The notes under the pieces were generated by a model. That model was not told the origin of the DNA. It searched no databases and saw only the letters and a list, made by a program, of their open reading frames with translations. Below are positions 1-64,000 of a stretch of 64,000 bases of DNA, piece by piece. Location: NCBI RefSeq assembly GCF_039555335.1, contig NC_092629.1:35031537-35095536 (forward strand). The letters run 5' to 3'. Within the stretch, counting starts at the first letter, position 1; every line of letters starts with the position of its first letter. The translations under genes were made by a program, and so were the position numbers. The DNA is from Amphiura filiformis. Lineage: Eukaryota > Echinodermata > Ophiuroidea > Amphilepidida > Amphiuridae.

Positions 1-144
1 TCATTTTCTGTTTTCGACTGTGCGCTGCCATGATAAATAATTCCTTTCGTGTCAGGTGCACCAAGCTCCTTACAGGGCGCACACCACCAAATTGTTTGGA
101 AGCAAAATAAACATCATTACACTAAATTATCATTATGAAGAGCT

Positions 145-480
145 TTAAACATGCATGCATTCCGGAAAAATACAGCACTAATTTTTTTGGATCAAAAAAT
201 ATTGTCCTGTTTTGCCAAATGAAACATATAGCTAAATATAACTGGCAATGAAAATAAAATTTTAGTGGTCAATTTTTGGAAATAACTCAAATCATAGGGC
301 CAAAAACATGCATTTTATCGACCTTTTTCGTATTATGTGACCATCAAGTCCAAAGACTTGAACAAAGGCTATTAAATTTCAAGTTATGCATTCTAATTTT
401 TGGAAAACCCATTAACCAATTAGCAGAAACATTCTTTGCTATAAAACTCAATTTCAGCCAGAGATGGATGTAAGGGCTTT
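145..480. repeat. Dispersed repeat, copy 1
   Basis: It shares AAATACAGCACTA, CAAATGAAACATATAGC, CCAAAAACATGCATTTT and TTATGCATTCTAATTTT with the inverted pair at 7718-8310. It has no coding capacity that I can support. Confidence 0.65.
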
Positions 481-1199
481 TGCAACTAAGCTCTTCTTCA
501 TATTGAAATACAAAAAAATTATGATGTGAGTGAACTTCAGTGCAGTGGTGATTTTTTTGGATTTCCCATTGACAGACCGTGTAAAATTAATGAATTTTGT
601 TTAAAATTCAAGAACATCTCACCATTTCAATTTCAATCATATCATTTTGAAAACCTAAAACTCATAAAAAAGTTAGGAGCTGGCATTTTCTTCGGACGGG
701 GAGGGGGGGGGGGGCCGAAATATACGCAGGAAATTGTTAGACCAAAAGCAGGGGGTTATGATTTTTAACCCCAAGGGTTATAGAATTATGACTCAAAATT
801 TCGCGCGCTGCGCATGCAATCATGATGCAGTCATGTCTACAGTAGAATTCATCTCGACCTTTGCAGAACTTAAACCCCATTAAAAGCTATTAAACCAAGA
901 TAACACTCATTGAAACAGCTCAACTGATTAAATCTGGTTGTGCACATGTGTCTGTTTTACATGTGCGACATCGCAATAAAGCTGGTATTATAGCTTCAGT
1001 TGGGTAACCGATTATAAAGGAAACGGAAGGAAACAATGGTATGTGGACCTTTGTTCACGAAATGAGACAATGGCCTGCTTTTTGTTAACCAGCATTCTTG
1101 AAAATGAGCAACATAATGATTGTTGACTTAACACGGTTTGGAAATAATTTCTTCATATTTTTGGTGTTATCTGTCGTTTACATATCCTTCCTAAAACAC
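481..1199. other. Gene-free stretch
   Basis: I see no feature here beyond a G-run near 700-715 and AT-rich unique-looking sequence. Confidence 0.5.
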
Positions 1200-1332
1200 A
1201 AAAGTGCGACCCTCTCCAAACACCTAAATTAGCTAAACATTTAGGACATGTTACAAAAACTATATATATTGAAAGTGCGACCCCTTCTAACCCAGCTGTA
1301 ATTTTAGGTCATGTTAGAGAAATATATTTGCT
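1200..1332. repeat. Two diverged ~72-bp tandem units
   Basis: AAAGTGCGACCC...GGACATGTTA and AAAGTGCGACCCC...GGTCATGTTA follow each other. Confidence 0.55.
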
Positions 1333-2294
1333 AGAAGTTTGGAGAATACTTTAAATATTGGCTGGTTATTTTTCACACAGTGATGTTAACTAGTCAAATG
1401 CCAATTCTTCCAACATACATCATCTGTATCACGCGTCAATGGTGAGAGCACTGTGTATTGTGTACAGGAAAACGGACAGTAACTGCAGTATGTCTTTATG
1501 TGCGTACACTATTATAATACATGCAGCTTGTCTCAAAAAAAATTGTGCAAGTAAAAAGCACCCTCTATGGCAATTAAAAAATACCGTTGTGGCGTGATGC
1601 TTACATCAACGTCAAGGGTAAAGTCTTAGCTCTCAAATGCCGTTTGTTCTGTCCAGTTTGCTTGTTTTAATCTCGAGATATGTTTAGTTAACAACGAAAG
1701 GGTAAAATCACAATTAACATGTAAATCAAAAGGATGGAAAGAAGGAATCCAAACATTTTGAACGGCAGGGCCGGATCGGATTGGGCCAGATGGTCACGGA
1801 CACATAGGGCCCCCAAATTGCCCTATGCATCTTCCTTTTTTAGCACATGTTTTGGACTAAAATAGGATAACTTTAAAACATTTTGCGCGCTTGTGTGCAC
1901 TGACCCTTGGCTAAATTCACATTCATTTTGGGCTAAAATAGCCTCAAATTTAAATTTTGTGAGTTTTTTTTCTTAGAACAAAATGTGTCTGTCCCTCTCT
2001 AAAAAATTAAATGTTAATGCTTTCGCCGTCACTGGCGATCTTACAGAAACATTATACTTGGTCCCTTTTAGCACATCACATAGACCCTCAACATAGACCT
2101 ATGCCTTCTTCATAGTTACGGTGAGTTTGGGCCTCCAAATTTTGACCTTGCTCTGTATACGTGTATTGCAGGGCCCTAAAAGGTAAATCTGGCCCTGTTG
2201 AGCGGACCAGACAAGGGAACGCGAAATCTGTTGTCGATTGTTTTGTCGAAACTTCCACTCCCCTTCTTTGCAGTGTAGGCCTAATAATCAGTGT
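1333..2294. other. Gene-free stretch
   Basis: Nothing supported. 1770-2070 has the GGGCC-rich look of decayed transposon sequence, but I cannot define ends. Confidence 0.4.
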
Positions 2295-2421
2295 CAGTGG
2301 CGTAGCCAATGGGGGGGGGGCAGGGGTGTCAACAAATCACAACTTCCGTCGGTAGAAAATATTTCCGTCGGTACATTTACAAGTTGTGCCCCTCGGTTCC
2401 AAAATCCTGGCTACGCCACTG
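2295..2421. mobile_element. Short hAT-like MITE copy
   Basis: CAGTGGCGTAGCC at 2295-2307 and GGCTACGCCACTG at 2409-2421 are exact inverted termini, and a G-run lies just inside the left end. I see no clear 8-bp duplication at the flanks, so the copy may be old or rearranged. Confidence 0.7.
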
Positions 2422-2589
2422 CTAGTAACACCTATCAAGAATGGTTTAGGCCTATGTTAATTGTCTATTTTAAGTCGAAACAACGAGGGTAAAGTGAAAG
2501 AAACCACACGGACTAATTTGACTGTTTATACATAGACAGAGCTGGGGGGGGGGGGCAAGCTGAAAAATGGGACAAACATATGACAGTTT

Positions 2590-2745
2590 GGAGGTGACGC
2601 GTATGTAGGGCTGTTAAGACCCCCTTTTCAGCATCGCTGTCACCCAAAGACCCCATATATTTTTAAGAACACATGCTCTGTCACCCGAAGACCCCTTATT
2701 TTTCCATTTGATCTGTCACCCAAAGACCCATAAGGCCTAAAAATA
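2590..2745 (-). repeat. GGGTGACAG-type dispersed repeat, minus-strand copy
   Basis: TATGTAGGGCTGTTAAGACC and GCATCGCTGTCACCCAAAGA are the complement of the copy at 62755-62840. The CACCC(A/G)AAGACCCC unit repeats three times inside. Confidence 0.75.
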
Positions 2746-3039
2746 AAACAAAACAGGAACAAATTATCGAATTTCATAATATTATTATATGATCGTACAT
2801 AACAATGATTATCTAAAGGTTGATAAAATAATGGGTTAGGCTAATTGAGCCAAAACAAACTAACAAACCGCAGTTATCGAATGATAAATGTTTCCTATGC
2901 AAACTTCCTGATACCGCCCATCACGTCAGCATAGGGTGGCGATAATGTCAAACAAATTATAGGCTATGGCCCGGTATATGGGATCCCATGCGCGGATTTA
3001 GAGGGGGGCACAGCCGGCCCGTGCCCCCTTTGGCGGATC

Positions 3040-3132
3040 CCAAAAATAAAAAAAAAGAAAAGAAAGAGAAGGAAAGGAGGGAAAGAAAAGAGGAAAAAAA
3101 GAAAGGGAAAAAGAAAAGAAAAGAAAGAAAAC
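3040..3132. repeat. Polypurine tract
   Basis: About 90 bases of almost pure A and G (AAAGAAAAGAAAGAGAAGG type). A second, shorter tract lies at about 3245-3290. Such tracts can form triplex DNA. Minus-strand open frames here encode only Ser/Phe/Leu runs. Confidence 0.85.
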
Positions 3133-3884
3133 GGATCAACGTGAAAACCCTCGGGCCTATAGCCTAATAAATCTGTAGTGAGTATCATACACCGGGTGAC
3201 ACTCTCCAGGCGCGGATTCAGGGGGGCGGCCCTTCCTCCCCTCCCAAAAAAAAGAGGAAAAGAGAGAAGAGAAAAGGAGAAGGGGGAAAGTTAAATTGCA
3301 CGTAATTAGTATAGGCCCATGCCAAATAAACCGCACAGTAGCTCACAGTCTGGTCTATCAAAAGTAGGCCCTATAATACTAGTATATAGGCCGGATTCTT
3401 TTAGGCAGTACTTGTTGATTTCTGCTGGCCTGCCGATGATGCAAGGCCAGGGCCCGTCACATTTTGTCACCAAAGTCAGTATTTTGAGTACGGACTCCAT
3501 GCTGACTTCGATCCATGCATGCTTTAAATTGCGAATCTCCGAGTCTTAGGCTATTAAAGTGTCAGTGTAACATTTTACAAATGTGACACGATCTGGTCCA
3601 TGGGGGTCAAAGGCGGCAAATTTGAAACTGAGATAAAGGTAAAAATATGGAATAAAAAACCAATAACATACATAAGAAAATAGACATCAAAAAACTTCAT
3701 AACTTTAGAACCAAGTATGCTAGACCTTTGGCGTTTTCAGTACATGGTAGCCTATTGTATGTGTAATGTAAAAATTACAGTAACTCAATTTTCAAAAATG
3801 CCTCTTTTGGCCCCCATGGAGCAGATCGTGTCACAAATTGAGTTCGGCCCTGTTATGTTTTAAAAAGCGATGATATACTCTCGT

Positions 3885-4500
3885 ATAGTGTAAAACAGAT
3901 GCACCAAATGGCTTCAATTGGACCTTCAAAATTTCCAAATTTCGGAGGGGGAACATCAGACACCCCCTGTCTATATAAACAACTGCCCGTTTTCGCTTCT
4001 GTTTATATTTCACACCCAGCACTCTGAATTTATACAATAACAGTGAAAAAAGGTGGCTTCAATTGCATATTGGCCTGTCATTTCACAAATTTTATATTTT
4101 CGGCTTTTTCAAACTCAAATTTTACACCATAATAGTGCCAAAATAGTCCACCAAATGGCTTCAATTAGGTTTTTATTTTGCAAATGTTTCTCATTTCTCA
4201 GGGGGCATCCCCTCAGACACCCCCCCCCCCCCCATGTCGCGCAATGTTATGGTACATAAAGCAATAATTTTACAAAAGAGGTCAAAACTTTCCATTGCAT
4301 GTCTTCATGTGAGCTGTTTTATTTTAAATTTTAGGCTTTTTCAAACTTAAATTTTACACAAGAATGTTAACAAAATGGTCCACCAAATGGCTTCAATTGG
4401 GTCTTCATTTTCCAAAAGTTTCTCACTTCTGAGGGGGCACATCCCCTCAGACACCTCTGCGTCGCGCAAGCGCTCTGAAATTTTTATTTTCAGGAGTGTG
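3885..4500. repeat. Three spaced copies of a short dispersed repeat
   Basis: CACCAAATGGCTTCAATTGG plus CTTCTGAGGGGGCA...CAGACACC occurs at about 3895-3975, 4130-4240 and 4370-4500. An inverted fourth copy lies at 27338-27430. The copies contain C or G runs of ten or more. Small open frames here are by-products. Confidence 0.7.
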
Positions 4501-6464
4501 CCCCCCCTTTCTCGAAATCCTGTATCCGCCCCTGTGGGATCCCCTATCACTTTGAAATTTAGAAAATCCGATATAGGAAAATTGCCGAAAACGCACACAT
4601 CCCAAAAGTAATTACCCCCCCCCCCCCCCGCGGGGGAATAACTCAAAATAATGCAGTGAAATAGCATAAGGAAGACCCGGGAACTGTGGGAAGGAAGCCC
4701 AGTTTTTGTTTTACAAATTTTGATGCCTCATTTTGTCTTCTAACCCACTTGTTCCCACGGTGACCCTTTGAATGAATAAATATTCCCTTTAAAAGGGAAG
4801 GCCAGCCTCAATGCAGAAGAGGTCTTGTAAATAGTTTGGGTCACCGTGAAAGGCATATTTTAGGATCACGCTTACATCCATGTTACATGACAGTTCACCA
4901 AACCATCAATGGTGAGAACATGCACACTGAAACAGCAAAAAACATTAACTCCTATAATTCCTGTCAACTCTTTAATTCATTACTCCAAATTGTTCTGTAT
5001 TTTTGTCTTTACTGCTTTTTACCCATGCTTATTATTAAAATCAAGAAATACACTGCAGTTGTTAGTTAATTCGCTATGTAAACTCAACTTACATGCACAT
5101 TTTATTTTAAAATAATTTTATATTATTTCGCAATGTATAGTTTACTATAAAGTAGATAGTGGCAAGCACATGATAAAGGACTGATCATTCACTACAATCT
5201 TCACTTTTAAACTGTATTTTTTGAATGTGTTGATTGTTAGTCCGAAACTCCTGCAAAGCTATGGACATGGCATCTAACCTACTCCATTCTGTAATAGTCT
5301 GCATTGTGTGTTTTCTCAGTCTTCAATCATTTTGTTGAATGTAATTTTAGTGAATCAAATAAAAAAGATAGAAATTGGCCTCACTTTAGTTATGTGTCAT
5401 TTTACAGTATTTATAATTTATAAAGTAAGACAATAATTTATTTATTTTCTATAAGTGTATGTCAAAATATGGGATATATTGTTCAATATTATAGCTAGCC
5501 CCTAAAAACTTTATTTTCAATCGGATTTTTCCCGTTGAAAAGACAAAACTGATGTTAAAGATAGCAATAATATCATCAATAACATTTTGAGTCAATTTTA
5601 TCCATAAAACGATACAGGGTAGGATAGATAATTACTTTGACTTCAATGTGGTCCATATAATGAAGATTTTGAAAAGCTTCTAATTTCACTCTTGCTAGAT
5701 TTACTTCGCAATTGTTTTGCTAAAATTATGCCCATATGCCCAACTCAGAAATAAAACCACAATTAGCTTGGATTTTATTTTATTATTGTTTTCTGATATG
5801 CACGGGATAAAATGTTGAGCGTATATTCTTTGTTTAAAATACAAAATTAATGGACTTATAAAAACACCTAATAAAATCCAGACCTTTGACCTTTGTATGC
5901 CTTCAACCAGTTTACCGTGTGTCTTAGAACCCGATAGACGGTGACATTTGACCATACACTAGGATCCACAACATGCTTATCTATCATGGGAACAGTTCTT
6001 AAACCTTGATGCTACCCAGTAATGTTTGCTTAATTAGATGTTATCTTAATTAGAGCTCTAGTAGGCCAAATGTTATTATTTGCATGGTATAATTGACTTG
6101 GAAAGTTTGTTTGCTGGGGAGTTATAGGCCTATATGTCAGAGTCAGGATGTAGGTATCATTATGCCTCAAATCACGAATTATTGTAAGATTTAGTGCAGA
6201 GTAGGTTAGATATGAAAATGGAAAGTTACAATGAATGACTATACACCTGATTCGTGAACTGTGTCATTTTGAAAGACTCTTCCTGTTTATCCTTCATCTC
6301 TATTTGATTTTCAGTGTATTAGCAAGTAGATGATGTGTATGTATCACAGACGTTATACATTTATAAAAACTTAACGTTTTCTATTGGTCAACATAGGCGT
6401 AGATCCCGGGTGGGGGATACCCCCCCATATTTTGCCAGGGGAGCTTACTTATTTGTGTCTTCTA
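4501..6464. other. Gene-free stretch
   Basis: Contains a run of about 16 C (4614-4629) and AT-rich sequence. Open frames of 60-106 codons show no domain or composition of a gene. Confidence 0.5.
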
Positions 6465-7030
6465 TACTATTCATCATATACCCCTGCATAACGAAATTCA
6501 ACAATATTCAATATCCAAGGCAATATCCTCACTATAATAGGTCCCAAAAACAGAATTTTTCCCCACCCCACATAATCGCAAATTGACACGAAAGCTTCAT
6601 TCCCATTTATTTCATCCAAAACGGTCCTGTCATACATCTTCCCCAATCAAACATTTCTCTTGCATTTGATCATTTCCTACTCTTCCCTAGAAAAATCATT
6701 ATAATACCAAATCTACACACCATGGAATTCACCATATCACGTCCAAGTACTATTCATCATATACCCCTGCATAACGAAATTCAACAATATTCAATATCCA
6801 AAGCAATATCCTCACTACAAAAGGTCCCAAAAACAGAAATCCCCCACCCCACATAATCGCAAATTGACACGAAAGCTTCAATCCCATTTATTTCATCCAA
6901 AACGGTCCTGTCATACACCTTCCCCAATCAAACACATTTCTCTTGCATTTGATCATCTTCTACTCTTCCCTAGAAAAATCATTATAATACCAAATCTACA
7001 CACCATGGAATTCAGCGTCATGTCCAAGCT
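6465..7030. repeat. 283-bp direct tandem duplication
   Basis: The block starting TACTATTCATCATATACCCC at 6465 is repeated from 6748 with only scattered substitutions and small indels. Both copies end around CACCATGGAATTCA. No coding frame is conserved. Confidence 0.9.
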
Positions 7031-7717
7031 CACATTGGGCGCCCCATTCCTTTTTTAAAGGAATTTTTATTAGGTCTGTTATCAACATATCAATTATGCA
7101 CTCACAGGCAACCAAACATCATGCTATGCTCAGTAGTCCACTGATATGACCTCGTGATCATTCCCCCGCTTTGACCATGTCATTTTTTTGATATGCTGAT
7201 TGCTGAACAAGTTTATGTTTATATGTGTAGGCCTAACCTATGATAACTTTTTAAGTCATAATTAATTCAAACATAACTTTGGCAATACTCAATCGTTTTC
7301 GTTCGTTGAAACGGCAAAACATACTTTCTTTTCTTTGCAAATCGAATTAGCAGACATCAAAAACATTTCCACCACAAGAAGTAAAAAAATAATTCATACC
7401 AATAGAAGAAGGCTATAATCTTAGCTAATCTTTAGTGTACACAAACCCCATCTCAGAATTAGGTACCAGCCCTATGGGCTGGCGAAAAGATGCAGACTTA
7501 AAAGTTGCCCCTTCAGAAACCCGTTGGATGTATATATTTTGAGTTATTGTCTCGTATTCGGGTTTAAAGGGTAAACTTACTTTTTGGGAATCGGATTTGT
7601 TTACTTATTTACTTTGTTCAATTAAATGTTTTATGCACCATATTGAGTATCTTTGATCGGATAGATGAATGCCACCTGTTGTAATTGTAAAGTGACATCT
7701 AAATAAAATTTGAAAAG

Positions 7718-8310
7718 TTGAAACTGCCAAAACCAGAAAAATACAGCACTATTTTTTTTGGATTAAATAAATATTATCAAGTTCTGCCAAATGAAACTTA
7801 TCTCAATCCTAATCATTCATTTAGTACTAACTGGCCGGAGATAAAAGAAAAAGTTCATTATTTTACTGATTTATTAAAGAGCCAAAAACATGCATTTTGG
7901 ACAATCGAATCACAAAATCAAAGAATATAGGAACAAGTATAAGCTCTCAAAATCTTGAGTAGCCTATTTGACAAAATATTACTCAAATTTGCACTTTTTT
8001 GTGTTACCATTAATGATTGGTTATAAAAATGAAACAGCGTCTTTTCCCAAAATTAGAATGCATAAACTGAATTAGTCTTATACAAGTCTATGGGCTTGAT
8101 TGTCACAGCATATACGATAAACACCCTAAAAACGCATGTTTTTGGCTCTTATTTCCAAACCTTGGCCAAATATTAAAATTTTACTATTATTGCCAGTTAG
8201 GACTATAAGGATTAGGCTTTAGCTATGTTTCATTTGGCAAAACAGGATAATATTTTTTAATCCCAAAACATTAGCATGATTAGTGCTGTTCTGTGATTTT
8301 TCGGGAATAC
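7718..8310. repeat. Inverted pair of the same dispersed repeat
   Basis: Copy 2 (about 7725-7925, plus) and copy 3 (about 7990-8310, minus) face each other. Shared pieces are AAAATACAGCACTA, TGCCAAATGAAAC and CCAAAAACATGCATTTT. The pair could fold back over about 200 bases. Confidence 0.65.
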
Positions 8311-8718
8311 TGAGTAGTCAACCCCGGGGCACAAATTGCCATACGGATATGCTCCCCGCCCCCAGAAAGACCCCTGTTTTTGGACCGTGCAGGTACGAAA
8401 CACACATGAATATTACCGAAATAGATTTTCAGCATGCTGAAAGAGCCCTGCTTTTGATCATTTCAGCTCTATCAAAAAGACCCAATTCTTCACATTTTCC
8501 GGTTTTATCCGGGAATTTCAATCAGATCAGAAAGCCAAGAAAGCCAGATCCCGTTTACCGGTAGCATAGGCCTACCGTATCATACCGATGCGTCGCGACG
8601 ACGACGACGCGTCGTCAGCTCCCAAAGATGAGAATTCCGGGGAGCATACCAATTACCAACCAAACAAATTAATGATGTACCCCCCGGAATCAACCACTTA
8701 CACATTTATCATCATGGT

Positions 8719-8968
8719 AAGGGACCGTTCACAAACACTTGTAAGGGGGGGCCTGATGCAAAAAATTTTATTGCGAAAATTTTCGGCCCCCCCGCTTTAC
8801 AGACCTCGAAAATTTCAGCCCCCCCCTTTTTAACATGAAAATTATGCGTCAACCCCATGCATAGAAAAGCATATAAACTCAATTTTTCCAGGAAAATTTG
8901 TGGTCATTTTTTTCAGGCCCCCCTTTTTGCATCAGGCCCCCTAACAAGTGTTTGTGAACGGTCCCTAA
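8719..8968. mobile_element. Palindromic MITE, ~45-bp near-perfect TIRs
   Basis: The left end AGGGACCGTTCACAAACACT and the right end AGTGTTTGTGAACGGTCCCT are exact complements, and pairing continues through CCTGATGCAAAA. The interior is short and rich in C and G runs. The superfamily is not determined. Confidence 0.8.
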
Positions 8969-9684
8969 TTTGTAGCTAGCCTATAGAGCTCTATAGTTAA
9001 TGGTTAACATGGTTAACCCATAATATCGGTGCAGAAAAAAATTCAACTCAGGGAATTTCCCCGGGGAATTTCATGCCGTTATGATATGAGACTCAAAGAT
9101 AAGCCTCATTTGAAGGCCTACAGCAAAGGCTCCGGAAGGTTTTGAATATGAGGGGGGGGGGGAAATGGTGCCTGGCCCAAATTATTGGGGGGGGGGGTAC
9201 TTTTCCAAAATTATTGCCCTTCTCCTGTGCCCCCGGTTCCGGAGCCACTGGATAGTATTCTATGTTTAAATAAATGGGTTCACTCACTTCAATCACACAT
9301 ATTTTTACTGACAAAAACTCCACAAACATCTCTCAACTCTATAACTTAGGCCGGATTTAGCGAAGCACAAAACTCAGTGTAAGCCGCCAGGCCAAAGATG
9401 TAAATTAAATACTCCCAATTATGCAAAGTTAATTTGCTAAGTAACTATTATCTATCAAGCTGAGACTGTGTCTTGTGTAGTACAGCACAATAGAAGTAGG
9501 CCTATGTGTTTGCATAATTAATTATGGCTAATTTCTTGAAAAAATAAAATGAACTTTAATAGCCTCTAATTTTAAATTATGCAGATTAAAATTAGCAAAA
9601 TGCTAAACGTAGTATACTTGATTACGTAATAACATTAGCATAAACACAATTTCAGCGTATGGACACTGCCTGATTTATCATGTT
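8969..9684. other. Gene-free stretch with G-runs
   Basis: 9150-9200 holds G-runs next to GCCTGGCCC and GGTTCCGGAGCCACTGG, resembling the end of a hAT-type repeat. The rest is AT-rich with no feature. Confidence 0.45.
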
Positions 9685-9950
9685 AGTGGGCACGGTGGCT
9701 CAGTGGATACGGCCTTGGACTCATAATCTGAGAGCTTGCTCGACGTGCGTGGGTTCGAGTCCCCGTCCCGCCACCGTGTTGTGTCCTTGGGCAAGGCGCT
9801 TTGCCTCGCTTGCCTCACCCCACCCAGGTGCAATGGGAAGCTGTTAGGGGTAGTCACAGTCGTTGTACTGATGAACCCTGCGCCATTTGTAGGCTGCAAA
9901 CGTGGTTCCGATTATTCTAATGACGGCGGAATAAATGTAAAGCGCTTTAA
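9685..9950 (+). mobile_element. tRNA-derived SINE, 5' part
   Basis: A polymerase III box A (TGGCTCAGTGG, 9696-9706) and box B (GGTTCGAGTCC, 9752-9762) head the element. A conserved core beginning TGTCCTTGGGCAAGGCGCTT (9782-9801) follows, of the kind seen in several long-lived metazoan SINE families. The body runs to AATGTAAAGCGCTTT near 9947 and then stops; the matching tail is about 2.84 kb further on (12791-12835). No cloverleaf acceptor stem is evident, so it is not a working tRNA gene. Confidence 0.8.
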
Positions 9951-12790
9951 AGCACCAGTAATACATTGTAATGATATTAATGTTGCTGTTGATAATTTCC
10001 AATCAATTTTTGCAAATGTTTGTAACCATCATGCACCTATTACAAAGAAACGTGTAAGAGACAAGAAAGCACCATGGCTCACCGATGATATCATTAAGCT
10101 AATGCGTGAGCGAGATTGTCTGAAAAAGAAAGCTATTAAGACTGGACTAAGTAAAGATTGGTCTGACTTCAGATCAATGAAAAATAGGGTTAACTATGAA
10201 ATCAAGCATAGTAAAAAATCATATGTTGCTAATAGTATTCAAACAAATAGTAACAACACTAAGCAAGTGTGGAATACAATTAGACAGATTATTCCTGGTA
10301 AAAGTAAGGGTACCAGTATTACTTGTATTAAAGGAGAAAATGGTAATGAAACAGAACCAAAAGATATTGCAAATATTATGAATACATTCTTTGCCAATAT
10401 AGGTCCTGATCTTGCTGCTAAGATTCCAAACGCCTGTGCAGATGGGCAACTGGTCAATGAAAGGATGCCCCACTCAAGTGAGAGTTTTATGTTCCAGCCT
10501 GTTAGTCATCAATATGTCCTCAGCAAGTTACGATCGTTGCCGGAGGGAAAAGCTACAGGCACAGATGATCTTCCTTCTAAACTCATCAAAATGGCGGCTG
10601 CATCAATCGTTGAACCCATTGCCTATTTGATCAATTTATCTTTGGAAAGCGGGATTTTTCCTGATGCCTGGAAAAATGCCCGGATTTGTCCTATTTACAA
10701 AGGTGGTGACGCTACGGATCCAGGTAATTACAGACCCATCTCCATATTGCCTGTAATTTCCAAGGTTATTGAGAGAGCGGTGTTTGATCAAGTATACCCT
10801 TTCCTTAATACTAATGGTATGATTTATGATAAGCAGTCTGGTTTTAGACCCCAGCACTCCACTCTATCTGCCTTAATTAATATTACTGAGGACTGGTATG
10901 AAGCCATTGACAAAGGTAAATATGTTGGCCTTGTCATGATTGATTTAAAAAAGGCTTTCGATACGGTTAATCATGGAATATTACTCCAGAAGTTGAAAGC
11001 TTTTAATGTTCACGAGACAAGCATAAATTGGTTTAATAGTTATCTGACTGGAAGAAGTCATAACACTGTAATTAATGGTAATATGTCTGAGCCAGCAAAT
11101 AGTGTTTGTGTGGCATACCTCAAGGTTCCATTTTGGGACCAATGTTGTTCATTATGTATATCAATGATCTACCTCTTTGTACTTCACATGTTAATGTTAG
11201 TATGTACGCTGACGACACTGCATTGTATGCTGTTAGTAACAATATTGATGACTTAGTTGACATTATTAATAAAGACTTAGTAAATGTCAGTGATTGGCTT
11301 GCATGTAATAAATTAAGTTTAAATGTGTCGAAAACAGAATTCATGTTAATGGGGTCAAGACAACGTCTTGCTGTAGTCAAAGACCACGACATCAATGTCA
11401 ACATAAATGGTGTTAAACTTCGTCAGGTACACAACTGTAAACATCTTGGTGTCATTGTAGATGATAGTATGACCTGGCATGATCAGGTAAAAACATCAGG
11501 AAGAAAGTTCTTTCAGGTCTATACATGCTCAGAAAATGTAAGAATGTATTACCATCAGAAACAATGTCTCTCATTTTTAAAAGTGTTATTGCACCTCACA
11601 TAGACTACTGTGATGTAATATGGTCTACTTGTAATGTTAATGATATGGATATTGTTCAAAAACTCCAGAATAGAGCTGCCAAAATTATCACTGGCGCTAA
11701 ATGGTCTGATTCTAGTTCAAACGCACTGTCAGTTCTAGGTTGGGATTGTATTAAGCAAAGGTGTGATTATCATGATGTTGTTACAATGTTCAAAATTATG
11801 AATAACGACGCGGCACCCTATCTAAGTGATCGTTTTAATCTGAGAAATAATGAGAGATATAACCTTCGTGGCTATCGGGCGCTAAGCATTCCTAAACCTA
11901 ACACAAATTTTAAGAAGAGAAGTCTAAGTTACCGGGGTGCTGTGTCTTGGAATGCGCTAGATGACCATCTAAAAGCTGCCCGTAATGTTAAACATTTTAA
12001 ATACTGCTTTAACCATGTTGATAGTATTATATGAATGTTTTTTATTTATGTGTCATAGAAATTCAATCTTGACTTCTTGCTCCTGTACAATATGATGTTC
12101 CTTAAATGTGTATTAGTTTAGTGCAATTTGTAAAATCGCCTTAATTCTGAATTTGATGTAGACTTTTGTCAATGTGGTTTAATTTTCCTATATTGCTGGT
12201 GCTCTTCTTTTAATTAATATTTTTGTACATTATAATATAGCATAACCTATTTTATATTTAAAAACCGTGTCATTGTGTTATGGATGCATGCTTGTGGATT
12301 TAGGATGAAGGTGCGCTATGGGAGTAAGATGTGGGTGCAAGGGGTGTGTGGTTATGTGGGTGTGTGGTATTTATGGGTGTGCTGGAGTTATGGTGTACTT
12401 GGGGTGTGTATAGGCGTTTGTAGCGCGAGTGTGAACTTGGTGAATGTGTAAGTGGTATTCAGATATATCTGTTGCAATATAAGGTCTACAACTTTTATTT
12501 TATTGTGGTGATTATATTTATCTTCTTGCCTATTTTCTTAGATTTTGATGTCATACTGAAATGAGTTTTACTGGGTTTAAAAATTTAAAAAAATATTATA
12601 TGTTCTTATGCTTTCATAATTTTGTAATATACTGACTACTGTTTTAATAATGTTTTAATAATTGTACGTACTAATTTATAATTCTGTTACTTTAATGTGT
12701 ATATGCCACGGACATGTGGAAGAACAATGACTTTTATATTGAACATGTTTTACCGTGAATAAATAAAGATATTATTATTATTATTATTAT
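9951..12790 (+). mobile_element. 5'-truncated non-LTR retrotransposon (LINE), ORF2 reverse transcriptase remnant
   Basis: The coding remnant starts in the linker before the reverse transcriptase (no endonuclease domain). RT blocks follow in order: ATGTDDLPSKLIK, NYRPISILPVISKV, QSGFRPQHST, VMIDLKKAFDTV, GIPQGSILGP and YADDTALY. The C-terminal thumb/tail domain ends at a stop near 12034. The frame changes near 11105 and again near 11510, so the copy is dead. A 750-bp 3' UTR ends in AATAAATAAAG and an ATT repeat (about 12769-12790), the typical LINE 3' tail. The RT order and tail fit the Jockey/CR1-type clades; the clade is inferred. An apparent Met start at 9736 belongs to the SINE into which the element inserted, not to the LINE. 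Confidence 0.88.
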
Positions 12791-12835
12791 ATGAGGCTGT
12801 TACGGCATAAAGCGCTATATAAATATCTACATCTA
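12791..12835 (+). mobile_element. tRNA-derived SINE, 3' end (continuation of 9685-9950)
   Basis: The sequence CATAAAGCGCTATATAAATA with a short AT-rich tail is the standard end of this SINE type and follows directly on the ATT tail of the LINE. With the 5' part it brackets the LINE, so the LINE appears nested in the SINE. Confidence 0.65.
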
Positions 12836-13332
12836 CATTTTTTTATGTTTATAGTGAAAAGTAGTCAGGAAAATTTTGCGCCAAATTGAAGTATTGTTAC
12901 ATAATTCTAAATATCTCGAGAACTGGCGTGGTTTTTGCGACTTTGTAGACCGATAACATAGAAATGATGTTGTACTCTTTTCAGACATATGTACCATTTT
13001 TATTGAAGATAAGGGACGGTGTTGAATATCACCAATTTTGAGTAGACTTTATCACCCATTGCTCTTTACATAATAAGATATATATCGATGAAAATATTTA
13101 ACAAATGGTACCTGGTTCGATTGCGTATCTACTGATTATTAAAAAGGGAGGTCTCAGTGGTGAAATCACAAACATTTCTTTCTTTATGAACCCTTTGTTT
13201 TCAAAAGGTCTTGTTTTTGCAATCAAAGTAGCACGCTATATAGAGAGGCTCTGGAGTGAATAAGAAATTTGGATTTCGAAAGGTATGTCTAATTTTAGCA
13301 TTTTACTCACACATTTTTTTCATACATATATA

Positions 13333-14090
13333 CACTAAGCCAAAAAAGAAACTTATAATTTTTCACAAGGTCGTATCTTAAAATCCTGTCCAACCAAAAT
13401 TACACACAGTATTGCCTCAATACTCTACCCTAAACACATGTCATTAATCAAGCAGTTGTCCAACTGACACAATAGCAAAATGCACTGATATGGAACAGCT
13501 TCCTGGACCACATTCACAGCCCTATTGGCACCCAACAAACGAAATCTGTGAGAACGGCATCTTGAATCACCAGGATCATCATGTCAAATGTCCAAACAAA
13601 ATAATGAAGTCCATTAGTAACGGGTATGTCCACCGTGCGCTTGCACGCATGCTGTGCACCTGCTTCTCATGCTTCCAACCAAGTTCCTGATGATATCCTG
13701 GGGAAGATTGCCCCATGCTTCTCGTTACTAAAGGACTTCATTATTTGTTTGGACATGTGACATAATGATCATGGTAAGTTTGTTTTGACTCTCTTTAATG
13801 TTTTTAACTTAATGTTGTTAAAATTGGTTGCAGTGACCTGTGATTCAAGATGCCATTCTCACAGATTTCTTTTGCTGGGTGCCAATAGGGCTGTGAATGT
13901 GGTCCAGGAAGTTGTCCCATATCAGTGCATTTTGCTGTTGTGTCAGTTGGTCAACTGATTGGTTACTGACATCATAGTGACATGTGTTTAGATTGAGGCA
14001 ATCCTGTGTGTAATTTTGGTTAATTTTGATGGACAGGATTTTAAGATATGGCCTGGTGAAAAAATTATAAGTTTCTTTTTTGGCTTAGTG
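13333..14090. mobile_element. 758-bp foldback MITE with TA target duplication
   Basis: The terminal repeat CACTAAGCCAAAAAAGAAAC is repeated inverted at the right end, and both ends are flanked by TA (13331-13332 and 14091-14092). The arms pair imperfectly over about 290 bases on the left (to about 13625) and about 365 on the right (from about 13723), leaving a ~100-base loop. TA duplication and CACT termini fit a Tc1/mariner-type non-autonomous element. A short open frame at 13490-13690 is part of the palindrome, not a gene. Confidence 0.85.
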
Positions 14091-14689
14091 TATTTGGTAC
14101 TTTCAATCATGCATACCATCAACACATACGCATATTTCTATTTTTATTGAAACAATTTCTATTGTCCTGACTATCATCTCTCATACCATACCAATAATCA
14201 TATTTGTTTTTGTTTCATTTTGGAGATAATTTGGATTCTCGCTTCTACCTTGTGGGTTCTTTTCTCACACCATTTTTGTTTGATAAGGCCTACCGGTATT
14301 TTTTGGTGAAGTTCAAAGACGGTTGACGGATACATTTCTTCTTTCACAATTATCAATTGAATATACTTAGATTACCTTATTTACTAAAAATAAGGCTTGT
14401 AAACTGCTTTGGTCCTTACTTCTGCTTCTTTTTATTACACGTTCCTCAACTAAAATTAAAGTTTCCCGCCAATGTTGACAATTTTCAGTGTACATATAGC
14501 AATGTTTTATGCAAATGAGATTACGTAATTAAAGGTACTCTAATACTAATTGTTATGTGTTTTGAAAGACAAAGGTACAAACTTTATTGATCGTAAGTAA
14601 TAGTCATTTAAACACACAATGTACAATTTCCGTCAAATTTTAATTTTTCTTTATTCAAAATGTTGAAATGATATTAGTAATAACTGTCG

Positions 14690-14910
14690 GGAAGGGTTGC
14701 TGTTCATTTTAAGTTGAAATAACAAGGTAAATTGAAAGAAATCCCACTGGTTATTTTGGCTCTTTAACATGCAGTTCTATGGGAGAACATAAAGTCATAA
14801 TAAAAGAATTATGACTTTATGTCGAACTTTGCTCTGTTGACCTACAAAGACAACAAATTTGTCTGATTCCTTTTAGGTGCAAGTTGGGACATGTGTAAAT
14901 ATAACAGATT
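14690..14910. repeat. Dispersed repeat, second copy at 24370-24520
   Basis: The copies share the order CCCACTGG...TTTTAGCT/TTGGCTC, GACCT(A/G)CAAA, ACAACAAATTTG and GTAAGTTGGGACATGTGTAAA-like ends. A shorter match lies at 2470-2530. The family is not recognised. Confidence 0.6.
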
Positions 14911-15511
14911 TCACACCACCAAATAGAGTTATATGGTTGTGCGCCATTTGTACCCCCATTAAACAAATCAAACACAAGTTATCAATTTGTTACTTTTAAC
15001 ATGATTGTTTAATATTCAACCTCTTTGAAAAGAAAGTACAAAAGTTACGAAATAATAACAGATGAAAAACACTTCACGAAATGCAAATCCACAGAACAAA
15101 CAACAAAGAAACGTACAAGATTTTGTGGCAAATCAGAGCGGCTTGTACAGGATTTCAAATAAAAAAAAAGGGGGGAGGTATTATGGGTCTCGAAACTGCT
15201 CAAAAATGTGTATCCCATTATTTCCCCCGACTGGGTACAGGTACAGTTCCTCCGACTAACTGACAAAAGTGAAGGGGTGCGGTATAGCGCGATGCGCGAG
15301 CGAAGCCAAATATAAAGGGAATCAATAGTATACTGATGGGCTAAAGATGCCGACTATTATAGGCTGCCTCAATATAAACCTACAATCGATTTGAAAAACT
15401 GACAAGAAAATCAACCAACCACCGACGAATCAACTGGTTCTCTTGATATTTGATTATGTCGAGGGTTCAGAACCAGAAAGCCGTAACTCACTATGACCAG
15501 CTCTCACAAAA
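14911..15511. other. Gene-free stretch
   Basis: Small overlapping open frames around 15045-15266 show no recognisable domain. No repeat structure was found. Confidence 0.45.
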
Positions 15512-16441
15512 CATGGAAGTAATACACATGGAAGCTGGTCAAATACTACATCTAAGTGAGTATCATACTTGCCGCGATACTGAACAAAAGCAGTACAGGT
15601 GAAAGTGGAACAATTGAGTCAACGCATGGTCAACGTGTACCATGTCTAAAATCAAAGTTCCCGCTTAAAAATCAATAGCAGTACGAGGTCGTGTACTAAG
15701 TCCTGACAATGGGCTATGTTATATTACCGCAATGCATGACTAGTTTTATGAACACAAACATATTTTATAAAATCCCTACGTAATGGTCAGAATGCTATCA
15801 GTTTAATTTATACAATTTTATTAAAAGTATGTAATTATGTGAAAACCTACCGATTAAATGTATATATATGCTAGACTCTCAGATAGCAGTTTTAAAAAGA
15901 AAATGAAATGAAATACAATTTATTTTACGCATAATGTAAAAATAATACCAGACTCTGGAACATTCTGGTCAACTGCAATTTCGGGCATCCCCAGGCACAC
16001 AAATAGATGCGGGATTCATTTTATAATGTAACGCATGTGCCAAGTGCGCATATCAATTATTACCGCTAATTAGCGGTTTAGACGTAAATGCATGATTTCC
16101 AATATTTTGAAGTTTAAGAAAATCTGTAAGTATAGGGTAGAAATCTATATTTTGATTGGATTTCTGTAATTATGGATTACAAATCTAACATCCCTGTCAC
16201 TTTTTTTCCGAATAAAAACAACATACTTGAAACATAATCAAGAAAAACACGATTTTTGCTCATAATAATAAACCTGTAAATAAACGAACTGGCAATAAAG
16301 GCGGCAAGTCTGATCCACATCAAAGACACGACGACTACATTGTTATCACAATAGCTTGATACGTACCCTCTATAGAATGTTACGTAAATAATTCAATAGG
16401 TGTTGGATCGACCAGCTTCCATGTGTATTACTTCCATGCAC
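15512..16441. repeat. Inverted-repeat pair, possible DNA transposon
   Basis: A 29-base sequence containing TAATACACATGGAAGCTGG at 15512-15540 recurs exactly, inverted, at about 16411-16440. The ~870 bases between hold no coding signal I recognise. The arms could be transposon ends or a separate inverted duplication. Confidence 0.5.
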
Positions 16442-16797
16442 AAAATGAGCATAAAGTTGACTCCACAATGTCTTTTGTTTTCTATTGAATTTTGTCATGA
16501 TCATTAGGAAACGAATTTGGAGAAACCTTCTGTTAATAAAATACTATGCTGAGCCACCAGCCTGGGTGGCTCACGCTCCAATAATTTCAGACGATTGAGC
16601 TCAGTAATACATCAAAGAATGTCTTCCAATTCATGAAAACAAATAGATAATCAGCTTATCGGATTAAAAGCTTAGAGGGAAGGTCTTGCTGCTCAGCGAG
16701 TGTTTGTAATTATCAGGTTTTCTCCAAATTCATTCTGTCATGATTAATGGATTGTATCTTCTATAGTGCCCTGGCGACTTTATGCTCATTTTGTGGG
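16438..16797. mobile_element. MITE-like element with 19-bp TIRs
   Basis: CACAAAATGAGCATAAAGT at 16439-16457 is matched by its exact complement at 16778-16796. Inner parts also pair (TCATGATCATTAGG and GAATTTGGAGAAA with their partners on the right). No target duplication is obvious. Confidence 0.7.
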
Positions 16798-17254
16798 AGC
16801 AGGTGATTGTGAGTTGAGGCTGTTTGGCTCTCAACCCTCGATGTATATTAAGTAGCGGTAGGGGTTGCACCCAGGGTTGTACCAACCCCTCCTAAGATTT
16901 TTCATTTGGCACATTAACACCGTATTAAAGACAAACTTGAGAGACCAAAATACTCTCACAAAAATTTGGGACTAGTGCTTTTGACCCCACAATTACGGTT
17001 TGACGAGCTCTCGCCAGGAATTTTATCCGGTAAAAAGTGGATTTTTTTCGTAATTGTGGGTTTTTACGGGGGGGCAAGAGTTCTGACTGGGGAATTATCC
17101 CCATGCCCCCGTGGCGCCGCCATGTCTCTCTCTCTCTCTCTCCTCTCTTTTTTCTCTTTCTATCGCCTTAATCTTTTGACACAAATAAAAGAGAAAATCG
17201 AAAAGGCAAAGGGAAAAAATGGGAAAGGAGAAAAAATAAAAACCACCCATTCAC

Positions 17255-17395
17255 CCAATCAACCAATAATTCAAACAACCAATCAATCAACATTTCAATC
17301 AATCAATCAATCAATCACCATATCAATCAATCAATCAATCACCGTATCAATAAATCAACATATCAATCAATCAGTTCGATCGATTCAATCAATAA
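17255..17395. repeat. (AATC)n microsatellite, degenerate
   Basis: AATC and AACC units run over about 140 bases, directly beyond the 3' end of the PTCHD-like gene. An open frame spanning 16966-17451 owes its length to this repeat and a CT run. Confidence 0.88.
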
Positions 17396-17422
17396 CGTCG
17401 TCACTCTCGCTTCGATGGATTA

Positions 17423-20400
17423 TCACGGACTATGATGACACCCATTCATGACTTTCCCACCAAAAAGTTTTAATATCAATGGCAAAATGATCAAACCATG
17501 CAATGCTCCGAAGGAAATGACGAGAAACATTGTCTTGAAGAAGGACCGGAAAATGTAGGACGTGCTAAAGGCAAGTACTATAATGCCTAGTATTGTAGAC
17601 ATCGCCCCTTGAGTGATAGGCCAACCGTGGGTATACAGAGCGTGAATCGTACGCTCCTCACTGCTTAGAGCAGGATCATGAGGGGCAATGGAAGTAGTTG
17701 AGTCTTTGCTCATCTGAGCAGAATCATAGGCCGTTGGCTTCATTCTGTTTGAAGCAGACACGTGGACAGCCGTGGGATTCGTTGGCTCCATGCTGCTTGG
17801 AGCAGACACAGTGGATGCCCAGGAATTCGTTGGTTCTATGCTGGTTTGAATTATGCTGAAGTTGTTTGTATGCTGAGCAGACCCATGGGTCACCACGGAA
17901 GAATCTGTCTCCGTGTTGTTTGGAGGACACCCATGGGTAGACGTATATGTCTCCGTGTTGTTTGGATGAGACGCAGGAGCTGCCATTGACATCGTTGGCT
18001 CTATGCTGATTTGAATCAGGGTGAATTTGTATGTAGGCCTATGCTGCGCAGAATCAGGGGTCGCCACGGAAGTATCTGGCTCCATATTGCTTTGGACAGA
18101 CCAATGGGTCGCATTAGAAATCGATGCCTCTGTGCTGTTTTGAACAGACCAAGGGGTCGCATTGGAAATCGCCGCCTCTGTGCTGCTTGGAGCAGACCAA
18201 GGGGTCGCATTGGAAATCGCCTCCTCTGTGCCTCTGTGCTGCTTGGAGCAGACCAAGGGGTCGCATTGGAAATCGCTGTCTCTGTGCTGTTTGGAGTAGG
18301 CACAGGGGCCGAAAAATAAGCAAGGATCATATGAGCTGAATAATCAACACTGAAACCAACGCAGAGAACAAGATTAACCATTGACACTGTGTCCAAATAA
18401 ACACCCCAGTAAGCCATGTAACCAATAACTCCTACAAGGATCGAAAGGATAGAGAAAAGAGCAAAGAACGCACCTTTAAAATTGGGCATCATTAGGAGAG
18501 TTACCAGAAACATAACAACGACAGCAAGCAACAGATTTCGGACTGTGTTGAAGACTACTACAGTGTACTGATCATAGAAAGTGAACGCTGGATGGTACGC
18601 AATTTGCGCGATCTCACGGGTGCCCACGATTTGCCGCGCTTCTGACATTGCCTTTTCTTCCAGTGTTGAGGAATCTACGTCCTTAAATGTTACATATGAT
18701 CGAGTGCTAATAATATCATTTGTTCTTGCGCGGAAAACAATATCAGGACCATAATGCTGAAACAACGGGAGAAATTTGTCTTTAAGGTTAGTTTTAAATT
18801 CAGTCTCATTTGGATTAGGAATACCAATATCGTCCAGGAATTTCAGATAGTCGCGAAGCCAAGAGATGGAGATATCGTCATCGTGGTAGAATTGGCTTCC
18901 TTCCAAGTCTTTCAAAGTTTCTTCAATCTTCATCTGAATATCCTTATCCCAGTACTGTGCTTCTTCGTTAATTGTTATCATAACAACAGGCCCATATTTG
19001 GTGAAGTACGTCGATTCCAATTTGTAGTACTGCTGTGCGTAAGAATGATCGGGTAACAGGTTTGATAACTGAAGCCCAGTTTCAAGTTTTTGAATTCCAA
19101 AGATCGCGCAAACCAAGTACACAGTATACAGCATCATTAGTATGGTGCTGATCTGCTCTTTCATAAGGAATGGGGCTACGTAGTCCCGAAAACACATCAT
19201 GGCTCGGTGATTTGTGAATTCTTCCATTGGCTCAACGTGGTGTGCTTGGTCATCATTGTTTTGTTGTCGTGCATTTATGCCAGATACTATAGCGGGTTGC
19301 GTCTTGTGCCCACCGTTCATCTCATACGTTTCATTGCGTTCATCAACCGTCGCCTGTTCGGGACGTATTTGCGAGGGTCCAGACATTTTCAAGAATGGAA
19401 TAATCCCATTGAGATGATGTTGTTCTCTAAGTCCATCAATGTACATGCACGCTCCGAAAAATGTAATCTGATAGGTGTAGGTGAATGCCACCGCGACACC
19501 CGTATAAATGCAGAAGATCTGCACTGATCTGAATGGGGTAATTGCACCGATACAGAAGGCGAGGACGTCTGTGACTGACGTGATGGTGATAGAAGTAGCT
19601 GCTTCTGAGAACGCCGTTTGAAGTCTGCCCTTTGCCTTGGCACGTACGTTGGTTTTGCGCCAGGCAGCTATCATGATGAACATGTCGTCCACGCCAATGC
19701 CTGAGCAAATTAAAACAGAAACGATATAATAATGATAAAATTAAAGAAAGGAGTCATTGGAGTACATGTGCATAGTGTATTAAAATGTTCAAGATTGCTT
19801 TGAGAAGAAACTGACTCAATTGATGGAAATACTGCACATATATCATTTTAAGCGCAGAAAGAATATAATTGGAACTTCTGCTTTCATGATTCTGCCAACA
19901 AAATTCTTTACACACATAGCATTAGGACAACGAGCACCACTGATACTACTCCATCACTAGAACTACGTAATAATTATATCTCTGAACTGAAATAGTCCGC
20001 CAAGACTAGAAGTGCCCTCGGCAGCCCGCCAATAACGATATAGTCCTGACGTTTCTGCCGTTTCGCTTTTCCGTAGCGATTTTGGGTTGACCTTATGTTC
20101 TTTCATCTCAAATAGTTTGTTCGGAGCTTTGTCTGTAGCTACTTTACAGATGCTGGGGAAGATGCTACGAAAAATTACCCGTTGCGGCAAAATACTTGCA
20201 AGACGTCGGACAATATAGTAGCTCTACCGTACGCAGGTAACAATTTGCATGGTAGAGAAGGAGAACAAATCCCGGGACAAAGCTAGAATCATTTTAGCGG
20301 AAACCGAGAACCAAAGCTCGCAACGGATAACCAAAAAGCGCTGTGAAGAGCCAAGAGCACAACGTCTTTCGTGTCTGTTGCATCAGAAAGATGGCCGGAA

Positions 20401-22940
20401 AAACACCGAACTATAATATATAGTTAAAAGTCAAAATAATATACTCGGACTTCTTGCGGGCGTTTTGATGTTGCGACAGAAGCAAGTGGTTCATTTTCCG
20501 TAGCATCCTCCGCAGCTGATGCAATTTCCAGCAGCGTCTATCATTGCGGAAGACGTTAATAAGACAAACAAAGCTGTCAAAAGCAAAGCTGATTATTGAA
20601 CGGAAACAACCGCGAAAGGTCGCAGCGGGCAACTGACAATCGTGGCGGACAACGAAAACGAGACGTCGGACGCAACGGATAAACGCCTGCAAAAACGTCT
20701 GACTATATTTTGGCCTTATTCGGTTATCTATTGCGACGCAATGATACATTTTAGCTGCTGGGGAAGACGCTCCGAGTAAAACGGCCGCAAGACTTCCGAC
20801 TATATTTGGACATTTCAGACCACTAGTCCGACGTCTTGACTCTCGTGGGGGGTTTGTAATTTCCACAGACGCAGCGGCTAATTTTCCGTAGCGTCTGACG
20901 CAGAGGCTGACGTTTTCCGTAGCGTCTTCCACTTCAAAAGAGATATTAACAAGAGATTTATTTCAATCTAGTCAACCTTTATAAGCAAAACAAAACTCCG
21001 AACAAAGGTGATCATTTGAGCGGAAAGAACCGAATGTCGCAATGGACAACGAAATATCGCTGTGGAGAACGCAACACGACTCGTCTGACGCACCGGAAAG
21101 ACGTTTGCAAAAACATTGGACTATATATCATGATAGTGGCCATTCGGCTATGGACCAATGACGAGAAACCGAGATTGGTGTTCGATTTGGGTCGGCGCAC
21201 TGCCGAAGGTATGCATATACCTAAATAAATTTGACACTTTAGTTATGAAAGCAAAATCAAATTGATTCAACAAACCCTTGACATTTTGGAATGTCTTCTG
21301 GTCGATTTGATTATGGCAATGAGCATAATTTTTGATAATTTTTGATTAATAGATGCCTTAGTGGCAATTGAGATTGGATTAAGAATTTCCTTTTCTTGAC
21401 CCAAATGTTGACATTAAAATTGTGACCTTCTACAACGAAACGAGTATAAAGTCGTCATGGTGAACGGCCCATTGTTCCCCCATTCACACAGGACATACAG
21501 ACAATCTTCTGACTTGAACAGGGGCATGTGAACCAAAGAACACCAACGCAGTAGCCAGGGCGTTTCGAAACTACCAACTTGCTGTCACGAAATGAGTCGC
21601 AAGTTGGTAGTTTAGAAAAGCCCTAGCTACTGCGTTGGTGTTCTGTGGTTCACATGCACCTGTCCAAGCCAGAAGTATGTATGTATGTCCTTTGTTTGGA
21701 GGGGTCTTCTTTCCTTGATCTTTATTATCTGTTCCCTTCTTTTCTCAAGTTCCATATTGGCCAGCATGCTTATAATTATATAGACTTTTTAGCCTGACTT
21801 GAACATTGATTTTGTCGGTGAGCCTGGTCCCATCAGGACCCAATCGTGTCTCCACACAGTGTGACAATTTAAACAACCAAACACCCCCATACACACCCAC
21901 ATATACAACCAACAAACACTCCAAAGAAAGAAACAAACACACCTACCTAATATTAGAAACGGCATGGAGCCAACTTCATTGATGAATGGAACTCCACACA
22001 AACTCATCAGTCCAAACGATGACATAATGGCGAGACCAGCGGATATAACGCCTAATCCACCCAACCAGGTCTTGGTCCTCAACATATCGATCGTCATGCA
22101 CGAAGTAATGGAAAAAGATATCAAAACGGTGAACGTTATGACGAATGACGTCACGATGGACGATGTTGCTTTGTTTAACTCTTGTTCTAAGGTATGTGAT
22201 GTTCTCCTGAAAATGCTCGCGTTTGATGATGACGTAAACTTCTCAACGCGACGAAGAAACTCGTTCTCCCACTTCTTTCCAAGAACTTCTTCTTCGCTAG
22301 TATCGTATCGTAAGTTATATGTTAACTGGAGAGCTCTTGCTTCTTTAATAACATCACTGTTGGGGTAGAAAGTCACTCCTCCTAGTTCATTACCGATGAA
22401 AGTTTTCATGGGTAAATTCACATACGGGTAAGTTATGTTTAAGACATGGATCGTGCTTGCGTTATAGTTAATGGCATCAAGAATCCCATTTGAATGACAT
22501 TCATTTTGCCATATCATACACAAGTCTTGGTAGGTATAGGAGTCACCTGATACCGGGATTGAAATGTTTAGAATGTAATCGTGTAACCGTAATGCATCTT
22601 CCAAGATCGCGAAAGATAAAACATTGCCTGACTCTTCCGGTACTACCAATACCTGTCCGTACGGTCCGAGGCGCGTACGTTGATACTGAAGTGTGTTATT
22701 GTCTCCGTAATCGGCATAGAGTTCTTCGATGATCTTGCGGTCTTTCAGAGATGGTGCATTCCGTGGAACGTAAAGTTTCTCTATATCTGATTCGAATGAA
22801 ATGAACACCAAGCCTGATGCGCCAAGAGCGACAGAAATGATGACCGGTAGCAGCAGAAACAAGAACGTTGTTACCCAGTTCTTTGCGATGGCACCAGCAA
22901 GTTTCTTGAATAATATTTGAAATCTGACGAAAACAGCTTT
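17423..22940 (-). CDS. Patched-domain (PTCHD-like) RND-superfamily membrane protein; 5' exon missing, frame broken by an 8-bp duplication
   Basis: Two exons are visible on the minus strand: 22940-21947 (acceptor TTTTTCAAACAG, donor G|GTAGGT) and 19700-17423 (acceptor TTTGCTCAG), joined in phase to read PFLILGIGVDDMF. Seen: TM1, a large extracellular loop with Asn-X-Ser/Thr sites, then a sterol-sensing-type TM2-TM6 block with the IGVDD motif in TM4. A cytosolic linker, TM7 and a second extracellular loop follow, then TM8-TM10 with GFSVDYSAH, a ~190-residue Ser/Thr-rich insertion and the last TM pair (HGWPITQGAMSTILGI onward). Patched-related proteins move sterols or other lipids and ions across membranes; the substrate here is unknown. 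As given, an 8-bp duplication at 18223-18238 shifts the frame and would remove the last helices; without those 8 bases the two exons have integral length. The first coding exon was not located. An in-frame ATG at 23009 is an alternative start but lies behind a convincing acceptor. Confidence 0.88.
17700..18295 (-). repeat. 48-bp coding minisatellite inside the PTCHD-like gene
   Basis: Near-perfect 48-bp units lie at about 18080-18290, and increasingly diverged units continue to about 17700. Each unit encodes 16 residues of the type SNATPWS...STEA. In the protein this falls between TM10 and TM11, a loop expected to be cytosolic in RND topology, so the Asn-Ala-Thr sequons would not be glycosylated there. 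One unit contains CCTCTGTG twice in tandem (18223-18238), the frame-breaking change described for the gene. Confidence 0.85.
19701..21946 (-). other. PTCHD-like gene intron, repeat-filled
   Basis: The intron sits between the two PTCHD exons. About 19995-21210 is unusually GC-rich for the window and holds diverged copies of short motifs, including TTTTCCGTAGCG and its complement, GCTGGGGAAGA and GACTATAT. Two longer blocks (about 20150-20225 and 20752-20810) resemble each other, which suggests a decayed repeat or foldback element. An open frame over 20411-20932 has no recognisable domain and is not supported as a gene. A hairpin at 21517-21665 is listed separately. Confidence 0.6.
21517..21665. 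repeat. Palindromic hairpin element, ~68-bp arms
   Basis: The left arm (from ACTTGAACAGGGGCATGTGA) and right arm (ending TCACATGCACCTGTCCAAG) are near-complementary over about 68 bases, with a loop of about 13 bases around TGTCACGAAATGA. It lies in the PTCHD intron. It resembles a MITE or a hairpin RNA precursor; the sequence does not distinguish these. Confidence 0.75.
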
Positions 22941-25264
22941 CTGTTTGAAAAACAAAGAAAGAAAACAGACATGATAAGTTGTTTTGTAAAAATAAATTGA
23001 AGAATCCAAATGTTACGTGGTCCTATAAAATATACAATCAAATTCTAATGGTTTACTCATGCTGGAAAACTTTTGGATATACCGAGAATCTTATCAATTT
23101 TTTACAGTGCCAATTATAAAGAAATAAAGAATAACATCGATGCCTTGATTTCTCGAGCCTGGTGACGCGAGTTTTGGCATCAGAAGAAAGCTACTGTTTT
23201 TTTCTCGAAATCAAAACAATTATGCCTAAGATATGAATGTTTCCTATTATGGTATGAGGAAAAACGTGCGGGCAGTCTCGCCCACTAAGGTGCTAAATAC
23301 CGAAAAAATGTCCAGGTATGCTCGTGGAGCAATGTGTGTTGACGATTGCTCAATTAATCGCTATGCTGTGCTTTTCCTCGGGAAAATGCAATATACTGTT
23401 TTTGTTCACGCAAGTGAATGTTAATGCCAATTGCACCCACATCTCATATGCACAGTTTATCCCTTACATAATACCCTTAGACTATCCCACAGTCCATCTC
23501 TGTGGGTAAATAATTAGAGCTAAAACCACCTTCTCCTTCACTCCAAAGATGAAAACAACACACCACTAAGCCCTAATGATAAATGACAACAAAGTTATAG
23601 AGCACTGTCGACGAAAACTCAATTAATCTACAGACGAACTTGTTTATTTTTTTTATAATAGCTCTCCTAAACCCAGACTGTTCCGCTTTGATTTTAAACT
23701 CCCTTCCAAATAATTATCAAGGTATGTAACGTGACTGTGGCGTCAATTATGATAGCCCGCCTCATTGTCAATTCAAATATGGTAGGCACATAACATGCAT
23801 GACCCAGTAATTGTCATTTTGCGCGCGCGTTTGTTATGATCAATAGACTATCAATGAAAACCTATTTCAAATAATCGCCTTGCTTGCTGAAATCTACATT
23901 GATTGGTCAGGCTAAGTAGCCGCTTACACAAACGCCCGCACAAACGGCAAGACATTGAGACCACGGACGTGATATATAGAAAACTCGTCTGACCCAGGAT
24001 CGGTAAAAGTGAACTCCCAAAAATGCTGGGAGCTGGAAGGCAACTTGCCTACACATTGGAAGGGTCCATGTATCGGGTTTATTTAATGTTCTATAATCTA
24101 CATTACCAGTCGTTCTCCGTGGACCCGAGGGAGGGTCTAATATACCCCGTGTCTTTAATAGCTATTGTAACCCACCAGCCCTGTAGTTAAGAGGCTAGGA
24201 AATAATTTCTAATATTTCATACCCTCGTTTGTAAGCTTTTGTATGCCTTGATCTAATCCTGCTCCCCATGACAAGGACTATAGGCCTATAGCCCTTGCAG
24301 TGAGACTGTTCAGTGTAGGAAATTTTTAGCCTTTTTTATTAAACATGTTTGCAATTGGCTTATAGCTGTCACATGTTAAGTGGAGGAAACCCCACTGGAT
24401 ATTTTAGCTGTGTAGCACGGGGTTCTATGTCGGCTTTATGTCAAAATTTCCCTGGTGACCTGCAAACACAACAAATTTGGCTGAATTCATTTAGGTGTAA
24501 GTTGGGACATGTGTAAACGTTACAATACAAATACGGTATTTCAAAACATCAGGTTCGAAAAAAAAATTATCAATTTTATATTATACGATCGTAGGGCATA
24601 CGTTATGGGTTTTTTTAATCCTTTAAAGAAAAAGCAATTTTTACATATCAATTTGTAAGCGCTCTTTTTTAAAAGTCATAGTTCATTGAATTTACGACCT
24701 GTATGACAAACAGGCGAAAATAGTAACTTTTTCCACAAGATTTGCATTGCAATTTAAAGAGAATTAACCATTGCTCATTCTAGTGACTCTAGTATATGGA
24801 CAATATAAGTGTGCTTTTTCATTTAATGACATAAAAATATTGTAAGGAACACTTGAGGTTTTGACTTTTAAAACCTACATTTTGGTCAAATTGGCCCATT
24901 TTTTAGGTAGAAGCTTCACAGATCTTACATTGCTATGCACTCAACTGTGTAGTGTAATCAAAGACTGTGGTGGAGATATTCGCTGCTTGATGTTCTCTGC
25001 TTGGAAGCTCTTGGGACGAAAATGTGTGTTCAGGTGTATCGAGGTGGAAACTGTGCGCATGATGGTTTTTTAAGAGAATCGTTTTTGTATAGAAACCTTT
25101 CCATATGAAATGCTTAAAAGCATTTTAATGTCATTTTGCAAGCGATAAATAATAGGCTAATGAAAAAATATTGCAGGTGTTGCTTTTATATTTTTTTTGG
25201 ATCAATTCTAGTAACTTTGGGTTATATTCAATGTTACTCAATCATGACAACACTGAAAATATTA
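22941..25264. other. Region upstream of the PTCHD-like exons
   Basis: This should contain the missing 5' exon(s) and promoter of the minus-strand PTCHD-like gene. I could not identify either with confidence. The only repeat recognised is at 24370-24520. Confidence 0.4.
24370..24520. repeat. Dispersed repeat, matching 14690-14910
   Basis: It contains AACCCCACTGGATATTTTAG, ACACAACAAATTTGG and AAGTTGGGACATGTGTAAA in the same order as the copy near 14.7 kb. Confidence 0.6.
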
Positions 25265-25580
25265 ATAAGGCATAAAAAGTAGAGAAAAGAGACGTTCACT
25301 GAAGACTGCCCCGTGTTTTCTGTTGACAAGGGACAGTCTTCAGTGAACGGCTCTTTTCAGAGCCACCAAACCTTTAAAATTAGCAGATAGGCGAGGTATG
25401 CTTGTTTTCGGTTGACAAAGGGATAGTCTTCAGTGAACGGCTCTTTTCTGAGCCACCAAACCTTTAAATTAGCAGATAGGCGAGGTCTGCTTGTTTTCTG
25501 TTTACAAGGGGCAGTCTTCAGTGAACGGCTCTTTTCAGAGCCACCAAACCTTTAAATTTAGCAGATAAGCGAGATCTGCG
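25265..25580 (+). repeat. Three ~90-bp tandem repeats each carrying a histone-type 3' stem-loop
   Basis: Stem-loops lie at 25349-25364, 25439-25454 and 25527-25542. Copies 1 and 3 read GGCTCTTTTCAGAGCCACCA, the canonical 6-bp stem, 4-base loop and ACCA of replication-dependent histone mRNAs. Copy 2 has one change that shortens the stem. Each is preceded by CAGTCTTCAGTGAAC and followed by AACCTTTAAA(T/A)TTAGCAGAT. An inverted piece of the unit (GTTCACTGAAGACTGCCCC) begins the block near 25293. I see no histone reading frame beside it and no CAAGAAAGA downstream element. Confidence 0.85.
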
Positions 25581-25789
25581 AAGTATCCTCGCAGAATGTT
25601 GTTAAATACTGACTTGCAAATTAAAGGTATGTTACAATATTTAAACATTTATGGGTCCACTTTCAAATTCTCAGCGGCACGTCCCTACCAAAATCAAACT
25701 TGAGTACCCCCCGATTGGGTTACATTTTCATGAAATTGTGTTCTCAGATCAGGTGTATCGAGGTGGAAACTATGCATAGATGGTTATGA

Positions 25790-25975
25790 TAAAGATAATG
25801 AACTGAGTCATATGAGTGCAATGCATTAGTCAAGATAATCGCACACACCGTGGAATTATTGCATTTAGCTCGAGAGCCGATAGGCTCGAGAGCTAAATGC
25901 AATAACTCCATGGCAAGTGCGATTATCTTGACGAATGCATTTGCACGAGTACATTATCCGTCATATACTTTGAGT
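25790..25975. mobile_element. Palindromic MITE, ~85-bp arms with a tight loop
   Basis: The central part GCATTTAGCTCGAGAGCC, GATA, GGCTCGAGAGCTAAATGC is a perfect hairpin. Pairing continues outward through GATAATCGCAC and AATGCATT on both sides with few mismatches. Confidence 0.8.
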
Positions 25976-27985
25976 GTATTAAAACAGTAGGCAATATTAA
26001 TTGCTGCATTCATTAGTTTGAATATTAGGGAAAATATCTTAAATTTTAAAAACACCGTCAGGCCATTGACCAGGTAGCATTTAACTGGTCAAGAAAATCA
26101 ATCACTGTATAAGTTAGCTATCAATGGTATCGATTGCGCCATACGTCATACTTTACATGGTTTGTAACCAAATGACTTTATGTTGTGATCATTTAATATC
26201 GTGGTTCCGAACACAGAGAGCACTGAACCAGTTGACCTGGAAACGATCGATTTTGACGTCCCACTGGAATAAACTTATATATCAATATCAACTGGACTTT
26301 ATAGTTCTATAATTTGAACTTGTAAAATCTACTTAAATATTAAAACACACCACTCAAAAATCGTAAGTCCAGTTGACTAGATTATAGTTCAAATATCATT
26401 ACACGACAGTGGAATTTTACAATTTGTACAGTATTATAAAGCATGATCATGATATTATGCGCTAAGTGTGTGTTTCCCGGGCGTGTTTATGTTATTTTAG
26501 ATATAGGCCTACATGTATTTCATTTGTAAAATGCTGAATATTTTGTAATGGTGTCATCTTGTATAATTATGGTCCACCTGTTTTTAGCCCTTTTTAATTA
26601 ACAAAAGCTCGATTATTCTCATTTGATGTTTGATTTATTTGAGTTAATTAATCATAATTTATGGCAATGGTAGTTGCAAAATAGAACACAGTTTGTAACC
26701 TATGTGCGCATGAAAAAATACCATAACCTATAATTATTTTAACACCACAGAATGTATATTCGGATTTTTTTGATGGTATAATATCGAACAGACAAGTTAT
26801 ATAGTTATGTGAAAGTAGTATTTCTAGTATTTGAGCGTGCACGTATTATCTAAAATCTATTGTTTAGCGTGCAGGTTTTAGATAATGCATTGTTTAGCGT
26901 GCAGGTTTATATAATTTGAGCCAGGCGGCGGATGACATGATCGAGCCGGCAACTCGTGAAACCGCCCGGCCGTATGGCATTTTCCATATACTCGGTTAGT
27001 TTTGTGGGGTTCATTATCGAACCCCAACGGTTTTAGCTTGTATTTATATTATTTATCAACATAGGCCTATTTGTTTGTGATATTTCAAGCGTTTTAAAAT
27101 TTCAAAATAATCCCATTCAATTACACGGTTGACGATGAAAATTTACTGAATTTAGGGAATGCACGTCATACACCACCTGATTTGAGCTATGAAGGGTAGT
27201 TCGCGAAAATAATGCACGGGAGAAGAATACATAACGATGAATAGAAACGGGCACTAGAAGTATATTATAAGAGAATCGTTTTTGTAGCCAAACCTTTCCA
27301 TATGCTTCTGACAGGGGGCTACTGTGTGTGAGAAAGGATGTTCCCCCTCAGAAGTGAAAAACTTTTGCAAACTGAAGGCCCAATTGATTTGGTGGACCAT
27401 TTTGGCACTATTACTGTGCACAATTTGAGCTTCAAAAATCCGGAAATGGTCCGTCTTCAGGCATATCTAACTAGTGTCCTAGCAAAAATATTTCACAGAA
27501 AAATTATGTACAACATAATTATGTTCATTCGTTCTTCACAAAATACGCCTACATCCTTTCAAAAAATCTACAAAATACAGATAAAATTTTGTTTCCTACC
27601 TTGCTGCACCATATCTTCCAGGGTCTATGACTGCCAGATGCTTGGGCTTCGTCGTCTGTCCAGAAAGTATTCACCACTCCCTGGTCCGTCATATTGAAAT
27701 GTGTTTCCTTGATCCAATGGTAATTAAAAACACTTGTGAGCGTTGAAAATTAAATTATGCTTTTCTTTTCTGGAAAACATAAGATTAATGAAGCAAACGT
27801 ATTTTCGTCGTTGGGTGTGTGGTAAAAGCAACATTTACAGCAGGCATGCGCAGTCATTCCTGAAACCATTGGAAACCATTTTTGTACTTTGCCCCTTTCC
27901 CCAAACATGCATGCTGAATTTATAATGTTATTTCCCGAGTTTAATCGTCAAATGGATCAACATTTTAAATAGAGGTTAAAATTAT
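25976..27985. other. Gene-free stretch
   Basis: Other than the inverted repeat copy at 27338-27430, I see AT-rich sequence. Two short direct repeats of TTGTTTAGCGTGCAGGTTT lie near 26860 and 26890. Confidence 0.45.
27338..27430 (-). repeat. Inverted copy of the 3885-4500 repeat
   Basis: CCCCCTCAGAAGTGAAAAAC and CCAATTGATTTGGTGGACCA match the complement of the copies near 4 kb. A 119-codon open frame starting here is not supported as a gene. Confidence 0.6.
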
Positions 27986-27988
27986 GGT

Positions 27989-28040
<52 letters not shown>

Positions 28041-28195
28041 CCAATCAATCAATCAAACAACCGGTATATCAACCAATCAATCACCCTATCAAGCAAGCAA
28101 TCAGTCAATCAATCGCCCATCCGATCGATCGATCATCAATCAATCAATTAATTAATCAATCAATCAAACAAGCACTTCAATCAAACAATAAATTT
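27986..28195. repeat. (AATC)n microsatellite with variant units
   Basis: A perfect AATC run begins near 27990 and decays through variant four-base units (AAGC, GATC, AATT) to about 28195. Confidence 0.92.
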
Positions 28196-28552
28196 TGACA
28201 ATAATAATAGTTTGTATACGGTTGCTGCAAGGAAAATCCTATATCTGTGTAACATTATTAAGTTTTCCTCTCACAAAATAAAGATCACTGAATTATGTAG
28301 TAAAAGCAAATCTCACAGACAATTTACAAAAAAAAAAAAAAATATATATATATATAGCATATTAGCAGACTTCGGTGCACATATTCAAATTAACTGAGCT
28401 GGAAAAATTTAGCAATGACCCATCGCAAATTGTGAAAAGGAGAAAAACAAATGTATTAATTAATTGCAATTAGATTTAGACGCAACAGGCATGCGGACAA
28501 TAGAAAACAGTGTTGATCATAATTGGAATGCAGCATTGTTCATCAATTTGAA

Positions 28553-28821
28553 GAGTGACCACTATTAGGTGGCCACTATCGAAACTCAATATAGGCTCAA
28601 TTAGGTGATCACTATCGAAACTCAATATAGGCTCAATTAGGTGACCACTATCGAAACTCAATATAGGCTCAATTAGGTGACCACTATCGAAACTCAATAT
28701 AGGCTCAATTAGGTGACCACTATCGAAACTCAATATAGGCTCAATTAGGTGACCACTATCGAAACTCAATATAGGCTCAATTAGGTGACCACTATCGAAA
28801 CTCAATATAGGCTCAATTAAC
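28553..28821. repeat. 36-bp minisatellite, about 7 copies
   Basis: Units of the form AATTAGGTGACCACTATCGA plus 16 further bases repeat head to tail with few changes. A minus-strand open frame of 117 codons is produced by the period (12 codons per unit) and has no support as a gene. There are no spacers, so it is not a CRISPR array. Confidence 0.93.
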
Positions 28822-29240
28822 CCTGACACGACTGAGTATACTACAAAATACTACTTGATATAGACGAATCCAACGAGCCAAGTCATGGTCAGGATTTGGT
28901 CGGCCATGACGGGTCCCCGCATGCACCAAACTGGTGTAGTGACTGCCCAATTGGGTGAATTAAAACCGCTTAAAATTCGATGTATACTAGATTCTTTTGT
29001 GTTGTACACTGTCATTATTCTTTTGTCTACCTGTAACACAGGTGATAGAATGCAGTTTAAAATACCCTCCAAGGCCGCATCATTTCACATTTTAGGTGAG
29101 ATGGAGCCGACGGGGACCCAACTTTGGCAGCCATTGAGGTGTAGGAATGCGTGAAATTGGATTCGTATGTGGTGTGATGATGCAATCGCCCTAAGTGATA
29201 TATAGGCACGGTTTCGCTGGCCAGCGACGCCCAAGACCCG

Positions 29241-29480
29241 TGGCAAAGTGTCGCCGACCCAGTGCTTGTCATGCGAGGGGTCTCGGGTTCGAATTCCACC
29301 CAGAGTAACCAACTTCTTTCTTTGTTTTCTCTCTTTATTCCTTCCTTCTTTCCCTTCCCGTCGCCAAAAATCCCCTGATGGGTTAGGGTTAAGCCATGTT
29401 CAGATGGGCTGGAAATTAAAGGTGTGAGACTCTCGGGGCCGATAGCCCGAGTGTAAAACTCCAAGTGCGTCCATATAGGA
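29241..29480 (+). mobile_element. tRNA-headed SINE copy
   Basis: A box A-like TGGCAAAGTG (29241-29250) and a box B GGTTCGAATTCC (29286-29297) are spaced as in tRNA-derived SINE heads. A non-tRNA body runs to about 29480. The sequence upstream (about 29200-29240, GGCCAGCGACGCCCAAGACC) may be part of the head. It is a different family from the SINE at 9685. Confidence 0.55.
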
Positions 29481-29550
29481 AGTTGTGCCACAATTTCTAA
29501 AACAAAAATATATGAAAAAATATAGAATATGAAAAAATATGATGGGCTAT

Positions 29551-29741
29551 TTCAGTTGAATCCATACACCTCATGACCTTAATCTTCCATACAGGGAAAT
29601 TGAATCAAGTTTCAAGTTCAAGTTCAATTTCAAATGAGGTTATACCTGAATGGGTGACTCCATTTGATATCTGACCCCCGTCTGGTCCCGATTAAGGTCA
29701 TGTCTTCTATATGGGATGTATGGATTTCAACTGGTATATCC
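29551..29741. mobile_element. MITE-like inverted repeat
   Basis: CAGTTGAATCCATACA...CATGACCTTAAT on the left is matched inverted by ATTAAGGTCATG...TGTATGGATTTCAACTG on the right, with a ~100-base centre. Confidence 0.65.
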
Positions 29742-29769
29742 CAATCATGGTACTGGTGAATACCAGGAT

Positions 29770-30165
29770 CAGGACACAATTAACTGGGTCCCGGGGGAGG
29801 GTAAAATTAGAGCTAATTAGGAAGGGGGCAAGAAATGTTTGGCGAGCTGAAGGAGGGGGGGAAGCAAATTTTGGCAAGCCGAGAGGGGGAAAGTGATTTT
29901 TGGCAAACATTCATGGGGCCTTTTAAATAAAACGCTTTGAAAAGGCTTAGGAAAACAGTACGGAAACCTTAAATATGCAAATTTCCCTACTCGCTGCGCT
30001 CGCAACATGTAGACCGTTTGCAAATTGGGATCCCAAAAATTAGGCATGTGCAAGGGGGTGGCAAAGATTTTTTGGCAGGCCGAGAAGGGGGTGGGAAACA
30101 AGCGATATTCATAACAGCCGGTCAGAAACTTTACCCCCCGGCTCATAATTATTGCACAGCCCCTA
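29770..30165. repeat. G-rich degenerate repeat units
   Basis: TTTTGGCA(A/G)GCCGAGAGGGGG-like units recur three to four times (about 29835, 29870, 30070). Open frames are artefacts of the G-runs. Confidence 0.5.
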
Positions 30166-30784
30166 ACTCAAAACCTCTAAACGTCATCAAAAAAAGGGAG
30201 TTGTGGGGAAATGGCGAATTATTACAAGCCTTGCTTTGTTTTCAACTTGCAACGATATATAGGCATATAGACCTACGTGCAATGTTAATAAAATAAAAAG
30301 AAATAGCAATTTATTATTTACTTGTCCAAATTCTATCCGGAAGTTCTTACTGATATTTATGTTCAAGTATTAAAACATACCTGCATGAATGTATGTACGA
30401 TTGGGGGAAATCCCCACATTTTCATAGTTCATATAAATAAACAGGTTTATCTCTTGATAGATTAGATGTTCATCTGCGTACTTCATCTATCTTCACATTG
30501 CGAATGGTAGTACCAGCATGACCAGGGTGAGTTTATGTTAATAACTAACTGTTTTTTTTCTGAAAATTTTCGGGGGAAATCCCTCGTTTGTGAAACAATT
30601 TGATTTAGTGGTGATACTTTAGAAAACGGAGTAATATCACCATCAGTTTAGAATTTCATGCAAACCAGTCTTGGTGTTGGTGGGGTGGGTGGGGTGGGAG
30701 TTAGAACGCTTAACCCAGGTATGCAGAAAATGATATCTTCCTTATAGCATTCAGGAGCACAGCTTTTCTATTTTCGTTTTTTAC
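30166..30784. other. Gene-free stretch
   Basis: The sequence is AT-rich. A short GGGTGGGGTGGG run lies near 30680. No supported feature. Confidence 0.45.
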
Positions 30785-31365
30785 TAGACGTATACAGGGC
30801 GTTAGTCCGAATCTGAAATGCACTGCACCAGTCCGACACGCCGCTAGTCCGAATCTAAAATACACTCTGTCAGTCCGACACGCCGCTAGTCCGAAAATAA
30901 AAACCACTGCGTTTGTCCGAAATTGAAAACCACTGCGCTAGTCCGAATCTGGAAAACACTCCTTCAGTCCGACACTGCGCTAGTCCGAATCTAAAAAAAC
31001 ACTGCGCTAGTCCGGAACTGACAACCATGACGCTAGTCCGAATTTGAAAAACACTGCGCTAGTCCGAATTTGAATGGGGGAAACACTGCGCTAGTCTGAT
31101 ATTCGGACTATATAGCGCAGTGTTTTTCCGATTCGGACTAGCGCTGTAGTTTTCAGTTTCGGACTAGCGCCATAGTTTTCAGTTTCGGGTATAGCGCAGT
31201 GTCGGACTAAAGAAGTGTTTTCCAAATTCGGACTAGCGCAGTGTATTTTGGATTCGGACTAGCGGCGTGTCGGACTGTTGCAGTGGTTTTCATTTTCGGA
31301 CTAGTGCATGCTTTTTTCGGACTAGCGCCGTGCTTTTCATTTTCGGACTGACGCACCTCAAGTAT
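30785..31365. mobile_element. Foldback element made of short TAGTCCGAA units
   Basis: The left half is an array of ~22-27-base units reading GCTAGTCCGAA with A-rich spacers and CACTGC; the right half is the same array inverted (TTCGGACTAGCGC). The switch lies near 31100. Foldback elements whose inverted repeats are themselves tandem arrays are known in echinoderms (TU elements) and flies (FB). Assignment to that type is inferred from architecture. Confidence 0.75.
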
Positions 31366-33059
31366 AGGGAATTTGTGTTGGGCCAATCCATGTCAACACC
31401 GCAGCACCTCTTCAATTTTTTTTTTTTTCTGTGTGGTGGTAGATATTGATGAGAAAGTAAAATCCTGAAAATTTGAGCTTCATACTCCATTTCGTTTTCC
31501 CGTGGCATCAATTTGAAATTTAGGGGTCCGCGTAAAAATGTGTCGCAACGCGAAAGACGATGTTTGGAGGTCTATAAGACCGCGAAAGACGATGTTTGGA
31601 TGTTTGGAGGTATAAATGGAACCCCCCAACAACTTTAAAAAGTATGTATACTGGGGTACCATTTTGTGTAGAATTCAAATCTGGCATCTTTAAAAGATAT
31701 AGGGCCCTCAAAATGCAACTTCGTACATCCAGGACCAACTTCAGGGGGTCAGAACTCCAAAAGTAAAAATAATTTTACCGTCCATTTTTTTGCCAATCAG
31801 AGCCCTTTGGTAGCATATTACTCTTATCCCATATTGAGCCTATTAGAATACTTTTATCTGAGATATTACCCATGCAAAACTCCAATTGTACATTTTTTGT
31901 ACATTTTGACCCGCTTGAAAACCAATGTCAGACATTTTGCCCCACCATCAACTTCAGTATACTGTTGAAAATATGTTCTTGGACAACATTTCTGAGAGAT
32001 ATTGGCTTTACGTCGAAATATTTCCCACACAAAATTTACAATGCAAAATTATGAAACATGATCTTCATCCATAGCGCTGTCTTTTTTTTAAAGACATTTC
32101 TTGTTTACTCTAGGCCTATTACACAATTTGCTGTATGAGTTGCATCAGATCGCGCCAAAAAATAGGGGATATTTAGGGGATATCTAGGGAAAAAAACAGG
32201 GCGTGTTGTTTAGTTCCTCAGTAGGCCTACACATGGTTAACATGGTTAAACGCCTTATTGGCAAACCCGGGTTGGCAAATTTCCATAAACGTGATGCGAA
32301 GTCTATCCATCATGTGCCGGGCAGGGCTAGCTCCACAAGGGGTTTCGGTGTTTGAATTTTGTGCAGTTTCGGAGTCCAAAATAACCGATTTTACATTTTT
32401 CCTGCTTTACGCGGAGCAGTGGCCTTTTTTGCGTCATTTTTGCATGTTACTGATATTTGCCCATTTTCGGTCATATAGCTTTGTATTTTGCCATGAATTT
32501 ATGTAATCTAAAAAGGGAGCATTATCAACAAGCACATCATCTCCAATATTGAAGTGCCGCCCCGGAATTAATATACTAATCAAATTTCGAAATTGACAGA
32601 AGTCGCGGTAAAGATGAATTGCGCATGATCAGCAACAAGCCTATACTTCAATGTCATTGGTCGGAGTGGGTCAAAAAGGGCGTTTTAATAAAATTACAAA
32701 AAGTCAGTGATGACAGGTCTAGGTAGTCTTCAGGCAGCAAAGGGCACAAGCTGACTGGAATCGAGGCTACACCATTTATGATGATAGGGCGAGGCCTTAA
32801 TGATTGAGTTGCACTATAGGCCTAATATCCCATAAATGCCCCACAAATTAATATTAATTGCTATAACATTTACAAAGAGCTCATTTTCGCCAGCAATTTC
32901 GTAAAGTGTACTGCTCAATGTTCTTGGCGGCCGGGTTCAGCGGTCATTAGCAGATAATCTTACAGACATCAGAAATACGACGAATCACAAGATGACCTTG
33001 ATGACACGGTTAACTTAAGGTAAGACATTTTTATTCTATTTTTCAAATTATCATAAATT
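31366..33059. other. Gene-free stretch
   Basis: Contains a short direct repeat of GCGAAAGACGATGTTTGGA (about 31550 and 31583) and a poly-T run near 31420. No gene or defined element otherwise. Confidence 0.45.
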
Positions 33060-33272
33060 TTCGTATTTTCATCAATTTTTTAATTTTTATAAAATTGAAT
33101 ATTCTCATCAATTTTAAGATTTTCACAAAATTAAATATTCTCATCAATTTACAAATTCTCATCAATTTACAAATTCTCATCAATTTACAAATTTTCATTA
33201 ATTTACAAATTTTCATCAATTTAAAATTTTTCATCAATTTACAAATTTTCATCAATTTACAAATTTACAAAA
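33060..33272. repeat. 18-bp AT-rich minisatellite
   Basis: About ten units related to TCATCAATTTACAAATTC repeat in tandem. Open frames on both strands over it are low-complexity artefacts. Confidence 0.88.
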
Positions 33273-33596
33273 ACCAAAACAAAACATTGCGATGCAGATA
33301 TTTCACGACTTATGCAAATTTCATCATGTCGTATCAGTGGCTTCATTATTTGTTTTAGTCTCCTACATAGCCAGTTTGCGTCGGTCTGACACTCGTCGAT
33401 CCTAACATACAGCCACATACAGTCTGGCTCGAGACTATTTGTTTGAGACCTCCTCCAAACGATGCTCAGTATCTATTGAAACGTAAAACGGCCATTTCAT
33501 CTTTACAAAAATGTGTTATTTTTATGTATAAAAGGTTAACACAGATTTTGGAGACTAGTGTTTTAGATTATATACTCGCCTCCGTCCAACTACCTC

Positions 33597-33700
33597 CGAG
33601 CTCCGTGGCCTATAGCGGTAAAGACCTGGATTCCTAAACAACGAAGTAACGGCTCGCTGGTTCGAGTCCCACTGACGGCGCGGACCCTAAAACACACCCA
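33597..33700 (+). mobile_element. tRNA-headed SINE copy or fragment
   Basis: TGGCCTATAGCGG (33606-33618) resembles box A and GGTTCGAGTCCC (33659-33670) is a canonical box B. The body downstream is short and runs into poly-T and poly-G. It probably is a truncated SINE. Confidence 0.5.
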
Positions 33701-34025
33701 AAAAGTAGGGTTTTTTTTTGGGGGGGGATGTATATATTCAATATGAAAGGTCAAAATGTTTTTTTATAGATTATCGGCTTTTCATCCCAGCTGCATACAC
33801 TTTAAGTACATATCATCATTAGATTTATAAAGTTTACTTCAAGGACTGTTATATATCAAAAAATTTAAAAATAACACATTTTGATAATTTGTTATAAAAT
33901 TTGTCTTATATCGCAATTTCAAATAATCAAAATTATTTGATGTCAGAAGGACATTCTTCGTTTTCAGAATGCAATTCGAAATGTCTGATGTGCTCTCATT
34001 TCCCACAAAATATACTGCCCAAACA

Positions 34026-35860
34026 TATTCATATTCATATTCATATTCATATTTTATTTCCATAAAAATCAAAGACATTACATAAAAATATATATAAACA
34101 CGGTACATATGGAGGAAAAGGCTGGAAGACCAAAAAGGTCTGAAAGTTAGCCTTTCCCTGAAATCAAATGAAATTAACAAAATAAATCAACATCACATAA
34201 CATAACCAAAAGACAAGTGTGGGGGGTGCTCACGGAAAAGATTAATTATATTTAGAGATCAGTTTTGTTTTGAATTGATTACGGAAATGTTTGACAGAAT
34301 TTGATGCTTTCAGATTTTTATCTAAAGAATTCCAAAGAATGGGACCTCTTGTACGTATAGCATGATCAGAAAAGACTTTCTTATTTTTGGTTAGATTTAG
34401 GTCATTTACATATATCGTGTCTTGTAGTTATGTATGTCAGAACGTTTGGTAAAATAATAGTCAAATGAGCAGGGCAGCTCATTTATAGAGTGCCTGTACA
34501 TGAATGTCCCTAATTCTAGTGTGTACATATCTTCAGTTTTTAATATGTTATAATTAGCAAACAATGGCGGTGTGTGGTCTCTATAGTGAACGTTTGCCAC
34601 CGTTCTAATAGCCCATTTTTGAATTTTTACAATTTTATTTAAGTAAGTTTTACATGTATTTCCCCATAAAAGTACTCCATAATTCAAATAAGGCAATATT
34701 AACGTACAATAAAGTGTAAATAAAATACGACTTGGAACAAAATGTTTCAATTTATTCATGACACCAACATTTCTTGAAATTGTTCTAGATACGCAATCTA
34801 TGTGACATTTCCAGGTAAGACATTCGTCTATTAGTACACCAAGGAATTTAGTTTGATGCACTCTTTCTAAAGCCGTGTGATCTAGTGTGATTTGTAGGTC
34901 TTGATTCATCGATGTCATTTTGGGTGTGCCAAGTATCATGTAATTTGTTTTGGTAGCATTAATTGACAATTTATTAGCTTTAAACCAATTGCTTACTTCC
35001 TTTAACTCTTCATTAACAAGGTTTGTCTGGCGTTCTATGTTTTTATGGGAGTATAAAATGGTGGTATCGTCTGCAAAAAGGACGAATTCGAGTACTTTAG
35101 ATGCATTAGTTATATCATTAACATAGAGTATAAATAGAAGTGGCCCCAGGATTGATCCTTGCGGAACACCACATATAATATCGTGTGATTCTGATTCATA
35201 AGCTAGAATTATAATAAACATATTGTTTTCTGTTACTTAGATAATTTCTGAACCATTCTAACACAATACCACGAAAGCCATAGTGTTCTAATTTATGTAA
35301 GAGTATGTTATGATCGATTGTATCAAAGGCTTTTGATAAGTCCAGAAATATTCCAATAGTCGTTTCGTTTCTTTCAACTGCTGCAGTAACTTTGTCTACC
35401 ATTTGCTCTATAGCCATAAAGGTGGAATGTTTTGACCGAAAGCCAAATTGTTTGGGGTTAAGGATTCGCTTATTGTCAATGTAATCCGTACATCTGTTAA
35501 AAACCAGCCTTTCAAGAATTTTTGAAAAACACGGTAGGAGAGAAACTGGACGATAGTTTGAGAATGCATCATCATCATCTTTTTTGTATAATGGTATGAC
35601 TTTTGCTATTTTTAATTTATCAGGAACAATCCCAGTAGATATAGACAAATTAAATATCATATTAAGAGGTTTGGCAATTTCATTACACACTTTTTTAATG
35701 ATTAGATTGCCAATATTGTCATGGCCTCCACCTTTGTTTATGTCGAATTTATCAATTATTTTTACAATATCGGATTCAACAATAGGCTTCATATACATAT
35801 TACTGGTCTTGCTCTCACTGAGATAAGCGAAATATTGCTTTCCTGTGTTTTGGATCTTTA
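34026..35860 (-). mobile_element. 5'-truncated LINE, reverse transcriptase remnant
   Basis: On the minus strand, 35798-35196 encodes the first RT half (NYRPVSLLPCFSKIL, FRSKHST, GIFLDLSKAFDTID) and 35221-34406 the second half (GVPQGSILGPLLF, FADDTTILY, then the thumb/tail domain). The two halves are in different frames and overlap by a few codons, so there is one frameshift near 35210. The coding similarity starts near 35845. The 3' UTR ends in AATAAA-like sequence and a TATGAA repeat at 34026-34053, a LINE-type tail. No endonuclease is present. It belongs to the same family as the fragment at 61370-62612. Confidence 0.88.
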
Positions 35861-35887
35861 GATCGACCGTCGATGCTGCTTCGATAC

Positions 35888-36115
35888 TCGTAATTAATGA
35901 ACTATCAACAAATTTCCGGTAATCATAATTATTGATACATTTGTATCGATCAATATCATTACATGTAATGATTCATATGTAATTACAGTCAATGCTTGTA
36001 ATTAATGAACTATAGACTAATTACCGCGGTAATTGGAATTATCGGTACATTTGTATTGGTCAATACCATTACATGCAATGATTCATATGTAATCATAATT
36101 AACAACAGTCAATTA
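35888..36115. repeat. 108-bp tandem repeat, two copies
   Basis: GTAATTAATGAACTAT begins both units (35890 and 35998), and the GATTCATATGTAAT landmark recurs in register. It adjoins the 5' truncation point of the minus-strand LINE. Confidence 0.75.
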
Positions 36116-36603
36116 ATTGATTTTTATAAATAATACGGATCGACATCGATGGTCATCGAAAGATCGAACTAATTTGATTCTTTTGCCTAACACCTGGATT
36201 CACTCCTGGATTTAGCCTGGATATTTGACTCATAGCTGAATTAGCTATTAGCGATTGGCTTTTAGCCAATGGTTGTTTTTTACCCAAGTATAAGTTCAGC
36301 CTATTTTGTTAGAGCAGGCCAGCTACTCTCAGCAGCCGGCGGGCAATTTATAAAGGCAAGTGGTTTGATGCAAGTCGAATTTCTATTGGTTCATTTACAG
36401 CCTATACAAAATAATTCATTACCTGGTGTGGACGATGTGCGGTATAAATCTCGCTTTACACACTAGAGGTGCCGTGTTCAAAACCCGGTCTATCCATTTT
36501 TAAACCCATAATTGGGTTTTTGAGGCAAAAATTTATACATTACACTGGGAAATATATTTTGTGCACTTTTTCTCTCAACTTACTGCACTGATGGGTGCAT
36601 ATA

Positions 36604-36928
36604 CAGTGGCGTAACTAGGTTTGGTAGCGCCTGGGGCAGGAAACAAAATTTGCGCCCCTACACCCCCCCCCCCAATATCTTAGACGCGGGCAATTTTGGA
36701 CAAATAAGGCCTACCACTAATTAATTTTGGTTACTAGAAGTTGAATATTGGTCTTAAAATGTTCTTTCAATTGATTTTGTGCGGAAATGCGCGCGAAGCA
36801 CGCGAAAATTTTGACTTTCATCGCTTGTAGGGGCGCAGAATCGATGCTGACTTGGTCAATTTGGCGCCCCCTAAGGGTAGCGCCCGGGGCACGTTGCCCC
36901 CCTCTGCCCCCCGGCAGTTACGCCACTG
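36604..36928. mobile_element. hAT-type MITE with perfect 8-bp target duplication
   Basis: The termini are CAGTGGCGTAACT (36604-36616) and AGTTACGCCACTG (36916-36928). TGCATATA flanks both sides (36596-36603 and 36929-36936). CAGTG ends plus an 8-bp duplication are the hallmark of hAT elements. Related ends occur at 2295-2421 and 59200-59340. Confidence 0.9.
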
Positions 36929-37329
36929 TGCATATAAGAGTCCAAAGCGTTAAGCTCACCTCGTGGGAAAACAATATTGCGTTCAACGCGCGTACGAGCA
37001 GTGAATAGATATGCTCAACATCTTGCTGATATGCATCTTCACAATGCTTTCCATAGTTCATAGAGTATTCCCTAAACAATGTAGCCATGAAGTCAAAATA
37101 AATAAAAAATGTCTAAACTGTAATTTGTAATACTAGTTCACCCGTTGCTGTGAGAGTTACTGATAGCGATGCTATTTGACCCCTGATGAGAAGACCCCTT
37201 TGTGACTTTTTGACATGTTCCCGTCATTCTTTTTACTACTTTTAACCCCAATTGGGCATACTGACCCCATTTGACCTTCGCCCTCGAGTGACCTCGGTTT
37301 GATTTTGTTCATGCTCCCGTGATATTAAA

Positions 37330-40240
37330 ATGTAGTCCCTGGATGACCTTTGACCTCGGTTGACCTTGATTTATGTTTTACGTATTCCCCTCATATCGAA
37401 GATTCCGGCCCACCAAATTTTAGCCTGATCGGACAAAAACTGAAATTTGAACCCTCCGTGATGACCTTTGACCTCGGTTGACCGTGATTTTATTTCGCGC
37501 ATATATTCCCCTCGTATCAAGGATTCTACCCACCATGTTTGAGCCCGATCGGACAAAGTTTGAAATTTGAACCCTCCGTAATGACCTTTGACCTCGGTTG
37601 ACCTCGATTTTATTTCTGGCATATATTCCTCTCGTATCAAGGATTCCACCCACAAAGTTTGAGCCCGATCGGGCAAAATTTGAAATTTGATCCCTCTGTA
37701 ATGACCTTTGACCTCGGCTGACCGCGGTTTTTTTTGGAGGGCATACATTCCCCTCGTATCAAGGATTCTACCCACCAAGTTTGGGCCTGATCGGACAAAG
37801 TTTGAAATTTTGACTTTGACCTCCGATGACCTTCAATACCGCCCGGTCAACATGCTTTTCCCGACACCTATCTATATCCGAAATATCGGATCGATGCGTC
37901 GCAGCGCGGCGAAACGCATAGCCGGACACACAGACACATACACACAGACTTCGCTCATTATTTTAGTAGTACTAGTGCACCTGCGGCTGTGAGAGCCCAG
38001 ATGCTGTGAGAGCACTGGCATGATAGCGATACTGTTTGACCCCAGATGACCTTTGAACTCGGATGACCTTGGTGCAATTTTTTTCATGCTCCCCTCAGTC
38101 ATACGAAGGATTCCACCTATAAGTTTAAGCCCAATAGGGCAAAGTTGAAATTTAGTCCCTACATGACCTTTGACCTCGGTTTACCTCAATTTTGTTTTGC
38201 GCATATATTCCCCTCGTATCAAGGATCGCACCCACCAAGTTTGAACCCGATAGGACAAAGTTTGAAATCCATGACCTTTGACCTCGGATGACCTCCATAT
38301 AATGTTTTTCATGCTCCCCTCATACGAAGGATTCCACCCACCAAGTTTGAGCCCGATCGGACAAAGTTTGAAATTTGACCCCTCCGTAATGACCTTTGAC
38401 CTCGATCGACCTCGATTTTATTTCGGGCCTATATTCCCCGCGTATCAAGGATCCCACCTACCAAGTTTGGGCCCGATCGGACAAAGTTTGAAATTTTGAC
38501 CTTTGACCTTGACCTCCGATGACCTTTAAAACCACATGGTCAACATGCTTTTCCCAATACCTATCCATATCCGAAATTTCGGCTCGATGCGTCGAAGCGC
38601 GGCGAAACGCATAGCCGGACAGACAGACAGATAGACAGAGACCGCTTATTATTTTAGTAGTACTATAGTGCACCTGCGGCTGTCAGAGCCCATTGGGGTG
38701 TGGGCACTCATTGGGGTATGGGCACTTATAGAATTCATTTCCAGCAAGTTTGGGCCTGATCGGACAAAGTTTGAAATTCAAGATTCATTTGCAGCAATGC
38801 ATTCTGGGTAGACATTACAGTGCATTTCAAATTGGGCAGATAGCCAAAAGCCTGGAATCTCTGAATGAATGACCTTGTTCACCTGCTTGGGCAGCTTGAA
38901 ACTTGTTGTAGATTGTCTATTGGATTCTTTTTATCCACTTGCTGCTTTGTATCCACGTGGGGTATTTTTCCCCCTATGACCTTTGACCTTGACCTCCGAT
39001 GACCTTCAAAACCACATGGCCAACATGCTTTTCCCGATACCTATCTATATCCGAAATTTCAGCGCGATGCGTCGAAGCGCGGCGAAACGCATAGCCGGAC
39101 AGATAGATAGACAGACAGATAGACAGAGACCGCTTATTATTTTATTAGTAGGCCTACTAGTGCACCTGCGGCTGTGAGAGCCCTGATGCTGTGAGAGCAC
39201 TTATTGGGGTATGGGCGCTTATTGGGGTATGGGTGCTTATTGGGGTATGGGCACTTATTGGGGTGTGGGCACTTATTGGCGTATGGGCGCTTATAGAATT
39301 CATTGGCAGCAAGTTTGGGTCCGATCGGACAAAGTTTGAAATGTACAAATCATTTGCAGCAATGCATTCTGGGTAGACATTACAGTGCATTTCAAATTGG
39401 GCAGATAGCCAAAAGCTGAATGAAACCCGCTTGGGCAGCTTGAAACTTGTTGTAGATTGTCTACAGGATTCTTTTTATCCACTTGCTGCTTTGTATCCAC
39501 GTGGGGTATTTTCCCCCATTTGACCTTTGACCTTGACCTCCGATGACCTTGAAAACCACATGGCCAACATGCTTTTCCCGATACCTATCTATATGCGAAA
39601 TTTCAGCGCGATGCGTCGAAGCACGGCAAAACGCATAGCCGGACAGACAGATAGAGTGACAGATAGATAGAGACCGCTTATTATTTTATTAGTACTAGTG
39701 CACCTGCGGCTGTGAGAGCCCAGATGCTGTGAGAGCACTGGCATGATAGCGATACTGTTTGACCCCAGATGACCTTTGACCTATCAAGTTTAAGCTCAAT
39801 AGGGCAAAGTTAAAATTTAGCCCCTGCATGACCTTTGACCTCGGTTGACCTCAATTTCGTTTTGCGCATATATTCCCCTCGTATCAAGGATTGCACCCAC
39901 CACGTTTGAACCCGATAGGACAAAGTTTGAAATCCATGACCTTTGACCTTTGACCTCGGATGACCTCCATATAATGTTTTTCATGCTCCCCTCATACAAA
40001 GGATTCCACCCACCAAATTTGAGCCCGATCGGACAAAGTTTGAAATTTGACCCCCTCCGTAATGACCTTTGACCTCAGTCGACCTCGATCTTATTTCGGG
40101 CATATATTCCCCTTGCATCAAGGATCCCACTCACCAAGTTTGGGCCCGATCGGACAAAGTTTGAAATTTTGACCTTTGACCTTGACCTCCGATGACCTTC
40201 GAAACTACCCGGTAAACAGCGCACGCCCGGTACCCATCTA
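37330..40240. repeat. Complex tandem array rich in TGACCTTTGACCT (DR1) motifs
   Basis: About 37330-37830 is a 120-bp tandem repeat. A longer, higher-order unit then repeats to about 40240 and includes the landmarks CGAAACGCATAGCCGGACA (about 37910, 38605, 39085, 39628) and GTGCACCTGCGGCTGTGAG. TGACCTTTGACC occurs at least 16 times (for example 37344, 37462, 37582, 37702), almost always followed by T. Extra TGACC half-sites follow at short spacing. A 20-bp minisatellite (TTATTGGGGTATGGGCGC, about 39203-39295) is embedded. Open frames across the block are by-products of the period. Confidence 0.88.
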
Positions 40241-40595
40241 TAGACCTTTTTCTGATGACGTCACCTAATCGATATTGGGGTCTGAGATGTAAACAAACAA
40301 CACGTGCGTTTCTCACGTGTCCATGTCAAAACACCAAATATTGGGTATTTTCTCCTCTGTTTTGTCATATTTCACGTCAGCTTCCATAAAATAATTGCTT
40401 ACGGGAACTGTATACTAGTTACCTTTGTTCCAGTTAGTTTTGATGCCATAAAATACAAAAGATACGGAAAAACCGCGATGCTATTTAAAATTCAATCTCT
40501 TTGTTTTGTTTCACAATTTTGTTTACTTTTTACACCGTGAAGAACTAAACGCGTACTGCGAGCTGGCAATTCCGCGGCGAAACGCATAGCCGGAC
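40241..40595. other. Unassigned insert within the repeat block
   Basis: The array unit is interrupted near 40240, within its CTATCTATA segment, and resumes near 40572 at GCGGCGAAACGCATAGCC. The ~330 bases between (beginning AGACCTTTTTCTGATGACGTC) have no other copy that I noticed and no coding signal. Confidence 0.4.
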
Positions 40596-40611
40596 ACACA
40601 GACACACAGAG

Positions 40612-42199
40612 GGGACTGCTCTATAATCCGACGCTTCTATAATCCGAAGGTTCTTTAGTCCGAAGGTTCGCTAGTCCGAACATATGTTCATAGCATTCGC
40701 TAGTCCGAATTTTAAAAGAGGTTCTCTAGTCCGAAAAAAATTAAAAAGAGGTTCTTTATTCCGACGGTTCTTTATTTCGAAGGTTCTATAGTCCGAATTT
40801 TAAAAAAGGTTCCCTAATCCGAATATTAAAAGAGGTTCTTTCATCCGAATTTTAAAAACGGTTCTCTAGTCCGAATATGAAAATAGGCTATATAGTCCGA
40901 ATTTAAAAAAGGGTTCTATAGTCCGTAATTGCAAAAGGGTTCTATAGTCCGAAACGGATACCGTGTTCTTTAGTCCGAATCAGTAAAAAGGCTCTATAGT
41001 CCGAATTGTTCATAACATTAACATTTACTGCACCCTCTAGCTAGATAATAGCAGAGTTTATGGTAAACGGGATAACGCTACTTTTAGCCCCCCCCCCGTC
41101 ATCAAAATCAAATCCTGAGTACGCGCCTAATAATATCCCCCAACTTACTGTAGACAAAGATCCTAAAAATACGATCAAAATGTTGACATATTTTTACACC
41201 ATCAGAAACGAAAAGAAAACGAAAATATAAAGAAACCTGAAAAAGTACGAAAAAACAGACACAAAAAAAAACAGAAAAAGAAGGAAAGACACAATGAAAG
41301 AAAATAAACGAAAGAACAAATGAAACAACTGAATAAAGACTAAAAGGATGTCCAAATGAAAGAACAATGAATACAAAGATAATGAACAAAATAATGAACA
41401 TTACATAAAGAACAAGAAGAAGAAAGAAAGAATGTAATAAAGATAGAATGAAAGAAATTTGAATATAGAACAAACAAAAATGAGAAAGGGATTTTAAGAA
41501 AGAGCTATAAAAGCCAGCCAGGATATTTTACACCCCCCCCCATCGCAAGATAAAACCATAAGCTACCATACTTTGACTAGTCTGTAAACTAATTTGTTTA
41601 AATGACTACATTAATGCCGCAGCATTTACATGCATCGAATACATCGTAGGTTATTTAGTATCTTACAGTATATAATATTAAAATAAAATGAACAAAAGAT
41701 AAAAATGAAGAAAATACCACCAGAATGAAGATAAACGTCAATGTATGCTACGTAAAATATCCAGAAAAAGCAACCATGTTGAACTTTAGTGGATTTGTAC
41801 ATGCATGTATTTAACAATTGATGATTTGACACTGAAATAAATGATGAAAATAAAATTCGAACTATAGAACCTGTTTACCAATTCGGACTAAAGAACACAG
41901 TATCCGTTTCGGACTATAGAACCCTTTTGCAATTTCGGACTATAGAACCTTTTTTTTTAATTCGGACTATAGAGCCTATTTCCATATTCGGATTATAGAA
42001 CCCTTTTTTAAATTCGGACTATAGAGCCTATTTTCATATTCGGGCTAAAGAACCGTTTTTAAAATTCGGACTATAGAACCTTCGAAATAAAGAACCATCG
42101 GAATAAAGAACCTTCGTAATAAAGAACCGTCGGATTAAAGAACCTTCGGACTAAAGAACCGTCGGAATAAAGAACCGTCGGACTATAGAGCTTCCACCC
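40612..42199. mobile_element. 1.6-kb foldback element with tandem-unit arms and 16-bp flanking repeat
   Basis: The left arm (about 40612-41010) is an array of ~25-base units of the form TTCTATAGTCCGAATTTTAA; the right arm (about 41860-42190) is the same array inverted. The ~850-base loop is A-rich and non-coding; open frames there are low-complexity. ACACAGACACACAGAG flanks both ends (40596-40611 and 42200-42215) and is either a target duplication or part of the host repeat. It shares the TAGTCCGAA core with the element at 30785-31365 and interrupts the repeat block ending in GAAACGCATAGCCGGACA. Confidence 0.82.
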
Positions 42200-42600
42200 A
42201 CACAGACACACAGAGCTCATGATTATTATAGTAGGCCATATAGATAGATAACTCATACAAATATTCTTTTCATTTGATTGGCCAAATACTACTTACTACC
42301 GTGGCAACGCTGATGAATACGTGTAAAGTATAGCGAGGTGACCACCTCGACTCCCAGCTCCCCGGGCTCGACTCGTCAATTTATTGTAGGTTGTGGGTGT
42401 TGCTTCTAAAACAAATTATAGTTTAGGCCTACATTTTTAAAACTTATTTTATGTTCCCGATGAGTTATAAAATAAAGTGGAAGAAGTATATATGAGTTAT
42501 ATAAAAAACATGTTTTCAACAAAAACATGTTTTTCGGTGAAATAGGAACTGTTCCATTAAATTACAGTCCATCATGAATATATTCTTACCATTGGCATTT

Positions 42601-43601
42601 GTAGGGGAGAGCGGGGAGTGTTCGCCCTAGGGGCAGGTTCGCCCACCCCTTGTTTCTCAGCACGACGGCTATCGGGGGATTTGGTGATGGCAAAATCAGG
42701 TGACATAGGTCATTATAAACTTCTCATATTAGCTACGCGACATATAGGGACGTGTTCATCGAGCTGCAGCCAAAACAAAAAAATTACACCAAAACGTAAT
42801 TTTTTGTTGCATTGATAATGTTGTATTATCATTGATACATAAATACAGATGGTTTTAATGGAAATCTGTGTTGGGAACATATGGGATTTCTCAAAGATTT
42901 AATGCAGTTATAAACTCCTTATTCGATTTGTATTTTGCATACCCTGAAGAAAATACAAAAATGTGCACAAGGGGCACGTTCGCCCTTTTGAGGATGGGGC
43001 ATGTTCGCCCTATATCTTCCCCAGGCGGACTTACCCCAAACTGGAGGGCGGACCTGCCCCATCAGCGTATTATGCAAAATATTGATAATTATACCATTAA
43101 ACAAGGTAAAACTACTGAAAAGCATGTTTTTTAAAGTTATGTGGTATCAGTATTACTCATACCACCGTTTATGTCCTAATCCATAATCTCCCCGAAGTTG
43201 TAAACATGATACGTTTAAGCTCACTTTGGACCCCTACATTTTACCATGACCCGACCCCTGCAACAAATTTAGTGACTCCCCAGAAGAGAATGAATGCCCT
43301 GTATACTCTTGCTAAATGTCTGCATTGAATATGTTATTGTTATGCAATGTTTAAATCTTTTTTGTGATTAGGGTGAACTTACCCCACCATATGGGCGAAC
43401 CTGCCCCAATATGGGGCAAGTTCGCCACTTTGCAAAACTTCTTTGTTTGCTCTATCCTGTTGCTATTGTAAGGCCTATAGTTCTGGGATTGTGGCCGTAT
43501 AGGGCTTTCACATGGGCTAATCAGGTCATCCCTAACCTTAAAATTGACATCGCTAGGCTGGTCAGAAAAAAATAGGGCGAACACTCCCCGCTCTCCCCTA
43601 C
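42601..43601. mobile_element. 1-kb DNA transposon with perfect 29-bp TIRs
   Basis: The 29 bases at 42601-42629 (beginning GTAGGGGAGAGCGGGGAGTG) are exactly complementary to 43573-43601. The motif GGGGCA(A/G)GTTCGCCC recurs just inside both ends and again near 42970-43060 and 43380-43430, giving subterminal repeats. No transposase frame is present. The superfamily is unknown to me. Confidence 0.88.
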
Positions 43602-43834
43602 TCATAAACATTCAATAATGTTTGGCACGCTCAGCTATTCAATATTTGCATACTACATTCATGATTATCTCTTATAGCATATTTAATTTTAAGCATACTT
43701 TTCTTATCTTATCGTTGAAATAATACAATCTTATATTGTATTTGATCAACTTGAAAAATAATTCGAATGTCGCGATAACCGGATCCAGTGATCGCTCCGT
43801 GGTATGTCACATTCTACATGTTCTAGGGGTTTAA

Positions 43835-46598
43835 AGGGAGTCTCCGGCAATCACAACATTATGCCTTATATATTAGACAAATAATTATGAAACACGAATC
43901 ACATGGTTTTATTTTAAACAAACATATATTGATCATAAAAACGAATAAAAACAGCCGGCCGGCTCTCAACACGCGATATTCAAAATTACCGCGCCGAAAT
44001 TGTCTAAGTGCAATGACGTAATACGAGTAGTTATTTGTGCTCAATTGTTGTCAGCCTTCATCGTATACCATTGTATACTGGGACGTCATTGCACTTATGC
44101 CATAGTCGAATTTTATTAAAAATATGTTATTATTAGTCATGATGAACCCATTTCATTGAACTCAAAATTATACTGATGTTTATTAAAATTAAAGTATTCA
44201 ATAGTAAAATGGTCATAAAGAATTAAGAATATCAGATGATTAGTGACAATAAAAGTAATTGAATGCACCATTATTTTGCATAATTATTATGGCTCACTTT
44301 AATACTGAACAATTCTGATTTTGAAATCTACTAGTTTATTGATAGCGAACCACGAAAATCCACTTGGGAAGCTAACAAACAGAGGGAGTGCGGTGACTGA
44401 AAAGATCAGATACAGATGTGAAAATCTATCAGTTGTACACAAATCAATATAAAGCAGAGTTTTATGCTTAAATGTAATAGTAGGCATGTCCACTAAAAAT
44501 TGAAGTACTTTTAAATTGATTCAGACCTAACTTATTGGCTGGGAATTGATGAAAGAAACATTTTGGCGTTTAAATAATCTTAATCGGACGTTTCATTCCA
44601 GAGATATGGCCTTTCGAGTGTCATGGTTTTATATAGGGCTGCTAGAACATGTTAAAAAGTTAAAAGTCCAAAAAGGAATACTAACAGAAAGTGCAACTTT
44701 AAGGTACTTTTTCTTAATGTATTTATTAACTAGCGTTATCTGGAACATTATATTTGCTTATAACAACATGAAAATAAGATCATCCTGAAAATTTAATCGC
44801 TTTTGTTGACATACAACAAAAAATATAAGACCTCAAAACCCATGGTTTGTTTGGTGAAACCTCAAATATGATCACAGATGGCCGCCATGGAAAATATCTC
44901 CATAGAGGAGATGAACAATAAGTGCATTATTTCAAATGAATAGCGGTAGTCTTAAACATTGTTCAATCTTTTAAGGTCAGCACATTTTATCTTCAAAAAT
45001 TATTATATTTCATCATGGCATAAGTTTGGTAACATTAATCACTACCAATTTTGAGAAAATTGCTCCAACTCAAAAGTCATCTTTACTACATTGAGCAATA
45101 CATTGTGTGTGCATGGAAGTCATGATGGATAGCATATGAAATGGACATGGTAGTGAGAAGTGCACGGGGAAGTGCATGATTTGAGATGGGCCCCTAGTAA
45201 TAGTAGGTAAGCATTCTTAAATTTCTTAACATCCTGCACATTTTGTCTTCAAAAATAGTTAAATTTTATGAACGTATTTACTGTAAGCTTGCTTGTCTGA
45301 TGATTCAGGCTCAAATTCGGAGATAATTGCGTTTGATCCAAATGTAGGATATCAGGTGTCGCTTCAAGAAATTTGATTCTCATCTCATTAAATTTTTCAT
45401 TCACCAAACTTTTTCTGTTTGGTCATAAAGGAGAGGACCTTCCTGCATGAAGAGATCAACTTTTTTTCATGAAAAATTTAATGAGATGAGAACTACAACA
45501 GGTTGAAGTGACACCATTCCGTGCATCAGGTGTTCAAACGCAATTATCTCCGAATTTGGAGTGAATCAGACAAGCAAACTTATACTCATAAAATTTAACT
45601 ATTTATGAAGACAAAATGTAGGATGTTAAGAAATTTAAGAATGTTTAAGCCACTGCGGCCCATCTCAAATCATGCACTTCCCCGTGCACTTCTCACTACC
45701 ATGTCCATTTCATAGGAGTATAAAAACCGGGGACCATCATGGCTTCCATGCACACAGTGTATTGCTCAATGTAGTAAAGATAACCTTTGAGTTGGAGCAA
45801 ATTTCTCAAAATTGGTAGTGATTAATGTTACCAAACTTATGCCATGATGAAATATAATAATTTTGAAGATAAAGTGTGCTGACTTTAAAAGATTGAACAA
45901 TGTTTAAGACCACCGCTTTTCATTTGAAATAATGCACTTATTGTTCATCTCCTCTATGGAGACTGATTTTCCATGGCGGCCATCGATGATCATGCTTGAG
46001 GTTTCAACAAACAAACCATGGGTTTTGAGGTCTTATAGTTTCTGTTGTATGTCAACAAAATCGATTAAATTTTCAGGATGATCTTATTTTCATGTTGTTA
46101 TAAGCAAATATAATGTTCCAGATAAGATAGTTAATAAATACATTAAGAAAAAGTACCTTAAAGTTGCACTTTCTGTTAGTATTCCTTTTGGACTTTAACT
46201 TTTAACATGTTCTAGCAGCCCTATATAAAACCGTGACACTCGAAAGGCCATATCTCTGGAATGAAACGTCCGATTAAGATTATTTAAACGCCAAAATGTT
46301 TCTTTCATCAATTCCCATCCAATAAGTTAGGTCTGAATCAATTTAAAAGTACTTCAATTTTTAGTGGACATGCCTAGTAATAGCCAGAGTATGCAAAATG
46401 GGCAAGTGGACTACGGAGAAGTCTACATTGCACTAGACAATTTTGGTGCCCGGGAATTTAAAATATCGCGTGTTGAGAGACGGGTGTTTTTATTCATTTT
46501 CGTGGCCAATATGAGTTTGCTTTAAATAAAACCATGTGATTCGTGCTTGATAATTATTTTTCTTACATAAGGCATAATGTTGTGATTGCCGGAGACTT
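43835..46598. mobile_element. 2.8-kb giant hairpin element flanked by TTAA
   Basis: The ends read AGTCTCCGGCAATCACAAC in opposite orientation (about 43839 and 46596). TTAA lies at 43831-43834 and 46599-46602, as in piggyBac- or Kolobok-type insertions. Inside, about 44480-45413 pairs with about 45477-46380 with high identity, and the centre is near 45440. The left arm carries ~400 extra bases (about 44060-44480) with no partner, including a nested hairpin around GTGCAATGACGT (44008-44095). No gene is supported inside; the 44546-44788 open frame lies within the arm. Confidence 0.85.
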
Positions 46599-46602
46599 TT
46601 AA

Positions 46603-47654
46603 GAGTAGGCCTACATCGGGCACAACACTCTGATATCATGTTAGGCATGTTAGGGGTATAATCATGATAATTGGTATATTAAAGACACATTCAGTGATTT
46701 ACCCGACCGCAAGAGCGTAAAAATCATTCAAATTCACATTTTGGTACCTTGTCATTGTCGTAGATGTGTTAACTACTAGCCAGCTTAGTGGTTCAGGCGA
46801 AATCCGTGTTTTAAGACAAAATAAGGCATTTACATGACTCTGTAATTTATATACTGACAGTATATAAATTACAGATTCAATTAAATATATTACAATATAA
46901 AAAATTAGCTACATGTATTTGAAAGGGGCTTCATGTGGTATATGAGGATATGCTCTGAGCATTTTTTCAATAGATTGACTAGGGCAAAGTACACTGATCA
47001 ATATGCCTTTTGTTTGAAGCAAATAGGACATACGGATTTCGCAATACATCAATTTATATTTCCTTTGTACCTTACTGTTTTTATGAATAATCAATGTAGT
47101 TAAGGTTAGCAACTATTTTAAACGGTTGCGATTTGGTAGTTCACAGCATCTTGCGAATGGTAGTGAGCTTTGGCAAAAATCGCATTGATCATTTCATAGC
47201 GAGCGTGTAGAAGAATTGATATATCACAGTATATACTATTGTAGGTCCTGTGGTTCTTGAGTTATGTTGTAAAGGGGGCTGAAACAACACTTTTGTAAAA
47301 CGTACATAACTCATTAACAACAATAAATCAAGCAAGTTTTCAGAGAATATGATTTGTAGAATGAACTTTTGCAAAACATTAAAGTGTTATTTTTTCAATA
47401 ATATATTGATTTAGACAATGAAAACCGAATTGTTGGTTGCTTCGACCAACAAAAGCTCGCGTCGCCTTAATGAGCTAAACTTGACTGTAAAGGCTTATTA
47501 ACATGTAATTTTTGCCAATATTTTGCTAAAATCCACGCATAAAAATGTTCAGGGTACTTTTATTTTGCATACCTGTGCCTTGAAACTTGGTCAAAATGTT
47601 TCTAATATTTTCTAATGTATTATATAGTGAATGAGCTAATTTGCATATATGCTA
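46603..47654. other. Intergenic stretch upstream of the PKS
   Basis: Apart from the palindrome at 46840-46874, I see no coding sequence or repeat. It is the likely location of distal PKS regulatory sites, but I cannot name any. Confidence 0.4.
46840..46874. repeat. Perfect 17-bp inverted repeat
   Basis: CTGTAATTTATATACTG, one A, then CAGTATATAAATTACAG. It can form a cruciform or short hairpin. It lies in gene-free sequence about 1 kb upstream of the PKS. Confidence 0.9.
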
Positions 47655-47843
47655 ACTAATTATGCAAATTAGAGGGCGGGCAGATTATAAAAATACGTCC
47701 TTTGATGCCTATACAACATAATTCTTTACCTGACGTGGACGATGTGCGTTTCCGAGTTTGATTGACAGGTGACGTCAGACGCAAACTAGTTATTCTAAAT
47801 TCTGTCTCCGATTGATTGATCTATTATTCTCTGTACAGAAAAG
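47655..47843 (+). promoter_or_regulatory. Putative core promoter and 5' leader of the polyketide synthase
   Basis: Within 190 bases of the start codon lie, in order, an octamer ATGCAAAT (47662-47669, POU-factor type), a GC box GGGCGGG (47674-47680) and a TATA-like TATAAAAA (47686-47693). About 150 bases of leader follow before ATG 47844. A CTCTGTACAG just upstream of the ATG could alternatively be a splice acceptor after a 5'-UTR intron. Part of the block (about 47674-47750) resembles a second copy at about 36335-36445, so it may be repeat-derived. Promoter function is inferred from motif order and spacing only. Confidence 0.4.
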
Positions 47844-59008
<11,165 letters not shown>

Positions 59009-59121
59009 AAAGATATGACCAAATCCAAATGTCAACGCCCCAATGGCGTGGGGTGGCCCGCGGTTTGTTTGTTGAAGATTTATCCAGGACATAATACAGG
59101 GGGTGCGGTGGGAGTGGGACT

Positions 59122-59127
59122 AATAAA
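59122..59127 (+). terminator. Candidate polyadenylation signal of the polyketide synthase
   Basis: AATAAA lies about 115 bases after the TGA stop at 59006-59008. It is the first canonical signal downstream in the sense strand. The region just beyond (about 59200-59340) is the end of a hAT-type repeat, so the 3' end may lie in repeat sequence. Confidence 0.4.
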
Positions 59128-59199
59128 AACTAGATTTGTCCACTTATTTTGCATTTCAACGAAGAGAAGACTTTGGAATATCGCGCCTTGCCATTGTAA

Positions 59200-59340
59200 T
59201 AGACTATGTGCTATTGATTTCTTTATAATTTTCAGGGGGTGTGAGAATGGTATCTTTTTTAAGTGAGGCCGATTTGGCGCCCCCAGCGGTAGCGCCCGGA
59301 GCACGTTCACCCACCCCTTGCCACCCTAGTTACGCCACTG
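59200..59340. mobile_element. hAT-like MITE fragment downstream of the PKS
   Basis: The right end TAGTTACGCCACTG (59327-59340) and the interior (GATTTGGCGCCCCC, GTAGCGCCCGGAGCACGTT) match the hAT MITE at 36604-36928. The left end is not recognisable. Confidence 0.65.
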
Positions 59341-59484
59341 TAGTAAACTAACAGTAGGCCTAACAGTAATATACCCTGCAAAAATCAACTTCCAGACTTT
59401 AGGTGATATAGTTTTGTCAAAATCTGATATTTTGAATCATTCCGATAGAAATATTAGTCGAACGCGTAGGCCTACATGTACGTG

Positions 59485-60380
59485 ATGGTCATAGTAGAGA
59501 GATTGCGATTCCAAACGTAGGTATCGGACGTACCTTGATCTATTCAAAACCACTCTCCTGTATCGAAGCGAGGTCACGTATTTAGCTAGTTTTGAAGATT
59601 TACCACGTTCGAAATGAACGTAGATACATCGTTGAAAATGCACAAAATTTGTCCATTTCACAATATGTTAAAGACAGTCAAGGATAATGAACATACGAAG
59701 GAAAGTCTAATTATTATTATGATCCTTTTTGTTTGTAACAAATCAATATAATAAAGGTATAGCGATGTGTTAAAAAATGACTAAATTTATACGCGATGTC
59801 CATACGCAGAGATTGCCCATTGAAATGTGTGAGATACTTTGCGTATAAAAAATGACATTGCGATTTCACATTGGACTCAACGTAGCAATAAAACGTACGT
59901 TCCACGTTGAAATATGCTGATTTTACGACATGTCGAAGTTCATGCAACGCGCCTAATTTTCAGGATTAAAAAGTCTCATTTTGAATGTAAAGTCATGATA
60001 TATGGATGTAGTGATCCTTAATGTACCAAAATATATGTTTTTGGAAAACTATAATATTTGGGGAGCACAAAAATACAACTAAGTTTATGCAGCATGTTAA
60101 CCTTGGTTCTTAGTCAAAATCAAAAGCGTGCTGTTTGAATTAGGCTGAGACTCGGTAGCCTGTGCTAACTATTATTTTTTCAATCACTATGCCCTCTATT
60201 GACCTAGATCAGATGTTATAATAGCTTATAGTGTTTGTTACAAGCGCATCCTTCTTCGTGACGAATGAGCACAATCCAGTTTGGAACCGAGACTAGCAAT
60301 ATTTAACACCGTATTAACGTACGTAAAAACGTACGGTCCACGTGCTGCGTATGGAACATCGCAATCTCTCTAATATATCG
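59485..60380. mobile_element. Possible MITE or DNA transposon with TAGAGAGATTGCGAT ends
   Basis: TAGAGAGATTGCGATTCCA near 59491 faces its complement (TGTTCCATACGC/ATCGCAATCTCTC) near 60354-60376. GGTCAT lies outside both, and CGTACGT-containing blocks lie inside both. No coding sequence is recognised between. Confidence 0.5.
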
Positions 60381-61204
60381 TGCAGGACGGTCATAACATA
60401 TCAAAAGAACCGACCCAAGTCACGTTCGACTGAGTATCTTGCATTGGCTACTATGCGCTGGTATTCAATAGCGATTTCTTTGTATTGCCTTATCTTTTTG
60501 GGCCAAAATTAAAAGAGGACATATCTGAAAGTGAAAACGAACATTTTGTTTGCGAAAATAAAAATCAATTCTCTTTTTATGGAAATAGGCCTATTATAAT
60601 ATGGCTTTAATAGTGTACATGAATCCACTATAAACATTTATGATGTTAAAATTTAATGTTTAAACTAAAGTTTAAAACTATTGATTCAAACACCAGAAAT
60701 TATCCCTGCATGTAGGCCTACCTGGGATTTTTGGACATCTCTCCATGTTTCATCAGCGAGAGTGAGACTCGCTGTTGTCGTGACCTTTTTGACCTTAGAC
60801 TTGATTACTGTGTCGGTCAAAAAGGGGTAAATGTCTCATTTAAGACAGAAACGAACCCTAACTCATAACCTTAAAACCTATCATAACCCTAACCCTTAAC
60901 CTCTGATCCTAATTAGAACACCGTGACTTTCTGAGATCCTACCCATTTTCACCTTCATCCTCATTAGGCCTTTCTGCGCTATAAATGCAGGGTAACAATT
61001 CATTACTGACGTATTTTAGGGGGAAGAGGGCGGAAGTCCAGAAAATAGTTTTTGTGCCTTCAAGGTCAGATGTTGATTGCTCACACAGTCACACTGTATT
61101 GTAGTAGGCTAACTTCCGGTGTCACCCGCAAAATCGTCCCGCGAACTGTTGTTGCTGCGAACGTTACCGATCCGGGGGGCACTTCAATATGAAATGGATA
61201 TAGG
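60381..61204. other. Gene-free stretch
   Basis: A short CCCTAA-like series occurs near 60855-60905 but is irregular. No other feature. Confidence 0.45.
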
Positions 61205-61369
61205 TGTAGGGCTGGCACTTTCGCACTAAGGGGCATTCGGTGAGAGCAAAATGTAAAAAATATGGGGTCATTGGGTGAGAGCATGATTTTTGGTATTCGG
61301 TGAGAGCAAAATGTAAAAATTATGGGGTCATGGGGTGAGAACATGACCTTTTCTTAAATGGAATCTTTG
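61205..61369 (+). repeat. GGTGAGAGCA tandem units
   Basis: Units of the form TTCGGTGAGAGCAAAATGTA alternate with GGGTCATTGGGTGAGAGCAT four times. The block stops where the LINE fragment begins and resumes after it as GTGAGAGCCG (62613). Confidence 0.75.
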
Positions 61370-62612
61370 GGTGTTCTAGAATTTGTTTTGTTTGCAGACG
61401 ACACTACTATTACCTATATTCACACCCAGATAGGCCTATTATATCTAAATTTGATCTTATTAACAAGGAACTAGAAGATGTCAATAATTGGTTTAAAGCA
61501 AATAAGCTGTCTGTAAATGCAAGCAAGACAAATTACATGCTACTCGGTACAAGTCGTAAAACATGTATTTATAATGATGTTAACATTGTATTGGCCAAAC
61601 ACGAATTTGGAAAGAGTTAAAAATACAAAATTTCTTGGAGTAACCGCTAGTAACTATTGACGAGAACCTGACATGGAAAAACCATATCGATAACATTGCA
61701 AAAAACATGTCTAAGGGTATAGGAATCATTAACAAAATTAAACATTTCGTATCTAAGCATATTCTATATTCATTTTATTGTACACTGATACTTCCTTATG
61801 TTAATTACGGTATTATAGCATGGGGCAGCACTTGTAAAACATACTTGGATAAACTTTTCAAGCTGCAAAAGAGGGCACTTCGAATTGTATCAAATAGTCA
61901 TTACCTGAGTCATTCCGCTCCTCTGTTTCAGAACTATAAAGTACTTAATGTCTACGATACCTAGGGGCCTATGATCTTGAATTAAGTACTTTTATGTATA
62001 AACATTTTACAAATCAACTTCGAGAAGCATTTCAAAAGTATTTTGTAAGGCAGAGTACTCTGCACAAGTACCACACGAGAAATAATGAAGATTACCAGGT
62101 TCCTAAATCTAAAACGAATTTCGCTCATAAAACCTTAAAAACAGCGGGCCCAATTAAGTGGAATTCACTTGAGAAACATAAAGAATATAAAGACGATCAA
62201 GCATTTCAAAACCAAAGTGAAAGATAATATTATTCTTAATTACATTTAGTATTTTATCTAATTTCCTTGTACGGCTTAAAGTAATTTAATTGTGTATATC
62301 ATATTATCTGTAATATAGTTAAATGTAGTATTGAATTTATCACGGTAATTTTTTTTTTGCATATTCTTGATCACAAAACAGGCTTTTTTTTTTTGGTTTT
62401 TGTTAGGGTAAATGAGGGGGGTGGGTTGTGTATTGACATTTTGCGGTATATTTTGTTGTTGTTGTTATTTTGAAACTTTTTGTTGTTGTTAGGACAGGGG
62501 GTTCTTAATACAGGCCATCCGGCCTTCCGAGAACCTCCTCATTCAATGTATGTGTCTAATTGTTGTGCTGTTATATTTTATATTTGAATGAAATAAAGAT
62601 GAATGAATGAAT
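61370..62612 (+). mobile_element. LINE 3' fragment, starting just before the RT catalytic box
   Basis: The fragment opens with codons for LEFVLFADDTT and continues through the RT thumb and tail in several frames (61707-61964 and 61994-62227 are the longest pieces). Shared stretches such as YCTLILPY(V/L)NYG and STCKTYL(D/N)K show it is the same family as the LINE at 34026-35860. It ends AATAAAGATG followed by GAATGAATG repeats. It sits inside a TGGGTGAGAGC-type repeat that resumes directly after its tail. Confidence 0.87.
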
Positions 62613-62754
62613 GTGAGAGCCGAAAAAGTGACACAGAAACCTCGAAAATCGTATTTCTAGTTCTAAATGGCTTCAAATTTCTTTGTTTTTTCGAAATAAG
62701 GGACAAAATCAGTGATAAATGAAAGTTGTGACAGAGCTGTGTCCCGAGCTGTGT

Positions 62755-62860
62755 TCGTAAAAAAATAAGGGGTCTTTGGGTGACAGCGATGCTGAAAAAG
62801 GGGTCTTAACAGCCCTACATACGTGTCACCACCTCCAAAATTGGAGTGCCCCCACCCCCC
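62755..62860 (+). repeat. GGGTGACAG-type dispersed repeat, plus-strand copy
   Basis: GGTCTTTGGGTGACAGCGAT and GGGGTCTTAACAGCCCTACA match the minus-strand copy near 2.6 kb. The repeat also occurs at 61205-61365, split from this copy by the LINE fragment. Confidence 0.75.
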
Positions 62861-63321
62861 GCCGGGTTACCGATTAACCACCTCAATCTAAAAATTCCCA
62901 GGTAGGAACAATTTCTTGTATTTGGAACAAAGGTTTTTTAATATGTGTGCAAGATTTATACTCAGTCTAAAAATGCTCTTTATCCACTCCTATAAAATGC
63001 CGTTCTATTGTTACGCAGGTTCATTGTTCCGTTTAAACGTAAATTCAAGGGACGGTTAAAGATCTTTTTGGCAACCATGCAATCGAAAAACTCTGCTTAA
63101 GGGGGTACTACACCCCTGGCCAATTTTGTGCCTATTTTTGCATTTTTCTCAAAAATTCTGACGCTACGCCCCGCGCGGGGCTACGCCACTGAGTTAATAC
63201 CTAAGTACGATACTTTTGAATTGGTATGGTGGTTGGGGGTTATTCGTGGCCAAACGTGAGAGGCAAGCAACATATGACCCATCATAAAACTCAGTCATGC
63301 CATTTTGAGTCATTAGATTGA
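62861..63321. other. Gene-free stretch
   Basis: GGGGCTACGCCACTGAG at about 63177 resembles a lone hAT-type MITE end (compare 2409-2421), but no partner end is clear. Confidence 0.4.
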
Positions 63322-63640
63322 TATCCCAGCAAACACGAAAATGTTTTTAAAACGTTACAAGCGTGAGTTATAAACGCCTTTTGGATATGGTCAAAACGTC
63401 TTAATAAATGTCGGGTTATACAAAGGTCGTGAAAACATTTTATATAGAAAAACACTGTAACATCATTTTAAAAATGTGAGTCAAAATGTTATTGTAAAAT
63501 ATTTTTGGCAAACATTCTCGCCATATTTTTGTCAACACTATAAATAACATTTATATGTCGTTTTGCATAAAGTTTATAAAAAATGTTTTCTGAATGTTAT
63601 TAAAACGTTTATACCTTTTTATAACCCCACATATAAACGT
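63322..63640. repeat. Dispersed repeat rich in AAAACGTT
   Basis: It starts CCCAGCAAACACGAAAATG and carries many AAAACGTT / AAAATGTT motifs (TTTTTAAAACGTTACAA, ATTAAAACGTTTATA). It is probably a non-autonomous element; no gene is present. Confidence 0.5.
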
Positions 63641-64000
63641 TTCTGTACATTATTTTCATAAATAAGATTAAGTTAACAGATATGTAAAACTCATTTTAAA
63701 CAAATATTTTCGGCCTTTTGGCCAAATTTGTGTGCTTTATAAAATATGTTCTTTAATATCCTCTATATCATATTGTTAGTTGTATCAATCCAGCTTTTAG
63801 CTGCATATTAAAATAAACCATGAATAATATAAATAATAATCAAGGACTTGACTCTCTTTACTGTAAACAATTCCCCAGATATAATATTGTATCTGGGTAT
63901 TGTGTGTTTTCATGTACAAATATCCCGACAATTATTCAACAGCATGTTTAACAGGTGTGTTGGAGGGGGACAGGTGGGGGGTGGTGTTTATGTGACAAAT

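Follow-up and report, generated by a model that had tools for sequence, protein, structure and literature searches.

Three tandem copies of a histone-type 3' stem-loop away from any core histone frame: a probable relic of a histone gene 3' end

Histone sequence is found outside histone clusters in the form of orphons and pseudogenes, dispersed pieces of histone genes known from sea urchins. Replication-dependent histone mRNAs are described in a passage of PMC10388802 as the sole known metazoan mRNAs without poly(A) tails, and the same passage gives the needs of the stem-loop-binding protein SLBP as a stem-loop with two A before it and one A after it. Short tandem arrays, in turn, can be parts of mobile elements. 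For example, in the oyster, 8,224 of 14,591 arrays hold two or three monomers, the most abundant class, and in the main clusters the arrays form part of HINE elements (PMC7492417). Mobile elements may also carry histone sequence, as in a Culex Helentron, present in eight copies, in which parts of genes for histone H4 and the linker histone (H15) occur; its authors state that they are aware of no other case, and DINE-1-like elements are reported from sea urchin (PMC4067079).

In the 64-kb window analysed here (the whole stretch of DNA, positions 1 to 64,000), three tandem units of 88–90 bp lie on the + strand at 25314–25580. Each unit consists of about 35 bases, a stem-loop, ACCA, 12–14 A/T-rich bases and a second hairpin of 6–7 pairs, and an inverted partial copy of the unit precedes the array. 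The initial annotation had proposed three tandem units with the histone stem-loop, which is borne out by the single array that TRF detects at the site (25314–25573, period 89, 2.9 copies, 91% matches) and by the 19-mer GGCTCTTTTCAGAGCCACC, present on the + strand at 25349 (0 mismatches), 25439 (1) and 25527 (0). The span it had proposed, 25265–25580, is correct as regards the array, but 25265–25313 is not a tandem unit and instead holds the inverted partial copy; 25284–25580 are better bounds. Neither this copy nor the second hairpin (AGCAGAT ... GTCTGCT, beginning 16–18 nt past the stem-loop) had been noticed before. The features of the array are as follows, the three units being delimited by TRF, unit alignment and profile search.

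25284–25316, − strand: incomplete copy of the unit in inverted orientation, limited to its 5' half (complementarity, profile match)
25314–25402, + strand: tandem unit 1
25349–25367, + strand: histone stem-loop 1 with ACC, perfect (RF00032, 34.3 bits)
From 25382, + strand: counterpart of the second hairpin in unit 1, broken (−2.0 kcal/mol)
25403–25491, + strand: tandem unit 2
25439–25457, + strand: histone stem-loop 2, in which an A to T change opens the loop-closing pair and leaves a 5-bp stem (RF00032, 24.4 bits)
25471–25491, + strand: second hairpin, intact in unit 2 (−7.8 kcal/mol)
25492–25580, + strand: tandem unit 3
25527–25545, + strand: histone stem-loop 3 with ACC, perfect (RF00032, 33.6 bits)
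25561–25579, + strand: second hairpin, intact in unit 3 (−7.0 kcal/mol)
25575–25595, + strand: short palindrome at the right array edge, where unit likeness ends (fold/palindrome analysis)

The stem-loops have the defining traits of the Rfam family RF00032 (Histone3), namely a 6-bp stem, a 4-nt loop and the conserved sequence, these being perfect in two of the three copies while the remaining one has a 5-bp stem. The family matched at 25344–25390 with 34.3 bits against a gathering cut-off of 34, the sole match in the window at or above its gathering score among 4227 Rfam families; one of the three copies passes this cut-off, the third falling narrowly below it (33.6) and the middle one at 24.4. 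In the Rfam alignment, the likeness to histone 3' ends extends beyond the hairpin to the AA upstream and the ACC downstream. Two perfect stem-loops with flanking ACCA had been described earlier; there are indeed two perfect stem-loops, but ACCA is not limited to these and follows all three. Four Rfam microRNA matches were far below their cut-offs (33.5 against 80, 33.1 against 68, 27.5 against 70 and 19.6 against 90), and a microRNA reading of the foldback was rejected, as were SNORD97 (18.8 against 45) and rli40 (12.6 against 100).

Elsewhere in the 64-kb window, GGCTCTTTTCAGAGCCACC is absent at up to 3 mismatches. Its three matches compare with 0.02 expected, at least three being reached by none of 100 shuffles, and under a looser stem-loop rule the two perfect copies are the sole + strand matches in the window, the − strand having no match. 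A hairpin that resembled the histone stem-loop by chance and was then amplified in tandem would leave only a single match to explain, since the tandem copies are one event. However, base composition predicts about 1.4e-7 exact 19-mers in 64 kb and, at the composition of the window, about 0.002 exact 19-mers and 1e-5 exact 23-mers per 1 Gb, and we consider such a coincidence extremely improbable. In a prokaryote collection of 257 Gb, the exact 19-mer occurs twice (L001 and L002) against 1.9 expected, which is the chance rate, so the motif is not common there; viral contigs contained no exact match, and a viral source was rejected. As the 19-mer is far beyond chance, common descent of the unit with a histone 3' end is likely on the strength of its sequence. 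Among the open-licence papers listed, none was found to describe histone stem-loops arranged in tandem away from histone genes; one of them, PMC7026596, gives the stem-loop as RNA letters, and none of those listed for the sequence gives it as DNA letters.

The absence of a nearby histone frame, also claimed in the initial annotation, holds for the core histones across the whole 64-kb window, in which tblastn with H2A, H2B, H3 and H4 gave a best E of 1.0, a search that short fragments could escape. As a control, full-length H4 was inserted after half of its residues had been replaced at random, and it was recovered in 10 of 10 trials. The unit itself was rejected as coding sequence, all six frames over 25284–25583 containing at least three stops (3 to 7). 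The array lies upstream of Patched-type frames, between these and a ketoacyl-synthase frame, in surroundings that look like an animal genome with introns:

9727–11256 and 34406–35236: reverse transcriptase frames
18016–19740 and 21789–23012, − strand: frames with Patched and sterol-sensing domains
48843–50420, + strand: ketoacyl-synthase frame of the polyketide-synthase kind

A long frame at 53318–59008 looks like the remainder of the polyketide synthase. ARAGORN reported one tRNA-like site, tRNA-Met-like, at 9689–9775, overlapping the start of a reverse transcriptase frame and perhaps a tRNA-derived element. Between the Patched-type frames lies a palindrome of about 210 bp (21486–21695, 84%). 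The window reaches 25 kb on one side of the array and 38 kb on the other, and a histone cluster starting beyond it could have the array as an outlying part. Set against this are the position of the array between the Patched and ketoacyl-synthase frames and the failure of the search to find any of the four core histones in the window, and we regard an outlying cluster as very improbable.

The three units differ from one another, with 84 of 90, 82 of 89 and 80 of 90 columns identical in the pairwise comparisons, and the amplification is therefore not fresh. Eleven of the 90 unit columns are variable, one of them within the 23-nt stem-loop stretch. Variable columns are fewer in a block around the stem-loop (1 of 43) than outside it (10 of 47; Fisher p 0.006, the block having been picked post hoc); once permutation allows for any such block, p becomes 0.044 (linear) or 0.079 (circular), and for the 23-nt stem-loop stretch by itself it is 0.17. 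This is a hint that constraint or gene conversion, rather than pure drift, has acted on the core. A profile search of the 64-kb window, run at full sensitivity, recovered the three units and the inverted part and nothing else of note, the next matches having E of 2.2 and 6.7, and unit likeness does not continue into the flanks over 283 bases to the left or 301 bases from 25580.

The inverted partial copy is complementary to unit 3 over 33 nt (94%) and to unit 1 (91%), with a profile match at 25322–25284 (E 4.4e-7). Its unit likeness ends at the last base of the loop, and it thus contains half a stem-loop; together with unit 1 it forms a 75-nt near-palindrome with 33-nt arms and a 9-nt spacer. 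For 25284–25402, a fold of −54.2 kcal/mol is predicted (z −7.75), in which the inverted arm pairs with unit 1 and, with unit 1 alone present, would open stem-loop 1. Folding of the whole + strand predicts a different pairing, in which the arm joins unit 3 and occupies the 5' half of stem-loop 3; this stem-loop would be opened, and stem-loop 1 and the five-pair stem-loop 2 would be retained.

Downstream of each stem-loop, the left half of the second hairpin forms a stretch rich in purines (in every unit, 12 of 15 bases) that starts 16–17 nt past the stem, presumably about where a histone downstream element would lie. Six U7-type purine motifs were looked for and none was found within about 80 nt after any copy, although the U7 of the host may itself differ. 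These features bear on whether the array is a working element, either a + strand non-coding RNA that ends without poly(A) after a stem-loop or a sponge for SLBP with several stem-loops. Two of the stem-loops are perfect, the purine-rich stretch recurs 16–17 nt past each stem, and the core is less variable than the rest of the unit, a weak point in favour. In addition, the AA before and the A after resemble the minimal SLBP site as given in the passage of PMC10388802 cited above, which by its sequence is nearly matched here, a C intervening between the AA and the stem. Against this, none of the six U7-type motifs follows any copy, one stem-loop is damaged by a single change that opens a pair, and the inverted arm is predicted to compete with stem-loop 3 in the whole-strand fold or with stem-loop 1 if unit 1 alone is present. 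We therefore consider a working element unlikely, and the locus a weak candidate as a functional SLBP site. A decoy RNA had been among the readings first proposed; it has little in its favour apart from the hairpins, of which the middle one is damaged and the third is opened in the predicted fold. On a further reading, the histone 3'-end signal would have been co-opted by a family of repeats in an animal genome, whose RNAs would depend on SLBP and lack poly(A) at their ends during S phase or in oocytes; the present site would be one short array of that family. We think this very improbable.

The repeats that flank the array bear on the main alternative to a relic, a dispersed mobile element with the unit as its monomer. 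Such an element, either a non-autonomous Helentron/HINE or a foldback element, would have captured a histone 3' end and spread it as short arrays. A histone gene fragment would perhaps have been captured too, and the stem-loop would be either a passenger or a hairpin used by the element. The abundance in oyster of arrays with two or three monomers, with main clusters within HINE (PMC7492417), agrees with this, as do the histone gene fragments of the Culex Helentron and the DINE-1-like elements of sea urchin (PMC4067079). At the locus itself, the palindrome at the array edge, the inverted partial copy and the palindromic stretches nearby (25816–25946 and 30799–31354) point the same way. The HINE criterion applied was the presence of subterminal inverted repeats of 11–13 bp in both flanks, together with a 3' palindrome. 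The palindrome at 25575–25595 lies at the array edge and would correspond to a 3' palindrome only if an element ended there. An 11-nt inverted pair with one mismatch, at 25108 and 25640, is comparable in length to a HINE subterminal repeat, but is at shuffle level: between the 383 bases to the left and the 421 to the right, the longest inverted matches are 8, 11 and 14 nt at 0, 1 and 2 mismatches, and at least these lengths arose in 56, 44 and 25 of 60 shuffles, respectively. An element that extends beyond these flanks could escape the comparison. Above the shuffles there is a single bracketing repeat, which is direct:

25030–25056, + strand: 27-nt direct repeat, left copy (0 of 60 shuffles)
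25749–25775, + strand: 27-nt direct repeat, right copy, 96% identical (0 of 60 shuffles)

The surroundings of this repeat recur in the window merely in pieces; for example, 25068–25107, beside the left copy, recurs at 27265–27304. Near the array edges, no exact target-site duplication longer than 7 nt was found. Within 20000–31000, TRF places the nearest microsatellite at 27990, not beside the array, and the unit and the array have no second copy in the 64 kb. A mobile element that borrowed the stem-loop as a signal had been suggested earlier; the window gives no clear sign of one, with no other copy of the unit and flanking inverted repeats at shuffle level, and we consider a mobile origin possible, though less likely than a relic.

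Several other repeats occur in the window. About 240 bp to the right of the array, the near-palindrome at 25816–25946 (about 130 bp, with 59-nt arms, a 4-nt loop and 86% complementarity) is like a small foldback element, and 30799–31354 as a whole is the inverted repeat of itself (595 aligned positions, 71%) with tandem repeats inside. At 28564–28819, a 36-bp unit is repeated seven times with 98% matches, probably a young minisatellite. The sequence TAGGCCTA occurs 21 times in the window (1–64000), against 0.8 expected by base composition, and copies of another repeat at 4096–4220 and 4328–4454 have a counterpart in the opposite direction at 27324–27447 (77–78% identity).

Taken together, the observation is real and unusual in form, and its origin is probably that of a relic. 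We infer that the array is what is left of a histone gene 3' end that was amplified, partly folded back and is now decaying, and put the probability of this reading at roughly one in two. It is favoured by the 19-mer far beyond chance, the extension of the likeness into AA and ACC, the occurrence of the motif in prokaryotes at no more than the chance rate and the lack of a recognised core histone frame in the 64 kb, and also by the divergence of the units, the damage to the stem-loop of unit 2 and to the second hairpin of unit 1, and the failure to find any of the six U7-type motifs after the copies. It is weakened by the low variation of the core, by the purine-rich stretch and by the occurrence of short tandem units in some mobile elements as well. 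The initial annotation offered three readings, and the one that agrees best with these data is a histone 3' UTR surviving as a tandem relic, descent from a parent histone gene being presumed from likeness. Under the relic reading, a fragment of roughly 90 bp from the 3' end region of a replication-dependent histone gene would have been copied between unrelated genes without recognisable coding sequence, and would then have been amplified in tandem to three units via slippage or unequal exchange. A partial inverted copy may afterwards have arisen through a template switch, or when a DNA hairpin opened at the stem-loop, and the array, presumably without function, would now be drifting, damage having reached one stem-loop and one second hairpin out of three each.

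Were it transcribed, an array of stem-loops such as this, lying away from histone genes, might compete for SLBP or confer the same kind of end on other RNAs. Otherwise it would show how fragments of histone genes become dispersed and degrade, and would be a caution that stem-loop searches can pick up sites without a histone gene.

Compared with described systems, the locus shares with the replication-dependent histone 3' end (RF00032) the stem GGCTCT, the loop TTTC, the stem AGAGCC, the AA shortly before and the ACCA after, but differs in that no core histone frame was found, the copies are three in tandem and no U7-type motif was recognised. With HINE elements that have central repeats (oyster Cg_HINE, PMC7492417; DINE-1, PMC4067079), it shares a short tandem array and perhaps the palindrome at one edge; it differs in its monomer of 89 bp, against mostly 140–180 bp in oyster HINE (PMC7492417), and in that inverted repeats in the flanks compared do not exceed shuffle level, that no microsatellite adjoins the array and that the window has no second copy. 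Like histone orphons and pseudogenes, it is, within the view of the window, histone-like sequence outside a histone cluster, whereas here it is the 3' end alone that is present, in tandem and accompanied by an inverted partial copy.
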